Shown piece after piece: positions 1 through 64,000 of a stretch of DNA of 64,000 nt (within the stretch, counting starts at the first letter, position 1; every line of letters begins with the position of its first letter). The translations under genes were made by a program, and so were the position numbers. Location of the stretch: positions 1 to 64,000 of the forward strand of contig CAKTJX010000008.1 of assembly GCA_934569045.1 (NCBI GenBank), in the 5' to 3' direction. Origin of the DNA: an uncultured Oscillospiraceae bacterium. GTDB lineage: Bacteria > Bacillota > Clostridia > Oscillospirales > Oscillospiraceae. The notes under the pieces are model-generated. The model did not search any database and was not told the DNA's origin. It saw only the letters and a program-made list of their open reading frames with translations.

Positions 1-126
1 CGCTTAAACAATTCCATTAATTGTCCAAGGTGTTTTAGTTTGTCTTTACGTTATTCAATTTACAAGGTACAGCCGCTATCAAGGAGATAGCTTCTATAAG
101 CTATCACAGGAGCCGTCATTTGTCAA
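1..126 (-). other. Putative rRNA-operon leader running off the left edge
   Basis: No open reading frame. Read on the minus strand, a TTGACA at 121-126 is followed by a weak -10 (TAGCTT, 17-base spacing). A small hairpin (GATAGC / GCTATC, about 87-105) comes next. After that is a stretch near 50-75 with the wording CCTTG-AAATTGAATAA that is typical of 16S leaders and 16S-23S spacers in Clostridia. A second TTGACA promoter lies just upstream. Two stacked strong promoters plus this leader suggest that a 16S gene starts beyond base 1. The inference rests on resemblance only, because no rRNA sequence is inside the window. Confidence 0.4.
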
Positions 127-190
127 GAACTTTTTTACAAATCTTTTCAAATTTCGACACATCCGTGTCGCGCTCCGTGAAAGCTTTGAT

Positions 191-219
191 ATGATATCAT
201 CCGGTTTCCGATTTGTCAA
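191..219 (-). promoter_or_regulatory. Strong sigma-A promoter, probably rrn P1
   Basis: On the minus strand TTGACA (214-219) is followed after 17 bases by TATCAT (191-196). It lies just downstream of the hpf terminator and reads away from hpf, so it must drive something left of the window. With the second TTGACA at 121-126 it forms the tandem layout usual for rRNA operons. Confidence 0.6.
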
Positions 220-237
220 GCACTTTTTCAAAATTAC

Positions 238-271
238 GCAAAAAACTTCCGGGGCCCGCTTTGGGCCCCGG
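238..271 (-). terminator. Intrinsic terminator of hpf
   Basis: A 9-10 bp GC stem (249-258 with 262-271) is followed on the minus strand by a T-rich tract (about 240-247), 18 bases after the hpf stop codon. Confidence 0.9.
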
Positions 272-288
272 ATAGACTATCTCAGGAA

Positions 289-825
289 TTATTCGGTATC
301 ATCGATCAGGCCAAAGCCGCCGTCATTTCTCTTATAGACGATGGCGAAGGTTCCGCCGTTATCGGTATCCCGGAACGCAAAGAACGAGTGGTTCAGCAGT
401 TCCATCTGAAGCACTGCTTCTTCCCTGGTCATAGGACGCATATAGAAGTGCTTCTCCTTGGTGATGGAGATAGCCCCCTCCTCCTGCTCCGGCACAAAAG
501 ACGTGACCTCCACGCTACGGCTGAACGCATCCTGCCGCAGGCGGCGGGCCAGTCTGGTTTTATTTTTCCGAATCTGCCCCTCAATGGTGGCAACCGCCGC
601 GTCAATGGAGGCAAACATATCAGAAGTGCTCTCACTGGCACGGAACCAGGTTCCGGCACCGTGAACAGTCAATTCTGCCTTATTCTGGTTTTTCTCTACA
701 GAAAATACGATGAGTGCCTCCGCGTCATCCTCGAAGTAGCGGGCCAGCTTCATAACCTTTTTTTCGGCGTAAGCATGGACGTTTTCGGGCAGCTTCACTT
801 TCTTTTCACTGTACTGAAACTTCAT
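289..825 (-). CDS. hpf: Ribosome hibernation promoting factor, long form
   Basis: 178-residue protein of the S30AE/HPF family. The N-terminal domain (about residues 1-100, beginning MKFQYSEKKV) binds the small subunit at the tRNA/mRNA channel. The C-terminal domain (about 120-178, with FYMRPMTREEAVLQMELL and the GLIDD end) makes the dimer that joins two ribosomes into a 100S particle; this domain marks the long form found in Firmicutes. The reading frame is open for 27 more codons upstream, but the ATG at 825 has AAGGAG 8 bases before it and opens exactly at the family's usual N-terminus. The gene lies 77 bases downstream of a DUF4364 gene, probably in one transcript, and ends at a strong terminator. 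Confidence 0.95.
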   Translation of the reverse strand: MKFQYSEKKVKLPENVHAYAEKKVMKLARYFEDDAEALIVFSVEKNQNKAELTVHGAGTWFRASESTSDMFASIDAAVATIEGQIRKNKTRLARRLRQDAFSRSVEVTSFVPEQEEGAISITKEKHFYMRPMTREEAVLQMELLNHSFFAFRDTDNGGTFAIVYKRNDGGFGLIDDTE

Positions 826-902
826 AATCGGCAGCTCCTTTCGTATGCACCGTTTATCCGGTGTACACAAACTATACCACGATTTACCGATTTCGACAAG
901 GG

Positions 903-1445
903 TCACTCCCCTGCCTTGTCCTCCTCGTCCAGAAGCTCCGCCATGGTCAGGTTGTAGAGATTTTCCGCCTTCTGTTCAAACAGCTTGCTCAGCCGGACGG
1001 CCTGCCGCTGATTGGGGGCCAGCAGCTCCAAGGTCATCAGGTTGCCCACCTCATCGTCCAGGGCCATAATCACGGAAAAATCTCCGTTTTCCCGCGGGAT
1101 CACCTGAGTTTTGACAAAGCTGGATCGGCGCAACGCCCGGTTAAACTTGGCAACGGCGTTTTCTGCCTTGCACTTGACGGTGTAGGCAACGGAATCCTCC
1201 GTCAGAGCGCCGTCGGCCCGGCCCTTCTCCGTGATCTCATAAGTCTGGTTTTCCAGCTCCCGCAGATGGCCGCTTTCCACCATCTCCGGGACGGCAGTGC
1301 AGATATCAAAATAGCTGAGGCACTCATCCTGATAGCACAGTTCATAAAGCTGCTGAATGTTGATGGGGTAGCTCACCCGGGCCATCACAAACAGTACCAG
1401 GACCTTCACATCCATCATATCATGAATAAAACCCAATCTCTGCAT
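903..1445 (-). CDS. DUF4364 family winged-helix protein
   Basis: 180 residues. It matches the DUF4364 family of Clostridia. The first 70 residues look like a winged helix-turn-helix (a helical stretch followed by ELENQTYEITEKGR, the wing). The remainder is a mixed domain with LEL repeats near the end. The function of the family is not known; DNA binding is inferred from the fold type. The start chosen is ATG 1445, eight bases after AGAGG; an in-frame GTG nine bases earlier would sit on the ribosome binding site. A TTGATT-N16-TATAAT promoter lies just upstream, and hpf follows on the same strand. Confidence 0.8.
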   Translation of the reverse strand: MQRLGFIHDMMDVKVLVLFVMARVSYPINIQQLYELCYQDECLSYFDICTAVPEMVESGHLRELENQTYEITEKGRADGALTEDSVAYTVKCKAENAVAKFNRALRRSSFVKTQVIPRENGDFSVIMALDDEVGNLMTLELLAPNQRQAVRLSKLFEQKAENLYNLTMAELLDEEDKAGE

Positions 1446-1465
1446 ATGCTTCACCTCTTGGTATC

Positions 1466-1493
1466 ATTATACGAAATCCCCGCAAAAAATCAA
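1466..1493 (-). promoter_or_regulatory. Promoter of the DUF4364-hpf unit
   Basis: TTGATT (1488-1493), 16 bases, TATAAT (1466-1471) on the minus strand, about 20 bases upstream of the DUF4364 start codon. Confidence 0.7.
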
Positions 1494-1542
1494 GCACCTG
1501 TTGTGCCCTTCCCGCATATTTTGGCCCAAAGGAGGAATTGCC

Positions 1543-2277
1543 ATGCCAAAACTCTGGGCTTTGGGCACCACACCGGCCCATAAGGCCGCGTGCAGGCTGC
1601 TTGAGACCGCTTATTCCATCACGGATTCTTTGGAGCCGGGCATTGCGGGGGTTCTATTGGATGTTCCCAGCTTCCGCGGCCCGCTGCTGACACCGGAGAC
1701 CCTGCTGTCCCAGCTGCCAGCAGGGACTGCCATCATCGGCGGGAACCTCACCGCAGTTCAAAACATGGGGCATCCCCTGTTAGATCTGCTGGCAGACCCG
1801 GAATACGCCGCAAAAAACGCAGACATCACCGCCCGCTGCGCCATCCGGCTGGCCTGCGGACGGCTGGAGCAGACCCTGGACGCGCTCCCCGTCCTGGTGA
1901 TCGGCTGGGGCCGCATCGGGAAATGCCTGGCAAAGCACCTGCGGGCGCTGGATGCTCAGGTCACGGTCTACGCGCGGCAGCCCAAGGACCGGGCCATGCT
2001 GGCCGCCCTTGGCTACCGGGTACTGCCCGATGGGCCGGAAAACTGCGATTTAACACACTTCCGTCTGATTTTCAACACCGCCCCAGCGCCAATGCTCTCC
2101 GAAGAGAAAACAACAGCCCTGGACTCCTGTCTTCTTTTCGATCTGGCATCCACGCCCGGAATGGCCGGAGAGCGGGTTATTACCGCCCGGGGGCTGCCTG
2201 GGCTGCTGGCCCCGGAAAGCTCCGGGCAGCTGATCGCCCAAACGGTTCAAAAGCTCTGGAAGGAGGAAATGCTGTGA
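1543..2277 (+). CDS. dpaA: Dipicolinate synthase subunit A
   Basis: 244-residue NAD(P)-binding subunit of dipicolinate synthase (SpoVFA). The complex makes pyridine-2,6-dicarboxylate in the mother cell for loading into the spore core. The Rossmann motif G-x-G-x-x-G is at residues 121-126 (GWGRIG), after an N-terminal domain related to D-isomer dehydrogenases. It is shorter than the Bacillus protein (about 297 residues). The ATG at 1543 follows AAAGGAGG by seven bases. The last codons overlap the start of the B subunit. Upstream CATATTTTG near 1514 loosely resembles a sigma-K -10 element, which would fit mother-cell expression, but this is weak. Confidence 0.9.
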   Translation: MPKLWALGTTPAHKAACRLLETAYSITDSLEPGIAGVLLDVPSFRGPLLTPETLLSQLPAGTAIIGGNLTAVQNMGHPLLDLLADPEYAAKNADITARCAIRLACGRLEQTLDALPVLVIGWGRIGKCLAKHLRALDAQVTVYARQPKDRAMLAALGYRVLPDGPENCDLTHFRLIFNTAPAPMLSEEKTTALDSCLLFDLASTPGMAGERVITARGLPGLLAPESSGQLIAQTVQKLWKEEML

Positions 2278-2846
2278 ACATCGGGTTCGCATTCTGCGGT
2301 TCATTCTGTACATATTCCGCCGTCTTTCCGGTTCTGGAAAGGCTCTGCAAGGAGCATTCCGTCACTCCCATTTTTTCGGCCGCCTCTGCCTCTGTGGACA
2401 GCCGGTTTGGAACCGCCAGGGATTTTCTGGCCCGGGCGGAAACCATCTGCGGTACACAGGCCCTGCAGACTCTGGCAGAGGTAGAACCCATTGGGCCGAA
2501 AAAGCTGCTGGATCTGCTGATTATTGCTCCCTGCACCGGAAATACCCTGGCGAAGCTGGCAAATTCCATAGCCGATGGCCCGGTAACCATGGCGGCCAAA
2601 AGCCACCTGCGAAACGGCCGCCCCATCCTTCTGGCCGTTTCTACCAATGACGCGCTGGCCGGCGCGGCGGAAAACATCGGAAAGCTCCTGGGCCGGAAGC
2701 ACTATTACTTTGTCCCTTTCCGGCAGGACAGCTGGGAGAAGAAGCCCACGTCCCTGGTCGCGGATTTTTCGCTGATTCCCACCGCCGCAGAGGCGGCGCT
2801 GGAAGGACGGCAGGCGCAGCCCATTCTATTAGCAGGAAAGCCATAA
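2274..2846 (+). CDS. dpaB: Dipicolinate synthase subunit B (flavoprotein)
   Basis: 190-residue SpoVFB homologue with the flavoprotein fold. The N-terminus (NIGFAFCGSFCTY) and the segment LLIIAPCTGNTLAKLA at about residue 80 form the FMN-binding core. With DpaA it catalyses the last step of dipicolinate synthesis. The start is the GTG at 2274, because it lies 7 bases behind AGGAGG and overlaps the dpaA stop in a GTGA arrangement. This indicates translational coupling. The pair is direct evidence that the organism forms endospores. Confidence 0.93.
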   Translation: MNIGFAFCGSFCTYSAVFPVLERLCKEHSVTPIFSAASASVDSRFGTARDFLARAETICGTQALQTLAEVEPIGPKKLLDLLIIAPCTGNTLAKLANSIADGPVTMAAKSHLRNGRPILLAVSTNDALAGAAENIGKLLGRKHYYFVPFRQDSWEKKPTSLVADFSLIPTAAEAALEGRQAQPILLAGKP

Positions 2847-2853
2847 TGCCACG

Positions 2854-2880
2854 CACCCGGTTCTGGACAAGGACCGGGTG
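2854..2880 (+). terminator. Possible terminator after dpaB
   Basis: A perfect 7-8 bp stem (CACCCGGT at 2854-2861 region with ACCGGGTG at 2873-2880) stands a few bases after the dpaB stop. There is no clean U-tract behind it, so termination may be weak. Confidence 0.4.
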
Positions 2881-2997
2881 ATGTTGTACTATATAGAAAA
2901 AACTGGTGCAAAAAAATTTTTGAAAAGGCGCAAGGGTTTCCGAAATTTTTCTACTGGATGTTTGAAGACACATTACACACAAAGGAGGCACCCAAAC

Positions 2998-3555
2998 ATG
3001 GATGATGCTGAGATCATCGCACTGTATTTTCAGCGGTCCGAAGGGGCCATTGCCCAGACCGCTTCCAAATACGGAAAATACTGCTACCAAATTGCCTACC
3101 ATATTCTGTCCAGCCGGGAGGATTCCGAGGAAAGTGTCAATGACACCTACCTTGCCGCCTGGAACGCCATGCCGCCCAGGAGGCCCAATCTTCTCTCCGC
3201 CTTCCTGGGCAGGCTGACAAGGTACATCTCCTTGGATCGATGGAAAAAGCGCAGCGCCCAGAAGCGGGGCGGCGGACAGGTCGCGCTCAGTCTGGACGAG
3301 CTTCAGGAATGCGTAGCCGGAGGCAATGACCCCGAACAAGAAGTTGACCGAAAGGAACTCCTGCGGTACTTGAACCGCTTTTTGGATTCTCTGCCGGAAA
3401 CCCAGCGCAAGGTTTTCGTCTGCCGCTACTGGTACTTAGAATCCATCCCGGAGATCGCCGCCCGATTCGGCTTTTCGGAAAGCAAGGTCACAGCCATGCT
3501 GCATCGGCTCCGTGAAAAGCTGCGCGCAAGACTGGAAATGGAGGGACTGCTATGA
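2998..3555 (+). CDS. ECF-type RNA polymerase sigma factor
   Basis: 185 residues with region 2 (DSEESVNDTYLAAWNAMP at about residue 45) and region 4 (SIPEIAARFGFSESKVTAMLHRLRE at about 150-175, the -35-binding helix-turn-helix). The ATG at 2998 follows AAAGGAGG. The stop codon overlaps the ATG of the next gene (ATGA), so the pair is translationally coupled and the neighbour is its likely anti-sigma factor. It is a close paralogue of the sigma factor at 31056: both open with EIIALYF and share RW-x3-(S/T)AQKRGGG. No zinc-finger anti-sigma domain is seen in the partner. The upstream AT-rich region gives no convincing vegetative promoter; self-activation is possible. Confidence 0.9.
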   Translation: MDDAEIIALYFQRSEGAIAQTASKYGKYCYQIAYHILSSREDSEESVNDTYLAAWNAMPPRRPNLLSAFLGRLTRYISLDRWKKRSAQKRGGGQVALSLDELQECVAGGNDPEQEVDRKELLRYLNRFLDSLPETQRKVFVCRYWYLESIPEIAARFGFSESKVTAMLHRLREKLRARLEMEGLL

Positions 3556-5150
3556 AACCAATGGATATTTTGGAAACAATGGGCTCTATCCGGGATGCTT
3601 ATGTCGTGGAGGCCCACGAGGAAAAGAAGCGGCACATCTCCCTGACACGGACGCTGTTAATTGCGGCGATCATTTCTCTGCTTTTGCTGCTGGTGGGCTG
3701 TGCGGTGGTGTATATGTTGCGGTTGCAGGATATGAAGGTTGGAGAAATCACCGTCAGCGAGCCTGCCTGGTCCGGCCCCGGCGGTGAGGAAGTGCCCGCC
3801 ACGGAATGGGTCAAAACAGAGCTGTCCCTTCAGGGCTACAATGGCAGTCCGGAACAGCTGGCCATGCAGGAATGGAATGCGTTCCAAGACAGCTATGATC
3901 CAGACGGAAGCCTGTTGACGGCAAACAATTTCAATGAATCCGGTGTCCCGGCACAATTTAACGAAACCTATGGCTGCTACACCTTTGAGATGGTGGACAA
4001 GCTGCAAGAAATCCTGGACAAGTACAATTTGCAGCCGCTGGGAGCCATCCTGCACTTTGACCGCTGGGAGCAGGCACTGTTCTACCGGGCTTTGCAGATG
4101 CAGCCGCTGGTTTCTGTGGATACAGAGAGTATGGCGGGGTACTTCTTCCCGGAGGGCTCCTTCCATACCGCATTCCGGTATACCCTGCCCGGTGAGGAAA
4201 CCAGGCTGGCAGCCTACACCTATGTAAACGGAGACTACTTCTACCCTTACTATACGGTCATCGGCAATATTGACCAGTGGCAACAATGGCATTACACCAC
4301 TGCTGACGGGGCCGATTTACTGCTGGCTGCCTATGAAAACGCGCTGATGATCATTTATCAGAATGGGAACGACTGGATTCACATTCGTACCGAGAATCCG
4401 GGCTATGACGTATACAATACGCCGAACAAACCCATGACCCGCGAAGCAGCGCAGCGCATTGCGGATATTTTTAATTACAGGCCCAATCCCCAGCCCTGCA
4501 CCGCCGAACAGGTGGAGGCCATGCGGGCAGAGTATCCGGCCCCGGAAAGCAAGGAGCAGTTTCTCGCCTATTCCACATTCGATTCCACCACGGGCTGGCA
4601 GTGGTTTATCAACGAACACAGCGACAGCCTGGAAAACTATGTACAGCATATTCTGGATTACACCCAGAATTACGCCGGAAACGGGAAGGAATATGACGGC
4701 ACAAAAGGCGATATGCTGGATTACTGCTTTTTCGACCTGGACAGTGACGGGGAGCAGGAAATGCTGCTGAAGTATCGGGACACGGGCCGGTACTGGCAGG
4801 TTGTCAAAGTCTTCACGCCGCCCCGCGAAGATTCGCCCAGGGTCTGCTTCCAGTATTTCCAGACCTTGTACGAAGGGCCTATTCTAAGCCGGAGCTATGA
4901 CGAGACGGTCCACGGGTATGGGGACTGCGTTTATACCTACTACCTGGATGGTTCCCTCCATGAATTTTTAAGGCTTTGCTACAACACGGTAAGCAAAACC
5001 TGGCAAAAGGCCACCGTCATTGACGACAGCACGGACGGCGGTACAAAGTGGGAAAGTATTTCCGAAGCAGAAGCCAAGGAAATCCAGACCGGGTATGTGC
5101 CCATGGCGGATTTTGATTGGAATCCCTTGACTGGATTTTTGAGTAAGTAA
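3552..5150 (+). CDS. Membrane-anchored putative anti-sigma/sensor protein
   Basis: 532 residues: about 30 cytoplasmic residues, one membrane helix at 33-55 containing LLLVGCA, and a large outside part. The extracellular part is rich in aromatic and acidic residues. Near residue 395 it carries DYCFFDLDSDGEQEML, a calcium-loop or FG-GAP-like D-x-D-x-D-G pattern. The first 60 residues resemble those of the protein at 31613, including the same LLLVGCA helix at the same position. Both follow an ECF sigma gene with an ATGA overlap, so an anti-sigma role for the cytoplasmic tail is the most economical reading. I do not recognise the outer domain and no ligand can be assigned. The cysteine inside the helix is not a convincing lipobox because of its distance from the N-terminus. 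Confidence 0.7.
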   Translation: MKPMDILETMGSIRDAYVVEAHEEKKRHISLTRTLLIAAIISLLLLLVGCAVVYMLRLQDMKVGEITVSEPAWSGPGGEEVPATEWVKTELSLQGYNGSPEQLAMQEWNAFQDSYDPDGSLLTANNFNESGVPAQFNETYGCYTFEMVDKLQEILDKYNLQPLGAILHFDRWEQALFYRALQMQPLVSVDTESMAGYFFPEGSFHTAFRYTLPGEETRLAAYTYVNGDYFYPYYTVIGNIDQWQQWHYTTADGADLLLAAYENALMIIYQNGNDWIHIRTENPGYDVYNTPNKPMTREAAQRIADIFNYRPNPQPCTAEQVEAMRAEYPAPESKEQFLAYSTFDSTTGWQWFINEHSDSLENYVQHILDYTQNYAGNGKEYDGTKGDMLDYCFFDLDSDGEQEMLLKYRDTGRYWQVVKVFTPPREDSPRVCFQYFQTLYEGPILSRSYDETVHGYGDCVYTYYLDGSLHEFLRLCYNTVSKTWQKATVIDDSTDGGTKWESISEAEAKEIQTGYVPMADFDWNPLTGFLSK

Positions 5151-5160
5151 GTTCAAATTC

Positions 5161-5192
5161 AGGGGGACAGCACGGCCACTGTCCCCCTGTGT
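5161..5192. terminator. Bidirectional terminator between convergent genes
   Basis: A perfect 10 bp stem (5161-5170 with 5179-5188) with an 8-base loop lies between the anti-sigma gene and nadE, which converge. T-rich flanks on both sides are modest. Confidence 0.75.
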
Positions 5193-5206
5193 TATTCAGA
5201 TTGGGA

Positions 5207-7153
5207 TTATAATCTCTCCACTTCCTCCAGCCAAACCCTCCCGCTGGCATCGCTGGGCATGCGCCAGTCGCCGCGGGGGCTCAGGCAGACGGAGCCGACC
5301 TTGACACCGTCCGGCAGGCAGCTCCGCTTGAACTGCTGGGTGAAGAAGCGGCGGTAGAAGGCCTTCATCCACTTTTTGATAGTCTGCTCCGAAAAATCCC
5401 CTTGGAAGGCCCGGCAGGCCAGCGCATAGATTTTCTTCGGGCCGAAGCCGAAGCGGAGCATATAGTAGAGGAAAAAGTCGTGGAGCGCGTAGGGGCCCAC
5501 CAGGTCCTCCGTGTACTGGCTGATCTTGCCGGAGGCATCCGGCGGCAGCAGCTCCGGGGAGATGGGGGTATCCAGAATATCCTCCAGGACTTCCCTCGCC
5601 TGAGCGAAGCTGTCGTTTTCCGCAATGGCGGCAATCATCCAGCGGATCAGGGTCTTGGGAATGGAGGCATTGACACCGTACATACTCATGTGGTCCCCGT
5701 TGTAGGTGCACCAGCCCAGGGCAAGCTCACTAAGGTCCCCGGTGCCGATGACGATGCCGCCCACCACGCTGGCATAGTCCATCAGAATCTGGGTGCGCTC
5801 CCGGGCCTGGGCATTCTCATAGGTGCCGTTGAGCACTGTCTTGTCGTGGTCAATGTCCCGGAAATGCAGGTCCACCGCCTGACGGATGTTCACTTCCTTC
5901 ACGGAAACCCCCAGCTTTTCCATCAGCGTCAGGGAATTCCGGTAGGTCCGGTCAGAGGTGCCGTAGCAGGGCATGGTGACCCCGCAGACATGGCTTGCCG
6001 GTCTGCCCAGCTGGCGCATGGCCTCCACCGCCACCAGCAGGGCCAGAGTAGAATCCAGACCGCCGGAAATGCCCACCACCGCTTTGGAACCGATTACTTC
6101 CAGACGGTGCTTCAGGCCCGCCACCTGCATGCGGAAAATCTCCATGCAGCGCGCGAACCGGTCCGTCTGGCTGTTCGGAACAAAGGGCAGCTTCGCAACC
6201 GGGAAAAGGGCTCCGTCCGAACGCAGGGGCGCTTCGCTGACCCGGATTTCCTCCGATGCGAGCATGGCGGAAAGGGCGGCGGCATTGTCCGCAAAGCTCT
6301 TGTTTTTCCGGCGGTCCGCCCGAATCTGGCCCACATCGCAGTCCCGGATCAGCAGGGTTTCGGAAACGATGGGGTCCTGGGTCTCGCCCAGAAGCGTCCC
6401 GTTCTGGGCAATGAGGCACTGGCCGGAAAAAATCAGGTCCTGGGTGCTCTCCCCGGCTCCGGCGGAGGCGTAGGCATAAATGGAAGTGGTTCCGGCAGAC
6501 TGATGCCGCACCAGCTCCCGGCGGTAGTCCCGCTTGCCGATGGTCTCATTGGAGGCAGAGAGATTCACAAGAACCTCCGCCCCGCTGAGGGCCAGCAGAG
6601 AGGAGGGTGGGACCGTGGTCCAGAGGTCCTCACAGATCTCCACCCCCAGCTTCACCCCGTTGCCCAGAAGCATCAGCGCTTTGGATGCAATGGGCACCTG
6701 AACCGGCCCGGCGGTGGGCAGTTCCAGTGTAACGGTATCCTGCCGCAGCTGGGTTCCGGAGGTGAACCAGCGCTTTTCATAGAATTCATTGTAGTTCGGG
6801 ATATAGGTTTTCGGCACCAGGGCCCGAAGCGTCCCGCCGGACAGCACCGCCGCGCAGTTATACATCTGAGCCCCCAGCCGCAGAGGCATTCCCAAAAGGG
6901 CCGTCACGTCCGGGTGCTCCCGGGAGCAGTCCAGCACCTGTTGCAGCGACAGCAGCACAGCCTCCTGCAAAGCATCCTGGAAAAACAAATCCTGGCAGGT
7001 ATAGCCCGTCAGGCTGAGCTCCGGGAAAACCAGGACATCCGTCCTCTGTTCGTCCGCTTCCTTCAAGAGCCTGCAGTGATCCTCCGCGTTTTTCAGCGGG
7101 TCCGCCACGCGCACCGGGGGTACCGCGCAGGCAATGCGGATAAATGAAAGCAT
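5207..7153 (-). CDS. nadE: Glutamine-dependent NAD+ synthetase
   Basis: 648 residues, the full two-domain form. The N-terminal nitrilase-like glutaminase supplies ammonia; its triad is visible as E45 (FPELSLTGYT), a lysine in LVPKTYIPN near residue 115, and the cysteine of GVEICEDLW near residue 176. The C-terminal synthetase has the pyrophosphate loop SGGLDS near residue 350. It amidates nicotinate adenine dinucleotide to NAD+ with ATP. The start chosen is ATG 7153, six bases after GGAGGG; an in-frame ATG 21 bases upstream lacks such a site. Its promoter seems to overlap the tail of the metK terminator. Confidence 0.96.
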   Translation of the reverse strand: MLSFIRIACAVPPVRVADPLKNAEDHCRLLKEADEQRTDVLVFPELSLTGYTCQDLFFQDALQEAVLLSLQQVLDCSREHPDVTALLGMPLRLGAQMYNCAAVLSGGTLRALVPKTYIPNYNEFYEKRWFTSGTQLRQDTVTLELPTAGPVQVPIASKALMLLGNGVKLGVEICEDLWTTVPPSSLLALSGAEVLVNLSASNETIGKRDYRRELVRHQSAGTTSIYAYASAGAGESTQDLIFSGQCLIAQNGTLLGETQDPIVSETLLIRDCDVGQIRADRRKNKSFADNAAALSAMLASEEIRVSEAPLRSDGALFPVAKLPFVPNSQTDRFARCMEIFRMQVAGLKHRLEVIGSKAVVGISGGLDSTLALLVAVEAMRQLGRPASHVCGVTMPCYGTSDRTYRNSLTLMEKLGVSVKEVNIRQAVDLHFRDIDHDKTVLNGTYENAQARERTQILMDYASVVGGIVIGTGDLSELALGWCTYNGDHMSMYGVNASIPKTLIRWMIAAIAENDSFAQAREVLEDILDTPISPELLPPDASGKISQYTEDLVGPYALHDFFLYYMLRFGFGPKKIYALACRAFQGDFSEQTIKKWMKAFYRRFFTQQFKRSCLPDGVKVGSVCLSPRGDWRMPSDASGRVWLEEVERL

Positions 7154-7182
7154 CGCACACCCTCCACCTAGCATTTTTTCTT

Positions 7183-7211
7183 AGTTTACCACAATCCCCG
7201 CAAAAAAACAA
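7183..7211 (-). promoter_or_regulatory. Probable nadE promoter
   Basis: TTGTTT (7206-7211), 17 bases, TAAACT (7183-7188) on the minus strand, about 25 bases before the nadE start. The -35 lies inside the T-tract of the metK terminator. Confidence 0.45.
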
Positions 7212-7240
7212 CAGGAGCGGCTGTGCTTTTGCCGCTCCTG
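7201..7240 (-). terminator. Intrinsic terminator of metK
   Basis: A perfect 10 bp stem (7212-7221 with 7231-7240) is followed on the minus strand by a run of T residues (7202-7211). Confidence 0.92.
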
Positions 7241-7251
7241 AAGGTTTGCTT

Positions 7252-8397
7252 TTAGATGCCTGCCAGCTCCCGCAGCTGCTGGGCGAGGTCGGTCCGCTCC
7301 CAGGTCTTGCCTTCCACGCCAAAGTGGCCGCGGGCAGCGGTGGAGGCGTAAATGGGCTTGCGCAGGTCCAGCTTGCGGATGATCCCGGCGGGGGTCATGT
7401 CGCAGGTCTTGCGCAACAGCTCTGTAAGAGTCTCATCGGAAACCTTGCCGGTGCCGTAGCTGTCCACCCGCACGGACACGGGCTCTGCCACGCCGATGGC
7501 ATAGGCCAGCTGCACCTGGACCCGGTCCGCCAGACCTGCCGCCACCAAATTCTTTGCCATGTAACGGGCCATATAGGCCGCGCTGCGGTCCACCTTGGTG
7601 GGGTCCTTGCCAGAGAACGCGCCGCCGCCGTGGGAGAAATAGCCGCCGTAGGTATCCACGATGATCTTCCGGCCCGTCAGACCGGTATCGCCGTTGGGGC
7701 CGCCGATGACGAAGTTTCCGGTGGGGTTGATGAAGATGTTGGGCACATCCTTCACGTCAAAGCCATACGCCTGCAGCACCGGGGCAATGACCTGCTCCCG
7801 GATGTAGGCGCGCAGCTTGTCCATCTGGAAATCCGCGCTGTGCATAATGGAGACCACCACGGTATCCACGCCCACGACCTTGCCGTTGTCGTCAAATTCC
7901 ACGGTGACCTGGGTCTTGCCGTCTGGCCGCAGCAGGTCATTCTCCCGGACGCACTCCGTCAGGCGGTTGCACAGGGCCCGGCTCAGAGCCGCGGGCAGAG
8001 GCATCAGCTCCTTGGTCTGGTTGCAGGCACCGCCGAACATCATGCCCTGATCGCCGGCACCGCCCACCTCGTCGTTGGTGCCCAGGGCGATATCCGCGGA
8101 CTGGGTATGAATGCGGCACTGAATCTCCACCGTGTCGGCATCAAAGCCGTCCTCCGGGCGGGTGTAGCCGATGGCCCGGATGGCCTCCCGGGCAACCGCC
8201 GCGTAATCCACCTTCGCCTTGGTGGTGATCTCGCCGCAGATCAGGCAGAAGTTGGTGGTCACCATGGTCTCACAGGCCACCCGGGAGCCGGGGTCCTGGG
8301 CCAGACACGCATCCAGAATCGTGTCCGAAATCGAATCCGCCACCTTGTCGGGATGTCCATTGGTCACACATTCAGAGGTAAAAAGTCTTTTTTCCAT
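7252..8397 (-). CDS. metK: S-adenosylmethionine synthetase
   Basis: 381 residues. It makes AdoMet from methionine and ATP as a homotetramer. Signature segments are visible: GHPDK near the N-terminus (ATP binding), [10 protein letters not shown] in the middle, and [16 protein letters not shown] (phosphate/metal loop). The ATG at 8397 has AAAGGAA in front; an in-frame codon seven residues earlier lies within the ribosome binding region. Expression is controlled by an upstream SAM-I riboswitch with its own terminator, so high AdoMet should stop transcription before the gene. The leader between that terminator and the start codon carries a large palindrome. Confidence 0.98.
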
Positions 8398-8440
8398 TTT
8401 TAATTTCCTTTCTTCCAAATCAGTGATTTACACGAATTCA

Positions 8441-8601
8441 GGGAGGCCGGAAAATGAGATTTTTGATGCATTGGGCGAGAGATTTTGCTTCAGCGCAAGG
8501 AATGGGACAGAGGGAATACTTTGTGTATTTCCTCTGTTCATTCCGCGGCGCTGGGGCAAAAGATCCGCCCAAGGCGCAAAAAGATCATTTTCTGGCCGAC
8601 C
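8441..8601. repeat. 161-bp imperfect palindrome in the metK leader
   Basis: The two halves are reverse complements over almost their whole length, with the axis near 8521. Paired blocks from inside out: 8515-8519/8525-8529, 8507-8513/8531-8537, 8499-8504/8539-8544, 8491-8496/8548-8553, 8483-8488/8556-8561, 8471-8477/8566-8572, then an outer block of about 20 bp (8446-8465/8577-8596) with a few mismatches. It lies between the SAM-I terminator and the metK ribosome binding site, so it is transcribed on every full-length metK mRNA. A MITE-like insertion or a stability hairpin are both possible. No open reading frame lies inside. Confidence 0.75.
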
Positions 8602-8636
8602 AAAAAGAAAACCGCACACCGAAGACCCGATGTGCG
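8601..8636 (-). terminator. SAM-I riboswitch expression-platform terminator
   Basis: An 8 bp stem (8613-8620 with 8629-8636, one T-G pair) is followed on the minus strand by a T-rich tract (8601-8612). It stands about 20 bases after the aptamer, in the usual place for an OFF switch. Confidence 0.85.
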
Positions 8637-8654
8637 TAAAGCGTAGTTATCGAA

Positions 8655-8745
8655 TCCTCATCTTTCGTCTGCCGCCGGATTTGGCACCTTGATTATCAGG
8701 TTGCCGGGTTTCATTGGGCCGTTCCCTCCACCACTCTTGATAAGG
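8655..8745 (-). ncRNA. SAM-I (S-box) riboswitch
   Basis: On the minus strand all the conserved blocks occur in order: CTTATCAAGAG, GGAGGGA, CGGCCC, ATGAAACCCGGCAACC, AAGGTGCCAAATCC and GATGAG. It precedes metK, the commonest S-box target. With the downstream terminator it should lower metK transcription when AdoMet is abundant. Confidence 0.97.
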
Positions 8746-8766
8746 CTTTGTATGCAGTTTTTCCAT

Positions 8767-8795
8767 ATTCTACACAATCCCTGTCAAAATGTCAA
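8767..8795 (-). promoter_or_regulatory. metK promoter
   Basis: TTGACA (8790-8795), 17 bases, TAGAAT (8767-8772) on the minus strand. The predicted transcript begins near 8760, 15 bases before the riboswitch. Confidence 0.88.
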
Positions 8796-8836
8796 GAGGT
8801 TTGACAGAGGTTCCGGCAATGTTAACATTTCCGTCA

Positions 8837-8865
8837 TAGACAAAGCGCCTTTTTCCTGTTAAAAT
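8837..8865 (+). promoter_or_regulatory. Promoter of the rhomboid-like gene
   Basis: TAGACA (8837-8842), 17 bases, TAAAAT (8860-8865), 30 bases before the TTG start at 8895. It is divergent from the metK promoter. Confidence 0.7.
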
Positions 8866-8894
8866 AAACGCAAACAACGAAGGAGTTGACCCCA

Positions 8895-9752
8895 TTGAAA
8901 AACTGGCGCAGAAATTTTGAACGCTACTGCTACGCAAACCAACGAAAGGGCATCCCGAATCTGATGCTCTATATCTGCCTCGGCAACGCCGTGGTCTATC
9001 TGATCAGTGCCATGGCCGGAAATTACCTGCTCTACAATCTCTTGAGCTTTAACCGCGCCGCCATCCTCCATGGGCAGATCTGGCGGCTGTTTACCTACCC
9101 GCTGACCCTGATGAACAGCAATATCCTCTTTATGCTGATTTCTCTTCTGTGCTATTACTCCCTGGGCACCGCCATGGAGCGGCAGTGGGGCACGCTGAAA
9201 TTCAACATCTTCTATTTTTCCGGTGTGCTGCTGATGGACGTATACGGGATGCTCTTCGGCTGCAACGCGAATGTGTACTATCTGAATATGAGCCTGTTCC
9301 TGGGCTACGCCACGCTGTATCCCCAGGCCCAATTCCTGCTGTTTTTCATCATCCCCATCAAGGCCTGGGTGTTTGCCCTGTTTGATCTGGTAGTCATCTT
9401 TGTTGGGCTGTTCCAGACGCCCTTCACCGCCTACAACCTGTTCCCGCTGGTGGCTCTGGGCAACTATTTTCTGTTCTTTGGGAAGGACGTGCTGAACGTC
9501 GTGCCCCTCTCCTGGCAGAACAAGATTCGCAAGGTTTTTCGGAAGGCCCCCAAGCAGCAGCCGAAGATTATCCATTTCCATGTGACCGAGCAGCCCAAGA
9601 AGGCCGAGCAGAAGAACTACACTCACAAATGCACTGTCTGCGGCCGCACGGATGTAACCAACCCAGAGCTGGAATTCCGGTACTGCTCCAAGTGCAACGG
9701 GTACTACTGCTATTGCAGTGACCATATCAACAACCACACCCATATCCAATAA
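8895..9752 (+). CDS. Rhomboid-like membrane protein with C-terminal zinc finger
   Basis: 285 residues. The membrane part (about 20-195, six hydrophobic segments) has rhomboid hallmarks [11 protein letters not shown] and ERQWGT. The place of the catalytic GxSG reads LNMSLFLG, and no catalytic histidine is visible in the last helix (PLVALGNYF). It is therefore probably a pseudoprotease. A basic linker leads to a small metal-binding tail: CTVC at 246-249, CSKC at 264-267, then CYC and several histidines to the end. The start is TTG 8895, nine bases after AAGGAG; a TTG nine bases earlier would touch the ribosome binding site. Function unknown; a role in binding or guiding membrane clients is a guess from the family. 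Confidence 0.75.
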
Positions 9753-9781
9753 CAGAAACAATTCGGAAGGACGGGAAACAC

Positions 9782-11278
9782 ATGGCGAAATACATGATGG
9801 CTCTGGACTCCGGCACCACCTCCAACCGCTGCATTCTCTTTGACGAGAATGGCGAAATCTGCTCGGTTGCCCAGAAGGAATTCACCCAGATTTTCCCCAA
9901 GCCCGGCTGGGTAGAGCACGATGCGGACGAGATTTTTACCACCCAGCTGGAGGTCGCTCGGCAGGCGATTTCCGCCATTGGGGCCACCGCCGCGGATATC
10001 GCTGCCATCGGCATCACCAACCAGCGGGAAACCACCATCTGCTGGGACAGGCACACCGGGCGGCCCGTATACAACGCCATCGTTTGGCAGTGCCGCCGGA
10101 CAGCGGAATACTGCGACCAGCTTGTGGAGGACGGTCTGGTGGACACCATCCGCAGTAAAACGGGGCTTGTCATCGATCCCTATTTTTCCGGCACCAAAAT
10201 CCGCTGGATTCTGGAAAATATGCCCGGTGTCCGGCAACGGGCAGAGGCGGGAGATATCCTATTCGGCACGGTGGAAACCTGGCTGATCTGGAAGCTCACC
10301 GGGGGAAAAGTCCATGTGACGGACTACTCCAACGCCTCCCGGACCATGCTGTTCAACATCAATACCCTCTCCTGGGATGAAGATATTCTGAAGCTCTTCG
10401 GCATTCCCAAATCCATGCTGCCAGAGCCCATGCCCTCAAGCTGCTGCTATGGGCACACGGAGGCCCAATTCCTGGGGGTGCCCATCCGCATTGCGGGAGC
10501 CGCCGGAGACCAGCAGGCTGCCCTGTTTGGCCAGACCTGCTTCACTCCCGGAGACTCCAAGTGCACCTACGGAACCGGCGCGTTCCTGCTGATGAACACC
10601 GGGGAAAAGCCCATCTTCTCCAAAAATGGGCTGGTGACCACCATTGCCTGGGGGCTGGACGGGAAGGTAAATTACGCTTTGGAGGGCTCCATCTTTGTGG
10701 CCGGGGCCGCCATCCAATGGCTGCGGGACGAGCTGCGGGTGATCGAGTCTGCGGCGGACTCGGAGTATATGGCCCAGAAGGTAAAGGATACCGGCGGCTG
10801 CTATGTGGTCCCCGCCTTCACAGGTCTGGGCGCACCCTATTGGGATGCCTACGCCCGGGGTGTCATCCTGGGGCTGACCCGCGGCGTCAACAAATACCAC
10901 ATTATCCGGGCCACCCTGGATTCCATTACATACGAAATCGGGGACGTGCTCTCCGCCATGGAGGCCGATGCCGGGATTCGGCTTGCCTCCCTGAAGGTGG
11001 ACGGCGGCGCTTCCGCCAACAACTATCTGATGCAGACCCAGGCGGACATCAGCGCCGCCCCGGTAGACCGGCCCAAATGCGTGGAGACCACAGCGGCAGG
11101 GGCTGCATATCTGGCGGGTCTGGCGGTTGGGTTCTGGAAGGATCAGAGCCAGCTCAAAACCATCCGGGAGACAGACCGGGTCTTTGCGCCCCAGCTGAAG
11201 GAGGAAGCTCGCCAGGCCCGTTTGGAGGGCTGGAAAAAGGCCGTCGGCTGCACCAGAGGCTGGGCCAAGGAGGATTGA
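9782..11278 (+). CDS. glpK: Glycerol kinase
   Basis: 498 residues, FGGY family. It phosphorylates glycerol to glycerol-3-phosphate. The ATP-binding DSGTTSNR is at residues 9-16; NQRETT near 80 and WQCRRTA near 103 belong to the glycerol site; the C-terminal half has [12 protein letters not shown] and [12 protein letters not shown]. Full length for the family. The ATG follows GGAAGG. The gene stands 29 bases after the rhomboid-like gene and three bases before a small lipoprotein gene, so the three may share a transcript. No glpF or glpD lies nearby. Confidence 0.97.
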
Positions 11279-11281
11279 TTG

Positions 11282-11527
11282 ATGGGCAGGCATATACTGC
11301 TGCTTCTTCTGCCTCTGCTCCTCCTGTCCGGCTGCCGCAGGCAGGCTCCCACGGAAACCGTAGAATACAATGGGAACTACTACAATGCCTCCCAGCTCTC
11401 GGAGCACACAAAGCGGTGGCTGGAATGGTATCACAGTCTTTCGGAGGAGGAGCGGCAGAAGGTAGATTTGATTCCTTCGGAGTTTTCACCCTACGGCAGG
11501 ATTTCCACAATTGAGACGGAACCGTAA
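11282..11527 (+). CDS. Small lipoprotein of unknown function
   Basis: 81 residues. The signal peptide is a run of leucines followed by the lipobox LLSGC (Cys at residue 17), so it should be lipid-anchored on the outer face of the membrane. The mature part of 65 residues has no domain I know; it is acidic and tyrosine-rich (ETVEYNGNYYNASQL). The ATG at 11282 lies eight bases after AAGGAGG, which itself sits in the last codons of glpK, so translation is probably coupled to glpK. Confidence 0.8.
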   Translation: MGRHILLLLLPLLLLSGCRRQAPTETVEYNGNYYNASQLSEHTKRWLEWYHSLSEEERQKVDLIPSEFSPYGRISTIETEP

Positions 11528-11533
11528 ATTTCA

Positions 11534-11572
11534 GGGTACGCTGCAAAATGCGCAGCGTACCCTTCCCTTATT
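11534..11572. terminator. Bidirectional terminator
   Basis: An 11 bp stem (11534-11544 with 11552-11562) with T-rich sequence behind it lies between the lipoprotein gene and the convergent anti-sigma gene. Confidence 0.85.
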
Positions 11573-11582
11573 CTCACTGGAT

Positions 11583-12299
11583 TCAGCTGTCTTCCGACGG
11601 GTGCATGGTGTCTTTTGTAAGCGCATAGTCCGCTTCTTCCTCCGCGGTGGCTTTGCGAACTTCCATTCCCTTTTCCCAAACCAGAATCGAGCGCTCCGGG
11701 TCGTCTTTGATTCCGAGGTAAACTTTTGAAACGGGAACCATCGTTTCCCCGTTCAGCCAGGCAAAGGCACTGTCCGGATCAAAGCCAACCGCCGCTGTGC
11801 CGCTTCGGGACGGTGTATTTGTTTTTTTCGCCAGGATGGGTCTGTAGGCTGAAATATAGCCGCAGCCATCCTTTCCCACCTCTACCGCGGTGCTGTAATA
11901 ATTCAAATCATACAGATCATCATAGGAAATATGGATAGCCCCGTCCGAGGTCTGATAGATGCCCATGACGACCATATCGTCCTTTCCCATGGGAACGCAA
12001 TACCACTCTGTCAGAGCGGCGTGGCCAAAGAACAGCAGCGCAAGAAAAATGGCAGCGCCCAGACCAATCCAAAGAGATCTTTTTTTCTCCCGCTTCCACT
12101 TTCTTTGGATGGGACGCAAGGGTTCCGCATCCAATACATTTTCCCCCGGCTCAGGCAGCCCATTGAGGTCATCCAATATTTTTTTGCAATCTACGCATCT
12201 GGCACAATGCGTTTCCACTGCGCCGCGGCTTTCAGGGCTGCAAACATCATCGTGATACAGTGGGATCAGGTCACGGATGACTCCGCAAGGATAATTCAT
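11583..12299 (-). CDS. Anti-sigma factor with zinc-finger (zf-HC2) domain
   Basis: 238 residues. The N-terminal zinc-binding anti-sigma domain shows C5, H31, C32 and C35 (the HCxxC signature). A basic segment precedes a membrane helix (about 73-95, WIGLGAAIFLALLFFG). The external domain of about 140 residues is not recognised. The start is the ATG at 12299, which overlaps the stop codon of the upstream sigma gene (ATGA). The zinc-finger domain is expected to hold the sigma factor at the membrane until a signal releases it. Confidence 0.88.
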   Translation of the reverse strand: MNYPCGVIRDLIPLYHDDVCSPESRGAVETHCARCVDCKKILDDLNGLPEPGENVLDAEPLRPIQRKWKREKKRSLWIGLGAAIFLALLFFGHAALTEWYCVPMGKDDMVVMGIYQTSDGAIHISYDDLYDLNYYSTAVEVGKDGCGYISAYRPILAKKTNTPSRSGTAAVGFDPDSAFAWLNGETMVPVSKVYLGIKDDPERSILVWEKGMEVRKATAEEEADYALTKDTMHPSEDS

Positions 12300-12757
12300 T
12301 CCAGTTCCTCCTTTATCTTCAATCGTGCGCGGTGGTAGGTCACCCGCGCCCAATTCTCCGTTTTTCCAAATAAGAATCCGATTTGTCGGAAGGGCAATTC
12401 TCCCAGCACACGCAGAGAAAACACCTCTTTGTAAGGCTCCGGCAGGCTGTGGAGCGCCTGATGAATCTGAAATGCGGATTCCTTGCGCAGCATCATTTCC
12501 TCTAAAGAATCACCGGGCGGCTCCTCCGTCTCATGGAGCTTTCTCTTTTTTAGGTAGGACAAATAGGTATGCTTGGCGATTTGGCAGAGCCAGACGTAGA
12601 GCTTGCACTGGCCCCGAAAAGTGTCTAATGATTTCAGTGCCTTGAAAAAGGTTTCTTGGGTGATCTCCTCTGCCAGGGCCGGGTCTCGGCTCATGGCTAA
12701 CATGTATTTGTAGACATCCCCAAAATAACGATTGTATATTTCCTCATAATCTTCCAC
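12296..12757 (-). CDS. ECF-type sigma factor
   Basis: 153 residues. Region 2 (YNRYFGDVYKYMLAMSRD, then EEITQETFFKALKSLDTFRG) and region 4 (LGELPFRQIGFLFGKTENWARVTYHRAR) are both clear. The frame is open for 20 codons upstream, but the GTG at 12757 stands seven bases after AAAGGAGG and opens at the family's usual N-terminus, so it is preferred. It is coupled to a zf-HC2 anti-sigma gene. It belongs to a different subgroup from the two paralogous sigma factors at 2998 and 31056. Confidence 0.9.
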   Translation of the reverse strand: MEDYEEIYNRYFGDVYKYMLAMSRDPALAEEITQETFFKALKSLDTFRGQCKLYVWLCQIAKHTYLSYLKKRKLHETEEPPGDSLEEMMLRKESAFQIHQALHSLPEPYKEVFSLRVLGELPFRQIGFLFGKTENWARVTYHRARLKIKEELE

Positions 12758-12938
12758 AGCCTCGCCTCCTTTACCCATAAGACGCATGAGATTCCGTTTC
12801 GTTACAGGTGTTTCCAAATTTTACGAAGTGCGTATATTTTCATAACAAAAAGCAAGCTCTTAACGGGCATTATACTACCCTGTTCTACTTTCTGCAAGAG
12901 ACATGAAAGGCTGCCTACGATCCTCCGCGCCGTTCTGT

Positions 12939-12967
12939 TTGTCCAAGGCGAGCATAGGATGTGCTAT
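12939..12967 (+). promoter_or_regulatory. Probable promoter of the SSB-like gene
   Basis: TTGTCC (12939-12944), 17 bases, TGCTAT (12962-12967), 27 bases before the start codon. Confidence 0.45.
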
Positions 12968-12993
12968 CCTACGAAAACTTTGGGGTGGTACTG

Positions 12994-13605
12994 ATGGAAT
13001 ATCCAACAAATCACGCATTTTTACGGGGCAGTCTTGTGAATATCCCGGAATTTTCCCATGAAAGCGGTGGAAAGCGGTTCTTTCGTCTTTTCCTGGAGGT
13101 GCCCAGGCTGTCCGGGGCTGTGGATACGCTGCCGGTGATCGTTCGGGAGAGTCTGTTAAACGCGCTGGACCTCTCCGGTGGGGAGATGCTGTCCGTCACC
13201 GGGCAGGTGCGGTCCCACAATCTGCGGGAGGCGGACAGTCGACGGCTGCTGATCTTTGTCTTCGCGGAGCAGCTGTTGGCGGAGGACGGCCCCGCCGTGA
13301 ATGAGGTCTCCCTCTGCGGAACTCTTTGCCGGGAGCCCAACTATCGGCGGACCCCCCTGGGGCGGGAAATCTGCGACGTGATGCTGGCGGTTCCCCGTAT
13401 CCCCAGGCGGGCAGATTATCTGCCCTGCATTCTCTGGGGCTCCACCGCTCAGCTGGGGGCAAGATGCCATGTGCGGGATCGGCTGTCCATACAAGGGCGG
13501 CTCCAAAGCCGGGTCTATACAAAGCTCACCGAGGCGGGGGCCCAGGAGCGCACCGCCTATGAGGTCTCTGCCCTGACTGCCGCCCAGGAAATCGATTCCT
13601 TTTAG
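12994..13605 (+). CDS. SSB-like protein with two possible OB-fold halves
   Basis: 203 residues. The second half (NEVSLCGTLCREPNYRRTPLGREICDVMLAVPR, from about residue 107) has the wording of bacterial single-stranded-DNA-binding proteins. The first half (HAFLRGSLVNIPEFSHES, residues 8-25) looks like a second, more divergent OB-fold strand pattern. No acidic SSB tail is present, so it is not the main replication SSB. The ATG at 12994 follows GGGGTGG weakly; an in-frame codon 11 residues earlier would leave the promoter inside the gene. It precedes nth, which may hint at a repair link, although nth has its own promoter. Confidence 0.65.
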   Translation: MEYPTNHAFLRGSLVNIPEFSHESGGKRFFRLFLEVPRLSGAVDTLPVIVRESLLNALDLSGGEMLSVTGQVRSHNLREADSRRLLIFVFAEQLLAEDGPAVNEVSLCGTLCREPNYRRTPLGREICDVMLAVPRIPRRADYLPCILWGSTAQLGARCHVRDRLSIQGRLQSRVYTKLTEAGAQERTAYEVSALTAAQEIDSF

Positions 13606-13614
13606 CGGAAAGCA

Positions 13615-13643
13615 TTGAAAAGTTGGATTTTTTGTGGTATTGT
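13615..13643 (+). promoter_or_regulatory. nth promoter
   Basis: TTGAAA (13615-13620), 17 bases, TATTGT (13638-13643), 31 bases before the nth start. Confidence 0.6.
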
Positions 13644-13673
13644 ATAGGAAAAGACAGAGAAGGTGACAATACC

Positions 13674-14309
13674 ATGGAAGAAAAGGTTCAGGCAATCATC
13701 GAGATTCTGGAAGACCGCTATCCGGAATCCATGTGCGCCCTGCATTATAACAAGGACTATGAACTGATGATCGCCGTGCGGCTGTCGGCCCAGTGTACCG
13801 ATGCCCGGGTGAACCTGGTGACCCCGGCGCTGTTCGCCGCTTACCCGACATTGGAAGCCATGGCGGCCGCGCCCATTGAAGATGTGGAAAACTATGTGCG
13901 CTCCTGCGGCTTCTACAAGCACAAGGCGCGGGATATTGTCCTGGCATGCCAGATGCTGCTGCGGGATTACGGTGGGAAGGTTCCCGGCACCATGGAGGAG
14001 CTGCTGCGGCTGCCCGGCGTGGGGCGGAAGACCGCCAATCTGCTGCTGGGGGATATCTACAAAGTGCCTGGGAGCGTGGTCTGCGATACCCACTGCATCC
14101 GCATCTGCGGCAAGCTGGGGCTGAGCCACGGCAAAGAGCCGGAGAAGGTGGAGCAGCAGCTGCGCAAAATCCTGCCGCCGGAAAAGAGCAATGACTTCTG
14201 CCATCGGCTGGTGCTCTTTGGCCGGGAAATCTGCACGGCCCGGAACCCCAAATGCGGCCAATGCCCCCTGAGCCCCTTCTGCCTGGAGGCCAACCCGGAA
14301 GCGAAATAA
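13674..14309 (+). CDS. nth: Endonuclease III (DNA glycosylase/AP lyase)
   Basis: 211 residues. It removes oxidised pyrimidines and cleaves the abasic site. The helix-hairpin-helix LPGVGRKTAN carries the catalytic lysine K119, and D138 lies in VCDTHCIR. The 4Fe-4S ligands follow the family spacing C-x6-C-x2-C-x5-C at residues 187, 194, 197 and 203. Start at ATG 13674 after AGAAGGTG; seventeen extra codons upstream are not conserved in the family. A strong terminator follows. Confidence 0.97.
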   Translation: MEEKVQAIIEILEDRYPESMCALHYNKDYELMIAVRLSAQCTDARVNLVTPALFAAYPTLEAMAAAPIEDVENYVRSCGFYKHKARDIVLACQMLLRDYGGKVPGTMEELLRLPGVGRKTANLLLGDIYKVPGSVVCDTHCIRICGKLGLSHGKEPEKVEQQLRKILPPEKSNDFCHRLVLFGREICTARNPKCGQCPLSPFCLEANPEAK

Positions 14310-14318
14310 ATTCTATCC

Positions 14319-14357
14319 GCCCTCTTGTCCGCATACCCTGTGGACAAGGGGGCTTTT
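14319..14357 (+). terminator. Intrinsic terminator of nth
   Basis: A 12-base stem (14319-14330 with 14342-14353, one mismatch) is followed by TTTT. Confidence 0.85.
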
Positions 14358-14387
14358 CACAGCTCCGATGGAAGGAGCGTGATCCGC

Positions 14388-15890
14388 TTGAGAAAACCGC
14401 TGTTTTACAGCGCCCTGCTGCTCACCGCCGTAAACCTGCTGCTGCGAATGGTGGGCACGGTGTTTCAAGTCTATCTCTCCCGGAAGATCGGGCCGGAGGG
14501 CATCGGTCTTTTGCAGCTGACCATGTCCGTAGGAAGCCTTGCCATGATCGCGGGCATCGGCGGCATCCGCACGGCGGCCATGTACCTGACGGCGGAGGAG
14601 CTGGGCCGGAAGCGTCCGGGGTGCCTGCGGTGGGTGCTCTCCGGCTGCATGGGCTACAGTCTTGTTTGCAGCCTGAGCGTGGGGGGCGCGCTCTACCTGT
14701 TCGCCCCGGCCATTGCGGAAAACTGGATTGGGAACCCCGCTGTTACCGATGCGCTGCGGCTGTTCTCCCTCTTCCTGCCCATGAGCTGCCTGTGCGCGCT
14801 GATGACCGGATTTTTCACGGGACAGAACCGCATCGGCACACTGGCTGTGGTGGAGATTGGGGAGCAGCTGCTTTCTATGGCCGTGACCATGGTCTGTCTG
14901 CACTTCTGGGCGGGCCGGGATTCCGGCAGGGCCTGCAAGGCTGTGATTCTCGGCAGCGCTGTGGGAAGCTGCCTGACGGTGCTGGTGCTGCTGATCCTCT
15001 ATCTTCTGCAAAAGGCTCCCGCTGCGCCGAAAATTCCCATCCGAAGCCGGGTTCTCCGGGCGGCAGCGCCTCTGGCCCTGGCGGACACCGCCAAATCCGG
15101 CATCTCCACTCTGGAAAATCTAATGGTCCCCCGGCGGCTGGCGCTGGCGGTTGCCGATCCTCTGGCACTGTTCGGCATCATTACGGGGATGGTCTTTCCC
15201 GTGCTTATGTTCCCCGCCTGCATTCTCTTCGGGCTGTCGGAGCTGCTGATCCCGGAGATGGCCCGGTGCCACTGTGCCGGAGAGGAACGGCGCATCCGGT
15301 ATCTGCTCCACCGCAGTCTGCGCATTGCCCTGCTCTATGGGCTGCTGTTCGGGGGACTGCTGTTTCTGCTGGCAGAGCCTCTGTGCCTGGGGCTCTACCA
15401 GAACGCCCAGGCAGGCCGCCTGCTGCGCCGATTTGCCCTGCTGGCCCCCATGCTCTACTGCGACGCGGTGACGGACGCCATGACCAAGGGCTTAGGGCAG
15501 CAGCGCTGGGCCATGCGGTTCAATATTTTCACCAGCGCTTTGGATGTGGCCATGCTTTTTTTCCTGCTGCCGGTGTTCGGAAGTGACGGATATCTTCTGA
15601 GTTTCTTCCTCTCCCACGCTATCAACTTTTTTCTCTCCATCCGCCACCTGCTGCGCATCACCCAGGAAACGGTCTGCTGGCGGTTCGCCCTGCCGGGCCT
15701 GCTGTGCGCCGGACTTTCTCTCTACGCCAGCGCCCTGGTGCCTGCCCAATGTGGGGCCGCCTGCTATGCGTTGCTGCTCTCCTGCTCGCTGTACCTGACC
15801 AATACGGTGAGCTCTAAGGACCTTCTGTGGTTCTGCCGACTATTGAAAGTGCCGGAAAAGGCTTTACCTTTCCGGGAAAATCTGCTATAA
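14388..15890 (+). CDS. SpoVB/MurJ-type polysaccharide flippase
   Basis: About 500 residues with 12-14 hydrophobic segments. It belongs to the MOP superfamily, closest to stage V sporulation protein B and the polysaccharide-biosynthesis (PST) branch, as shown by GTVFQVYLSRKIGPEGIGLLQL at residues 22-43. Such proteins flip lipid-linked sugar precursors; in a spore former a cortex role is likely but a vegetative role cannot be excluded. The start is uncertain: TTG 14388 lies ten bases after AAGGAG, while the GTG at 14379 is too close to it. No partner gene lies nearby. The last codons overlap the promoter of the next gene. Confidence 0.82.
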   Translation: MRKPLFYSALLLTAVNLLLRMVGTVFQVYLSRKIGPEGIGLLQLTMSVGSLAMIAGIGGIRTAAMYLTAEELGRKRPGCLRWVLSGCMGYSLVCSLSVGGALYLFAPAIAENWIGNPAVTDALRLFSLFLPMSCLCALMTGFFTGQNRIGTLAVVEIGEQLLSMAVTMVCLHFWAGRDSGRACKAVILGSAVGSCLTVLVLLILYLLQKAPAAPKIPIRSRVLRAAAPLALADTAKSGISTLENLMVPRRLALAVADPLALFGIITGMVFPVLMFPACILFGLSELLIPEMARCHCAGEERRIRYLLHRSLRIALLYGLLFGGLLFLLAEPLCLGLYQNAQAGRLLRRFALLAPMLYCDAVTDAMTKGLGQQRWAMRFNIFTSALDVAMLFFLLPVFGSDGYLLSFFLSHAINFFLSIRHLLRITQETVCWRFALPGLLCAGLSLYASALVPAQCGAACYALLLSCSLYLTNTVSSKDLLWFCRLLKVPEKALPFRENLL

Positions 15891-15891
15891 T
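15863..15891 (+). promoter_or_regulatory. Extended -10 promoter overlapping the flippase stop codon
   Basis: TTTACC (15863-15868), 17 bases, TGC-TATAAT (-10 at 15886-15891). The TAA of the flippase gene (15888-15890) is inside the -10. Confidence 0.75.
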
Positions 15892-15920
15892 CATACAAAA
15901 AAGAAAAGGAGCGGCTTTCT

Positions 15921-16154
15921 ATGCGTCTGGAATCCATACAGGCCTGCCTGCGGGGCAAGAACATCCCCTTCCAGTATTGGGAGGAAAACGACAGCGGCAG
16001 CATCAGCTTCATTCACCGGGGGCTGTCCTACCACATCTGGGAGTATCCCGCCCCGGAGCGGGGGGCAGAGAGCAACGTCCGCTCCGCGGGACGCGGTGAG
16101 GATTTTGAAGGGGACTACGAGGGGCAGATCCTGGCGATCTTACAGGAATTCTGA
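15921..16154 (+). CDS. Small conserved-type protein of unknown function
   Basis: 77 residues, soluble, slightly acidic. The pattern IPFQYWEENDSGSISFIHRGLSYHIWEY looks like a compact beta-rich domain, and the C-terminus (EGDYEGQILAILQEF) like one helix. I do not recognise the family. It has a good promoter, AAAAGGAG ahead of the ATG, and stands 22 bases before the LysR gene, so it is probably the first gene of the transcript that includes that regulator. Confidence 0.75.
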   Translation: MRLESIQACLRGKNIPFQYWEENDSGSISFIHRGLSYHIWEYPAPERGAESNVRSAGRGEDFEGDYEGQILAILQEF

Positions 16155-16176
16155 AATTTTCCTTGGGAGGTTGCAA

Positions 16177-17106
16177 ATGGATACCAATGTGTTCCACTAC
16201 TGTCTGGAAGTGGAGGAAAGTAAAAACATCACGCTTGCCGCCAAACATCTGTTTATCTCTCAGCCGGCACTGACCAAACAGCTTAACAAGCTGGAGAAAG
16301 AACTGGGCTTTCAGCTCTTCGACCGCACCCGCAGCCCTGTGACCGCCACACCCCAAGGGGAGATTTTCCTGAACTTTGCCCACCGCTACGTGGAAATGGA
16401 ACAGGAGCTTCTGGAGAGCTTACAGCAGTTCCAGCCCGTTCAGGCAGAGCCTGTGCGCATTGCCACCACCCACCGGGGCGGGGCCTATGCCGGTTTTCAG
16501 GCTGCGTCCTTTATGCTGGCACACCCGGAGATTTCTCTGGAATACACCAACCGATCCTCCGCCCAGTGTGAGGAGGATCTGGAAAATGAACAAGCGGATC
16601 TCGCCATCTATACGGAGCCGGTTCGCTCTGACAAGCTGGAGTATATGCCCGTTCAGGAGGACCCGCTGGTCTTTGTGATCCCGAAAAACTCCCCCATTCT
16701 GGAGGGGCTGGATCTTTCCGGCAATTCGCTGGAGCACCCTGTTCAGATCGACCCCCAGCGGTTCCGCAGTCCCGCTATCCGGTACATTCTGGCCACCAAA
16801 GGTCAGGGGCTCTACTACGCGGAAAACGCCTTCTTTAAAAAGTACCGCATTACCCCCATCAATCCCCAGCGGATTGACTACGTGGATACCCGGTATCTGG
16901 TCGCCTGCAGCGGCTGCGGCATCGCGCTGCTGCCCCACATGACCATCCGGAAGTCCAAAAATACCCAAAACGAGATTTACGGCATGGTCAAAGGGGACGA
17001 TTTGCACCGCTATGTCATCGTCGCCCGGAAGAAGGGGCGGCAGCTTTCCCCTGCCGCGGAAACCGTATGGCGGTTTATGGTTGGAATTTCCGCCAAAATT
17101 CGATAA
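16177..17106 (+). CDS. LysR-type transcriptional regulator
   Basis: 309 residues. The winged helix-turn-helix occupies residues 1-60 (ITLAAKHLFISQPALTKQLNKLEKELG). The two-lobed effector-binding domain follows from about 90 (PVRIATTHRGGAYAGF). The ATG at 16177 has GGGAGG before it. It reads towards a 2-hydroxycarboxylate transporter gene, and a T-N11-A dyad overlaps the -35 of that gene's promoter. It is therefore most likely the activator of the transporter-hydrolase operon, with a hydroxy- or dicarboxylate as effector (inference). The stop codon lies inside one arm of a 15-bp inverted repeat. Confidence 0.92.
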   Translation: MDTNVFHYCLEVEESKNITLAAKHLFISQPALTKQLNKLEKELGFQLFDRTRSPVTATPQGEIFLNFAHRYVEMEQELLESLQQFQPVQAEPVRIATTHRGGAYAGFQAASFMLAHPEISLEYTNRSSAQCEEDLENEQADLAIYTEPVRSDKLEYMPVQEDPLVFVIPKNSPILEGLDLSGNSLEHPVQIDPQRFRSPAIRYILATKGQGLYYAENAFFKKYRITPINPQRIDYVDTRYLVACSGCGIALLPHMTIRKSKNTQNEIYGMVKGDDLHRYVIVARKKGRQLSPAAETVWRFMVGISAKIR

Positions 17107-17224
17107 CCTTTTGGAATTGCCTTTATAACTTGTTTACAAAGGAGGATGGCCCCGGGCGCAGCTTTCCGGGGCCATCCCATTTTGACCGACGCGGATTCCG
17201 TGCGTCCCCATTCCAAAAGGTTAT
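17103..17224. repeat. Perfect 15-bp inverted repeat around a terminator
   Basis: ATAACCTTTTGGAAT (17103-17117) and its exact reverse complement (17210-17224), 92 bases apart. The left arm includes the stop codon of the LysR gene, and the terminator hairpin lies between the arms. It could be a regulator-binding pair, a mobile-element footprint, or the outer stem of a larger RNA fold. Confidence 0.7.
17144..17184 (+). terminator. Terminator of the LysR transcript
   Basis: A 12 bp perfect GC-rich stem (17144-17155 with 17166-17177) is followed by CATTTTG. The T-run is short. Confidence 0.7.
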
Positions 17225-17243
17225 GATGCCCCGCTGAAAGAGG

Positions 17244-17266
17244 AATTGTCGAACTATTGCACAATT
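17244..17266. promoter_or_regulatory. LysR operator (T-N11-A dyad)
   Basis: AATTGT-N11-ACAATT is a perfect dyad with the LysR-family spacing. It overlaps the -35 element (17257-17262) of the transporter promoter, directly downstream of the LysR gene. Confidence 0.7.
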
Positions 17267-17286
17267 TAGATTCTCTGATATATAAT
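17257..17286 (+). promoter_or_regulatory. Promoter of the transporter-hydrolase operon
   Basis: TTGCAC (17257-17262), 18 bases, TATAAT (17281-17286), 67 bases before the GTG start at 17354. Confidence 0.8.
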
Positions 17287-17353
17287 GCAGTTGTTGATTT
17301 TACCGGTAAAAAATGGAACCTGCACAAACAAATTTCATATTGGAGGGTCTATT

Positions 17354-18658
17354 GTGAACAAACTGAAAGAGACAAAAATCCTGGGCTTCCCTCTGTGGAT
17401 GTACCTGATTTTAAGTGCCCTGATGCTTCTCATGGCGGCCAACGACTGGATGCTGACCAACATGGTCGGCGCACTTGCCTTCGCCATGATCATCGGCACC
17501 CTGCTGGGCTGGGTCGGCGACCACATTCCCGTGTGGAAAACCTGGTTCGGCGGCGGTATGCTGTTCGCCTGCCTGGTGGCCGGTGCGCTGAACACCTTTA
17601 ATCTGATCGGCGAGGGCTCCAAGGAAGCGCTGAACACCTTCAACGGCTCCACCGGCTTCCTGGATCTGTATATCCTGGTTCTGATCACCGGCTCCGTTCT
17701 GTCTGTGGATCGCAAAATGCTGATCAAATCCTTCGCTGGTTTCATCCCCACCATTCTGGCCGGTGTCGTGGGTGCGCTGGGTCTGGCAGGCATTGTCGGT
17801 GCCATCACCGGCGTAGGTGCCATCGATGCCATTGCCACCTACGCCATCCCGGTTATGGGCGGCGGCAACGGTGCCGGCATTACGCCTATGAGCAAAATGT
17901 GGGCAGCTGCAACCGGCGGTGATGCCTCCACCTGGTACGCTTCCGCTTTCGCGATTATCAGCATCGGCAACCTCTGCGCCGTGTTCATGAGCGCCCTGCT
18001 GAATAAGCTGGGCCAGGCCAAGCCCTCTCTCACCGGCAATGGCGCGCTGATGGAAGGCGAAAAGCTGGTGCAGGGCAAGGGCGAGGAAGTAAAGCCCACC
18101 GTCGGTGACTATGCCACCGGTCTTGCTCTGGGCGTTGTGTGCTACAACGTAGCGAACCTGTATGCCAAGAAAATTTCCATCATCAACCACGCCAATCTGG
18201 GCTTCAGCATCCATACCTTCGCATTTATGGTCATTCTGATCGCCATTCTGAACATTGCCAATGTTCTGCCCGCCAACGTAAAGGCCGGTGCCAGAGGTAT
18301 GCAGATGTTCTTCGTCAAGTATATGTCCTTCCCCCTGATGATCACCGTTGGCATCGGCACAAACCTGAGCGACTACGCCAAGGTGTTCACCAACCCCGCT
18401 TACATTCTGATCATCATGGCAACCGTCATCGGCGCGATGATCGGCACCTTCCTGATGGGCAAGGTATTCCACTTCTATCCTGTGGAGTCCATGCTGACTG
18501 CCGGCCTCTGTATGGCCAACGGCGGCGGTTCCGGCGACGTGCAGTGCCTGGGTGCCGCGCACCGTATGGAGCTGATGTCCTACGCCCAGATCTCTTCCCG
18601 GATCGGCGGCGCTATCATGCTGGTAATCGCAAGCTTTGTCTTCGGTAAATTCCTGTAA
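17354..18658 (+). CDS. 2-hydroxycarboxylate:cation symporter (2HCT family)
   Basis: 434 residues, polytopic. The two re-entrant-loop motifs of the 2HCT family (CitS, MleP, MaeN) are present: GGGNGAGITP near residue 176 and NGGGSGDVQ near residue 392, each with the GGxG core. Family members move citrate, malate, lactate or related hydroxy acids with Na+ or H+. The start is GTG 17354, nine bases after TGGAGGG; an upstream ATG in the same frame would begin at the promoter. The substrate is unknown; the co-transcribed alpha/beta hydrolase suggests that an ester or amide of a hydroxy acid might be handled, or that its product is exported. Confidence 0.9.
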   Translation: MNKLKETKILGFPLWMYLILSALMLLMAANDWMLTNMVGALAFAMIIGTLLGWVGDHIPVWKTWFGGGMLFACLVAGALNTFNLIGEGSKEALNTFNGSTGFLDLYILVLITGSVLSVDRKMLIKSFAGFIPTILAGVVGALGLAGIVGAITGVGAIDAIATYAIPVMGGGNGAGITPMSKMWAAATGGDASTWYASAFAIISIGNLCAVFMSALLNKLGQAKPSLTGNGALMEGEKLVQGKGEEVKPTVGDYATGLALGVVCYNVANLYAKKISIINHANLGFSIHTFAFMVILIAILNIANVLPANVKAGARGMQMFFVKYMSFPLMITVGIGTNLSDYAKVFTNPAYILIIMATVIGAMIGTFLMGKVFHFYPVESMLTAGLCMANGGGSGDVQCLGAAHRMELMSYAQISSRIGGAIMLVIASFVFGKFL

Positions 18659-18672
18659 TCAAGAGGTATCAT

Positions 18673-19494
18673 ATGGCAAAAGAAAATCCACTTGCAGCCA
18701 ATCTGACCCTGGAGCAGCAGAAGAATCTGTTCGGCAACGCCTATCTGAATATGCTCTGGCACTGCCCTACGGATCAGCGGTTTCACTACTGGGTCCATCT
18801 GCCGGACTGCTACTATGACGAGGCAGAACACAATTACTCCCTGATGGTCATTATCCACGGCACCGGCTGTGCCACCGAGGAATACATCAAGCAGGCCAAG
18901 GAGCTGTCTGACAAATACCATATGGCCATCCTTGCCCCCATGTTCCCGGGTGGTTTGATTCAGCGGGATGACTTCAACAGCTACAAGCTGCTGTCCTGTG
19001 ACGGCATCCGGTATGACCTGATTCTGCTGGACATGATCGAGGATATGGCTAAGCGGTATCCGGGTGTTCACACCGATAAGTTCTTTATGTTCGGCCACTC
19101 CGGCGGCGGCCAGTTTGTCAATCGATTCCTGTTCGCCCACCCGGACCGCATGAAGGCCTGCTCCATCGGCGCGCCTGGCCGTCCCACCTTTCTGAACCCG
19201 GACGCGGATTATTTCTGGGGAATCCGGGACTTCAAGGAATACTTTGGCTACGATGTTGACCTGGAGGCCGTCAAGCAGGTGCCTGTTCTGATCACCGTCG
19301 GTGAACTGGACAACAAGTATATCGGCGACTCTCCCTACGGAGACAACCGTGTTGACCGCATGAAGAGCCTGCAGAAGAATCTGCAGGCGCACGGTGTCCA
19401 CGCGGAACTGGAAATTCTTCCCGGCTTTGCCCATGAGGGCGGTGAGAAGGAACGGGTTCAGGCCGCGCAGATGTTCTTCGTCCGTTATCTCTGA
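18673..19494 (+). CDS. Alpha/beta hydrolase (putative esterase)
   Basis: 273 residues with no signal peptide, hence probably cytoplasmic. The fold markers are the oxyanion segment IIHGTG at 60-65, the nucleophile elbow GHSGGG with S143, the acid D213 (GELD) and H254 (GFAH). It resembles polyhydroxybutyrate-depolymerase/feruloyl-esterase-type hydrolases, but no close family can be named. It starts 14 bases after the transporter gene, with AAGAGG as the ribosome binding site, and ends at a terminator. It therefore belongs to the LysR-controlled operon and probably acts on the transported compound. Confidence 0.85.
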   Translation: MAKENPLAANLTLEQQKNLFGNAYLNMLWHCPTDQRFHYWVHLPDCYYDEAEHNYSLMVIIHGTGCATEEYIKQAKELSDKYHMAILAPMFPGGLIQRDDFNSYKLLSCDGIRYDLILLDMIEDMAKRYPGVHTDKFFMFGHSGGGQFVNRFLFAHPDRMKACSIGAPGRPTFLNPDADYFWGIRDFKEYFGYDVDLEAVKQVPVLITVGELDNKYIGDSPYGDNRVDRMKSLQKNLQAHGVHAELEILPGFAHEGGEKERVQAAQMFFVRYL

Positions 19495-19515
19495 TCACTC
19501 CTCTTTCTATCAATT

Positions 19516-19552
19516 GTGCCCCACGCAAAACCGCATGGGGCACGCCTTTTTT
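19516..19552 (+). terminator. Terminator of the transporter-hydrolase operon
   Basis: A stem of 8 bp plus loop-proximal pairs (19516-19526 with 19533-19543) is followed by CCTTTTTT. Confidence 0.93.
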
Positions 19553-19556
19553 CCTC

Positions 19557-19585
19557 TTGACATTCCCGGTTGGACTTTATATAAT
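19557..19585 (+). promoter_or_regulatory. Consensus promoter of the riboswitch-oadB transcript
   Basis: TTGACA (19557-19562), 17 bases, TATAAT (19580-19585): a perfect match to sigma-A consensus. The start would fall near 19592, just before the aptamer. Confidence 0.95.
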
Positions 19586-19593
19586 GACCGCAA

Positions 19594-19687
19594 GGTAAAA
19601 GGGAGTAAAGGGCGGGCCTCCCCCGCCGCATGGGTTCGTCATCACGGCGCAAGCCCGGAGCCATGCCGCAGGCTTGAGACTTTTATC
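19594..19687 (+). ncRNA. yybP-ykoY (Mn2+-sensing) riboswitch
   Basis: Conserved blocks of the family are present in order: AAAAGGGAGTA at the 5' side, TTCGTCATCACGG and CCCGGAGCCATG inside, and TTGAGACTTTT at the 3' side. The closing P1 stem pairs 19594-19601 with 19680-19687. Inner hairpins GGCGGG/CCCGCC and GCATGG/CCATGC are also seen. The 3' strand of P1 is also the 5' arm of the following terminator, so ligand binding should block termination (ON switch), as known for this class. The target, a decarboxylase beta subunit, is not among the usual Mn2+ exporters. Confidence 0.82.
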
Positions 19688-19725
19688 ACAGTATTTTTAT
19701 GCTGTGGTGAAGGTCTTCTTTTTTT
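19677..19725 (+). terminator. Riboswitch-controlled intrinsic terminator
   Basis: Stem AGACTT-tt-ATCACAG (19677-19691) pairs with CTGTGGT-ga-AGGTCT (19702-19716), 13 bp with a small internal loop, followed by seven T residues (19719-19725). It shares 19680-19687 with the aptamer P1 stem, so the two structures exclude each other. Confidence 0.88.
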
Positions 19726-19764
19726 CTTTCTCACAGCGACGCCATGTTGTAAGGAGGATCAAGC

Positions 19765-20886
19765 ATGGAAATTTTCAGTCTCTTTTCCAATCTGCAAAAC
19801 CTGACGCCCCAGATGGTCATAATGTGGGCCATCGGCGGCCTGCTCATCTATCTGGCCATTGCCAAGAAGATGGAGCCAAGCCTGCTGCTGCCCATGGGGT
19901 TCGGGGCCATTCTCGTCAATCTGCCCCTGTCTGGGGCCATCACCCAGGGGGAAACTGTGGGGGCACTGTCGGTGCTCTTTCAGGCAGGGATGTCCAATGA
20001 GCTGTTCCCGCTGCTGCTGTTCATCGGCATTGGGGCTATGATCGATTTCGGCCCCCTGCTGGAAAAGCCCTGGCTGCTGCTGTTCGGCGCGGCGGCCCAG
20101 TTCGGCATTTTTCTGACGCTTGTGCTGGCGGGGTTCTTCTTTGATCTCAAGGACGCCGCCTCCATCGCCGTCATCGGCGCGGCAGACGGCCCCACCGCCA
20201 TCTTCGTTGCCAATATTCTTGGCTCCAAATACTTAGGGGCCATCATGGTGGCCGCCTACAGCTATATGGCATTGGTGCCCATTGTGCAGCCGCCGGTGAT
20301 CAAGCTCGTCACCACCAAAAAGGAGCGGCTGATCCGGATGCCCTATCACAAGGGCAGCGTCAGCAAGCGCACCCGCATTCTCTTCCCCATTCTGGTGACC
20401 GTCATTGCCGGACTGGTGGCCCCCACCAGCGCCTGCCTGGTCGGCTTTCTCATGTTCGGAAATCTGCTGCGGGAGTGCGGTGTGCTGAATGCCCTGTCAG
20501 AAACCGCCCAGACCGTCCTGGTGAACCTCATAACCATCGTCCTGGGGCTTACCGTAGCCAGCCAGATGACGGCGGAGGCCTTTTTGCAGCCGGATACGCT
20601 GCTGATTCTGGCCCTGGGGCTGGTGGCCTTTATCGGGGACACCGCCGGAGGTGTGCTTTTTGCGAAATGCATCAATCTGTTTCTGCCGGAGGGCAAAAAG
20701 ATCAATCCCATGATCGGCGCCGCCGGAATCTCCGCCTTCCCCATGAGCGGCCGGGTGGTAAACCAGATGGGGCTGAAGGAAGACAACCAGAACTATCTGC
20801 TGATGTACTCCGTCAGCGTGAATGTCTCCGGGCAGATCGCCTCCGTCATAGCAGGCGGCCTGATTCTGACCCTGATGGGCGCGTAA
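19765..20886 (+). CDS. Na+-translocating decarboxylase beta subunit homologue
   Basis: 373 residues with about nine membrane helices. It belongs to the OadB/GcdB/MmdB family, which decarboxylates carboxybiotin and pumps Na+ outwards. The re-entrant signature GAADGPTAIF is near residue 137 and FPMSGRVVNQMG near 325. The ATG follows AAGGAGG. No alpha (carboxyltransferase) or biotin-carrier gene lies nearby, so it either works with subunits encoded elsewhere or has another transport role. The riboswitch in front is of the Mn2+ class, which usually governs metal efflux. This makes a metal- or cation-related function worth considering. Confidence 0.9.
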   Translation: MEIFSLFSNLQNLTPQMVIMWAIGGLLIYLAIAKKMEPSLLLPMGFGAILVNLPLSGAITQGETVGALSVLFQAGMSNELFPLLLFIGIGAMIDFGPLLEKPWLLLFGAAAQFGIFLTLVLAGFFFDLKDAASIAVIGAADGPTAIFVANILGSKYLGAIMVAAYSYMALVPIVQPPVIKLVTTKKERLIRMPYHKGSVSKRTRILFPILVTVIAGLVAPTSACLVGFLMFGNLLRECGVLNALSETAQTVLVNLITIVLGLTVASQMTAEAFLQPDTLLILALGLVAFIGDTAGGVLFAKCINLFLPEGKKINPMIGAAGISAFPMSGRVVNQMGLKEDNQNYLLMYSVSVNVSGQIASVIAGGLILTLMGA

Positions 20887-20899
20887 GGAGGTGGAGAAT

Positions 20900-21025
20900 A
20901 TGCTGCATCCCGATGCTCTGGCCCAGACCCTTCCCATGCTGGTCAAAGGCATGGCAGGCATTTTCCTGGTCATCGGCGTCATCGTCCTGGCCGTAAAGCT
21001 TCTGAACCATTTCACAAAAGAGTAA
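20900..21025 (+). CDS. Tiny OadG-like (gamma) membrane subunit
   Basis: 41 residues: a short polar N-terminus (MLHPDALAQTLP), one membrane helix (about 18-35, MAGIFLVIGVIVLAVKLL) and a short charged tail. It stands 13 bases after the beta-subunit gene with AAGGAGG at 20885-20891 before its ATG, and a terminator follows. Its size, topology and position match the small gamma subunits that stabilise the beta subunit in Na+-pump decarboxylases. Confidence 0.8.
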   Translation: MLHPDALAQTLPMLVKGMAGIFLVIGVIVLAVKLLNHFTKE

Positions 21026-21036
21026 CGTGAAATATT

Positions 21037-21070
21037 TTCGGGCGCGCTCTTGGAGCCGCCCGAATTTTTT
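21037..21070 (+). terminator. Terminator of the oadB-gamma transcript
   Basis: An 8 bp stem (21037-21044 with 21057-21064) is followed by TTTTTT. Confidence 0.93.
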
Positions 21071-21091
21071 GCGGAAACAATCGGTTCCGTA

Positions 21092-21120
21092 TTGTTTTTT
21101 CCGGGAAGAAAAGCTATAAT
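21092..21120 (+). promoter_or_regulatory. Promoter of xpaC-telA
   Basis: TTGTTT (21092-21097), 17 bases, TATAAT (21115-21120), 28 bases before the start codon. Confidence 0.75.
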
Positions 21121-21148
21121 AGTTCCGAAACCAATTGGAGGAACGACC

Positions 21149-22342
21149 ATGGCAAACGAGCATTCAAATCAGGACTGGGACTCCCTGGGCCGCAGCATTG
21201 AGCAGATCATCGACCAGGCCATCACGTCCCGGAATTATCAGGAATTGAGCCGCACCATTACCAAAACCATAGACAAAGCCGCCAGCGCCGGTTCTGACGC
21301 GCTGTGGAAAGCCCTGGATCTCTCCGGGACCATGCGGGCAAAGCCCTATGTAAAGGCGGACGTCCAGACCACCGTTTCGCCCCAGCCTGCAAAGCAGAAT
21401 CTGCCCGCCCTCTATGGCAGCGCCAACGGCGAAACCGCAAAGGGCATTCTCAAAACCGTTTTCGGCGGAATCCTCACCATCACCGGCTTTACCCTCTCGC
21501 TGATCTCCGGCATTTTTCAGCTGGTTGGCATGGCTGCCGGTTCCATCATCGCCCCGCTGTGCTTCGGCGTGGGCAGCCTCGGCATCGGCTCCTGGCTGCT
21601 GACCGGCGGCATCCGCTCCCTGGGAAAGGTGAGCCGGTATAAAGTCTACCTGAAGGCCCTGGGCGAAAAGACCCACATCACCCTGGACAAGCTGTCCCGC
21701 AGCGTGGGCAAGCCCGTAAAGTTCGTCCGCAAGGAGCTCACCGGTATGATTCACGACGGGCTCTTCCTGGAAGGCCACCTGGACAACGAGCAGACCAGCC
21801 TCATCACCAGCGATGAAACCTACCGGCACTATGAGCAGAGCCGCCTGGAGCTGGAGGCCCGCCGAAAGGAGGAGGCCGCCAAGCCCACAGCCGCCGCCGT
21901 CTCCCCCAAGGTACAGGAGGTGCTGGATCGGGGCAACGCCTATCTGCGAGAGATTCGCCGGTGCAACGATGAAATCCCCGGAGAGGAGATTTCCGCCAAG
22001 ATTTCCCGGATGGAGTCCATCGTCCAGAAGATCTTTGAACGGGCAGAAGCCCACCCGGAGATCATTCCCGACCTGAAAAAGCTGATGGACTACTACCTGC
22101 CTATGACCATCAAGCTCCTGAATGCTTATGCGGATATGGACCGGCAGCCCATTCAGGGCGACACCATCCGCGCCTCCAAGCAGGAGATTGATGCCACCTT
22201 GGATACCCTGAATCTGGCCTTTGAAAAGCTCCTGGACTCCGTGTTCCAGGACACCGCCATGGACGTATCCAGCGATATATCCGTACTGCATACCCTGCTC
22301 GCCCAGGAAGGGCTCACAGGTGACGATTTTAAGCAGGAATAA
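21149..22342 (+). CDS. XpaC-like (5-bromo-4-chloroindolyl phosphate hydrolysis family) protein
   Basis: 397 residues. The N-terminal 90 residues are soluble and helical. Two hydrophobic stretches (about 105-150, GILTITGFTLSLISGIFQL and GSIIAPLCFGVGSLGIGS) are membrane hairpins. The cytoplasmic C-terminal part is helical and charged, with coiled-coil character. This layout and the adjacent telA gene identify the XpaC family, named from a Bacillus gene affecting hydrolysis of a chromogenic phosphate. Its biochemical role is unknown; the pair with TelA suggests an envelope-stress function. Start ATG 21149 after TTGGAGG; 33 upstream codons in the same frame include the promoter. Confidence 0.85.
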   Translation: MANEHSNQDWDSLGRSIEQIIDQAITSRNYQELSRTITKTIDKAASAGSDALWKALDLSGTMRAKPYVKADVQTTVSPQPAKQNLPALYGSANGETAKGILKTVFGGILTITGFTLSLISGIFQLVGMAAGSIIAPLCFGVGSLGIGSWLLTGGIRSLGKVSRYKVYLKALGEKTHITLDKLSRSVGKPVKFVRKELTGMIHDGLFLEGHLDNEQTSLITSDETYRHYEQSRLELEARRKEEAAKPTAAAVSPKVQEVLDRGNAYLREIRRCNDEIPGEEISAKISRMESIVQKIFERAEAHPEIIPDLKKLMDYYLPMTIKLLNAYADMDRQPIQGDTIRASKQEIDATLDTLNLAFEKLLDSVFQDTAMDVSSDISVLHTLLAQEGLTGDDFKQE

Positions 22343-22354
22343 AGGAGAAAACCA

Positions 22355-23503
22355 ATGGAACAGGAATTTGAAAATTTGGAAGCCGTCCCCAGCCTGACCC
22401 TGGAGCCGGAGCTGGAAGAGAAGCCGGAGCTGGCCGTGAAGGAAGAAACCGCCCCCGTACAGGAGGCCATCCCCCAGCCGGTGCTCACCGAGCAGGAGCA
22501 GAAGATGGTGACGGACTTTGCCGCGAAAATTGATCTGGAGAACACCGCCCAGATTCTCCAGTACGGCGCTGCCGCCCAGAAAAAAATGGCGGACTTCTCC
22601 GATGCCGCCCTGGCCAATGTCCGCACCCAGGACTTAGGCGAGGTGGGCGACCTGATCGTAAATGTGGTTGGAGAGCTGAAGGACTTTGGACAGGAGGAGC
22701 AGAAGGGCTTTCTGGGCTTCTTCAAGAAGCAGAGCGACAAGCTGGAGCTGATGAAGAGCCGCTATGCCAAAGCCGAGGTCAACGTGGAGAAAATCAGCAG
22801 TGCTCTGGAGCAGCACCAGGTGCGGCTGCTGAAGGACTCCGCCGTGCTGGATAAGATGTATGAGCAGAACCTTGCCTACTTCAAAGAGCTGACCATGTAT
22901 ATTCTGGCCGGCAAGCAGAAGCTCCAGGAGGTTCGGGATGGGAAGCTGAAGGAGCTGGAGCAGACCGCCCAGCGCACCGGTCTGGCGGAGGATGCCCAGG
23001 CCGCCCGGGATCTGGCAGAAAAGTGCAACCGGTTTGAAAAGAAGCTCTACGACCTGGAGCTGACCCGGACCATCTCCATCCAGACGGCGCCCCAGATTCG
23101 CATGATCCAGAACAACGACAATGTGATGGTGGAGAAAATCCAGACCACATTGGTCAATACTATCCCCCTGTGGAAAAACCAGATGGTTCTGGCCCTGGGT
23201 ATCGCCCACTCCACGGAGGCTGCTCAGGCCCAGCGGCAGGTCAATGATGTGACCAATGCCCTGCTGAAATCCAACGCCGAAAAGTTGCACATGGCCTCTG
23301 TAGAGACCGCCAAGGAGGCGGAGCGGGGCATTGTGGATATGGAGACCCTGAAGAAGACCAATGCCGACCTGATCCAGACCCTGGACGATGTGATGAAGAT
23401 TCAGGCCGACGGACGGGCCCAGCGGCAGGCCGCCGAGGTGGAAATGGCAAAGATGGAGCAGGACCTGAAGAATAAGCTGCTGCAAATTCGTAACGGAAAG
23501 TAA
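22355..23503 (+). CDS. telA: TelA family toxic-anion resistance protein
   Basis: 382 residues, almost entirely helical and soluble, with an acidic, proline-rich N-terminal tail of about 45 residues. The wording LGEVGDLIVNVVGELKDFGQEE at about 90-110 and the long coiled-coil regions match the TelA/KlaA family linked to tellurite and other envelope stresses. It is co-transcribed with the XpaC-like gene (12-base gap, AAAGGAG before the ATG). The mRNA ends in a chain of GAAATC-spaced hairpins and a terminator that begins three bases after the stop codon. Confidence 0.9.
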   Translation: MEQEFENLEAVPSLTLEPELEEKPELAVKEETAPVQEAIPQPVLTEQEQKMVTDFAAKIDLENTAQILQYGAAAQKKMADFSDAALANVRTQDLGEVGDLIVNVVGELKDFGQEEQKGFLGFFKKQSDKLELMKSRYAKAEVNVEKISSALEQHQVRLLKDSAVLDKMYEQNLAYFKELTMYILAGKQKLQEVRDGKLKELEQTAQRTGLAEDAQAARDLAEKCNRFEKKLYDLELTRTISIQTAPQIRMIQNNDNVMVEKIQTTLVNTIPLWKNQMVLALGIAHSTEAAQAQRQVNDVTNALLKSNAEKLHMASVETAKEAERGIVDMETLKKTNADLIQTLDDVMKIQADGRAQRQAAEVEMAKMEQDLKNKLLQIRNGK

Positions 23504-23505
23504 AT

Positions 23506-23701
23506 TTTGGGGGCTGTTGCATCTGTGCGGCAGCCCCCAAATGAAATCCGGCCTGCGGCCGGGTGAAATCCGCCTTGCGGCAGGTGAAATCCGGTCGGTG
23601 ACCGGATGAAATCGCCCGGTTCGGGCGGTTGTGGTGTCCCTTCGGGACGATTGAAAATGAAAAGGGGTGCGTTGCGGTTCATGCGCAGCGCACCCCTTTT
23701 T
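23506..23701 (+). repeat. GAAATC hairpin-chain element, copy A (3' end of telA mRNA)
   Basis: Seven hairpins in a row: 23506-23516/23531-23541 (11 bp), 23548-23553/23557-23562, 23570-23573/23577-23580, 23591-23596/23600-23605, 23613-23618/23622-23627, GTCCC-TTC-GGGAC (23636-23648), and a 13 bp terminator stem 23664-23676/23684-23696 followed by TTTTTTT. GAAATC precedes hairpins two to five. No reading frame is supported. The last hairpin probably also terminates the convergent gene. Confidence 0.85.
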
Positions 23702-25378
23702 TTAGTTCTCTGCGGTTCCGGTCAGGAGCTTTTGCAGAAGCATCAGGTCTGACAGGTTTATTTGGCCGTCGCCGTTCAGGTCGGCGTTGCCGGTTTCCAC
23801 CAGCACATTCTGGCCTGCCAGGTACCGGCGCAGCCGCAGCAGGTCTGCCGCAGTGACCCGTCCGTCGCCGTTGATGTCGCCGGGGATGCCCACGGTCACC
23901 TGGACAGAACCGGCATGGCAGGTAACCTCTAAGAGCTCTGCCTGGTCATTGACGCCGGAAACCTCCGTCAGGGCCACGGGGATTTCCCCCTGGGGGGCCT
24001 GCTGGGAAATGCGGAACAGGAGCGTCAGGATGGCCCCGTTTTCCTCCGTCTGGTCCGGCTGAATCCAGAGGGCCTTCTCCCCTTCCCCCAGCCCAACCGT
24101 CCAGTCTCCCTGGGCGAAAGCCTCATTGGGGCAGTCGAAGTCCTCCAGGGTCAGCAGGCTGCTGTCATAATCGATCTGGAAATTCAGACCGCAGAGGCCG
24201 GGATTGTTCGCCAGGGTCACGGTCACCTTCACCGTCTGCCCAGGCTGGGCGGATTCGCTGCTCACCGTCAAAATAGGCAGGAGCTTCTGCACCGGCTCGG
24301 TTTCCGCAGTCTCCGGCTGTGTCTCGTCCGCGGCCGCTGTTTCCTCGGTCTGGGGCTCCGTGGTGTCCGCAGTCTTGGTGGGCACCGTCTCCTCTGTCCG
24401 CGATTCTGTCGTCTCTTCGGTCTGGGGAGCCGACGCATCCGGCGCTTCCTCCGTGGCCGCAGTCTCTTCCGCGGGTTCCGTCTCCGCCGTATCCAGAGCT
24501 GTGAAGTCCAGGCCCTTGGCCTCGGCAAAGCTTTCCGCTGCCGTGCCGGAGTAGCCCAGAATTTCCGGGGCGGCATCCAGGGCGTTTTCATCCACCGTCT
24601 CGATGCTCGCCGGGAAGGTCACCGACACCAGCTTGCGGCATAGGCTGAAGGCCCCGGCATCCACCGCCGTGACGCCCTCCTCCAGGGTCACATCCGTAAT
24701 GTCTCCCCGGAGAGAATCCCATGGATAGTAGCGTTCCCCCTCTTTCAGGGCAACGTCCCCCTTGCCGGAGACAGTCAGCTCGCCGCCGGACAGGGTCCAG
24801 GTGCCTCCCGCCCAGGTGCCTTCCTGGGATGCCAGCTTGTGCAGGTCCACCTGGCGGAAGGTTCCGCCGTTTGCCTGTATGTAATCCTGCACGCCGGTGC
24901 CCGCCGTGCCGTTGATCAGGGTCTTGTCGCCAAAGGCGCCGTCCCCCACCCAGGCAACGCTGCCGGGCAGGAACACCGTGCTCAGCTGGGTGCATCCGGC
25001 GAAGGCGTTCTGCCCGATTCCGATCAGCCCTTCCGGGTAGGTAACCCAGCACAGGGCGGTGCAGTTTTCAAAGGCGCTGTCATGGATATAACGAAGGCTC
25101 TTGGGCAAGGTAACGGATTTCAGGGCGGTGCAGTCCTTTAAGGCCTCCGCCTGGATGGCGGTAATTCCCTCGTCTACCCGCAGGGCCGTAATCTCCTCCT
25201 TGGAATTCTCCCAGGGCAGCGGCGTGGAAAAATCCATTTCCCCCTGGCCGGAAATGCAGAGCACCCCCTCCTCCAGGGACCAGCTCTGCTCCGGCGGCTC
25301 GGCCCAGGTTGGCACAGCCAGCAGAAACAGCGCCGCCAGGCACAGTGCCGCGGACAGAATCCATCTACAGCTTCTCAT
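23702..25378 (-). CDS. Secreted leucine-rich-repeat protein with cohesin and dockerin domains
   Basis: 558 residues. A signal peptide (1-26, ending VPTWA) is followed by BspA-type leucine-rich repeats (about 75-165 and 228-295, e.g. TLPKSLRYIHDSAFENC). Next is a Thr/Glu-rich linker (about 297-365). A cohesin-like domain (about 368-495) shows VSSESAQPGQTVKVTVTL, NNPGLCGLNFQIDYD and LLTLEDFD. A C-terminal dockerin (about 500-555) has two calcium loops, GDINGDGRVTAADLL and ADLNGDGQINLSDLM. Carrying both a cohesin and a dockerin makes it an adaptor-scaffoldin candidate. There is no sorting signal. The gene begins 28 bases after ftsH and is probably co-transcribed with it. Confidence 0.88.
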   Translation of the reverse strand: MRSCRWILSAALCLAALFLLAVPTWAEPPEQSWSLEEGVLCISGQGEMDFSTPLPWENSKEEITALRVDEGITAIQAEALKDCTALKSVTLPKSLRYIHDSAFENCTALCWVTYPEGLIGIGQNAFAGCTQLSTVFLPGSVAWVGDGAFGDKTLINGTAGTGVQDYIQANGGTFRQVDLHKLASQEGTWAGGTWTLSGGELTVSGKGDVALKEGERYYPWDSLRGDITDVTLEEGVTAVDAGAFSLCRKLVSVTFPASIETVDENALDAAPEILGYSGTAAESFAEAKGLDFTALDTAETEPAEETAATEEAPDASAPQTEETTESRTEETVPTKTADTTEPQTEETAAADETQPETAETEPVQKLLPILTVSSESAQPGQTVKVTVTLANNPGLCGLNFQIDYDSSLLTLEDFDCPNEAFAQGDWTVGLGEGEKALWIQPDQTEENGAILTLLFRISQQAPQGEIPVALTEVSGVNDQAELLEVTCHAGSVQVTVGIPGDINGDGRVTAADLLRLRRYLAGQNVLVETGNADLNGDGQINLSDLMLLQKLLTGTAEN

Positions 25379-25406
25379 TGTTCATCTCTCCCGTTCTCTC
25401 GATTTC

Positions 25407-27314
25407 TTACGGGTTTTCCGGCTCCTCGGTATGCTCCGCCTGGGGCTGCGCTGGCTCCTTGGCGGCGTTCACATAGGCCATCAGCTCTTCGCCGGTGATG
25501 GTTTCCTTCACCAGCAGATACTCGGAAATCTCATCCAGCAGGCCCCGGTTGTCCTTCAACAGCTTCATTGCATCCGCAAAGGCGCCGTCCAGCAGCTTCT
25601 GAACCTCCCGGTCCACCTTGGCCGCCGTATCCTGGGAGCAGTCCATATAGGCCTGTCCATCCAGGTAGCTGTTCTGCACGGAGGCAGTGGTCATCAGCCC
25701 CAGCTCCTTGCTCATGCCGTACTGGCTGACCATGTTCCGGGCCAGAGAGGTAGCCCGCTGCAAATCGTTGGCGGCACCTGTTGTCTGGGCGCCGAAGACC
25801 AACTGCTCCGCTGCCCGTCCGCCTACCAGGCTCTTCAGCTCCACTTCCAGTTCTTCCCGTGTGGAGAGGAACTTCTCCTCCTCCGGCAGGTACATGGTGT
25901 AGCCCAGGGCACCGGAGGTATGGGGGACGATGGTGATTTTGGAAACGGGCTGGGCATGCTTTTCCAAGGCGGAGACCAGGGCGTGGCCCACCTCGTGGTA
26001 GGCGACCAGACGCTTCTCCGTCTCAGTGAGCACGGTGTTCTTCTTCTCGGAACCGGCAATGACGGTTTCAAAGGATACCAGCAGATCCTCCTGGTTTACC
26101 GCCTTCCGGCCCATACGCACCGCCCGCAGGGCAGCCTCATTGACCAGGTTTGCCAGATCCGCACCCACGGCACCGGCGGTGGCCTGGGCGATCTTCTTCA
26201 AATCCACATCCTCGGACAGCTTGATCTTCCGGGTATGGACCTTCAGAGTGTCCAGACGGCCCTGGTAGTTGGGCCGGTCCACAATGATCCGGCGGTCAAA
26301 CCGGCCGGGCCGCAGCAGGGCCTTGTCCAGAATCTCCGGGCGGTTGGTTGCCGCCAGACAGACGATGCCCTTGGAGGGCTCGAAGCCATCGATCTCGCTG
26401 AGCAGCTGGTTCAGCGTCTGCTCCTGCTCGGAGTTGTTGCCGTACCGATTGTCACGGGCGCGGCCCACGGCATCGATCTCATCAATAAAGATAATGCAGG
26501 GGGCAACCTTTGCGGCCTGCTGAAACAGGTCCCGCACCCGGCTGGCACCCATGCCCACGAACATTTCCACAAAGTCAGAGCCGGAAATGGAGAAGAAGGG
26601 CACATCCGCCTCCCCCGCCACCGCCTTGGCAAGCAGGGTCTTACCAGTACCGGGAGAGCCCACCAGCAGCGCGCCCTTGGGCAGCCGCGCGCCGATCTCG
26701 GCATACTTCTGGGGGTTGTGCAGGAAGTCGATGATCTCCTTCAGGGATTCCTTTGCCTCGTCCTGTCCGGCCACGTCCTTGAAGGTCACACCGGTCTGCT
26801 TTTCCATATAGACCTTGGCTTTGCTCTTGCCGAAGCCGCCCATCATGCCGTCGCCGCCCATGCGCTTGCTGAGGGTCCGCATGAACAGGAAGAGGATTGC
26901 GAAGGTGACGCCGTAGTACAGGATCATCATGATCATGGAATTGTCTTCCTGAATCTGCCAATCCGATACCACGCCCTGCTTCACCAGCTCATCGTACACG
27001 GACAGCCAGTCGCCGCTGGGCATGCCGGTATAGCAGGCCTTCTGCTGGGACGCGGGCTTGGCCGCCTCCTCCTTGGTCAGGTAGTAGATGCGGCTGCCCC
27101 GGCGCTGAACCTCGGCCAGCTGGCCCTGCTCCATGGCCGTATAAAAATCGGAATAGGTGGTCTGGGTATACTGGCTGTTGGAGACCATGTTGTAGATCCA
27201 TCCAAACAGCAGCACCAGGGCCAGCGCAATGATCAGCGGCGTCCAGAAGCTGCCCTTGGGCTTGTCTCCGCCGGGCTTCTTATTGCCGGGCCCGTCTTTT
27301 TGTTCATAACTCAT
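25407..27314 (-). CDS. ftsH: ATP-dependent zinc metalloprotease FtsH
   Basis: 635 residues. Two membrane helices (about 23-45 and 126-146) enclose a periplasmic-side loop. The AAA+ module has Walker A GSPGTGKT at 219-226, Walker [10 protein letters not shown] at about 274-282 and the second region of homology ([21 protein letters not shown]). The protease site HEVGH is at 440-444. It degrades membrane and short-lived cytoplasmic proteins as a hexamer. GAGGAGG lies ten bases before the ATG, and a TTGCCA-N17-TATGAT promoter is upstream. The secreted cohesin-dockerin gene follows directly. Confidence 0.97.
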
Positions 27315-27348
27315 GTATCTTATGCCTCCTCAGGCTTATTCACCGGGT

Positions 27349-27377
27349 ATCATATCACATTTTTGCACCGCTGGCAA
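27349..27377 (-). promoter_or_regulatory. ftsH promoter
   Basis: TTGCCA (27372-27377), 17 bases, TATGAT (27349-27354) on the minus strand, 35 bases before the start codon. Confidence 0.7.
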
Positions 27378-27449
27378 TGAATGATTCCCGGTTTGCGGTA
27401 AATTTTCTGTGAATGCACCGCTTTACCCGGGCTTTCCTGAAAATAAGAG

Positions 27450-27478
27450 TTGTGAAACGGGAGAAAACCTGATATAAT
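27450..27478 (+). promoter_or_regulatory. rlmB promoter
   Basis: TTGTGA (27450-27455), 17 bases, TATAAT (27473-27478), 49 bases before the start codon. Confidence 0.7.
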
Positions 27479-27526
27479 AGGGAAGATTCTATGGAAATGT
27501 AACGATGTGAATTGGAGATGAATCCT

Positions 27527-28342
27527 ATGTACGATAAAAAAGAACGGTTCCAGCGCCGCCCCATGGGCGCGGAACGGAGCCGTCAGGAGCAGCCCGCCCA
27601 GGAAGAAACCGAAGGTCAGCTGGAGGGCCGCAACGCCATTGCCGAGGCTCTGAAGAGCGGACGTACCATCGATAAGCTGTTTATTGCCACCGGCGACACG
27701 GACAAGGGCCTGCAGCGTCTGGCCGCCCAGGCCAAGGAGGCCGGGGCCGTGGTTGTCCCCGTAGACCGCCGGAAGCTGGACGCCATGTCCTTCACCCGGT
27801 CCCACCAGGGTGTGATCGCCCTGGCCGCTGCCCATGAATACTACACCATTGACGACATTCTGGCGGAGGCCGCCAGCCGGGGGGAGAATCCTCTGATCGT
27901 CATTTGTGATGAGCTGTCCGATCCCCACAACCTGGGCGCCATCCTCCGCTCCGCGGAGTGCGCCGGGGCCCACGGGGTCATTATCCCCAAGCGCCGCAGC
28001 GTCGGCCTTACCGCCACGGTGGCAAAGGCTTCCGCGGGGGCCATGGAGTACATGAAGGTCGCCCGGGTCACCAATATCAGCGCCGTCATGCAGGAGCTGA
28101 AGGACAAGGGCGTTTGGATCTTCGGTACCGCCGCGGAGGGGGCCATCCCCATGTACCAGGCGGACCTGAAGGGGCCCGCGGCCATTGTCATCGGCAACGA
28201 GGGCGTGGGCATGAGCCAGCTGGTGCGGAAAAACTGCGATGTCACCGTATCCATCCCCATGGCCGGGCGGATCAGCTCCCTGAACGCCTCCGCCGCGGCA
28301 TCCATTCTGCTCTATGAGGCCGTCCGCCAGCGTCTTGGATAA
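27527..28342 (+). CDS. rlmB: 23S rRNA 2'-O-ribose methyltransferase, RlmB/TrmH (SpoU) family
   Basis: 271 residues. An N-terminal substrate-binding domain (about 30-110, EGRNAIAEALKSGR) is followed by the SPOUT knot domain. The three SpoU motifs are visible: DPHNLGAILRSAECAGAHGV, IVIGNEGVGMS and SIPMAGRISSLNASAAASI. It is expected to methylate a guanosine in 23S rRNA (G2251 in E. coli); a tRNA target cannot be excluded from sequence. Start ATG 27527, nine bases after GGAG. The next gene starts 17 bases downstream, so they share a transcript. Confidence 0.92.
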   Translation: MYDKKERFQRRPMGAERSRQEQPAQEETEGQLEGRNAIAEALKSGRTIDKLFIATGDTDKGLQRLAAQAKEAGAVVVPVDRRKLDAMSFTRSHQGVIALAAAHEYYTIDDILAEAASRGENPLIVICDELSDPHNLGAILRSAECAGAHGVIIPKRRSVGLTATVAKASAGAMEYMKVARVTNISAVMQELKDKGVWIFGTAAEGAIPMYQADLKGPAAIVIGNEGVGMSQLVRKNCDVTVSIPMAGRISSLNASAAASILLYEAVRQRLG

Positions 28343-28359
28343 ATTCCGGGAGGAACCAT

Positions 28360-30426
28360 ATGGATAACCAAGAAAATCTCGATGAAGTGCAGGACTTTGA
28401 CCTGGATTCCATCCTAAACGAATTTCACACGGACCCAGATCAGCCCGAGGCAGAGCCGGAGGCTGCCGCCGCCCAGGAGGATTCCGGCGCCGACACAGCC
28501 CAGGAGCCCCCGGTGAATCTGGACGGGGACGACGATTTTGAGCGGGAGCTCTCCGCCCTGCTGGGGGAACTGGACGATTCCACCGAACCCGGTGAAGCGG
28601 AAGAAATCCGGGAGGATCTCTCCGAGACCAAGGTTTTCTCCGTACCGGAGGAGGCCGGGAGTGCCCCGGAGTCCGCTGGTGCCGCCCCGGCGGACGGCCA
28701 GCAGACCATCCGCTTTGAAAGCGTCCAACCCCGGGAAGCGCCCAAAAGTGAGCCGGAGCCCATCCCCATTCATGAGGGACTGCGGGAGCTGCGGCGGAAA
28801 ATCATTGCGGGGCCTGAAAAGCGGTACTATGAGCTCTCCGATCAGGGGGTTCTGGGACTGCAGATTGCCATTGTGCTGAATCTTCTGGTGGTGGCCTTCT
28901 GCGCCGCCTCCGCCACCATGTTCACTATGGAAATGGTGCCGGAAAACCGGCTTCGGTTTGTTATCTTCACCCAGGTGCTGGCCATGCTGGTGTCTGCTTT
29001 GCTTGGCTGCCATCAGATGCTGGATGGGCTGGGAGAGCTGCTCCACGGGCGCTTTACCATCAATACCCTTCTGACCTTTACTCTGGCCGCCTGCTGCGCG
29101 GACGCGTTCTTCTGCTTCCAGGAGCTGCGGGTGCCCTGCTGCTCCGGCTTTGCCCTGCAAATGACCTTCGCGCTGTTTGCCCGGTATCACCGCCGCACCA
29201 CAGAAACCTACCAGATGGACACCCTGCGCAAGGCCACCCGGCTGAAAAGCATCGTCAAGGAGCCGGACTACCTGGACGGAAAGCCCGTGCTGCTCCGGGG
29301 CCAGGGCGATGTGGATGACTTTACACAGGTTTACCAGAAGCCCACCACGCCGGAAAAGGTTCAGGGCTTCTACTGCCTGCTGAGCCTGCTTGTTTGCATT
29401 GGCCTGGCGGTGCTCGCCGGACTGCGGCACAATGTGAGCCTGGCTTTCCAGGTGCTGTCCGTATCTCTGATGGCCGCCGTGCCCGCCAGCTTCTTTGTAT
29501 CCCTGACCCGGCCCGCCTGCATTCTGGAGCACCGGCTGCACATGGTGGGCGCTCTGATCTGCGGCTGGCAGGGGGTCGCCAAGCTCCGGGGCAAGGCCTG
29601 CTTCCCCATTACGGATGACGACCTGTTCCCCACCGGCTCCACCAAGCTCAACGGTGTGAAGTTCTACGGGACCCGGGAGCCGGAGCAGATTCTCTCCTAT
29701 GCCTCTTCCCTGATCAGCGCCTCCGGCGGGGAACTGGTGCCCCTGTTCCAGAATATGCTGAAGAACCGGGGCGGCAGCGAGTACCCTGTCAACGAATTCC
29801 GGGATTACGGCATTGGCGGCGTAGGCGGCGTCATCCGGGGCGAGGCGGTGCTGCTGGGCAACCTGGAATTTTTGCAGAGCATGGACGTAAACATCCCCCA
29901 GGGAACCACCGTTTCCCAGGCGGTGTATATGTCTATTGACGGTCAGCTCAGCGCCGTGGTGGCCATTTCCTACGCGAAAATGCGCTCCTCCTCCGCTGGC
30001 CTCACCTCTCTGAACGGCTACCGCAAGGTCCAGCCGGTGATGCTCACCCAGGACTTCATGCTGACCAACGAATTCCTGCACAGCAAATTCTCCATCAATA
30101 CCCGCCGCTTCATCTTCCCGGACCGTCAGACCCGTGAGGAGCTGATTGGGCGTCAGGCCAGCCCGGATTCCCCCGTTCTGGCCCTGTCCACCCGGGAGGA
30201 GCTGGTGAGCTCTGTGTACCCCATCACCGGCGCCAATGCCCTGTATACCGCCTGCCGCCTGGGTCTGCTGATCCATATGCTAGGGGGCATCGTGGGTATG
30301 CTGATCATGTTCGCCCTGGCCTTCCAGGGCAGCACCGAAATTCTGACCCCCGCCAATGTGCTGCTCTACCAGCTGATCTGGATGGTTCCCGGGCTGCTGG
30401 TGACCGAGTGGGCAAGAACCGTGTGA
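28360..30426 (+). CDS. Degenerate P-type ATPase-like membrane protein
   Basis: 688 residues. The N-terminal 135 residues are acidic and low-complexity. Paired hydrophobic segments follow at about 165-275 and 330-390, and a last pair near 620-680. Between them is a remnant of the P/N domains: GIGGVGGVIRGEAVLLGNLEFL resembles the nucleotide-domain wording of CPx-type ATPases. Where DKTGT should stand, it reads TDDDLFPTGST. Without the phosphorylated Asp-Lys-Thr-Gly it should not pump ions by the normal cycle. No CPC metal motif is seen in the membrane part. I know similar sequences only as unnamed proteins of gut Clostridia. The ATG follows GGGAGG, 17 bases after rlmB. The mRNA ends in a GAAATC hairpin-chain element. 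Confidence 0.75.
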   Translation: MDNQENLDEVQDFDLDSILNEFHTDPDQPEAEPEAAAAQEDSGADTAQEPPVNLDGDDDFERELSALLGELDDSTEPGEAEEIREDLSETKVFSVPEEAGSAPESAGAAPADGQQTIRFESVQPREAPKSEPEPIPIHEGLRELRRKIIAGPEKRYYELSDQGVLGLQIAIVLNLLVVAFCAASATMFTMEMVPENRLRFVIFTQVLAMLVSALLGCHQMLDGLGELLHGRFTINTLLTFTLAACCADAFFCFQELRVPCCSGFALQMTFALFARYHRRTTETYQMDTLRKATRLKSIVKEPDYLDGKPVLLRGQGDVDDFTQVYQKPTTPEKVQGFYCLLSLLVCIGLAVLAGLRHNVSLAFQVLSVSLMAAVPASFFVSLTRPACILEHRLHMVGALICGWQGVAKLRGKACFPITDDDLFPTGSTKLNGVKFYGTREPEQILSYASSLISASGGELVPLFQNMLKNRGGSEYPVNEFRDYGIGGVGGVIRGEAVLLGNLEFLQSMDVNIPQGTTVSQAVYMSIDGQLSAVVAISYAKMRSSSAGLTSLNGYRKVQPVMLTQDFMLTNEFLHSKFSINTRRFIFPDRQTREELIGRQASPDSPVLALSTREELVSSVYPITGANALYTACRLGLLIHMLGGIVGMLIMFALAFQGSTEILTPANVLLYQLIWMVPGLLVTEWARTV

Positions 30427-30427
30427 G

Positions 30428-30614
30428 GCAGCTGCTCGGCAGCTGCGGTGAAATCCAGCCGTTGGCTGGGTGAAATCGGTCTGGCGACCGATGAAATCCG
30501 ATCTGTGACCGGACGAAATCACCCTTGCGGGTGGATATGGTGTCCCTTCGGGACGAATAAACAAGCGGAAAAGAGAGGGCGTGTTGCAGCCTTTGCAACA
30601 CACCCTCTCTTTTT
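30428..30614 (+). repeat. GAAATC hairpin-chain element, copy B
   Basis: It begins one base after the stop codon of the P-type ATPase-like gene. Hairpins: GCAGCTG/CAGCTGC (30428-30446), CCAGCC/GGCTGG (30455-30469), CGGTC/GACCG (30477-30490), CCGATC/GACCGG with one mismatch (30498-30512), CACCC/GGGTG (30520-30533), GTCCC-TTC-GGGAC (30542-30554), and a 15-base terminator stem (30573-30587 with 30595-30609, one mismatch) with TTTTT. GAAATC separates hairpins one to five. Stem sequences differ from copy A while pairing is kept. Confidence 0.85.
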
Positions 30615-30639
30615 AGTAAGGCGATAAAATGTCCCGAAT

Positions 30640-30691
30640 CCCGTAGGGGCGGCTACCATGTTGCTCTTGACATAATAGCCGCCCCTACGGG
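30640..30691. repeat. 16-bp perfect inverted repeat (REP/MITE-like)
   Basis: CCCGTAGGGGCGGCTA (30640-30655) and its exact reverse complement (30676-30691) around a 20-base loop. No T-run follows on either side, so it is not an obvious terminator. It looks like a small dispersed palindrome, but no second copy is in this window. Confidence 0.7.
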
Positions 30692-30714
30692 TCTTCAAGA
30701 CTTGATTCGCATTT

Positions 30715-30900
30715 TCAATTTGGGACTGGTCCTATGATTCCAAGCGCGATGGCATCCAGAAACAGCATGACGGCAACCGCACAGATTGCAACGGTGATCA
30801 CAATTGCTTTTACAATGCGGCTTTTGATTTGGCGCAGCGAGAAGACGGAAAGCAGAATGTACGGCCAAACGATCAGGTTGTGTAAAACGACTGTTTTCAT
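30715..30900 (-). CDS. Small two-helix membrane protein
   Basis: 61 residues: a first hydrophobic segment (about 7-20, LIVWPYILLSVFSL), a basic loop (RQIKSRIVK) and a long second helix (about 30-55, AIVITVAICAVAVMLFLDAIALGIIG). There is a GGGGTG ribosome binding site and a TTGCCA-N17-TATAGT promoter correctly placed upstream, which supports a real gene. No family is recognised. It is divergent from the sigma factor gene at 31056. Confidence 0.6.
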   Translation of the reverse strand: MKTVVLHNLIVWPYILLSVFSLRQIKSRIVKAIVITVAICAVAVMLFLDAIALGIIGPVPN

Positions 30901-30921
30901 TCCCGCTCACCCCTTTATGTT

Positions 30922-30950
30922 ACTATAGCATGGAGCAAATACATCGGCAA
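30922..30950 (-). promoter_or_regulatory. Promoter of the small membrane protein gene
   Basis: TTGCCG (30945-30950), 17 bases, TATAGT (30922-30927) on the minus strand, 21 bases before the ATG. Confidence 0.65.
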
Positions 30951-31055
30951 GCTGAATTCCTGCGTAAAAAATCTTAAATTTCTGTCAGCGTACCACCCTC
31001 TTTCGCGTCTTTGATAGCAAAGGCTTTATTTTACAGAGAACGGAGGAATCCAAAC

Positions 31056-31616
31056 ATGAGTGACGAAGAGATTATCGCGCTGTACTTTGCCAGAGACGAA
31101 CAGGCTTTGGCCCAGACGGACGCGAAATACGGCTCCTATTGCTTTGCCCTTGCAAACGCCATCCTCCCTTGCCGGGAGGACGCGGAGGAGGCCGTCAACG
31201 ACACCTACTGGAAAGCCTGGCAGACCATGCCGCCCAAGCGTCCGTCGGTGCTGCGGATGTTTCTTGCGAAGATCACCCGGAATCTGGCATTTTCCCGCTG
31301 GCGCAATCTGACCGCCCAGAAGCGGGGCGGCGGAGAGCTTCCTCTGGTGCTGGAGGAGCTGGAGGAATGCGTCGGCACCGACGAGGACGCCGAGGCCGCG
31401 CTGGAAGCCAAGGAGCTGACAAAGGCCATTGCCGCATTCCTGGACACCCTTTCCAGGCAGGAGCAGAACATCTTTCTGCGGAGATATTTCTTCCTGGAGG
31501 ATGCCCAAACCATTGCCCAGCGGCACGGTCTGCGCCGGGATGCCGTGAACCAAAGCCTCAGCCGAACCCGCAAGAAGCTGCGCGCACATTTGATTCAGGA
31601 GGGATATGCGTTATGA
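31056..31616 (+). CDS. ECF-type RNA polymerase sigma factor (paralogue of the one at 2998)
   Basis: 186 residues with sigma regions 2 (EEAVNDTYWKAWQTMPPKRP) and 4 (EDAQTIAQRHGLRRDAVNQSLSRTRKKLR). The ATG at 31056 has CGGAGG ten bases before it; 15 upstream codons are open but lack a site. It shares many positions with the sigma factor at 2998, including EIIALYF, NDTY, RW and AQKRGGG. The stop codon overlaps the next ATG (ATGA), coupling it to its presumed anti-sigma partner. Confidence 0.9.
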   Translation: MSDEEIIALYFARDEQALAQTDAKYGSYCFALANAILPCREDAEEAVNDTYWKAWQTMPPKRPSVLRMFLAKITRNLAFSRWRNLTAQKRGGGELPLVLEELEECVGTDEDAEAALEAKELTKAIAAFLDTLSRQEQNIFLRRYFFLEDAQTIAQRHGLRRDAVNQSLSRTRKKLRAHLIQEGYAL

Positions 31617-33427
31617 AAAATTCGGAAGTACTGTTTCTCGCCATCGGAGGCCTGGAAGCCTCCCGCCTGGAGCAATCCGAGCTGGCACCCCGGAAGCGGG
31701 CAAAGCCCCGACTTCTTCTGACTGCCGCATTGATCGCCCTTACCCTGCTTCTCGTTGGGTGCGCCGCGGCAATTTACAGCCGCATTCACATCCACTATAC
31801 GCAGTATGAAGCCCCCACAGCCACAGTCTCCCAGACGGAAGATTCTTCCGAAAAAAACGTTCTGACCGACTGCTATCCCCAGACAGTTTGCGAGGGGTAC
31901 ACCATGACAGGCGGTGCCCCCATGGACCGGACCACCCAGAATCTCCGCTATTCCAATGATGTGGGAAAAACCATATCCTACAGCATTTCCACCAGCCACG
32001 CTATCGACGGTGCGCTGGCCCAGCCCAGCGAAACCTCCACCCTCACCGTATCCGGTTGGGAAGCCACCCGGCAGGTCTCCGGCTACGGCGAGGGCGGCCA
32101 GACCATTACCTGGCACAATAAAACGAACGGATACTATGCCAGCCTTTTTACCGACGACGTTTCCGCAGACATCCAGGCCATGGCCGAAAGTGTCGCCTTT
32201 GGTCCCCGGCTTCCCCTCTCCTTCCTCTGCAAGCAGGGAATCCCCTGGGATGTATGGTATCCCCAGCAGGTCCCGGAGGGCTACAGCATCTCCAGGGTTT
32301 CTACCATGGACAGCCTGACCGTCGCCTACAGCAGCAAAGAGCATACAATTACCTACTGCGCATCCTTCACAAAGGACTTTATGGAGGAATTGAACACACC
32401 GCCCCATGACAGCTATGTATGGACGGATGAAACGGTTGCCGGGGAACCGGGCCGGATGATGACCACCAGCAGTGGACTGCGCATCCTATACTGGACGAAT
32501 ACCCAAGAGGGCTTCCACGCAATGCTCTCCACACTGGACGAGACGGTGGACATCCTAGCCATAGCCGCCAGCGTTGCCCCCGGTGCGCCGCTGGAGCTGT
32601 CCAACGATTACCTGGGCCCGGATTACTCCATCGAATTACAGCAGGAGCCGGACACCTATATAGGCTGGGAATCCATTTACCCCCAGGCCGTGCCGGAGGG
32701 CTATTCCATCGACTTTGTCAGTAACCGGGCCTACGGGGAGCAGACCGTCCACTACAAAAACGCCGCCGGAGACTCTATCAGCTACACCTTTTATTACCGC
32801 CTGGGCCAGTGGGGCCGGGTCTTTGACGGCATGGGCATCCCCCAGGAAGTGGACATCAACGGCAGCACGGGCTACCTAAACGGCAATCAGCTGATCTGGG
32901 CAGACGAGGCCAAGGGCTACGGCTACGCCCTGCGCGCCAGCGAGGAGGTCGATCTCATTTCCATTGCGAAAAGCGTCGGCATAGGGCCGGAGCTGGAATC
33001 CAGCGATGCCCCGAACACGGCCAAGGCACTGGAAGAGCTGGGAGACTACAACATTACGGCTCTGCCCGCCGGGATGGCAGAGGACAGCTTCACCGGAAGT
33101 CCCCTGGAGGATGGCGGAGGCTGGTACGCCTATGTGCGCCGATGGTACTATAATAAAGAGACCAATCAGGAGCTCTACTTCACCTATGAAACCTATGTCA
33201 CCGACGCGGACTCCCTGGAAGCCGTCGCCCAGATCACAATGGGAGACACCCCCGCGGAAATGCGCACCGTCCACGGCTGCACCGGGGCCGCGGCCATCCG
33301 TGGAAACCAAGCAAAGGTGGTCTGGATCGAGGGCACCGCCGAAAAGGGCATCAGCTTTGCCCTGAGCAGCCCGGACTACTCCATTGAGGAGCTGCTTGCC
33401 ATTGCGGAAAGCGTACAAAAGCAGTAA
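31613..33427 (+). CDS. Membrane anti-sigma/sensor protein with repeated DUF4367-like domains
   Basis: 604 residues. A cytoplasmic tail of about 35 residues and one membrane helix (about 34-56, with LLLVGCA) match the protein at 3552. The outer part is built of repeats of about 110-140 residues: three begin with YP-x2-V-x-EGY (residues 88, 216 and 356) and end with a small-residue-S-V motif (near 194, 321 and 454). A fourth, degenerate unit covers about 478-604. The repeats resemble DUF4367, a domain common at the C-terminus of ECF-linked membrane proteins. The ATGA overlap with the sigma gene supports an anti-sigma role. The ligand is unknown. Confidence 0.78.
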   Translation: MKNSEVLFLAIGGLEASRLEQSELAPRKRAKPRLLLTAALIALTLLLVGCAAAIYSRIHIHYTQYEAPTATVSQTEDSSEKNVLTDCYPQTVCEGYTMTGGAPMDRTTQNLRYSNDVGKTISYSISTSHAIDGALAQPSETSTLTVSGWEATRQVSGYGEGGQTITWHNKTNGYYASLFTDDVSADIQAMAESVAFGPRLPLSFLCKQGIPWDVWYPQQVPEGYSISRVSTMDSLTVAYSSKEHTITYCASFTKDFMEELNTPPHDSYVWTDETVAGEPGRMMTTSSGLRILYWTNTQEGFHAMLSTLDETVDILAIAASVAPGAPLELSNDYLGPDYSIELQQEPDTYIGWESIYPQAVPEGYSIDFVSNRAYGEQTVHYKNAAGDSISYTFYYRLGQWGRVFDGMGIPQEVDINGSTGYLNGNQLIWADEAKGYGYALRASEEVDLISIAKSVGIGPELESSDAPNTAKALEELGDYNITALPAGMAEDSFTGSPLEDGGGWYAYVRRWYYNKETNQELYFTYETYVTDADSLEAVAQITMGDTPAEMRTVHGCTGAAAIRGNQAKVVWIEGTAEKGISFALSSPDYSIEELLAIAESVQKQ

Positions 33428-33433
33428 CGGCCG

Positions 33434-33472
33434 CAAGAACCGGGGCTCCCAAAAAGGGAACCCCGGTTCTTG
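33434..33472. terminator. Bidirectional terminator
   Basis: A long stem (33434-33450 with 33456-33472, one bulge) and a five-base A loop lie between the convergent anti-sigma and MATE genes. Confidence 0.85.
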
Positions 33473-33483
33473 TAGTTCTGGAA

Positions 33484-34836
33484 TTACGCCGCCCGGCGTT
33501 CTGCCTTGCGGAAGACCACCGTGAAGGCAATCATCTGGACGATAAAGGTGACAACCCAGGAGATGGGATAGGACAGGTACAGGCATTCCTGGGTGTGGTA
33601 GGCGGGAATCTGGAAGATGGTGTAAATCCACACAATCCGCATACCGCAGATGCCCAGCACTGTAATGATCATAGACAGGAAGGACGCACCCATGCCCCGC
33701 AGGACACCGGTGACCACGTCCTGGAGCCCGAACAGGAAGTAGGGCAGAATCGTCACCACCATGCGGGCCATGCCGATGGAGATGGCCTCCTGGGAGTCCG
33801 TAATGTACAGGCCCAGCAGCTGGGGGCCAAAGTAGACCATGGCGAAGCCCGCCACGATGCCCGCGATCACGGCATAGCCCATGCAGAACCAGGAGATCTT
33901 TTTCACCCGGCCATACTGCATTGCACCGCTGTTCTGGCCCACATAATTCACCGCCGTCTGATGGAAGGCGTTCTCAATAACGTACATAAAGCCCTCCAGG
34001 TTGGACACCGCCGCGTTGCCGGACACCGCAACGGCCCCGAAGGAATTCACCGCCGACTGGATCACCACATTGGAGGCGGAGAACATGGATGCCTGAATGC
34101 CCGCGGGAACGCCGATACGGAGCATCTTCACCAGAGGCTCCCCATAGATGTGCATTTTCTTCAGCTCCAGCTTGCAGCTGTCCGTCCGGCGGGTCATAAC
34201 CCAGACAATGGCAACGGCGGACAGGCCCTCCGAAAGAATCGTCGCCAGGGCCACGCCGTCCACATTCATGCCCACATAGCGCACAAAGACAATGTTCAGA
34301 ATCACGTTGAGCACCCCGGCTGCCGTCAGGATGATCAAGGGGCTCTGGGTATCCCCCGCCGCCCGAACCATGGAGGCGCAGAAATTATAGATCATGTTAA
34401 AGGTGATGCCCAGGAAATAAATCTCCATATAGAGCTTGGCAAGGGGCAGCACATCCTCCGGGGTAGCCATGGCCACCAGAATCTTGCCGGACAGGGCCAC
34501 GCCCACCACTGTCAGGAACAAGCCGCTGAGGGCCGCCGTGGGCACCGCCGTATGGACGGTGCGGAACACCGCCTGCTCCTCCCGGCCGCCGATGCCATGG
34601 GCCACCGCCACACCGGCACCTACGGAAAGGCCAATAAACAGATTGACAATCAGATTGGTGATGGCGCCCGTAGAGCCCACCGCCGCCACGGAAATGCTGC
34701 CGCAAAACCTGCCCACGACGATCAGATCCGCCGCGTTGAATAAAAGCTGCAAAACGCTCGTCAGCATGATGGGAATGGCATAGGTCACCAGGGGCCAGGC
34801 CAGGGGGCCTGACAGCATATTTCTTTCCTTTTTCAT
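33484..34836 (-). CDS. MATE family multidrug/metabolite exporter
   Basis: 450 residues with 12 predicted membrane helices. Family wording is clear: PIMLTSVLQLLFNAADLIVVGRF near the N-terminus and the second-half counterpart GIQASMFSASNVVIQSAVNSFG. It is of the DinF/NorM type, exporting cationic or other organic compounds with Na+ or H+ (family knowledge); the substrate is unknown. Start ATG 34836, with CGGAG eight bases before it; 18 upstream in-frame codons reach back towards the promoter. A perfect consensus promoter lies at 34882-34910. Confidence 0.93.
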   Translation of the reverse strand: MKKERNMLSGPLAWPLVTYAIPIMLTSVLQLLFNAADLIVVGRFCGSISVAAVGSTGAITNLIVNLFIGLSVGAGVAVAHGIGGREEQAVFRTVHTAVPTAALSGLFLTVVGVALSGKILVAMATPEDVLPLAKLYMEIYFLGITFNMIYNFCASMVRAAGDTQSPLIILTAAGVLNVILNIVFVRYVGMNVDGVALATILSEGLSAVAIVWVMTRRTDSCKLELKKMHIYGEPLVKMLRIGVPAGIQASMFSASNVVIQSAVNSFGAVAVSGNAAVSNLEGFMYVIENAFHQTAVNYVGQNSGAMQYGRVKKISWFCMGYAVIAGIVAGFAMVYFGPQLLGLYITDSQEAISIGMARMVVTILPYFLFGLQDVVTGVLRGMGASFLSMIITVLGICGMRIVWIYTIFQIPAYHTQECLYLSYPISWVVTFIVQMIAFTVVFRKAERRAA

Positions 34837-34881
34837 AAGATTTCTCCGCTTCTCCTTTACTGCCTTGCTGAAAACCCGTTC

Positions 34882-34910
34882 ATTATACATCCGTTTTTTT
34901 CAATTGTCAA
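34882..34910 (-). promoter_or_regulatory. Consensus promoter of the MATE gene
   Basis: TTGACA (34905-34910), 17 bases, TATAAT (34882-34887) on the minus strand. Confidence 0.92.
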
Positions 34911-34924
34911 AGTTTCCGGAATAC

Positions 34925-34955
34925 AAAAAAGAGCGCTTTACGGCGCTCTTTTTTA
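34925..34955. terminator. Terminator of the SPFH-zinc ribbon-TPM operon
   Basis: AAAAAAGAGCGC (34925-34936) pairs with a GCGCTCTTTTTT arm ending at 34954 around a short loop. The T-run is on both strands. It lies after the TPM-domain gene. Confidence 0.9.
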
Positions 34956-34964
34956 GGCTCTCTG

Positions 34965-35819
34965 TCAGAATTTCCCCGATCTGCCGGAATGGCTGCCGGA
35001 GGAATAGCTTGTGGAAACGCTCCCGGAGCCGCCGGAGCTGCTTTTCTCTGTCTGGCGGGGGGTACGGGTTACGGTACGGCGCAGGAAGTGGTCCGACTGC
35101 CGGGTCAGACGCATAGAACCGGGCACCACATAGTCATCCGCCTGGTTCTTGGTTCCGGCAGAATGCATGGGCACAATCAGCACCACCGCGGTAACCGCCG
35201 CGGCAAAGAGCCCCGGCAGGCAGAAGAAGACGATGGTGACAAGCAGGCTGCTCTCTTCCTCCGCCTGGTCGTTGCGGCTGGCAAGGCCCTCCCCGATGGG
35301 GGTCCCGTTCCGGGCTGCCTCCAGGTATTCCTCACAGCAGTTCAAATACTCGTTGAAGCCGCCGTAATAGTCATTGTCCCGGAAATAGGGCAGAATCCGG
35401 TCCTCAATGTAGTCCCGGCCGGCCTCCGTAAAAATCGCATCCGCCCGGTCGCTGTTGAAATCCAGGTTGAAATCCCGCTCCGCCATGCTGAGCATCAGGG
35501 TTGCCCCGGCCTTGTCCGGGCCCCAGCCCAGCTCATAGCTGTCGTAGATATCGATGCAGGCATCCTCAATGCTGGAAGCCTTGGAGTAGGTGGTATAGTC
35601 GTCCACCACGATCAGATACACGCTGAAGCTGTACTCCTGGCTGATCTCCTGGGCCCGGGCTTCCAGGGCGGCATCCTGGTCAGAGGTCAAAAGGTTTGCG
35701 GCATCCGTCATGTGCCGCAGCTTGGCATCGGAGTCATCCTCCGCCGCAAAGACAGCCAGGGGCAGCGTTACCAGCAGAAGAAGTGTCAGAAGCAAAGGGA
35801 GCAAACGTCTTGTCTTCAT
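34965..35819 (-). CDS. TPM-domain membrane protein (YgcG/YdjH-like)
   Basis: 284 residues. Signal peptide (1-25, ending AVFA), then a TPM domain (about 37-170: LTSDQDAALEARAQEISQEYSFSVYLIVVDDY). A membrane helix follows (about 193-218), then a cytoplasmic tail ending in a Ser/Gly-rich stretch that resembles the tails of YgcG-type proteins. It is the third gene of a minus-strand operon with an SPFH protein and a zinc-ribbon protein, the same trio as Bacillus ydjI-ydjG-ydjH. Function unknown; membrane-stress maintenance is inferred from that operon. Confidence 0.85.
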   Translation of the reverse strand: MKTRRLLPLLLTLLLLVTLPLAVFAAEDDSDAKLRHMTDAANLLTSDQDAALEARAQEISQEYSFSVYLIVVDDYTTYSKASSIEDACIDIYDSYELGWGPDKAGATLMLSMAERDFNLDFNSDRADAIFTEAGRDYIEDRILPYFRDNDYYGGFNEYLNCCEEYLEAARNGTPIGEGLASRNDQAEEESSLLVTIVFFCLPGLFAAAVTAVVLIVPMHSAGTKNQADDYVVPGSMRLTRQSDHFLRRTVTRTPRQTEKSSSGGSGSVSTSYSSGSHSGRSGKF

Positions 35820-35831
35820 TTCGATCCCTCC

Positions 35832-36944
35832 TTATAAGAACAGCCAGCCAAGCAGCGCGGAACCGGCGGCAAAGGCAATACCGAGGTAGGTCCACAGCCG
35901 CTTTTTGTCAATGGGCAGATCCCCGATGAGGCGGCCTGTCTGGCCGTTCATGGCGAAGAGGTAATTCTTCCCATTCCACTGGGTGGAGAGCAGCCATACG
36001 GGCAGCAGCGCGTACTTCACGTCCTTCGGGTGCACCTGAAGATTCTTGCCGGTGGTCACGCAGGTCTCATAGCCCAGCACCGTATTGCGCACCGCGTTCT
36101 CCGCACTGCGTTCACAGCGCAGCCGGGCCCGCTTCATGCTGTCCCCTTTAGACACGTCATACTTATCCGCGAAGAAGCCGGGCAGGTAGGCCAGGGAGAA
36201 GGGCTTTAAATCCTTGTATTCAAAGGGCTCGATGGCATCCATGTGGCTGTCCGGCATCTTGGTAGCGCCGTCCACCGGGATCTTCTCAAATTCCAGGGAG
36301 CCTTGGCGGTGAACCAGGAAATGGTCCGTCTCTGTGATGATCTCCTCCGCCGTGGTATGGCTGTGGGAGCGGGTGGCGTCAAAGCGCATATCCGCGTCCA
36401 CCTTGGCATCAAACAGCCAGAAGGGAACATAAACGCCCTTGACCTCCTGCAAATGGCTGTCGCTGGCGAAGGCCTTTGGCAGGATGGGCTTGTGGCTGTA
36501 GTGCTTCTTCAGCGCCGCCACCGCATCCTCCTTGGTTTTCACGAAGGGGATGATGTAGTCCGGCTTCCGGGCCCCGGACAGCTGGCCGGGGATCACCGTG
36601 GGGTTGCCGCAGTAGGGGCAGGAAGTTGCCGCCGTGGTCTCGTCGCACAGCAGCTCCGCGCCGCACTGGGGGCAGGAATAGGCCCGCAGCTTCTGGGCAT
36701 CGCTCCCCCATTCCCCGCCTGCCTCAGATAGGTCCCAATTTTCCACCGGTGCCTGCCGAGCCTGCTTTTCCGCCTCCTCAAAGGCTTTTTCCGCGTCTCC
36801 CGCCTTCTGGGATTGTAGCGCCTCGATCTCCTCTAGGGTATAGGAGCTGCCGCAGTAGTCGCATTCCAGCTTGCCGGAGCTTTCCCCAAAGTGGAGCGGA
36901 CCGGTACAGGCCGGGCACTTGTAGTTGATGACCGCATTGGCCAT
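35832..36944 (-). CDS. Zinc-ribbon protein with C-terminal membrane helix (YdjG-like)
   Basis: 370 residues. Two N-terminal zinc ribbons: CPAC/CDYC (residues 10-32) and CPQC/CPYC (about 91-113). A helical Ala/Glu-rich linker separates them. The large middle domain has VPFWLFDAKVDADMRF and LAYLPGFFADKYD, and one membrane helix (about 352-369) ends the protein. This architecture matches YdjG of Bacillus and its relatives. It starts 60 bases after the SPFH gene (GGGGAG before the ATG) and is followed 12 bases later by the TPM gene. It may link the SPFH scaffold to the membrane. Confidence 0.82.
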   Translation of the reverse strand: MANAVINYKCPACTGPLHFGESSGKLECDYCGSSYTLEEIEALQSQKAGDAEKAFEEAEKQARQAPVENWDLSEAGGEWGSDAQKLRAYSCPQCGAELLCDETTAATSCPYCGNPTVIPGQLSGARKPDYIIPFVKTKEDAVAALKKHYSHKPILPKAFASDSHLQEVKGVYVPFWLFDAKVDADMRFDATRSHSHTTAEEIITETDHFLVHRQGSLEFEKIPVDGATKMPDSHMDAIEPFEYKDLKPFSLAYLPGFFADKYDVSKGDSMKRARLRCERSAENAVRNTVLGYETCVTTGKNLQVHPKDVKYALLPVWLLSTQWNGKNYLFAMNGQTGRLIGDLPIDKKRLWTYLGIAFAAGSALLGWLFL

Positions 36945-37004
36945 AGATTTCTCCCCTTTCTGAATGCGCCGGGCAATTCCAGAGCCCGGCGCACAGCCTG
37001 TTCC

Positions 37005-38324
37005 TTACAGTACGATATCTTCCTCGGTAAAGGGATCGCCGCATTCCGGGCAGAACTTGGGCGGATGCTTGGGGTCCTCCGGTGCCCAGCCGCACTTGGC
37101 GCACTTATAGGAGGGCTCTGCGGCGGGCCGCTTTGCCCCGCACTGGGTGCAGAACTTGCCCTTATTCACCGCGCCGCAGCTGCAGGTCCAGCCCTCTTCC
37201 GGCTTTTTGGCCCCGCACTCCGGGCAGAATTTTCCAGTGGCCTGGCTGCCGCAGCCGGGGCACTTCCAGCTGTCGGTGTCGGGCTGCTGCTTGGCCGCGG
37301 GGGTCTGATAGGCAAAGCCCTGGCCCTGCTGGAACAGGCCCTGCACATTGGCCGCGCCCGCGTTTCCCGCCATATTCATGCCCGCAAAGGCCATCATGGG
37401 GCCTGTGGCCGTATTCTTGGCGGCGGATTCCATGGCGTTGGCGGTGGCATTCACCATATGACCGGCGGCCACATTGGGATTGCTCAGGAAAGCGGACTGC
37501 TGCATGGCCTTCAGCCGCTTCTCGTCCTCTTCAGTGGCGCTGACGGAGGACACGCCGAAGGAGACAATCTCCAGGCCCCGCCGCTGCCGCCACTGGGTAG
37601 AGAGTACCTCGTTCAGGGCGTTAGCAATATCCATGGTATGCAGGGGCAGCTCCGTATAGCCGATGCCCATAGTAGAAATCTTTCCGAAGGCGGGCTGCAG
37701 CGCCGTCATGAGCTCGGACTTCAGCATGCTGTCCAGCCGGTCCCGGGTGTAGGCCTCGGTGATGTTGCCGCAGACATTTTTATAGAAGAGGATGGGGTCG
37801 CACACCCGATAGGAGTACTCGCCGAAGCAGCGGATGGAGACCGTGGTGCGGAAGCCAATGTCCTCATCCACAACCCGGAAGGGCACAGGGGTGGGGGTGC
37901 CGTACTTGTTGCCGTAGAGCTCCTTGGTATTGATGTAGTAGACCCGCTGATCCTTGCCGGTATCCCCGCCGAAGGTAAAGCGTCGGCCGATGGAGGCAAA
38001 GGTATCCTTCACGCTCTGGCCCAGAGCGCCGGAGAAGACGCTGGGCTCCGTGGAGGCATCATAGACAAATTCACCGGGCTCCGCGCAGATTTCCGCCACC
38101 TTGCCCTGATCCACGATCAGCATACACTGGCCGTCCGCCACGGCGATGACAGAGCCGTTGGAGATAATATTGTCGCTGCCCTTATTGGAGGAACGGGAGG
38201 AGACCCGCTTCTGGCCCTTTACCGCCAGGACTGTCTCCGGCAGCGCGTCACAATAAAAATATTCCTTCCACTGGTCGGCCAGGACTCCGCCCGCCGCGCC
38301 CAGCGCAGCTTTGATAAGACCCAT
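37005..38324 (-). CDS. SPFH-domain protein with C-terminal zinc ribbons (YdjI-like)
   Basis: 439 residues. The N-terminal 280 residues form the SPFH fold of the virion-core/YdjI branch (MGLIKAALGAAGGVLADQWKEYF, and VPFRVVDEDIGFRTTVSIRCFGEYSYRV near 165). A Gly/Ala/Met-rich linker (about 300-350) follows, then three or four Cys-pair zinc ribbons to the end (CPGCGS, CPECG, CSCGA, CTQCG, CAKCG, CPECG). Start ATG 38324, nine bases after GAAGGAG. First gene of the ydjIGH-like operon, with a TTGATT-N17-TAAAAT promoter upstream. SPFH proteins scaffold membrane microdomains; B. subtilis YdjI is tied to membrane-fluidity stress. Confidence 0.87.
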   Translation of the reverse strand: MGLIKAALGAAGGVLADQWKEYFYCDALPETVLAVKGQKRVSSRSSNKGSDNIISNGSVIAVADGQCMLIVDQGKVAEICAEPGEFVYDASTEPSVFSGALGQSVKDTFASIGRRFTFGGDTGKDQRVYYINTKELYGNKYGTPTPVPFRVVDEDIGFRTTVSIRCFGEYSYRVCDPILFYKNVCGNITEAYTRDRLDSMLKSELMTALQPAFGKISTMGIGYTELPLHTMDIANALNEVLSTQWRQRRGLEIVSFGVSSVSATEEDEKRLKAMQQSAFLSNPNVAAGHMVNATANAMESAAKNTATGPMMAFAGMNMAGNAGAANVQGLFQQGQGFAYQTPAAKQQPDTDSWKCPGCGSQATGKFCPECGAKKPEEGWTCSCGAVNKGKFCTQCGAKRPAAEPSYKCAKCGWAPEDPKHPPKFCPECGDPFTEEDIVL

Positions 38325-38389
38325 AGTGATCTCTCCTTCATAATACAAATCATCTGGAAGAAACGTGCGCACACGCATTCTTCTAGGCT

Positions 38390-38418
38390 ATTTTACCAAA
38401 CAGGCAGGTAGAAATCAA
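38390..38418 (-). promoter_or_regulatory. Promoter of the SPFH operon
   Basis: TTGATT (38413-38418), 17 bases, TAAAAT (38390-38395) on the minus strand. Confidence 0.7.
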
Positions 38419-38480
38419 GCGTTGTCTATAAAAAACGCAAATTTCTCTCTTTCTTTTCCGGGGCCCCGGGCCGCAGTGGA

Positions 38481-38509
38481 TTGACATTGCTTTTTCCGCA
38501 GAATATAAT
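38481..38509 (+). promoter_or_regulatory. Consensus promoter of the O-antigen-polymerase-like gene
   Basis: TTGACA (38481-38486), 17 bases, TATAAT (38504-38509), 33 bases before the start. Confidence 0.92.
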
Positions 38510-38542
38510 GGCAGTATGCATTTTATGATTTTGGAGGACTGA

Positions 38543-39724
38543 ATGAACGCTTACTTTTCCGGGATTCCCTTTCCCGCCCTTCGCGGGCAGCTCCGCGGCC
38601 GCGTGCAGGAAGGGACCGTGCATATTCTGTGGTACCTGGCTGCGCTGGCCCTGATCGCCCCTGTCTATCTGGGCCATTTTCCGGTTGCCGTCTACGCCGC
38701 GTTCCAGGGGATCATCTACGCCACCTCTCTGGCAGCCTACGCCTTTCTCGCCATGAAAATCTATTTCTGGGACGAGCACAGCCGGGGGGAGCTTCTGGCG
38801 ATTACCCAGTGCCTGATTCTGCTGATTCTCGGCACAGCCGTCAGCAAAAACCGCTGCTTTTTAAGCTCCTTTCTGCTGGCGCTGAGCTGCAAGGGGCTGC
38901 CCTTTCCGAAAATCTGCCGGTTCTTTTTCTGGTTCTTTGCGGCGGGGCTGGTGCTGAACCTGCTGCTGGTGGCCGCGGGGGTGCTGGAGGATGCCGTCAC
39001 CGTCCGCGGGGAGCTCTGGGGCAACGGCAATCTGCGCCACAGCCTGGGCTTCGGCCACCCAAACACCCTGGGCTTCTGGGGCATGCTGCTGGTCTTCTCC
39101 GGACTGCTGAGCTTCTACCGGAGCAGGAAGGATTTCCCCACTGTCCTAGCGCTGCTGGCGGGCAGCTGTCTGCTCTTCCGCCTGACAGATTCCAAGGCCG
39201 CCTTCTTCTCCTCCCTGCTGGCCATTTTTCTGTGTCTGCTGCTGCGTCCCCTTTCCCCGAAGCTTGCCGGAAAGAAGTGGGTCCGGTTTGGCTGCCCTGC
39301 CATGATGCTGCTGATCGTGCTGACATTTTTGACTCTTTGTTTTCTGTACCGGCCGGACAGCGGCTTCTTCCGGCTGTGCAACCTGGTCCTGTCGGACCGG
39401 CTCGGCTACGCGAACCAGGGTATCCACAGCTTCGGCTTCAGCCTCTTCGGGGCCCAGGTGGACTTCCGGTGGGACCCGGTGGACAGCTTCTATGCCTACG
39501 CGCCCATCTGTCTCGGCGTGGTTCCCAGTCTTGTCTATTTCGGCCTGCATCTGTGGAGTATGTACCGGGCCGCGGAAAACGGCTGCTGGGGCATCGTGGC
39601 CGTTGCCTTTGCGGGCATGCTGTACGGCACTATGGAATATGGCCTGATGAATCCCATTCACCTGCCGCTTTTCGCCGCCGCGGCGGCCCTCCCCGGTGAA
39701 TCGGGTCGAAAATCGTCGGTTTGA
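38543..39724 (+). CDS. O-antigen ligase/polymerase-like membrane protein
   Basis: 393 residues with about ten membrane helices and a longer loop near residues 305-345. The segment FGHPNTLGFWGMLLVFSG (about 173-190) resembles the H-x-N wording of Wzy/WaaL-type polymerases and ligases, and an R/H-bearing loop with DSFYAYAPICLGVVPSLVYF lies in the second half. It may polymerise or attach surface glycans, but no glycosyltransferase cluster lies nearby. The ATG follows TTGGAGG. It has a perfect promoter and is separated from prs by another promoter, so it is likely monocistronic. Confidence 0.75.
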   Translation: MNAYFSGIPFPALRGQLRGRVQEGTVHILWYLAALALIAPVYLGHFPVAVYAAFQGIIYATSLAAYAFLAMKIYFWDEHSRGELLAITQCLILLILGTAVSKNRCFLSSFLLALSCKGLPFPKICRFFFWFFAAGLVLNLLLVAAGVLEDAVTVRGELWGNGNLRHSLGFGHPNTLGFWGMLLVFSGLLSFYRSRKDFPTVLALLAGSCLLFRLTDSKAAFFSSLLAIFLCLLLRPLSPKLAGKKWVRFGCPAMMLLIVLTFLTLCFLYRPDSGFFRLCNLVLSDRLGYANQGIHSFGFSLFGAQVDFRWDPVDSFYAYAPICLGVVPSLVYFGLHLWSMYRAAENGCWGIVAVAFAGMLYGTMEYGLMNPIHLPLFAAAAALPGESGRKSSV

Positions 39725-39780
39725 CGGAAGCGGGCGAAAACCAATGCTGTTTTTTTGCTGTTTTTTCATTTGTTTCTCTA

Positions 39781-39810
39781 TTGAAAACCCAGGTAAAGGA
39801 ATGGTATAAT
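39781..39810 (+). promoter_or_regulatory. prs-pth-mfd promoter
   Basis: TTGAAA (39781-39786), 18 bases, TGG-TATAAT (-10 at 39805-39810, extended). Confidence 0.82.
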
Positions 39811-39871
39811 ACTTTTGAACTTTGTCCGGGCACCGGATAAAAAAAGAATATATAAGCGAGGTAAATCATTG

Positions 39872-40837
39872 ATGATTACGTACGGAGAGAACATCAAGAT
39901 TTTCTGCGGCAACTCCAACCCGGAATTTGCCAAGAATATCTGCAAGGATCTGGGAGTGGACCTCGGTAAGGCAGAGGTGAAGACCTTTGCCGACGGCGAG
40001 GCTTCTGTCAGCCTGCTGGAGACCGTCCGCGGCGCAGACGTTTTCCTGGTTCAGTCCACCTGCAAGCCCGTAAACGACCATCTGATGGAACTGCTGGTTA
40101 TGTGCGATGCCTGCCGCCGTGCTTCCGCCGGCAGAATCACCGCCGTGATCCCCTACTTTGGCTACGCCCGTCAGGATCGGAAGGCCAAGAGCCGCGATCC
40201 CATCTCCGCCAAGCTGGTTGCCAACATGATCACCGCCGCCGGCGCTGACCGGGTGCTGACCATGGACCTGCACGCTTCCCAGATTCAGGGCTTCTTCGAC
40301 ATTCCTCTGGATCATCTGCTGGGCAACCCCACCTTTGTTGATTACTACCTCGCAAAGTTCCCCGAAACCGAGTACAACCATGATGAGTTCGTAGTTGTCT
40401 CCCCCGATGTTGGCTCCGTGGGCCGTGCCCGTGCCTTTGCCAGCAAGGTGCACATGGGCCTCGCCATTGTGGATAAGCGCCGCCAGAAGGCCAATGTCTG
40501 CGAAGTCATGAACGTCATCGGTGATGTACGGGGCAAGACCTGCATTCTGTTCGACGACATGGTGGATACCGCCGGTTCCCTGTGCAACGCCGCCAAGGCC
40601 CTGACCGAGATCGGCGGTGCCAAGGAGGTCTACGCCTGCGCGACCCACGGTGTTCTCTCCGGCCCCGCCTATGACCGCATCGAGGCCAGCCCCATCAAGG
40701 AAATGGTCTTCCTGAACACCATTCCCCAGGCCGGCAACACCGCCAGCGGCAAGATCAAGTTCCTGGATGTTTCCCATGTGTTCGCCCGTGCCATTGAGCA
40801 CATCCACGGCGGCACCTCCATCGCGGATCTGTTCTGA
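39872..40837 (+). CDS. prs: Ribose-phosphate pyrophosphokinase
   Basis: 321 residues. It makes PRPP from ribose-5-phosphate and ATP for nucleotide, His, Trp and NAD synthesis. Recognised segments: IPYFGYARQDRKAKSRDPISAKL (ATP loop), MDLHASQIQGFFDIPLDHL and the PRPP loop FDDMVDTAGSL near residue 231. The ATG at 39872 has GAGG ten bases before it; the frame is open for 19 codons upstream, but these include the promoter-proximal leader. Its TGA shares bases with the ATG of pth (TGATG). Confidence 0.96.
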   Translation: MITYGENIKIFCGNSNPEFAKNICKDLGVDLGKAEVKTFADGEASVSLLETVRGADVFLVQSTCKPVNDHLMELLVMCDACRRASAGRITAVIPYFGYARQDRKAKSRDPISAKLVANMITAAGADRVLTMDLHASQIQGFFDIPLDHLLGNPTFVDYYLAKFPETEYNHDEFVVVSPDVGSVGRARAFASKVHMGLAIVDKRRQKANVCEVMNVIGDVRGKTCILFDDMVDTAGSLCNAAKALTEIGGAKEVYACATHGVLSGPAYDRIEASPIKEMVFLNTIPQAGNTASGKIKFLDVSHVFARAIEHIHGGTSIADLF

Positions 40838-41424
40838 TGCCGTCCGACAATACCTGGCTCATTGTGGGACTGGGCAATCCCGGTCCCGAATACGCCAAAA
40901 CCCGGCACAATATCGGCTTCCGCTGCCTGGATATCCTGGCCGAGAAGCTGGGCTGTCCGGTGGATAAGGGCAAGTTTCAGGGGCTCTACGGCCAGACCAC
41001 CTATCACGGCAATAAGGTGTATCTGCTCAAGCCCCTGACCTATATGAATCTGTCCGGCCGGTCTGTGCTGCAGCTCAGCGCCTATTTCCAGATCCCGCCC
41101 CAGCGGATCATCGTCCTCTTTGACGATATCTCCCTGGAGCCCGGCCGTCTGCGGGTGCGGGGCAACGGCTCCGCCGGTGGGCACAACGGCATCAAGTCCA
41201 TCATTCAGGAGCTGGGCAGCCAGGAGTTTCCCCGGGTGAAGATCGGCGTAGGGGCCAAGCCCCACCCGGATTTTGACCTGGCGGACTGGGTTTTGTCCGC
41301 GTTCTCCGCATCCGAGGAAAAGGCACTGGCCGTTTCTCTGGAGAACGGTGCCAAAGCCGTTCTGACCATTCTGGATGACGGTGTCAGCGCCGCCGCCAAC
41401 GCCTACAACGGCAGCCACACTTAA
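40837..41424 (+). CDS. pth: Peptidyl-tRNA hydrolase
   Basis: 195 residues. It recycles peptidyl-tRNA that falls off ribosomes. The signature GLGNPGPEYAKTRHNIGF holds the catalytic H24; FDDISLEPGRLRVRGNGSAGGHNG carries the conserved Asp and Asn. Start ATG overlaps the prs stop by one base, and mfd follows after 114 bases: the common prs-pth-mfd order of Firmicutes. Confidence 0.97.
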   Translation: MPSDNTWLIVGLGNPGPEYAKTRHNIGFRCLDILAEKLGCPVDKGKFQGLYGQTTYHGNKVYLLKPLTYMNLSGRSVLQLSAYFQIPPQRIIVLFDDISLEPGRLRVRGNGSAGGHNGIKSIIQELGSQEFPRVKIGVGAKPHPDFDLADWVLSAFSASEEKALAVSLENGAKAVLTILDDGVSAAANAYNGSHT

Positions 41425-41432
41425 AGAAAAAT

Positions 41433-41460
41433 TTCCTCCAGGGATTTTTCCCTGGAGGAA
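41433..41460. terminator. Hairpin between pth and mfd
   Basis: An 11 bp perfect stem (41433-41443 with 41450-41460) with loop ATTTTT. No T-run follows on the plus strand, so it may only partly terminate or may protect the prs-pth mRNA. Confidence 0.5.
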
Positions 41461-41538
41461 CTGTGCGTTTCACGGAGAGGGAAAGCTTCCCTTTCCGCTT
41501 TGTGCATTGCGCCAATCTATCCTATTTTGAGGTGAACC

Positions 41539-44500
41539 ATGGAACAGCCCTTGCTTTTTCTGCTGAAAACCATCCCGGAGTACGCTTCCCTTGTAGAGGC
41601 CGTCAAGGCCGGGCAGAATGCCGCCGTCACCGGTGTCGGTCAGATTAACCGGAGCCATATGATCGCCGGACTGCGCAGGGACGCGCTCCGGCCCATTGTG
41701 GTGCTCTGCCAGGATGACATGGCCGCCCGCCGGACCCAGGAGGAGCTGAAGTGCTTCCTGGGGGAAACGGCCCCGATCCTCCCCAGCCGGGACATGACCT
41801 TTTACGACGCGGCGGTGGTCTCCCGCAGCTGGGAGCAGAAGCGGCTGCGGCAGCTCTATGACTTCGGCTCCGGCAATGTGCCCATCCAGATTCTCACCTG
41901 GGAATCCCTCAGCCAGCGGACCATGCCCCCGGCTGTGCTGAACCGGGCCTGCTTCTGCCTGGAAGTCGGAAAAGAGTACCCCCTGGAGGACCTCACCGCC
42001 CAGCTGGTGGCCGCGGGCTACAGCCGCTGCGGCATGGTAGAGGGCGTGGGTCAGTTCGCCGTCCGGGGCGGCATTGTGGATATCTACTCCCCCGGAGAAG
42101 ACAGCCCCGTGCGGCTGGAATTCTTCGGGGACGAGCTGGACACCATGGGCTATTTTGACATCGACACCCAGCGCCGCAGCGACAACCTGGAGAAGATGCT
42201 GATTCTGCCCACCCGGGAGGCCCTGCCCGGAATGCACCCCAAGGGCCGGGAGGGGCTGCTCCACGACCTGGAGACACTGCTTGCCCGGCAGAAGCGGCGA
42301 AAAAACCTGAACACAGCCCTGATTGACACCCTGACCAAGGATATTGAGCGGCTGGAAAACGATGTGCACACCCTAGCGGCGGACCGGTATCTTGCCCTCA
42401 TCTACCCGGAAATGGCCACCGCCGCGGACTATGCTCCCCAGAACGCCCTCTGGGTGCTCTGCGACCACGCCAACCTGCAGCGCGCCGCCAAAACCCGCAC
42501 GGAGGAAGTGGGGATGCAGCTGGACAGCCTGCTGCAAACCGGGCTGGTAGCCGGGGAGCTCTGCGACTTTGTGTGCCAGTGGGAGGACTTTTGCAGGCAG
42601 CTCTCCGGCCGGCCCACGGTCTATTTTGATGCCTTCGGCGGCAGCGCCTACCCGGAGGAGGCGGCCCCCAAGCAGCTGCTCCCGGTGACTGCCAAGCAGC
42701 TGCCCAGCTACGGCGGCAACCTGGATGCCGCCGTCAGCGATATGAGCCACTACCAGAAGATGGAGTTCGGCACCCTGGTGCTCTGCGGCACCCGCCACCG
42801 GGCAGAGCTGATGCAGCAGATGCTGCGGGAGAAAAACCTCTCTGCCTTCCTGGCAATTCCCTTAAACACCCTGCCCAAGGCCGGGCAGATTCTTCTCACC
42901 GACGGCACCCTGCCCTACGGCATGGAGTATCCCCTCAGCAAGCTGGCGGTGCTGACAGAGGGCCAGCTCATTGCCAAAACAGAACCCAAGCGCCGCGCTG
43001 CCCAGAAGAAGGCCGCCACCAACCGGCAAAAGCTGAATTCCTTTACAGATCTGACCCCCGGCGATCTGGTTGTCCACGAAAACTACGGCATTGGCCGCTT
43101 CCTCGCCATGGAGCAGATCAAAATTGACAATGCGGTCAAAGACTATATCAAAATCGCTTACCAGGGCTCAGACACCCTCTTTGTCCCCGCCACCCAGCTG
43201 GACCTGGTGAGCAAATATATCGGCGGCGGCGGGGAAAACGCCAATGTGAAGCTGAACAAGATCGGCTCCGATGCCTGGCAGAAGACCAAGGCCAAGGCCC
43301 GAAAGGCCGCCAAGGATATGGCCGGGGAGCTGATTCAGCTTTACGCCGCCCGGAAGCGGCAGTCCGGCTACGCCTTCTCCACCGATGCCCCCTGGCAGCG
43401 GGAATTTGAGGAGAACTTCCCCTACCCGGAAACCGACGATCAGCTGCGCTGCATCGCGGATATCAAAAAGGACATGGAGTCCCCCATTCCCATGGATCGG
43501 CTGCTCTGCGGCGATGTGGGCTTTGGCAAGACGGAGGTGGCCCTGCGGGCGGTGATGAAGGCCGTGATGGACGGCAAGCAGGTAGCCATTCTGGTGCCCA
43601 CCACGGTGCTTGCCCAGCAGCACTACCAGACCGCCGTCTCCCGGTTCCGGGGCTTCCCGGTGACCATTGACGTGCTCAGCCGGTTCCGCACCCCGAAGCA
43701 GCAGCAGCACACCCTCCAGGAGGTTCGCAGCGGCAATGTGGATCTGATCATCGGCACCCACAAGCTGCTGCAAAAGAGCGTCCAGTTCAAGGATCTGGGG
43801 CTGCTCATTGTGGACGAGGAGCAGCGCTTCGGCGTGACCCACAAGGAGCGGCTGAAGGAGCTGTCCAAGGGCGTGGACGTGCTGACCCTGTCGGCTACCC
43901 CCATTCCCCGGACCCTGAACATGGCCCTGTCCGGCATCCGGGATATGTCCACCATTGAGGAGCCCCCGGCGGACCGGTATCCCGTGCAGACCTATGTGAT
44001 GGAATACTCCACCGCCATTATTGACGATGCCATCCGCCGGGAGATTGAGCGGGGCGGCCAGGTTTTCTACCTCCACAACCGGACGGAAACCATCGACCAG
44101 TGCGCCAGCGCCCTGCAAAAGCGGATTCCCGGCCTGACCGTAGGCGTAGCCCACGGCCAGATGAGCGAGGATGCCCTGGGCGAGGTGATGACCGCCATGG
44201 CGGAGGGCGATATCCAGGTGCTGGTGTGCACAACCATCATTGAAACCGGCCTGGACATTCCCAATGCCAATACTCTGATCATTGAAAACGCGGACCGCTT
44301 CGGCCTGAGCCAGCTTCACCAGCTCCGGGGCCGGGTTGGCAGGTCCACCCGCCATGCCTACGCCTATTTCACCTACCGCCCGGATAAGAACCTGACAGAG
44401 GTTGCCGAGAAGCGGCTCTCTGCCATCCGGGACTTTGCGGAGTTCGGCTCCGGCTTCAAGATCGCCATGCGGGATCTGGAAATCCGGGGTGCGGGCAATC

Positions 44501-45057
44501 TGCTGGGCGCGGAGCAGTCCGGCCACATGATGAGCGTGGGCTACGATATGTACCTGAAGCTGCTGGACGAGGCGGTGCTGGAAGAAAAGGGCGAGGCCCC
44601 CAAAGCCCCGGAATGCACCGCCGATCTGAACGTCACCGCCAATGTGGACAAGGAATATGTGTCCCGCGGAGAGGAGCGGATGGACCTGTACCGCCGGATG
44701 GCCGCCATCCGCAGCCAGGAGGACGCGGACGATCTGCTGGACGAGATTGTGGACCGGTACGGCGAGCCGCCGAAGGGCGTGCTGAACCTGATCGACATTG
44801 CCCTGCTCCGGGCTCAGGCCATGGGGCTCGGCATCAAGGATATCAAGCAGAAGGCCGGGGATATCCTCTTTGTGCTCACCAATCTGGACTTCGATGCCGT
44901 AGGCAGCCTGTGCTCTGACCCGGACTACAAGGCCCGCCTCACCTTCCTTGCCAACGCCAAGGAGCCCACCCTGCGGCTGAAGCTGGTCACCGGGCCGGAC
45001 AGCCTGAAGCAGGCCAAGGCCTTTATCGCCAGATATCAGGCCCTTTGTGGGAAATAA
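41539..45057 (+). CDS. mfd: Transcription-repair coupling factor
   Basis: 1172 residues. N-terminal UvrB-like domains (about 1-350), then the RNA-polymerase-interaction domain (about 490-570, TPGDLVVHENYGIGRFLAM). The RecG-like translocase has Walker A GDVGFGKTE at about 656-664 and Walker B DEEQR near 756. The C-terminal TRCF domain (about 1010-1130) masks the UvrA-binding face. It removes stalled polymerase and recruits UvrA. The ATG at 41539 follows TTGAGG. A perfect 18-bp terminator hairpin lies 18 bases after the stop. Confidence 0.98.
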   Translation: MEQPLLFLLKTIPEYASLVEAVKAGQNAAVTGVGQINRSHMIAGLRRDALRPIVVLCQDDMAARRTQEELKCFLGETAPILPSRDMTFYDAAVVSRSWEQKRLRQLYDFGSGNVPIQILTWESLSQRTMPPAVLNRACFCLEVGKEYPLEDLTAQLVAAGYSRCGMVEGVGQFAVRGGIVDIYSPGEDSPVRLEFFGDELDTMGYFDIDTQRRSDNLEKMLILPTREALPGMHPKGREGLLHDLETLLARQKRRKNLNTALIDTLTKDIERLENDVHTLAADRYLALIYPEMATAADYAPQNALWVLCDHANLQRAAKTRTEEVGMQLDSLLQTGLVAGELCDFVCQWEDFCRQLSGRPTVYFDAFGGSAYPEEAAPKQLLPVTAKQLPSYGGNLDAAVSDMSHYQKMEFGTLVLCGTRHRAELMQQMLREKNLSAFLAIPLNTLPKAGQILLTDGTLPYGMEYPLSKLAVLTEGQLIAKTEPKRRAAQKKAATNRQKLNSFTDLTPGDLVVHENYGIGRFLAMEQIKIDNAVKDYIKIAYQGSDTLFVPATQLDLVSKYIGGGGENANVKLNKIGSDAWQKTKAKARKAAKDMAGELIQLYAARKRQSGYAFSTDAPWQREFEENFPYPETDDQLRCIADIKKDMESPIPMDRLLCGDVGFGKTEVALRAVMKAVMDGKQVAILVPTTVLAQQHYQTAVSRFRGFPVTIDVLSRFRTPKQQQHTLQEVRSGNVDLIIGTHKLLQKSVQFKDLGLLIVDEEQRFGVTHKERLKELSKGVDVLTLSATPIPRTLNMALSGIRDMSTIEEPPADRYPVQTYVMEYSTAIIDDAIRREIERGGQVFYLHNRTETIDQCASALQKRIPGLTVGVAHGQMSEDALGEVMTAMAEGDIQVLVCTTIIETGLDIPNANTLIIENADRFGLSQLHQLRGRVGRSTRHAYAYFTYRPDKNLTEVAEKRLSAIRDFAEFGSGFKIAMRDLEIRGAGNLLGAEQSGHMMSVGYDMYLKLLDEAVLEEKGEAPKAPECTADLNVTANVDKEYVSRGEERMDLYRRMAAIRSQEDADDLLDEIVDRYGEPPKGVLNLIDIALLRAQAMGLGIKDIKQKAGDILFVLTNLDFDAVGSLCSDPDYKARLTFLANAKEPTLRLKLVTGPDSLKQAKAFIARYQALCGK

Positions 45058-45061
45058 AGGG

Positions 45062-45090
45062 TTGTCTGCCAGTTGAAACCATGGTATAAT
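45062..45090 (+). promoter_or_regulatory. vanW promoter embedded in the mfd terminator
   Basis: TTGTCT (45062-45067), 17 bases, TGG-TATAAT (-10 at 45085-45090, extended). The -10 and most of the spacer form the left arm of the terminator stem. Confidence 0.65.
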
Positions 45091-45120
45091 GACTGCGGTC
45101 GTTATACCATGGTTTTTCTT
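45076..45120 (+). terminator. mfd terminator, 18-bp stem
   Basis: Left arm 45076-45093 pairs with 45098-45115 (14 perfect outer base pairs, one T-G, three inner pairs) around the tetraloop TGCG, followed by TTCTTTTTC. Confidence 0.85.
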
Positions 45121-45176
45121 TTTCTCCCCGGCTGTGCCGGTGGAAAAACAAACAGTCCGGACAGGAGGAATGTCCT

Positions 45177-46844
45177 ATGGATACAGAGAACCCCATTCTG
45201 GAAGAGGACGATGATGCCTTCCTCGCCTCCCTGAACGCCCTTCTGGGAGACGAGCCCGTGGAGGTGGAGGAGGAGCCCCCCGCGCCGCCGGAGCCTCCCA
45301 AAAAGAGACCTGAAAAGCAGCAGATGCCCCGTCACGCCAAAAAGAGGCCGCCCAAGCCCTCGAAAAAGGCCGCGGCCATTACGGGCATCCTGGCCGGTGC
45401 CGCGGTGGTGTGCGCGCTGGCCGTGCCCGCCATTCTGCGGGCCATAGACCCCTACGGCGGGAAGATCGCCCCTGGGGTCACCGTGGGCACAGTGGATTTG
45501 AGCGGACTGAGCAAAAGCGAGGCAAAAAAAGCCCTGGCGGACTACTATTGCGATTCCGAGAAGGACATGGTGGTCTCCTTCCCGGGTGTTGCCTCCATTC
45601 TGGACGGCACCGGGGAGGGGGATTCCTTTCTGACCCTGACCCTTTCCTCCAACGAAACCGGGGCCCGGCTGGACGCGGGCGAGGCGGTGCAGGAGGCCTA
45701 CGCCGTAGGCCGGAAGAGCGACATTACGGCAAACCAGCTGACGCTGCTTCCCTACCTGCATCTGGACCAGACCGCCCTGTACACGGCGGCGGAAACCTAC
45801 GCCCAGTCCCTGAAGGCTCTGTCCCGGGCGGACAGCTATGAAGTCCAGGAAATAGCACCGGACGTCAGCCCGGAAAAGTGGAACGAAAACACCCCCTGCC
45901 AGACGGTTCTTTTGAAGCGGGGCTATCCCGCCATCGAAATCGACGCGGATCAGCTGTTCCGGCAGCTGCTGTCTGCCTATGAAGCCCAGACCTTTGCACT
46001 GGACTATGACGGCGACGTAACCGTCACCCAGCCAGAGGCGGTAGATTTGGATGCTCTCTGGCAGCAGACCCGTCTGGCAGCTGTGGAGCCCAGCGTGGAT
46101 TTGACCACCTATCAGGTGGTGCCCGGCCGGCACGGCTACGAATTTGACCTGGACGAGGCCAAAACCCAGTGGGCCAATGTTCCCTATGGCGGAGAACTGA
46201 CCCTGCAGCTCCACTACACCGCACCCCAGACCGCCAACGAGGATGCCTATTTCCAGGACACCCTGGGCCACTGCGAAACCCCCCACGGCAACAACGAGAA
46301 CCGCAACAGCAACCTGCGCAAAGCCTGCGAAATGCTGAACGGCCTGGTGCTGCAGCCGGGACAGGAATTCTCCTACAACGAGACCCTGGGCGAGCGCACC
46401 AAAGAAAAGGGCTGGCTCCCCGCCCCCGCCTACTCCGGCGTGACTCTTGTGGATTCTCCGGGGGGCGGCATCTGTCAGGTGTCCTCTACCCTGTACTTAG
46501 CCAGCGTCTACGCCGAGCTCACCATTCTGGAGCGGGTGAACCACGGCTATCCCGTGAGCTATATTCCCTTGGGCATGGATGCCACGGTAAACTGGGGCTT
46601 TACGGATTTGAAGATGCGCAACGACACCCCCATGCCGGTGAAGATTCTGGCGGAGGAATCCGATGGCTATGTCCGAGTCTCCATCCTGGGCACCGAAACC
46701 CGGGACTATACCGTTGAAATGAGCTACAGCGTGGGTGGCCGCCATGTAAAGACCTATATGAGCAAATACGACAAGACCACCGGCGAGCTGATCTCCAAAG
46801 AGCCGGTAGCCCTGTCCAGCTACCTGGAGGATATTTATAAGTAA
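45177..46844 (+). CDS. VanW family membrane protein
   Basis: 555 residues. An acidic and then Lys/Pro-rich cytoplasmic head (1-65) precedes a single membrane helix (about 67-87). The outer part has a peptidoglycan-binding-4-like domain (about 110-360), and the VanW domain (about 375-500) shows NENRNSNLRKACEMLNG, PGQEFSYNETLGERT and GGGICQVSSTLYLA. VanW proteins occur in some vancomycin-resistance clusters but are widespread in Clostridia and probably act in cell-wall metabolism; no van genes are nearby. The ATG follows ACAGGAGGAA. A terminator follows at 46850. Confidence 0.92.
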   Translation: MDTENPILEEDDDAFLASLNALLGDEPVEVEEEPPAPPEPPKKRPEKQQMPRHAKKRPPKPSKKAAAITGILAGAAVVCALAVPAILRAIDPYGGKIAPGVTVGTVDLSGLSKSEAKKALADYYCDSEKDMVVSFPGVASILDGTGEGDSFLTLTLSSNETGARLDAGEAVQEAYAVGRKSDITANQLTLLPYLHLDQTALYTAAETYAQSLKALSRADSYEVQEIAPDVSPEKWNENTPCQTVLLKRGYPAIEIDADQLFRQLLSAYEAQTFALDYDGDVTVTQPEAVDLDALWQQTRLAAVEPSVDLTTYQVVPGRHGYEFDLDEAKTQWANVPYGGELTLQLHYTAPQTANEDAYFQDTLGHCETPHGNNENRNSNLRKACEMLNGLVLQPGQEFSYNETLGERTKEKGWLPAPAYSGVTLVDSPGGGICQVSSTLYLASVYAELTILERVNHGYPVSYIPLGMDATVNWGFTDLKMRNDTPMPVKILAEESDGYVRVSILGTETRDYTVEMSYSVGGRHVKTYMSKYDKTTGELISKEPVALSSYLEDIYK

Positions 46845-46849
46845 TCCTA

Positions 46850-46886
46850 CCCCTGCGTCCAATGGCGACGCAGGGGGACTTTATTT
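46850..46886 (+). terminator. vanW terminator
   Basis: A 10 bp stem (46850-46859 with 46867-46876) is followed by ACTTTATTTCTT. Confidence 0.82.
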
Positions 46887-46917
46887 CTTAAAATCTCCTG
46901 AAGATTTCGTTTTTCCA

Positions 46918-46976
46918 TTGACAGATTGGTCTATTCATGGTAGACTGCAAGTGTGGTCGATCGCGAATAGACCAAT
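46918..46976 (+). promoter_or_regulatory. Promoter with inverted-repeat operator of the blaI-like gene
   Basis: TTGACA (46918-46923), 17 bases, TAGACT (46941-46946). A perfect 12-bp inverted repeat, ATTGGTCTATTC (46925-46936) and GAATAGACCAAT (46965-46976), places one arm in the promoter spacer and the other just before the ribosome binding site. This layout suits autorepression by the BlaI-like protein. Confidence 0.7.
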
Positions 46977-46993
46977 TGAAAGGAAGTGCTTTT

Positions 46994-47365
46994 ATGGACG
47001 AATGGAAGCTGGGGCTTGTGGAAACGCGGTTTGCCGAACTTATCTGGGACCACGCGCCCATTTCCTCCGGAGAACTGGTGAAGCTCTGCGCGCGGGAGCT
47101 GGAGTGGAAAAAATCCACCACCTACACCGTGCTGAAAAAGCTCTGCGACAAGGGGCTGTTCCAAAATGAAAACGGCACCGTTACGGTGCTGCGCTCCAAG
47201 CAGGAATTCCAGTCCTTGCAAAGCCGGCAATTCGTAGATGATGCCTTTTCCGGGTCGCTGCCCGCCTTTATCGCCGCCTTTGCCCAGAGCAGCCGGCTGT
47301 CACAAAAGGATTTGCAGGAAATCCGCGCCTTGATTGACGGTTACGAAAAGGAGGCCAAGCCATGA
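46994..47365 (+). CDS. BlaI/MecI-type transcriptional repressor
   Basis: 123 residues. An N-terminal winged helix (LGLVETRFAELIWDHAPISSGELVKLCARELEWKKSTTYTVLKKLCDKGL; only short parts matter: KSTTYTVLKKL is the recognition helix) is followed by a small dimerisation domain with FIAAFAQSSRLSQKDLQEIRALI. Start ATG 46994 with AAAGGAAG before it. The stop overlaps the ATG of the BlaR1-like gene. Expected to repress the operon and to be cleaved when the membrane protease is activated. Confidence 0.92.
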   Translation: MDEWKLGLVETRFAELIWDHAPISSGELVKLCARELEWKKSTTYTVLKKLCDKGLFQNENGTVTVLRSKQEFQSLQSRQFVDDAFSGSLPAFIAAFAQSSRLSQKDLQEIRALIDGYEKEAKP

Positions 47366-49128
47366 CGCGACTCTTTTTGTATATGGTGAACCGGAGCATC
47401 ACCACCGGTTTTCTGATTCTGGCGGTGATGGCTCTGCGGCTGCTCTTTCGGAAGCTGCCGAAGGGGCCCCAGTGTCTTCTCTGGGCCCTGGTGGGCCTGC
47501 GGCTGGCGCTGCCCTTCTCCCTGGAGAGCGCCGCCAGTCTGATTCCCCAGGCCGAGCCCATTCCGGCCCAGGCCGTTGTTCAAGGAGCTCCCGCCGTGAT
47601 CTCCCAGAGTTCCACGGTGATCAAGGAAGTGCCCCTCTCCCAGGCGGCACAGACGGCGCAGACGGTCCCTGCCGCTGTCCAAGCCATCGATGCCATCGAT
47701 CCTTTCCAGACGTTTTTCCTGGTGTGCTCCGTCCTTTGGCTGGCAGGCCTGGGGGCCATGCTCCTGTATGGTCTTCTCTCCTACGGCCGTCTGCGGCGGA
47801 AGCTCTCCGTGTGCATTCGGCTGGAAGACAACATCTACCTCTGCGATGGGATTGCCTCCCCCTTCATTCTGGGGCTGTTCCGCCCGAAAATCTATCTGCC
47901 CTCCGGCCTGGAGGAAACCGCCCGGCCCTATGTGCTGGCCCACGAGCGGGCCCACCTGGTCCATGGGGACCCCTGGTGGAAATGCATCGGCTTTGGGCTG
48001 CTCAGCGTCTATTGGTTCCATCCGCTGGTATGGATCGCCTACTGTCTCTTCTGCCGGGACCTGGAAATGGCCTGTGACGAGCGAGCCGTAAGGGAGATGT
48101 CCCCGGCGGAACGGAAGAGCTACGCCTGCACCCTGCTTGCCTGTGCCGCCTCGAAAAGCACGTTTTCCGCCTGTCCCGTAGCTTTCAGCCAGAACAGCGT
48201 CAAGCAGCGCATTGCCAACATTCTGCAAAAGAAAACCACCCAAATCTGGGTGCTGGCCCTTGCCTGTGTCCTGGCCGTCGGCATTCTCTGGTGCTTTGTC
48301 ACCGAGCCGAAGAACGCGGAACCAGAATCCTCCCCAGCAGGCACAATCGCATTGGACAGCGCCACCGCGCCGAAAACCGACACAGAATCGGTAGCGGCGG
48401 AGGATCAGGCAGCTTACCAATTTATGCAGGTCTATCTGGATGCCGCGGCACAAGATGACTTTGACCGCTTTGCGGAGTTCATCTACTTCCCCAATGAAGC
48501 TGTTTATGTCCTGAATAAAGAAAATTACTACCCTGGTGTCTCTTCGATTGTCTCCTGGCGGCGGATCAATTCCAAGCTCTGGGCATTCGATATCCTGTAT
48601 GAAGGATTTGAAGAGCCTGCTCACCTGTTCGTAGGAGAGCTGGACGGAGGAAAAAAGATCATTCAGCATGTAGACGATGTTCCAAGGACGCTGCGGGAAA
48701 ATCTGGTGGCCAGCGAATTTGAAAGCGGCACCTTTATGCATCTCTCCTCCGACCTACAGCAGATTCAATATGAGCTACAAGCCTTTTCCGCCCCGGCCAA
48801 GGTGGAGTGCTTCCAGCTGGAAGACATCCAGCCGAACAACGCCATCGGCAGTCAGCCCAGCTTCACGGATTTGGTCTTTTCCACGGATGCATGGGTTGCC
48901 CAGGAGGACTACAGCAGAGCCCCGGGGCCGAGGCTCTATACCACCGGCTGTCGAATCACCAGCGAGGATGGCCGAAGCGTCGTCATCCGGGATGACCGGG
49001 AGGGCTTCGACCTATTCAATGCCGACGGCACCTGGGATAAGCAGATTCTGGCGTTCTGTCCGGGCTTCTCCGGTACCGAAATTCTCGCCTATATCCGGAA
49101 TTGGGCCCTGGCGCAGGAAGCCGGATAA
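47362..49128 (+). CDS. BlaR1/MecR1-like M56 membrane protease with novel sensor domain
   Basis: 588 residues. Membrane helices at about 15-30, 36-52, 115-138, 205-230 and 294-312. The zinc protease site is HERAH (194-198), with the distal acid in LEMACDE (about 234-240). In classical BlaR1 the C-terminus is a penicillin-binding domain. Here the outer part (about 315-588) has no SxxK/SxN/KTG motifs and instead a mixed domain starting AAYQFMQVYLDAAAQDDFDRF, which looks like an NTF2/DUF-type fold. The trigger is therefore probably not a beta-lactam acylation. Coupled to the blaI-like gene by an ATGA overlap. Confidence 0.85.
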   Translation: MTRLFLYMVNRSITTGFLILAVMALRLLFRKLPKGPQCLLWALVGLRLALPFSLESAASLIPQAEPIPAQAVVQGAPAVISQSSTVIKEVPLSQAAQTAQTVPAAVQAIDAIDPFQTFFLVCSVLWLAGLGAMLLYGLLSYGRLRRKLSVCIRLEDNIYLCDGIASPFILGLFRPKIYLPSGLEETARPYVLAHERAHLVHGDPWWKCIGFGLLSVYWFHPLVWIAYCLFCRDLEMACDERAVREMSPAERKSYACTLLACAASKSTFSACPVAFSQNSVKQRIANILQKKTTQIWVLALACVLAVGILWCFVTEPKNAEPESSPAGTIALDSATAPKTDTESVAAEDQAAYQFMQVYLDAAAQDDFDRFAEFIYFPNEAVYVLNKENYYPGVSSIVSWRRINSKLWAFDILYEGFEEPAHLFVGELDGGKKIIQHVDDVPRTLRENLVASEFESGTFMHLSSDLQQIQYELQAFSAPAKVECFQLEDIQPNNAIGSQPSFTDLVFSTDAWVAQEDYSRAPGPRLYTTGCRITSEDGRSVVIRDDREGFDLFNADGTWDKQILAFCPGFSGTEILAYIRNWALAQEAG

Positions 49129-49366
49129 CCGGAGATGGTCCCGATACGGCTCATACAGACTGCATAAATTCGGGCGCTTATTTTTGGTATCAATCACCAA
49201 AAACACAATGTATCCGTCTTTTGTGCCCCGATTTTCCTGTTTTGTATACCCCGGGAATTTCAAAATTGTTTTGGCTTTCCCCGGAGCGGAGTGGTTTTCC
49301 GAAGAAAGCCGCTGTCAAGGGGGAAATGTGTGGATTTTTTCCTGCCTTTTCTGTCGAAGATGCCGA
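49129..49366. other. Intergenic stretch without recognisable feature
   Basis: Between the BlaR1-like gene and the next promoter. It is less GC-rich than the surroundings. No reading frame with a ribosome binding site and no strong hairpin was found. Confidence 0.5.
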
Positions 49367-49395
49367 TTGCGCCGCCGGGCCTGCCGTGCTATAAT
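49367..49395 (+). promoter_or_regulatory. Extended -10 promoter
   Basis: TTGCGC (49367-49372), 17 bases, TGC-TATAAT (-10 at 49390-49395), 31 bases before the start codon. Confidence 0.72.
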
Positions 49396-49425
49396 CCTGC
49401 CCAGTGTGTGTTTGGAGGTAGCAGT

Positions 49426-49740
49426 ATGGTATTGACACAGGAACTCGCAAAGCACCCTTCCCTGCCACTAGCCCAGATGGAGGCAGCCGCCTTTTCCCGG
49501 ATTCCAGGCATGGAGCAGCTGCGCCGCGCCAGCGAGGATGCGTCCCTTCGCGCCAAATATCCCGATGCCGCCTTCGCCCTGATGGCCGCGGGCAACCTGT
49601 TCACCGGGGACCCGGAGCAGTGCGCCATCCACCAGGAAGCCTATTTCTCCATTTTGCGGGGAGAAAATTTAAAAAACGTCCGCTTCCGTTACGAAAAGGA
49701 AATGGACGCCTATGTGCGGGAACATATGTGGGACGACTAA
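49426..49740 (+). CDS. Small helical protein of unknown function
   Basis: 104 residues, soluble, predicted mostly helical (LPLAQMEAAAFSRIPGMEQLRRASEDASLRAKYPDA is the N-terminal helical part; only the pattern is informative). No family is recognised and no catalytic motif is visible. It has its own promoter and a TTTGGAGG site eight bases before the ATG. The 3' end runs into the composite hairpin region ending in the GTCCC/GGGAC hairpin and terminator. Confidence 0.75.
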   Translation: MVLTQELAKHPSLPLAQMEAAAFSRIPGMEQLRRASEDASLRAKYPDAAFALMAAGNLFTGDPEQCAIHQEAYFSILRGENLKNVRFRYEKEMDAYVREHMWDD

Positions 49741-50070
49741 ACTGTCAAAAAATCCCTACGGGCTTTTCCGACAAACTTTTGCAGTCTGCTGCGCGCACGC
49801 CCTACGGGGGCACTGCTCCGCGCTAAGAGCCGCCTACGGCGGTTGCGCTCTGCACAGTGCTGCGGCGCTAGACTTGCAGCCTGATAGGTATTTTCTGTCA
49901 GGTACACGCCCCGACAGAAAATGATTTTACTTTATTTGCCGACTTCCGTCGGCAAACTCTGCTGGGCTTCCTTGCAAGTGATTTATGGCTGGGCGGATGT
50001 GGTGTCCCTGAGGGACGATTTTAAAAATGAGCGGAGCGCTACGTTTGGGCAGCGCTCCGCTTTGCTTGTC
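49741..50070 (+). repeat. Composite hairpin region, variant copy E of the dispersed element
   Basis: No gene. The last 85 bases match the tail of the GAAATC element: GGATGTGGT, GTCCC-TGA-GGGAC (50004-50016), an A-rich spacer and a terminator stem 50030-50040/50051-50061. Upstream the GAAATC chain is replaced by other hairpins: CCC-TAC-GGG near 49755, CCGCC-TAC-GGCGG nested in AGAGC/GCTCT (about 49826-49851), TTTTCTGTC/GACAGAAAA (49891-49921) and TTTGCCGAC/GTCGGCAAA (49935-49956). The whole looks like two palindromic repeat types joined together. The last stem also ends copZ on the other strand. Confidence 0.7.
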
Positions 50071-50075
50071 TGAGC

Positions 50076-50333
50076 TTACTTTCTGTGGAACAGGGAGAAG
50101 CCCTTCTTTTCGTAGGGCTCGGACTGGATGGCCTTTACCTGATAGCCGGTTTTCTCGATGGCGGCCCGGAGGGCAGCCTCGTCCAGGGGGGCGTCGCTGA
50201 GAATTTCGGTCTCGCCCTTGGTGTGGGAAGAGGTGACCTTGCGCACCTGCACAGCCTGACGGACCGCGTCGTTCACATGGCTCTCGCACATGCCGCACAT
50301 CATGCCTTCTACCTGAACCGTTGTCTTTACCAT
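50076..50333 (-). CDS. copZ: CopZ-like heavy-metal-associated domain protein
   Basis: 85 residues, one HMA domain (beta-alpha-beta ferredoxin-like) with the metal site GMMCGMC near residues 10-16. The C-terminal 20 residues are extra and basic. Such proteins carry Cu(I) to P-type ATPases or repressors; no copA or csoR lies in the window, so the partner is elsewhere. Start ATG 50333 with AAAGGTGG before it; the longer open frame upstream lacks a site and is not conserved in the family. Confidence 0.9.
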   Translation of the reverse strand: MVKTTVQVEGMMCGMCESHVNDAVRQAVQVRKVTSSHTKGETEILSDAPLDEAALRAAIEKTGYQVKAIQSEPYEKKGFSLFHRK

Positions 50334-50401
50334 AAAGCATTCCACCTTTCTTTTTCCCAGATTATAGCACCGTTTTAGGTTAGCGTCAACTAACCAATTC
50401 T

Positions 50402-50437
50402 CACAAAACACGGAGCGGCATTTTGTACCGCTCCGTG
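50402..50437 (-). terminator. nrdD terminator
   Basis: A 10 bp perfect stem (50409-50418 with 50428-50437) with a GTTTTGTG tail on the minus strand. Confidence 0.85.
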
Positions 50438-50445
50438 AATTTTGA

Positions 50446-52668
50446 TTATAGGTGCAGAACCCGATCCTTGATCTCCTGGGTTCGTCCCTGGTTCCAGAAC
50501 TGGGTGCCGATGTAGCCGCAGGTGCGCCGGGCCACATTCATCTTGTTCTGGTCCCGGTTGCCGCACTGGGGGCAGACCCAGACCAGCTTGTGGTCATCCT
50601 CCTGGATCTCAATTTCCCCGTCATAGCCGCAGACCTGGCAGTAGTCGGACTTGGTGTTCAGCTCGGCATACATGATGTTGTCATAGATAAACTGCATCAC
50701 TTCCAACACCGCATCAATGTTGTTCTGCATATTGGGCACCTCGACATAGCTGATGGCACCGCCGGGGGACAGCTGCTGGAACTCCGCCTCAAAGCGCAGC
50801 TTGGTGAAGGCATCAATGGGCTCGGACACATGGACATGGTAGGAGTTGGTGATATAGCTCTTGTCGGTGATGCCAGGCACGATGCCGAAGCGCTTTTGCA
50901 GGCACTTGGCGAATTTATAGGTGGTGGATTCCAGGGGCGTGCCGTACAGGGAGTAGTCAATGTTCTCCGCGGTCTTCCACTCCAGGCACTTGTCGTTCAT
51001 CTTCTGCATGACAGACAGGGCGAAGGGCTTCGCCTCGGCATCGGTGTGGGATTTGCCGGTCATATACTTGACGCACTCATACAGCCCCGCATAGCCCAGG
51101 GAAATGGTGGAGTAGCCGCCATAGAGGAGCTTATCGATGGGCTCGCCCTTTTGCAGTCTGGCCAGAGCGCCGTACTGCCACAGGATGGGGGCCGCATCGG
51201 ACAATGTGCCCTTCAGCCGCTCATGGCGGCAGCGCAGAGCCTTGTGGCACAGCTCCAGCCGCTCCTCAAAGATTTCCCAGAATTTCGCCACGTCTCTGCC
51301 GGAGGACAGGGCCACGTCCACCAGGTTTATGGTAACAACGCCCTGGTTGAACCGGCCATAGTATTTGGGCTTCCCCGGCTCGTAGTTCTTGGCCCCCGCC
51401 ACGTTGTCCCAACCGTTGCCAGAGCGGTCCGGTGTCAAGAAGCTGCGGCAGCCCATGCAGGTGTACACATCGCCGCTGCCGGCGGTCTCGCCCTTGGAGA
51501 GCTTGTACTCCTTCATTTTCTTCTCGCTGATATAGTCCGGGACCATCCGCTTGGCGGTGCACTCCGCGGCCAGGCGGGTCAGATACCAGTAAGGCGTGTC
51601 CTCCCGGATATTGTCCTCCTCCAGCACATAGATCAGCTTGGGGAAGGCAGGGGTGATCCACACGCCCTTCTCGTTCTTTACACCCTCATAGCGCTGGCGC
51701 AGGGTCTCCTCAATGATCATGGCCAGGTCCTTTTTCTCCTGTTCGCTCCGGGCCTCATTCAGGTACATGAAGACGGTGATAAAGGGAGCCTGTCCGTTGG
51801 TGGTCATCAGCGTCACCACCTGGTACTGGATGGTCTGTACGCCCCGGCGGACCTCATCACGCAGACGGTCCTCCACCACCTTGGAGATGGCCTCCTCGCT
51901 GGGGCTGACGCCAAACTCCTGCATCTCCTTTTCCACGCTGCGGCGGATCTTTTCCCGGCTGATCTGGACAAAGGGGGCCAGGTGGGTCAGGGAGATGGAC
52001 TGGCCGCCATACTGGTTGGAGGCCACCTGGGCAATGATCTGGGTGGCAATGTTGCAGGCGGTGGAGAAGGAATGGGGCTTCTCGATCAGGGTGCCGGAAA
52101 TGACCGTGCCGTTCTGGAGCATATCCTCCAGGTTGACCAGGTCGCAGTTGTGCATATGCTGGGCATAGTAATCGGAGTCATGGAAGTGGATAATGCCCGC
52201 CTCATGGGCCGCCACAATGTCCCGAGGCAGCAGAATCCGGCTGGTGATGTCCTTGGACACCTCGCCTGCCATATAGTCCCGCTGGACGGCGTTGATGGTG
52301 GGGTTCTTGTTGGCGTTCTCCTGCTTGACCTCTTCGTTGTTGCACTCGATGAGGCTCAGGATGCGGTCGTCCGTGGTGTTGGACTGGCGGGCCAGGTTCC
52401 GGGTGTACCGGTAGGTAATGTACTCCTTGGCCACCTCAAAAGCACCATGGGCCATGATGGACTTTTCCACCAGGTCCTGGATCTCCTCTACAGAAGGGCT
52501 GCGGCCCATCTGCTCGCAGGAAACGCTGACGCTTTCCGCAATCCGGGCGATCTGCATGGGGGTCATCCGGGCCTTCTCTTCTACCGCGTTATTGGCCTTG
52601 GTGATGGCCATATTGATCTTTTCAATATCAAAAACAACCTCTGTACCGTTGCGCTTGATGATCTTCAT
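50446..52668 (-). CDS. nrdD: Anaerobic (class III) ribonucleoside-triphosphate reductase
   Basis: 740 residues. It reduces NTPs to dNTPs without oxygen using a glycyl radical. An N-terminal ATP cone (about 1-90, KRNGTEVVFDIEKINMAI) senses ATP/dATP. The barrel follows, with active-site cysteines in the CMGC and HNCDL regions. The C-terminal zinc site has CQVC and CPQC, and the radical glycine G718 lies in RTCGYIG. Full length. The activase gene nrdG is not adjacent. The promoter carries two NrdR boxes. This is strong evidence for anaerobic life. Confidence 0.97.
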   Translation of the reverse strand: MKIIKRNGTEVVFDIEKINMAITKANNAVEEKARMTPMQIARIAESVSVSCEQMGRSPSVEEIQDLVEKSIMAHGAFEVAKEYITYRYTRNLARQSNTTDDRILSLIECNNEEVKQENANKNPTINAVQRDYMAGEVSKDITSRILLPRDIVAAHEAGIIHFHDSDYYAQHMHNCDLVNLEDMLQNGTVISGTLIEKPHSFSTACNIATQIIAQVASNQYGGQSISLTHLAPFVQISREKIRRSVEKEMQEFGVSPSEEAISKVVEDRLRDEVRRGVQTIQYQVVTLMTTNGQAPFITVFMYLNEARSEQEKKDLAMIIEETLRQRYEGVKNEKGVWITPAFPKLIYVLEEDNIREDTPYWYLTRLAAECTAKRMVPDYISEKKMKEYKLSKGETAGSGDVYTCMGCRSFLTPDRSGNGWDNVAGAKNYEPGKPKYYGRFNQGVVTINLVDVALSSGRDVAKFWEIFEERLELCHKALRCRHERLKGTLSDAAPILWQYGALARLQKGEPIDKLLYGGYSTISLGYAGLYECVKYMTGKSHTDAEAKPFALSVMQKMNDKCLEWKTAENIDYSLYGTPLESTTYKFAKCLQKRFGIVPGITDKSYITNSYHVHVSEPIDAFTKLRFEAEFQQLSPGGAISYVEVPNMQNNIDAVLEVMQFIYDNIMYAELNTKSDYCQVCGYDGEIEIQEDDHKLVWVCPQCGNRDQNKMNVARRTCGYIGTQFWNQGRTQEIKDRVLHL

Positions 52669-52709
52669 GGTAAGGTCCTCCTTTGGGGAAATTTTCTCTT
52701 CGCTGCCTC

Positions 52710-52737
52710 ATTATACAACATATTGTGGTTTTGTCAA
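52710..52737 (-). promoter_or_regulatory. nrdD promoter
   Basis: TTGACA (52732-52737), 16 bases, TATAAT (52710-52715) on the minus strand, about 42 bases before the start codon. Confidence 0.85.
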
Positions 52738-52760
52738 GCTTCGACCACTAAATGTTGTGG
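52715..52760 (-). promoter_or_regulatory. Pair of NrdR boxes
   Basis: Minus-strand CCACAATATGTTGT (52715-52728) and CCACAACATTTAGT (52747-52760), 32 bp apart centre to centre, i.e. three helical turns. Both match the NrdR consensus ACACWATATATWGT closely. One covers the -10/spacer, the other lies upstream of the -35. NrdR with bound dATP should repress nrdD here. Confidence 0.85.
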
Positions 52761-52872
52761 TCAGGGCCTTTGCGCGGTTTTCACGGGAAAAGATTTGGAA
52801 GTACGCCCGATGCACTTTTTCTCAAAATGCGGACGAAAGTTTGCTTTTCCCGCAGGAGGCCAAAATAAGACA

Positions 52873-52901
52873 TTGTAATTCCGGCAAGAATATAGTACAA
52901 T
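52873..52901 (+). promoter_or_regulatory. galM promoter
   Basis: TTGTAA (52873-52878), 17 bases, TACAAT (52896-52901), 65 bases before the start codon. Confidence 0.65.
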
Positions 52902-52966
52902 TGCTTTGCATGGTCTTAACATAATTTAGGCTCTTCCAAAGAGAAAACGAAAGGGAGCATTCTGAT

Positions 52967-53986
52967 ATGAAAAAGAAATTCGGCAATCTGCACAGCGGCG
53001 CGGAGGCCACACTCTATACCATCCAAAACGGCGGCCTCACCGCCGAGATCACCGACCTGGGGGCCACCCTGGTTTCCCTGTGGGTGCCGGACGCCCAGGG
53101 AAGCCTGGAAGACGTGGTTCTGGGCTTTGACGCGCCCCAGGACTATGCGCAAAGCACCGCCTTTCTGGGGGCCACTGTGGGCCGCAGCGCCAACCGCGTC
53201 GGCGGCGCCGGATTTGATCTGGCGGGCAAGCACTTTGCCATGACTCCCAACGAAAACGGAAACAACCTGCACTCCGGCCCGGATTTCTATAAGAACCGGC
53301 TCTGGACGCTGGAAAATCAGGAGGAAGATCAGCTGACCCTCTCCCTGGAGAGCCCGGATCTGGACCAGGGTTTCCCGGGAAATGCCCACATCCGGGTCAC
53401 CTACCGCTTAGACGGCGAGGGCGGGCTGCACATTCTCTACTGGGGCCGGTGCGACAAGGACACCGTCTTTAATATGACCAATCACAGCTATTTTAATCTG
53501 GCGGGGCAGCAGCACCCGGAGAAGGCGGTGCAGCAGGAGCTCTGTATGCCCGCCCGCCACTTCTGCCCCGATGACGCGGAGAACATTCCCACGGGAGAAC
53601 TGCGGGATGTGGCCGGAACCCCCATGGACTTCCGCAGTCCCAAGCCCATCGCCCGGGATCTCCAGGCGGACTACGAGCCCCTGAAGCTTCAGGGCGGCTT
53701 TGACCACAACTGGGAGGTCTTCTGCAACCCCTGCGCCACGCTGACGGACCCGGAATCCGGCAGAACCCTTTCCGTCTACACGGACTGCCCGGGTATTCAG
53801 GTCTACTCCGGCAACTATCTGAATGAAACCGGCAAGGGCGGCGTGCATTACGGCAGGCACAGCGGCATCGCCCTGGAAACCCAGTTCTACCCCGACTGCC
53901 TCCATAAGCCCAGTTGGGCCCAGCCCGTTGTCACCGCCGGGAGGCTCTACAGGAGCGAAACCATTTACCGGTTCTCCACAAAATAA
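52967..53986 (+). CDS. galM: Galactose mutarotase (aldose 1-epimerase)
   Basis: 339 residues. It interconverts alpha and beta anomers of galactose and other hexoses. Catalytic residues are visible as the His of NMTNHSYFNL near 171 and the Glu of ALETQFYPD near 306; NGGLTAEITDLGATLVSL at 20-37 is the N-terminal family signature. Full length, no signal peptide, cytoplasmic. AAAGGGAG precedes the ATG. No other galactose genes lie nearby. Confidence 0.95.
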   Translation: MKKKFGNLHSGAEATLYTIQNGGLTAEITDLGATLVSLWVPDAQGSLEDVVLGFDAPQDYAQSTAFLGATVGRSANRVGGAGFDLAGKHFAMTPNENGNNLHSGPDFYKNRLWTLENQEEDQLTLSLESPDLDQGFPGNAHIRVTYRLDGEGGLHILYWGRCDKDTVFNMTNHSYFNLAGQQHPEKAVQQELCMPARHFCPDDAENIPTGELRDVAGTPMDFRSPKPIARDLQADYEPLKLQGGFDHNWEVFCNPCATLTDPESGRTLSVYTDCPGIQVYSGNYLNETGKGGVHYGRHSGIALETQFYPDCLHKPSWAQPVVTAGRLYRSETIYRFSTK

Positions 53987-54059
53987 GCGCATTTTTCTCC
54001 CCTCCTGCATAAACTGGCCTATAAGCGCAAGCTTTAGAAGCAAATCAGGAGGTAATCCT

Positions 54060-54893
54060 ATGGCTGATCAATGCACTTCCGCCCTGCGCTGCAATCCCAA
54101 CGATCTGCGGCAGGCCATGTCCATCCACACCCGCAAAATCACCGACTCCTGCCGGGATAAGGACTGCATTGAGGATCTGCCCGTCTACCTGACGTCCAGC
54201 TCCCAGCGGGTTCTGGACGGTTCCGCCGGCACCAGAGTCCGGTGCGCCGAGCTCATGAGCACCTACATAGATGTAGAGCCGGTGACCTTTGACCGCAACC
54301 ACTACTGCATCGACATTACGTTCTTCTACCGGGTCCTGGCGGATACCGTCATCGGGGCCAACCGGCCCGCCACCCTCTGCGGTCTGGCGGTATTCACCAA
54401 ACGGGTGGTGCTCTGCGGCGAGGAGAGCTGCGCCCACATCTACCGCAGCGATCTGCGGCCCTGCACAGCCGATGCCCGGAATCTGGCCAGCCGCCCCGCC
54501 GCCGTGGTGGAGGCCCTAGACCCGATGGTGCTCAGTAGCCGGGTACGGGAGGCCTGCGAGTGCGGCGGCCGGGACAGCTGCCCGGTTTCGCTGCCGGACT
54601 GGATCAAATCCATGTTCGATGAGGAGCTGGTGATGCAGCCGGATCGGCGCAGGCTCTATGTGACCCTGGGCCAGTTCTCCATTGTCCGCCTGGAGCGGGA
54701 CGCCCAGCTGATCGTCCCGGTCATGGACTACAGCATCCCCACCAAGGAATGCTGCGACTCCCCAGGCTGCGCGGAGGACCCCTGCGAGCTCTTCAGCCGC
54801 ATCCCCTTCCCCGCCGCCCAGTTCACCCCCAAGGGCTGCGACTGCCGGCCACAAAGCTGCTGCCAGCCGGAGAATGGCTGCTGCGGAAAGTAA
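54060..54893 (+). CDS. Conserved Cys-rich protein of unknown function
   Basis: 277 residues. The main part (about 15-215) starts LRQAMSIHTRKITDSCRDKDCIEDLPVYLT and contains a segment VDVEP-like YIDVEPVTFDRNHYCIDITFFYRV followed by LAVFTKRVVLCG. The last 45 residues are very Cys-rich (ECCDSPGC, CDCRPQSCCQPENGCCGK). I have met this pattern only as unnamed proteins of sporulating Clostridia. The Cys-rich tail and even, beta-rich body would suit a spore-coat or other cross-linked surface protein, but this is a guess. AGGAGG lies six bases before the ATG; the longer open frame upstream overlaps galM. The mRNA ends in GAAATC element copy C. Confidence 0.72.
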   Translation: MADQCTSALRCNPNDLRQAMSIHTRKITDSCRDKDCIEDLPVYLTSSSQRVLDGSAGTRVRCAELMSTYIDVEPVTFDRNHYCIDITFFYRVLADTVIGANRPATLCGLAVFTKRVVLCGEESCAHIYRSDLRPCTADARNLASRPAAVVEALDPMVLSSRVREACECGGRDSCPVSLPDWIKSMFDEELVMQPDRRRLYVTLGQFSIVRLERDAQLIVPVMDYSIPTKECCDSPGCAEDPCELFSRIPFPAAQFTPKGCDCRPQSCCQPENGCCGK

Positions 54894-54896
54894 ACT

Positions 54897-55085
54897 TTTG
54901 GGTCTGCCGCAAAAGCGCGGCAGGCCCAACGAAATCCGACCGATGGCCGGGTGAAATCTGTCTGGCGACAGGAGAAATCCGGTTTCAACCGGACGAAATC
55001 GCCCCTGCCGGGCGGTTGTAGTGTCCCTGCGGGACGAACTGGAAAAGAGCGCGCTGCGGTTTTTTCAGACTGCAGCGCGCTTTTG
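54897..55085 (+). repeat. GAAATC hairpin-chain element, copy C
   Basis: It begins four bases after the stop codon of the Cys-rich gene. Hairpins: a 13 bp first stem (54898-54910 with 54917-54929, one T-G), CCGACC/GGCCGG (mismatched), CTGTC/GACAG, CCGGTT/AACCGG, CGCCC/GGGCG, GTCCC-TGC-GGGAC (55023-55035), and the terminator stem 55049-55057/55072-55080 with TTTT. GAAATC stands before hairpins two to five, and GGTTGTAGT before the GTCCC hairpin, as in the other copies. Confidence 0.85.
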
Positions 55086-55090
55086 GGAAA

Positions 55091-55120
55091 ATAAAAACGC
55101 TGCCGGGAATACGGCAGCGT
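55091..55120 (-). terminator. rpmB terminator
   Basis: A 9 bp stem (55097-55105 with 55112-55120) with a T-run on the minus strand, 50 bases after rpmB. Confidence 0.85.
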
Positions 55121-55169
55121 ATTTATCAGCCACGGGGATCAGATGGCCCGCTCAAAGGGTACCGGGAGA

Positions 55170-55358
55170 TTAGACAGCTCTCTCGACCTTATTGGAACGG
55201 AGGCATCTGGTACAAGCGTACACATGGCAGGGAGTTCCATTGACAACAGCCTTGACCCGCTTGACATTGGGCTTCCAGGCACGGTTGGAACGTCTGTGGG
55301 AGTGGGAAACCTTAATACCAAAGGTTACACCCTTGCCACAAAAATCACACTTCGCCAT
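55170..55358 (-). CDS. rpmB: 50S ribosomal protein L28, zinc-binding form
   Basis: 62 residues. MAKCDFCGKG at the N-terminus and CTRCLRS near residue 48 give two Cys pairs, the zinc-binding C+ form of L28. GIKVSHSHRRSNRAWKPNVKRV is the rRNA-binding part. GGGAGG precedes the ATG. It has its own promoter divergent from hprK. Confidence 0.97.
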   Translation of the reverse strand: MAKCDFCGKGVTFGIKVSHSHRRSNRAWKPNVKRVKAVVNGTPCHVYACTRCLRSNKVERAV

Positions 55359-55420
55359 TCATTGCACCTCCCATCCGGACATAATCGTCATCATTCTTGC
55401 GCTAACTCGAACGCCTGAAT

Positions 55421-55449
55421 ATAATAGCAGAGATTGTGGAAAAATGCAA
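55421..55449 (-). promoter_or_regulatory. rpmB promoter
   Basis: TTGCAT (55444-55449), 17 bases, TGC-TATTAT (-10 at 55421-55426, extended) on the minus strand. Confidence 0.75.
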
Positions 55450-55485
55450 GTCTTTTTTTCAATTTTTTCTTTTTATTTTTGGCCC

Positions 55486-55513
55486 TTGATATTCTTAGGG
55501 CGGCTGGTATAAT
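55486..55513 (+). promoter_or_regulatory. hprK promoter
   Basis: TTGATA (55486-55491), 16 bases, TGG-TATAAT (-10 at 55508-55513, extended). Confidence 0.75.
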
Positions 55514-55574
55514 AAATGTGGATTGTTGCGGCTGTCCATTGCGTGACTGCCGACAGGAAGGAGCGCGGAGAAAA

Positions 55575-56516
55575 GTGAGCGAATACAACGTAACACTTCC
55601 CGATATTGCAAAAGAATTTCATATGGAGGTTATTTACGCCTCCACTGACTATAATTCCATCCGTCTGACCGTGGAGGATGTGGCCCGGCCGGGCCTGACC
55701 CTCTCCGGCTACTTTGACCATTTTGAGCCCCGTCGGCTTCAAGTGTTGGGCAATATGGAGTGGAGCTATCTGCAAAAGAAAGCCCCCCAGGAGCGGCTGG
55801 TGATCTTCGACCGGCTGTTTGACTACCGGATTCCGGCGCTGCTGATCTGCCGCAGCCTGCCGGTGGATCAGGAATGCCTGGCCATGGCCAAGAAGCACAA
55901 TATCTCCATTCTCCGCTCGGAGGAGGCCACCAGCACCTTCTGCTCCTCTCTCATCTCCTACCTGCGGGCAGAGCTGGCCCCCATGGTCACCCGCCACGGC
56001 GTGCTGATGGAGGTCTACGGCGAGGGCCTGCTGCTGACCGGAGAAAGCGGCATCGGCAAAAGTGAGGCCGCCCTGGAGCTCCTGAAGCGGGGCCACCGGC
56101 TCATTGCCGACGATGCCGTGGAGATCCGCAAGGTCAACAGCAATTCCCTGGTGGGCAGCGCCCCGGAGCTGATCCGCAACTACATTGAACTGCGGGGCAT
56201 CGGCATTGTCAATGTGGCCAAGCTCTTCGGCATGGGCTCCGTCCGGTCGAAAAAGTCCATCGATCTGGTGGTCAATATCGTCCCCTGGAACAACCAGGAT
56301 GCCTATGACCGGCTGGGTCTGGAGGAACAGTATATGGAAATTCTGGGGGTCAAAATCCCCATGAACACCATCCCCATCACCCCGGGCCGGAACCTGGCCG
56401 TCATTCTGGAAGTGGCCGCCATCAATGTGCGCCAGCGCAAGCTGGGCTATAACGCCGCCCAGGAATTCACCGACCAGATCAACCGCCACTTTGCCAGCCT
56501 TGAGGGAAAAGAATGA
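55575..56516 (+). CDS. hprK: HPr kinase/phosphorylase
   Basis: 313 residues. It phosphorylates Ser46 of HPr and removes the phosphate, the sensor step of Firmicutes carbon catabolite repression. The N-terminal domain (1-130) is followed by the kinase core with Walker A GESGIGKS at 156-163, the catalytic Asp in ADD (179-180) and the HprK signature ELRGIGIVNVAKLFG near 205-219. Start GTG 55575, six bases after GCGGAG; the frame is open upstream but contains the promoter. The stop overlaps the next ATG (ATGA). Confidence 0.97.
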   Translation: MSEYNVTLPDIAKEFHMEVIYASTDYNSIRLTVEDVARPGLTLSGYFDHFEPRRLQVLGNMEWSYLQKKAPQERLVIFDRLFDYRIPALLICRSLPVDQECLAMAKKHNISILRSEEATSTFCSSLISYLRAELAPMVTRHGVLMEVYGEGLLLTGESGIGKSEAALELLKRGHRLIADDAVEIRKVNSNSLVGSAPELIRNYIELRGIGIVNVAKLFGMGSVRSKKSIDLVVNIVPWNNQDAYDRLGLEEQYMEILGVKIPMNTIPITPGRNLAVILEVAAINVRQRKLGYNAAQEFTDQINRHFASLEGKE

Positions 56517-57490
56517 AAGAACTGACCATCGGACAAAATGACGCGGGCCAGCGCCTGGACCGTTTCCTGGCGAAGGCCGTGCCGCTGCTCCCCGCCTCCC
56601 TGGCCCAGAAATATATCCGCTTAAAGCGCATCAAGCGCAACGGCGCCCGGGCCCAGCGGGACACCCGGCTGGAGGCAGGCGACACCCTGCAATTATACAT
56701 CAACGACGAATTCTTTGACACCCCCAGAGAGGACAACGCCTACCTGACCGTGGCCGTTCCCAAGCTGAACATCGTCTACGAGGACGATCATATTCTGCTG
56801 GTGGACAAGCGGCCCGGTCTGGCGGTGCACCCCCACGACGGGGCGGAGTACGGACGCACCCTGATCGATCAGATTCAGGCCTACCTGTACCAGAAACGGG
56901 AATGGCGGCCCAGAGAGGAGCATTCCTTCACCCCCGCTCTGTGCAACCGCATTGACCGGAACACCGGCGGCATCGTTATCGCCGCCAAGACGGCGGAGGC
57001 CCTGCGGGTGATGAATCAGAAGATCAAGGACCGGGAAATCGACAAGCGGTATCTCGCCATCGTAGAGGGCACACCAAAGCCCAGAGAGGGCAGCCTGAAG
57101 GGCTACCTCTTCAAGGACGCGGTGAAAAACCGGGTCTTCGTCACAGACGCCCCCAAGCCCGGTTCCAAAACCTGCCAGACGAACTACAAAACTCTGGCAA
57201 GCCTAAACGGCCTCTCCCTGGTGGAGTGCGAGCTGATCACCGGACGAACCCACCAGATTCGCGCCCAGTTTGCCCACGCGGGGCACCCCCTGCTGGGTGA
57301 CGGAAAATACGGCAAGCTGGACAAGCGGTATGACCGGACCTACCAGGCCCTCTATTCCTACCGTCTGACCTTCCGGTTCACCACCGATTCCGGGGCCCTG
57401 GAATATCTGAACGGAAAGAGCTTCCAGGTGGAAAAGGTGGATTTCGTAGAGGAATACTTCCCGGGCTTCCAGATCAGCGGCAAAAAATAA
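56513..57490 (+). CDS. RluC/RluD-type 23S rRNA pseudouridine synthase
   Basis: 325 residues. An N-terminal S4 RNA-binding domain (about 10-65, RLDRFLAKAVPLLPASLAQKYIRLKRIKRNG) precedes the synthase domain. The catalytic Asp lies in CNRIDRNTGG near residue 148; LITGRTHQIRAQFAHAGHPLLGD is the second family motif. The exact uridine targets (RluC- or RluD-type) cannot be told from sequence. Translationally coupled to hprK. Confidence 0.93.
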   Translation: MKELTIGQNDAGQRLDRFLAKAVPLLPASLAQKYIRLKRIKRNGARAQRDTRLEAGDTLQLYINDEFFDTPREDNAYLTVAVPKLNIVYEDDHILLVDKRPGLAVHPHDGAEYGRTLIDQIQAYLYQKREWRPREEHSFTPALCNRIDRNTGGIVIAAKTAEALRVMNQKIKDREIDKRYLAIVEGTPKPREGSLKGYLFKDAVKNRVFVTDAPKPGSKTCQTNYKTLASLNGLSLVECELITGRTHQIRAQFAHAGHPLLGDGKYGKLDKRYDRTYQALYSYRLTFRFTTDSGALEYLNGKSFQVEKVDFVEEYFPGFQISGKK

Positions 57491-57507
57491 CGCCCCTATC
57501 CAATCCC

Positions 57508-57697
57508 AAAAACAGCGAGTGCGTTGCAAACCAATCGCAACGCACTCAATTTTTATTCGTCCCGCAGGGACACCGCAACCGCCCCAACAGGGCGATTTCA
57601 CCCGATCGAAGACCGGATTTCATCTGTCAAAGACAGATTCCACCCAGCCCCGGCTGGATTTCACCTGGGGCTGCCATTGCGGCAGCCCCAGATTTCA
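57508..57697 (-). repeat. GAAATC hairpin-chain element, copy D
   Basis: On the minus strand it starts inside the stop codon of the CGGC-domain gene: that TGA is the TGA of the first TGAAATC. Hairpins follow: GGGGCTGCC/GGCAGCCCC type, CAGCC/GGCTG, TGTC/GACA, CGGTC/GATCG, GCCC/GGGGC, GTCCC-TGC-GGGAC, and the terminator stem (57537-57547 with 57517-57527) with TTTTT. One spacer reads GGAATC. It also serves as the convergent end of the pseudouridine synthase gene. Confidence 0.85.
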
Positions 57698-58036
57698 GTG
57701 GGTTCCTTCCTCCCATGCCAAATGCTGGTTGTCCAGGGCCTGCTCGATCTGAGCCAGCTGGGGGCACTTGTGCACAACACAGGTGGCAATGTGAATCTTG
57801 TCCACATGCTCCTGGCCCATGCGCTCCAGCTTCTCCGTAAAGCCTGGGTCCATCAGCTTGTCTGCCTCACAACCGTTGCAGTCAAAGTAGGCGGAGAGCT
57901 CCACCGTCTGTCCCTCGTACTGGGTAAAGCTCTTCTTCCGGTCATAAAAAGTCCGGAAGCAGGCCGCGCCGGTGCAGACGCTGCCGGATTTGCGGCAGTG
58001 CAGAATGGCAATTTTCTCAATTTTTCCTTCCATCAT
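57695..58036 (-). CDS. CGGC-domain protein (putative metal-binding)
   Basis: 113 residues. Cysteines follow the CGGC-family pattern: HCRKSGSVCTGAACFRTFYDRK near the N-terminus (residues 14-26), then DCNGC near 52-56, and HIATCVVHKC near 82-91. The family is thought to bind metal or a cofactor through these cysteines; no reaction is proven. It is the last gene of the cobalamin-riboswitch ABC importer operon (overlap with the upstream ATPase stop region), so it may receive, sense or chelate the imported ligand, for example cobalt. The stop codon is part of a GAAATC element. Confidence 0.82.
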   Translation of the reverse strand: MMEGKIEKIAILHCRKSGSVCTGAACFRTFYDRKKSFTQYEGQTVELSAYFDCNGCEADKLMDPGFTEKLERMGQEHVDKIHIATCVVHKCPQLAQIEQALDNQHLAWEEGTH

Positions 58037-58714
58037 TCATTCCTCCAATGTAATGATTCCCTCTTGAACGTCATACACCCGATCACAGACCCGGTCACAC
58101 AGGCTGCGGTTGTGGGTGATGAAGAAATAGGCCGCGCCGCTCTCCTTCTGGTAGTCCCGCAGCATTCCGATCATCTGGGCCTGGGTGATCACATCCAGCA
58201 TGCTGGTAGGCTCATCCAGCACCAGCACATTGGGACGCAGCACCAGCAGCCTTGCCAATGCCGCCCGCTGCAGCTCGCCGCCGGACAGCTCGCTGGGGCA
58301 GCGGAGAAGATGCTCCTCGTGCAGGCCGAACCGCTCCACATTCTCCACCAGAATCTCTCTGGAATAGGGCAGATGGTAGAGGGTATAGGGCTCCGTCATG
58401 CTTTTGATCAGCGGCAGAGCCGGGTTAAAAGACACCTCCGGGTGCTGGAACAAAATCTGGATATTCCGCCGGACATCTCCACGGTAAGGATACGCGCAGA
58501 GCTGATCCTCATAGTAAATCTGCCCAGAGGTGGGCTTCAGCAGCCCCGCGGCCATCATACCCAGAGTGGATTTTCCGCTGCCGCTGTCGCCAAAGAGGCC
58601 CACAGTCTGCCCGGCTTCCAGGGTAATATTGGCGTTCCGAACGGCATAGAAGCGCTCCGCGCCGCCGTTTCGGCTTTTATAGGTCTTTGTCAGCTGTTCC
58701 AGCCGCATCCGCAT
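58037..58714 (-). CDS. ABC transporter ATPase, DppF/NikE type
   Basis: 225 residues. Walker A GDSGSGKST (about 42-50), signature LSGGELQRAALAR (about 142-154), Walker B VLVLDEPTSMLD (about 163-174) and switch His in FITHNRS. It lacks the long C-terminal oligopeptide-ABC extension, as is usual for the NikE/DppF partner in short form. Start at 58714 or 58708, overlapping the upstream ATPase gene by 30-38 bases. Confidence 0.92.
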   Translation of the reverse strand: MRMRLEQLTKTYKSRNGGAERFYAVRNANITLEAGQTVGLFGDSGSGKSTLGMMAAGLLKPTSGQIYYEDQLCAYPYRGDVRRNIQILFQHPEVSFNPALPLIKSMTEPYTLYHLPYSREILVENVERFGLHEEHLLRCPSELSGGELQRAALARLLVLRPNVLVLDEPTSMLDVITQAQMIGMLRDYQKESGAAYFFITHNRSLCDRVCDRVYDVQEGIITLEE

Positions 58715-59630
58715 AGAGCCAGCACCTCACTTTCTCCTCCCCTACCGAAAACAGGGGCGGCATTTTTTTGCAGATTTCCATACAGTCCTTGCAGCGGTGG
58801 CGATACCGGCAGCCGAAGTTTTCGTAGCCCGTATGGGCCGGGGCGAAGCCTGCCTTGTCCACCTCCATACCGTTTTCCGGGATGGCCCGCAGCATATCCC
58901 GGGTATAAGGGTGCAGGGGCGCGCGCATCAGCTTTTCCGTGGGGCCGTATTCCACCTGCTGGGCCGCGTAAAGCACGCAGATGTGGTCAGAGATTTTTTC
59001 CGCGAACAGCAGATCATGGGTCACGCACAGCAGGCTCTTCTCCCCCAGCTGCCGGAAGGTCTCTGCCACCAGAGCAACCCGTTTTTCATCCAGGCCCTTG
59101 CTGGGCTCGTCCGCCAGCACGATTTTGGGGTCCGCGGCAATGCCCATGGCTACCATGGCCCGCTGCCGCATACCGCCGCTGAAGGTATGGGGATATGCCC
59201 GGGCCAGAGCTTCCTCGTCCCCCAAGTGGAACTTTTTCAGCAGAGAAACACTCTTTGCCTCCGCTTCCTTCCGGTGGAGGCCCTTGTGCTCCATCAGGGG
59301 CTCCCCAACCTGGAAGCCCACCCGCATCAGCGGGTTCAGGGCCTCTCCACCGCCTTGGGGCACATAGGAAATGACAGCGCCCCGGACCTTATCCAGTTCC
59401 TTTCGCTTCATCTGCCAGATGCTTTTCCCATCCAGCAGCACGTCCCCCCTGACCTGGGCCGTCTCCGGCAGGAGCCGCAGGATTGCCAGCAGCAGAACGC
59501 TCTTTCCGCTGCCGGTCTCCCCCACCAGCGCCAGCTTGCCGCCCTCCGGCAGCTCCAGGGACACGTCTTCAACAGCTTGAACATCGCTGTCCGCGCTGAA
59601 TTTTACCGATACATGTTTGATTTCCAGCAT
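58677..59630 (-). CDS. ABC transporter ATPase, DppD/NikD type
   Basis: 317 residues. Walker A GETGSGKSV (about 36-44), signature FSGGMRQRAMVAMG, Walker B KIVLADEPSKGLD and switch His in VTHDLLF. The C-terminal oligopeptide/nickel ABC extension has four cysteines (about 270-305: NFGCRYRHRCKDCMEICKKMPP), a pattern that binds an Fe-S cluster in some Dpp/Opp ATPases. Start ATG 59630 with GAGGTGAGG before it; five bases separate it from the permease gene. Confidence 0.93.
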   Translation of the reverse strand: MLEIKHVSVKFSADSDVQAVEDVSLELPEGGKLALVGETGSGKSVLLLAILRLLPETAQVRGDVLLDGKSIWQMKRKELDKVRGAVISYVPQGGGEALNPLMRVGFQVGEPLMEHKGLHRKEAEAKSVSLLKKFHLGDEEALARAYPHTFSGGMRQRAMVAMGIAADPKIVLADEPSKGLDEKRVALVAETFRQLGEKSLLCVTHDLLFAEKISDHICVLYAAQQVEYGPTEKLMRAPLHPYTRDMLRAIPENGMEVDKAGFAPAHTGYENFGCRYRHRCKDCMEICKKMPPLFSVGEEKVRCWLYADAAGTADKDL

Positions 59631-59635
59631 CTTCC

Positions 59636-60442
59636 TCACCTCTTCTGCTGGCCGTAGTAGCCCACCAGCATGAATCCCAGCACCGCCAGGGAGGTACACA
59701 GAATCGGCGGAAGATACCACCAATATAGCCCCCGTACCACACCGTTTCTGAAAAACGCATAGTGCAAAATGGCACCCCAGCTCTTTTCTCCAAAGGCCCC
59801 CAGGCCCAGGAAACTCAACGATGCCTCCGTCATCATGGCGGAGGATACCGCCATGGCCCCCCGGGACAGGATAATATCCTTCAGATTCGGCAGCAGATGC
59901 TTGAACATGATTACAATGTCCCGCTGGCCGATGGCCTTTTCGATTTTGACAAAGGGCTCTTCCTTCAGCGCCAGAATCTGGGACCGAAGCACCCGGGTGG
60001 TACCCGTCCAGGCGGTAATGCTGATGGCCACCACAATGCTGAGAATTCCGGGGGACAGATAGCACACCAGCAGCGTCGTCAGCGCCAGCCCCGGCACCGC
60101 CATGGCAAGGTTTGTAAGCCCTGTAATGAGCTTATCCACCACGCCGCCGTACCAGCCGGACAGCAGCGCCAGCAGCGTTCCTACACAGGTAACCACCACC
60201 GCCGCGAAGACGCCAATGACCATAGAGATGCGGGTGCCATAGATCAGTTCGCTGAAAATATCCTGCCCCACATCGTTGGTCCCCAGCGGATGCTCCGGGC
60301 TGGGCTTGCCGTAGGTCAGCGCGCTGGTAGCCGCCGGGTCATAGGGGACAATGGCCGGGGCAACGATGGCGATAATCACAAAAAAGCCGATGATCAGGCT
60401 TCCAACCAGCACAGGAATATTGACTTTTTTCTTTTTCTTCAT
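59636..60442 (-). CDS. ABC permease, DppC/NikC type
   Basis: 268 residues with six membrane helices. The N-terminal part has the OppC_N wording PLGTNDVGQDIFSELIYGTRISM at about 52-75. The EAA loop (AIGQRDIVIMFKHLLPNLK) lies near 170-190. It starts eight bases after the other permease gene. Confidence 0.93.
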   Translation of the reverse strand: MKKKKKVNIPVLVGSLIIGFFVIIAIVAPAIVPYDPAATSALTYGKPSPEHPLGTNDVGQDIFSELIYGTRISMVIGVFAAVVVTCVGTLLALLSGWYGGVVDKLITGLTNLAMAVPGLALTTLLVCYLSPGILSIVVAISITAWTGTTRVLRSQILALKEEPFVKIEKAIGQRDIVIMFKHLLPNLKDIILSRGAMAVSSAMMTEASLSFLGLGAFGEKSWGAILHYAFFRNGVVRGLYWWYLPPILCTSLAVLGFMLVGYYGQQKR

Positions 60443-60450
60443 TGTCTCAC

Positions 60451-61428
60451 CTACTTTACGGTCACTCTGGGATCGATGACGCCCACCAGAATGTCACTGA
60501 GCAAATTGGCCATGACCACACAGAACGCAGAGATCAGGAAGCAGAACTGGGCCGTGGGAAAGTCCCGGCTGGATACCGCGTTGTAAAACAGCTGGCCCAT
60601 GCCCTTCCAGCCGAAAATGGTCTCAATCATCATGGAGCCGGACAGCAGGCCGCCCATCTGCATGCACATACTGGTCATATAGGGCAGCATGGCGTTGCGC
60701 ATCACATGGCGGAAGAGAATTTTCCGGTCTGAAAGGCCCTTGGAGGCCGCCGTTACCGTATAGTCCGCGTGGCGCACCTGGGAAACACTGCTCTTCATCA
60801 ACATAAAGTCCCCGGAGCAACGGAACAGAACCAGGATCGAAAGAGGCAGGGCCATATGCTTTAAAATGTCCAGCGTCCGCACCCAGCCTGTGCCGATGCC
60901 GCTGGTCATGCCGCCGATGGGCACCCAACGCAGCCTATAGGCGAACAGGGCCAGCGCCAGAACGCCGATGCAGTTGCTTGGCACCGTGTTCAAAAACAGG
61001 GCAATGGGGGTCAGGATGCAGTCCAGCCGCTTTCCTGGCCGCCATCCTGCCAGCACGCCCAGGACTCCGCCCAGAATGCCGCCCAGAATCCAGGTGGGAA
61101 TGGACAGCAGAATCGTCCAGTGGATGCAGGAGAAAGCATTCTCCACCACCGGTTTCTTATTGGAATATGCAATTCCGAAATCCAGCGTCACCACGCTTTT
61201 GAGGTAGCGCAGATACTGAACGCCCAAAGGTTCATTCAGGCCGTATTTTTCCGCAATGAAGTTCAGTTCCTCCGGGTCCGTATCCAGAAGATAGTAATAT
61301 TCCTCCTGCCCAACAAGATGCTGCAGGGGATCTCCCGGCATAAAGCGAACCATAAAGAAGCTCACCGTGATGATCACATAAATCGTAAAAATGGCCGTCA
61401 AAATTCTTCTCAGCAGATATTTCCCCAT
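60451..61428 (-). CDS. ABC permease, DppB/NikB type
   Basis: 325 residues, six membrane helices. The N-terminal RFMPGDPLQHLVG and the EAA-type loop (TAASKGLSDRKILFRHVMRNAMLP, near 228-250) are typical. Together with the NikC-type permease it forms the channel. A hairpin lies between it and the binding-protein gene upstream. Confidence 0.93.
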   Translation of the reverse strand: MGKYLLRRILTAIFTIYVIITVSFFMVRFMPGDPLQHLVGQEEYYYLLDTDPEELNFIAEKYGLNEPLGVQYLRYLKSVVTLDFGIAYSNKKPVVENAFSCIHWTILLSIPTWILGGILGGVLGVLAGWRPGKRLDCILTPIALFLNTVPSNCIGVLALALFAYRLRWVPIGGMTSGIGTGWVRTLDILKHMALPLSILVLFRCSGDFMLMKSSVSQVRHADYTVTAASKGLSDRKILFRHVMRNAMLPYMTSMCMQMGGLLSGSMMIETIFGWKGMGQLFYNAVSSRDFPTAQFCFLISAFCVVMANLLSDILVGVIDPRVTVK

Positions 61429-61454
61429 GGACCACCAATCCTTTCCGAATGATA

Positions 61455-61493
61455 AAGAAGGCTGCCTCCGCGGGATAGGCGCAAAGGCAGCCG
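61455..61493 (-). terminator. Partial terminator between binding protein and permease genes
   Basis: An 8 bp stem GGCTGCCT/AGGCAGCC (61460-61467 with 61485-61492), with TTCTTTATC on the minus strand. It probably lets the binding protein be made in excess over the membrane parts. Confidence 0.6.
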
Positions 61494-61504
61494 GGAAGAA
61501 ATGC

Positions 61505-63226
61505 TTACTTGCTGGTCAGAGAGTACCAGAGCTCGTCATTGACCACGCCCCAGGAGGGACGGTTGTACCAGCCCTCGTACTTATCGGTACGGTAGGGGTA
61601 GAAGCAGGAGGTCCAGCTCAGAGCGCAGCCGAACAGGGTGTCCGCCGCCTCCTGTTGCAGCCACTGGATGCAGGATACATATTCGTCCTGAGAAGAGGCG
61701 TTCTGCATCCGCCAGACAGTATCGTTGAACTCCTTGTCCGTATAGGTGCCCCACAGCCAGGAAGCGCTGCGCTCCGTGCCGGGCTTGGGCTCATACACAT
61801 AGTAGCGGAAGGCAGAGGTGTGCCGGGCCATACCGGCGGTGGTGTAGCCGATGGCAATATCGTAGTTGCCGTCCTGGATATTGCTCTCCCAGACCTCGGA
61901 GCTGACAATAATCTCCTGATCCACATAGGCGTTGACGCCCACAGCCTTCAGGTTGTCGATCAGAACCTCGGCAATCCGGTTCCGCAGGTCCATCTTCTTG
62001 GAATACTGGGGGACGATCAGGATCTTCATTTCAGAGCCGTCGGGGAATTCCCGGAAGCCGTCATTGTTCACATCCATATAGCCGGCCTCGTCCAGAATCC
62101 GCTCCGCCTCGGCGGTGTCCTGGGCGAACTGAGGCAGGCCATCCAGGTAGCCGGTGCAGCTGGGGGGAATGATACCGGCGCGGGGAACCTCACCGTAGCC
62201 GCCGCCGATTACATCGGTCAGCAGATTCCAGTCCATGGCCTTGGTCACAGCCAGACGGAACTGGTAGTCGGAACCGGCAGGCCGCGTCATGCCGAAGGTG
62301 ATCTGGTCTTCGCCGGAATAAATGCTCTCACCGGGGTCTACGGCGCTGTCGGAGATCAGGTCGATCAGGGTAGCGTCAATGGGGGTAGAGTAGGCATAGT
62401 AGCAGTCGATCTCACCGGCATTCAGGGCCATCATCACAGCGGTCTGGTCGGCATAGGTCTTGATGGTCACGGAATCCACGGTGATTTCGCCGTGATAGTT
62501 GTTTTCAGGAATGGCCTCGTAGTAGGAGACCTGGGCATCTACATCATAGGATACCAGCTTGTAGGGGCCGCAGCCAACGGCGGCATCGGGCTCGGTATAG
62601 TTCTTATACTCGTCAGAGCCCTCAAACTTTTCCCAGACGTGCTTGGGAAGCAGGCCCTGCATGGTTGCGGAGCCGGACAGCCAGCCATAGACATCGGGCT
62701 CGCTGAAGGTGATGCGGCCGCTGTCATCGCCGGTCTGCTCCACGCTGACCAGATGGATGAAGTTGGTGCTCTTGGTGGTGTCCTTCAGGAAGCGGAAGGT
62801 GAAATCGATATCATCCCAGGTAACCTTCTCGCCGTCACTCCAAACCGCGGTGGTGGGCCAGGTGAAGTCCAGGACCTTCCCATCCTCGGAAATCTCGAAG
62901 GAGGTGAAGAAGAAGGGCTGCAGCTGGCCGTTCTCATCCTCATAAATCCAGTTGGCACGGCAGAAGTTCACATAGTTGATCCGGCCGAAGATATCGGTCT
63001 GGCCCACCAGGTTGAAGGTGGTGTTGGCGGTGGTGGTGCCGATCACCAGGTTTTCCACATGCTTTTTGGCAGTCTCCCCGGTGGTTTCCGTCTCGGCGGC
63101 GGCAGCCGCGGTCTCCTGCTGGGCAGCCGTGGTGTCCGCGCCTGCCGTCGTTGTCTGGCTGCCGCAGCCGGCAAACAGACCCATCAGCAGCACAGCCGCC
63201 AGAACAAGGCAAAGTACTTTTTTCAT
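61505..63226 (-). CDS. ABC substrate-binding lipoprotein, family 5 (Dpp/Nik type)
   Basis: 573 residues. Signal peptide with lipobox LLMGLFAGC (Cys near 21), a Thr/Ala/Glu-rich linker to about 55, then the family-5 fold (VENLVIGTTTANTTFNLVGQ). The pocket residues cannot be read to a ligand. Peptides, nickel chelates and other compounds are known ligands of the family. Because the operon is under a cobalamin riboswitch, cobalt, a cobalt chelate or a corrinoid precursor is the best inference. Start ATG 63226 preceded by AAGGAG; the frame open upstream covers the riboswitch terminator. Confidence 0.92.
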   Translation of the reverse strand: MKKVLCLVLAAVLLMGLFAGCGSQTTTAGADTTAAQQETAAAAAETETTGETAKKHVENLVIGTTTANTTFNLVGQTDIFGRINYVNFCRANWIYEDENGQLQPFFFTSFEISEDGKVLDFTWPTTAVWSDGEKVTWDDIDFTFRFLKDTTKSTNFIHLVSVEQTGDDSGRITFSEPDVYGWLSGSATMQGLLPKHVWEKFEGSDEYKNYTEPDAAVGCGPYKLVSYDVDAQVSYYEAIPENNYHGEITVDSVTIKTYADQTAVMMALNAGEIDCYYAYSTPIDATLIDLISDSAVDPGESIYSGEDQITFGMTRPAGSDYQFRLAVTKAMDWNLLTDVIGGGYGEVPRAGIIPPSCTGYLDGLPQFAQDTAEAERILDEAGYMDVNNDGFREFPDGSEMKILIVPQYSKKMDLRNRIAEVLIDNLKAVGVNAYVDQEIIVSSEVWESNIQDGNYDIAIGYTTAGMARHTSAFRYYVYEPKPGTERSASWLWGTYTDKEFNDTVWRMQNASSQDEYVSCIQWLQQEAADTLFGCALSWTSCFYPYRTDKYEGWYNRPSWGVVNDELWYSLTSK

Positions 63227-63302
63227 GCGTTTCTCTTTCTCCTTTTGGGTGTGCGAAGCCACTTTGGGCCGCATCCCGGATTTTCGGGTATCTGCGGATC
63301 TG

Positions 63303-63338
63303 AAAAAAGGTGCGTCCCGCCGCATGGCAGAACGCACC
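63303..63338 (-). terminator. Cobalamin riboswitch expression-platform terminator
   Basis: GGTGCGT/ACGCACC (63309-63315 with 63332-63338) with six T residues behind it on the minus strand, between the aptamer and the gene start. Confidence 0.88.
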
Positions 63339-63399
63339 CTTACAGACAATACCTTATCCTATTGGTGTAAGCTCGGTCCCCCACCGGAACGTCAGACAC

Positions 63400-63575
63400 T
63401 TCCAACGGCAGGTCTCCTGGCTTCGGTTCCACGCACTTCGTCCCCTTCTCGGCAGAGCCAATGGGCTATTGACGAAGCGCTCCCCATCACAGTAGAGCGG
63501 GCTGCGGCAGATTCACACTGCCTTCCCTTTTAAACCCTCCGAACTTTCTCGGAAGGTACCGGTGGATGCAAATAT
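63400..63575 (-). ncRNA. Cobalamin (B12) riboswitch
   Basis: Minus-strand blocks occur in order: AAAAGGGAAGGCAGTGTGAATC, then GCAGCCCGC-x4-ACTGT, AGCCCATTGG, GAGAAGGGGACGAAG and the B12 box GAAGCCAGGAGACCTGCC (63408-63425). It starts about ten bases after the promoter's predicted start site and ends before the terminator. Cobalamin binding should switch the downstream importer operon off. Confidence 0.97.
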
Positions 63576-63587
63576 CCAATTGCCCTG

Positions 63588-63615
63588 ATTATACTACGTT
63601 TCCTGTAAAAAGCAA
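63588..63615 (-). promoter_or_regulatory. Promoter of the B12-controlled importer operon
   Basis: TTGCTT (63610-63615), 16 bases, TATAAT (63588-63593) on the minus strand. Confidence 0.78.
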
Positions 63616-63638
63616 GAGGGAAATGGATATTTTTATAC

Positions 63639-64000
63639 TTATTCATCATTTTCTCGAATGGATTGCATTTCTCTTTTAGGAATCTCCGGATATACCTTTC
63701 CCAGGGCATAAAAGCTGACAAAAAGCACAAACAGCAGCAGATTATGGCCAATCATGCAGCCCCAGGCGGAAACCAGGCCCAGCCCCAGAAGCCGGGTGCA
63801 GACAAAGGTTCCGAGGATGCGGACGCACCACATCCCCAAAATGTTGAATACGAAGGGCGGAACCGTCCGGCCCACGCCCTGCATGACGCCCTCCAGCACA
63901 ATGGGCACACCATAAAAGGGCTCGGAAACGGCCACCATCCGCAGCACCCTGGTGCCCAAGGCCTTGACCTGAGGATCTTTTGTAAAAATCGACATGAGCT
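63639..64000 (-). CDS. MATE family exporter, C-terminal part (cut by window edge)
   Basis: The last 118-120 residues of a MATE-type transporter. FTKDPQVKALGTRVLRMVAVSEPFYGVPIVLEGVMQG is the typical loop and helix 9 or 10 wording of the family. The gene continues beyond base 64000. It is distinct from the complete MATE gene at 33484. It ends about 25 bases before the importer operon's -35, with no clear terminator in between. Confidence 0.88.
   Translation of the reverse strand, partial: LMSIFTKDPQVKALGTRVLRMVAVSEPFYGVPIVLEGVMQGVGRTVPPFVFNILGMWCVRILGTFVCTRLLGLGLVSAWGCMIGHNLLLFVLFVSFYALGKVYPEIPKREMQSIRENDE

Follow-up and report, generated by a model that had tools for sequence, protein, structure and literature searches.

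Gut-1 hairpin arrays behind stop codons in an Oscillospiraceae genome: probable mobile elements of a class genetically tied to the IVP protein family

Background

REP elements and REPINs are dispersed extragenic palindromes that carry a short fixed motif at the stem foot and occur singly or in inverted pairs. In type III toxin-antitoxin loci, a ToxN-type RNase is found next to identical RNA repeats.

The Gut-1 motif was defined by Weinberg et al. in 2010, when its role was unknown; in the accessible part of that paper (PMC2864571) it is rated “Y” (a certain RNA), not cis-regulatory, and “Human gut only”. Rfam holds it as RF01706 in the class “Gene; sRNA”. Our search of the open-licence literature on Gut-1 yielded at most that paper. 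The rRNA intervening sequences are described as horizontally acquired, and the available text of PMC4990558 quotes an old hypothesis that their ORF served mobility, while leaving the intervening-sequence protein (IVP) without an agreed function. According to the part of PMC10053308 at hand, the family of this protein (PF05635) resembles the DGR protein Avd.

We report on four hairpin arrays found in a stretch of 64,000 nucleotides from an uncultured Oscillospiraceae bacterium (hereafter, the window). We believe that they are probably non-autonomous mobile DNA elements of the Gut-1 family, within a larger class of hairpin arrays genetically tied to IVP. The core of these elements is an existing Rfam family; in the open-licence PMC literature searched, we found no mention of their mobile nature or of the wider linker class, and nothing that connects Gut-1 or hairpin arrays with IVP.

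Results

Anatomy of the copies in the window

An earlier note, made from the letters of this DNA alone, had listed four copies with their coordinates and strands, and both a re-reading of the sequence and the matches to RF01706 bear this out (Table 1). The architecture that it described is seen in all four: a first hairpin, four units of linker and palindrome, a GGNTRTGGT-like stretch (with the variants GGTTGTAGT in copy 3 and GGTTGCGGT in copy 4), a GTCCC-GGGAC hairpin, an A-rich spacer and a terminator-like hairpin. The spacer, given as GAAATC, is indeed of this type, but the linkers are not uniform (CGAAATC, AGAAATC and one GGAATC). Besides the four, there is a fifth, partial copy.

The author of the note knew of no described family with this spacer. 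Since Rfam already contains RF01706, the claim of a new family falls: all four copies are Gut-1 (E from 6e-10 to 6e-6), each of them matching the 77-nt model end to end. Two copies score above the curated cut-off of 50 and two slightly under it (E < 1e-5).

Table 1. Parts of the Gut-1 copies in the window
Feature	Position	Strand	Basis and remarks
Copy 1, first hairpin	23504..23541	+	sequence, fold; directly 3' of the TelA-like gene stop 23501-23503
Copy 1, hairpin array (Gut-1 core)	23539..23617	+	RF01706, 62.3 bits, E 5.6e-10
Copy 1, conserved tail GGTTGTGGT and GTCCC-GGGAC hairpin	23627..23650	+	homologous tail in G001 and G002 elements
Copy 1, terminator-like hairpin	23659..23701	+	scan
Copy 2, first hairpin	30428..30445	+	sequence; stop codon 30424-30426
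Copy 2, Gut-1 array	30446..30524	+	RF01706, 46.2 bits (under the gathering score of 50), E 6.4e-6
Copy 2, conserved tail with GTCCC hairpin	30533..30556	+	sequence
Copy 2, terminator-like hairpin	30571..30614	+	by eye
Copy 3, first hairpin	54896..54929	+	sequence; stop codon 54891-54893
Copy 3, Gut-1 array	54927..55004	+	RF01706, 47.6 bits (under the gathering score of 50), E 2.9e-6
Copy 3, conserved tail with GTCCC hairpin	55014..55037	+	sequence
Copy 3, terminator-like hairpin, short T run	55042..55085	+	by eye
Copy 4, first hairpin	57666..57691	-	sequence; CGGC-domain gene stop 57695-57697
Copy 4, Gut-1 array	57590..57666	-	RF01706, 60.5 bits, E 1.6e-9
Copy 4, conserved tail with GTCCC hairpin	57557..57580	-	sequence
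Copy 4, terminator-like hairpin	57508..57548	-	by eye
Fifth copy, 5'-truncated: tail hairpin and terminator, no linkers	49991..50064	+	

The hairpins that the note had called intrinsic terminators have a GC-rich stem and a T run. In copy 1 this was found by scan (two sites in 401 bases; mean 0.9 in shuffles), and in copies 2-4 by reading the sequence, the T run of copy 3 being short. We presume that these terminators work. The observation that the copies start right after stop codons is true for the four in the window; it is, however, no rule, and in the related genome G002 solo array modules lie 28 to 236 nt away (from a mechanically called ORF stop to the first linker, for modules where such a stop was found).

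The position directly after stop codons, in the orientation of the gene and with a terminator-like end, speaks for a cis-acting structured 3'-UTR RNA, i.e., a hairpin chain that would shield or process the mRNA preceding it, or give rise to a stable small RNA. So do the very stable fold of copy 1, the only window copy folded alone (-119.5 kcal/mol; z -9.5 against shuffles), and the rating of the motif as RNA in the accessible part of the paper by Weinberg et al. (PMC2864571). We regard this explanation as the main rival of the mobile-element reading, albeit an unlikely one. The genes upstream of the four copies encode TelA, a CGGC-domain protein and two proteins with no Pfam match; they have no apparent common function, which argues against a 3'-UTR RNA.

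Several other features of the window can be mentioned. The gene at 23702-25378 (-) is convergent with copy 1 and encodes a protein with leucine-rich repeats, cohesin and a dockerin type I domain; its stop codon directly adjoins the copy 1 terminator. Shortly 3' of copy 2, at 30640-30691, lies a palindromic repeat (CCCGTAGGGGCGGC...GCCGCCCCTACGGG), and similar repeats occur 3' of array elements in G002 and of one TelA ortholog. Another dispersed structured repeat, GGTATTTTC..CAGGTACACGCCC..GAAAATG followed by a TTTGCCG hairpin, occupies 49887-49962 next to the truncated fifth copy; in relatives this type is found at gene ends (loci L115, L120, L163 and L165). Two riboswitches score over the Rfam cut-offs, SAM at 8655-8746 (-) and cobalamin at 63390-63578 (-).

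Occurrence and forms in other genomes

RF01706 is matched at E<=1e-6 in 146 of the 394 genomes of one order; at most 11 candidates were scored per genome, so the per-genome numbers are lower bounds. The matches also include the assembled MAG of Ca. Faecivivens stercoravium (G001). With 150 candidates scored in each, G001 gave 87 matches and G002 gave 33 at E<=1e-3, the two arms of a dyad (see below) counting as two matches. Arrays number up to tens per genome. None of the 14 control genomes had a match in the scans of the 394 genomes and of 18 relatives, and in the scan of G001 and G002 (E<=1e-3) one of the 14, E. coli, gave a weak match under the cut-off.

The Mfd protein of the window falls near a genus sampled with 41 genomes, the best match there being 83% (G412). 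Among 18 genomes of this genus, 12 have an RF01706 match at E<=1e-4 (range 0 to 30), and arrays with three exact GAAATC linkers are present in 3 of the 41. Dispersed extragenic palindromes, which are a feature of REP/RAYT systems, are found both in the window and in its relatives.

An array unit consists of a constant linker of ~7 nt and a short palindrome. The window form is not the only one: in dyads, a forward array faces a reverse array around a core. In G001 the linkers of an element switch in concert, on one arm as on the other, GTGAAAT being replaced by TGATAT. The tail known from the window is met again in G001, where it is part of dyads, and in G002, where the element is of the same solo type as in the window. 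A further solo form of G002 has the first hairpin and four units in common with it and a different tail. The loci of the 29 best-scoring genomes of the 394-genome scan (one qualifying array being enough for a locus to be counted) contain a dyad according to our detector in 22 cases, and in 17 an array lies at most 130 nt behind a same-strand tRNA gene, many kinds of tRNA being involved. Among 30 loci of relatives, an array is found within 130 nt behind a tRNA gene in 11 of the 26 that have an array. This abundance of copies 3' of tRNA genes is a further point against a 3'-UTR RNA.

Orthologous sites and flanks

No array was found within 330 nt from the stop codon at 40 orthologous gene ends (9 of TelA, 14 of a 688-aa protein and 17 of a 356-aa protein), which represent three of the four host genes, those of copies 1-3; the linkers searched for were GAAAT, GATATC, TGATAT and ATTTC. 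The orthologs come from 9 of 15, 14 of 15 and 17 of 17 genomes searched, respectively. Two of the stretches (in L112 and L174) are shorter than 330 nt, the matches to the 356-aa protein are interrupted or partial in four (L158, L159, L165 and L172), and L160 has overlapping TGATAT matches and no array. At the orthologous sites of G412, which has no Gut-1 match, plain hairpins are seen by eye. G002 does have the full window form although it is more distant, its 356-aa protein being 42% identical, versus 78% in G412. Since no relative at the 40 sites was seen with the window form except the distant G002, it is mostly carriers and non-carriers that are compared, which is a point against the mobile-element reading. 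A conserved 3'-UTR element was rejected on account of this absence at the sites of the three host genes.

Six genomes share a 240-nt dyad with 85-97% identity, while the sequences around it (200 nt on the upstream side and 150 nt on the downstream side) are no more alike than expected at random (medians 31% and 33%); six of the 29 loci were usable here, the other 23 having no element of the searched form or not enough flank. The absence of arrays at the orthologous sites and the near-identical elements between unrelated flanks fit mobile elements, and they support the suggestion of the earlier note that this is a dispersed family with REP-like mobility. No clean target-site duplication was found; CTTTTGGG stands at both ends of copy 3 only, by eye. 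A phage or plasmid origin was considered and rejected: copy 1 had no match, and the element pattern is absent from viral_contigs.

Pairing of the stems

The note had taken the paired changes as covariation, and had named a function at the RNA level as one of two possibilities. The palindromes are indeed maintained: in an alignment of 18 modules (4 from the window and 14 from G002), for 15 of the 33 predicted pairs, one or more sequences differ on both sides and still pair, which is in favour of a 3'-UTR RNA. Selection on RNA, however, tolerates G-U on the transcribed strand, so that GT would be expected to outnumber AC where pairing is imperfect. No such excess is seen in the array stems. They total 7 GT : 13 AC, with 4:6 in solo arrays (65 of 71 units folded) and, in 37 tRNA-linked dyads, 1:3 in the forward arms (55 of 97) and 2:4 in the reverse arms (74 of 81); the units not folded by the rule are 6 of 71, 42 of 97 and 7 of 81, the other mismatches number 3, 4 and 30, and coding repeats were kept in these sets. 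The array stems of the alignment give 5 GT : 5 AC. The control stems from the fetched loci differ in this respect, with 34 GT : 3 AC in 125 tRNA acceptor stems and 90:49 in 430 terminator-like hairpins. The numbers in this test are small, and the stem rule favours perfect pairs in arrays and terminators alike.

The pairs at the stem feet of the alignment, which involve constant linker bases, are often T-G (47 GT : 3 AC), and the first hairpin has 6:3. Both are points for the RNA explanation; the stem-foot pairs were left out of the strand test because the linker hardly varies.

The two-sided changes are real, and their interpretation as an RNA-level function is weakened by the array stems and by the 40 orthologous ends. 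Quasi-palindrome correction during DNA synthesis, or recognition of hairpins in single-stranded DNA, would keep such stems. In our reading, the varying stems are kept as DNA-type palindromes, and an RNA role of the whole is also possible. Taken together, the absence at orthologous sites and the missing G-U excess make a mobile DNA element the likelier explanation, ahead of a 3'-UTR RNA that is conserved.

The companion gene

A small ORF beside the arrays was first noticed in three loci (L133, L134 and L138). An HMM made from one such ORF finds it in 17 of 174 loci, at 14 places, 12 of which are directly beside an array; in L041 and L063, the ORF is a few hundred bases from the array. The window has no match to this HMM, such ORFs being found at array loci elsewhere. 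All nine companion ORFs tested belong to PF05635 (23S_rRNA_IVP) and to TIGR02436 (“four helix bundle protein”), and the only PDB sequence match is chain A of 2rld (2rld_A), an uncharacterized protein. We know of no catalytic activity of IVP.

Gut-1 and IVP occur together in 122 of the 394 genomes, Gut-1 alone in 24 (of the 146 with Gut-1, these show no IVP at E<=1e-8), IVP alone in 47, and neither in 201; the odds ratio is 22 if kinship is ignored. Since the 174 loci were mostly fetched for holding arrays, it is the reciprocal test, starting from the IVP genes, that carries the weight. A hairpin array lies at most 330 nt upstream of 54 of the 129 distinct IVP domains and of 8 of the 209 other ORF starts in the same loci. 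The proportions are 40/129 and 7/209 when no linkers are named, and a stricter array detector gives 23 of 92 IVP and 1 of 186 control windows. There are 77 IVP domains with no array among the 143. The IVP sample (L175-L304) is not random: 30 of its loci were picked automatically and the other 100 more or less by rank, some being passed over, among the matches listed, and one genome (G095) was known beforehand to adjoin a Gut-1 match.

A same-strand tRNA gene is present at most 600 nt upstream of 30 of the 92 IVP genes, and in 18 of these 30 the nearest one is 267-286 nt before the IVP domain (hand count). In 7 of the 12 loci whose flanks were read, the order is a tRNA gene or a preceding dyad, a terminator or T run, the forward array, the reverse array and IVP. 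The window form, with its GTCCC tail and terminator, stands beside an IVP gene in none of the four window copies and none of five G002 copies.

Other observations concern the surroundings of the IVP genes. In 50 of 66 array-linked cases, an ORF of at least 40 aa starts at most 120 nt from the IVP end, often with a 4-nt overlap of the ATGA type (loci L056, L195, L224, L228, L229, L232, L251, L260, L270 and L295 among others). Ten such ORFs were scanned, giving nucleotidyltransferase (two), Exo_endo_phos, histidine phosphatase, MazG, GNAT, methyltransferase and three with no Pfam match; similar ones are seen by eye beside different IVP types in different genomes, as would be the case for exchangeable cargo. 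Four IVP loci with no arrays were read (L188, L205, L210 and L200), and short inverted tandem repeats are present there on both sides of the gene. A tRNA-Leu gene lies 33-68 nt downstream of the IVP gene in 10 loci, of which L205 and L210 were read. In L227, a hairpin chain with GGCTAAATC linkers is upstream of the IVP gene and its inverse downstream, so that the arrays bracket the gene.

Linker type and IVP clade

The linker type of an array tracks the clade of its IVP. In a FastTree phylogeny of 143 IVP domains (109 columns, with 67 of 140 forks open), the proteins linked to GTGAAAT (9) and TGAAATC (4) arrays are in one clade (14 rows, support 99), those with ATGATG (14) and GTGATG (5) in another (21 rows, support 98), 12 of the 14 with TGATAT in a third (20 rows, support 95), and 13 with GTGAAG in a fourth (24 rows, support 89). 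The six linker classes of 59 array-linked IVPs require 6 changes on the tree, the minimum being 5; neither the 77 IVPs with no array nor the 7 whose linkers are rare enter this count, and labels obtained de novo were grouped by eye (AAATC and TTTCA into TGAAATC, CTTCA into GTGAAG, AATAT and GATAT into TGATAT).

In three genomes (G155, G316 and G166), IVPs from two or three clades occur side by side, every clade with a linker of its own, although in G166 one of the three carries the merged CTTCA label and the genome has no exact GTGAAG array. With several clades in one genome, kinship of the hosts alone is no explanation for the match of linker and clade. Linked inheritance would also produce it, as for any tightly linked pair, so the match is no proof of binding.

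Solo arrays match the IVP type of their own genome only moderately. GTGAAG solo arrays are found in 11 of 19 genomes with that IVP type and in 9 of 41 others (p 0.009 at >=2 matches and 0.09 at >=3), and arrays of the ATGATG clade in 14 of 19 and 14 of 41 (p 0.006); with strict labels the latter become 12 of 12 and 16 of 48, a set chosen after the tree had been seen. Typing is incomplete in these comparisons, as the IVP clades come from the fetched loci only, and coding repeats were kept.

The tie to IVP also bears on a second rival, which we consider improbable: a non-autonomous element of the REP or IS200/IS605 type, moved by an unlinked Y1 (RAYT-like) transposase that reads the hairpins and a 5' guide motif, IVP being a hitch-hiker. 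Short palindromes that each carry a fixed motif on the 5' side, solo copies at scattered sites and arrays in inverted pairs would all agree with it, as would the array stems with no G-U excess. Plain hitch-hiking, on the other hand, predicts neither the linkage of arrays to IVP genes nor a linker class that follows the IVP clade.

Discussion

We presume that the mobile elements operate as follows. An element strings together several units, in each of which a constant linker of about 7 nt precedes a short palindrome. The likely autonomous forms would combine an IVP gene with two arrays, one forward and one reverse, and would often lie 3' of a tRNA gene and the terminator of the latter, while solo forms would retain the array modules only and spread in trans. 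IVP presumably binds the linkers or the hairpins, as single-stranded DNA or RNA, and would be needed for movement; the host of the window presumably has or had such an IVP. The solo form in the window lies 3' of the stop codons of four unrelated genes, and its own 3' hairpin could terminate transcription. The possession of terminators may explain why copies right after stop codons are tolerated. A counterpoint is that a candidate movement enzyme is absent from this proposal, the role of IVP being a predicted one.

It is tempting to go further, although the following is rather less certain and should be taken as a tentative possibility. Gut-1 may be a subtype of a new class of mobile elements in Oscillospirales, in which an Avd/IVP protein reads the linker of its own array (the code being GTGAAAT, GTGAAG, ATGATG/GTGATG and TGATAT) and directs insertion of the array and IVP behind tRNA genes and terminators. 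A cargo gene, exchangeable and joined through an ATGA overlap, would often be included; solo arrays would move in trans, possibly via single-stranded DNA or reverse transcription.

The least probable of the rivals is a module for regulation or sequestration, reminiscent of type III toxin-antitoxin loci, where IVP would bind arrays upstream of its own gene and elsewhere as operators or sponges rather than mobile DNA: the near-constant distance at which arrays precede IVP in the tRNA-bearing loci agrees with it, but the many solo arrays with no IVP, the near-identical elements between unrelated flanks and the reverse reading of the array adjoining the IVP gene do not.

Two orphans, Gut-1 with its unknown role and IVP, are joined here into one question that can be addressed with binding and mobility assays. 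Our data also suggest that the covariation seen among paralogous palindromes can arise at the level of the DNA. The comparison of GT with AC, which separates the array stems from those of tRNAs and terminators, could be applied to other orphan Rfam motifs.

Comparison with known systems

The 23S rRNA intervening sequences with an S23p/IVP ORF, as far as they are described in the available text of PMC4990558, are alike in being small selfish elements with an ORF of the IVP family and with terminal inverted repeats that form a long stem; arrays that face each other are seen in the 22 best-match loci noted above, and the window form has one array only. Our elements differ in that many short palindromes are lined up in them, in that they lie 3' of tRNA genes or of gene ends, and in having solo copies with no ORF. 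The window copies are kept out of the rRNA group because they lie 3' of protein genes rather than in a 23S rRNA helix (the window has no match to an rRNA family) and contain no IVP ORF. We class the elements as probable selfish elements of the intervening-sequence type and not as members of the rRNA group. The mobile-element reading agrees with the old hypothesis, quoted in that text (PMC4990558), that the ORF of intervening sequences served mobility.

With REP elements and REPINs our arrays share dispersal, extragenic location and a short fixed motif, singly or in inverted pairs; they differ in being chains of three to five different palindromes with a common linker, and their linked companion is IVP. 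Unlike in type III toxin-antitoxin loci, the companion ORFs tested are PF05635 in every case, and the units differ in stem sequence. The likeness to the DGR accessory protein Avd is that of the IVP family, as stated in the part of PMC10053308 at hand.

The Gut-1 family itself is modelled in Rfam as an sRNA gene of three hairpins and the next linker, whereas these 77 nt are here one part of longer elements that also have a first hairpin, tail and terminator, or a facing reverse array. Its stems in the arrays, unlike those of an RNA, have no excess of G-U. The accessible part of the original description (PMC2864571) has “Human gut only”; in our data the family is widespread in one order, mobile-looking and, in part of the genomes, linked to IVP.
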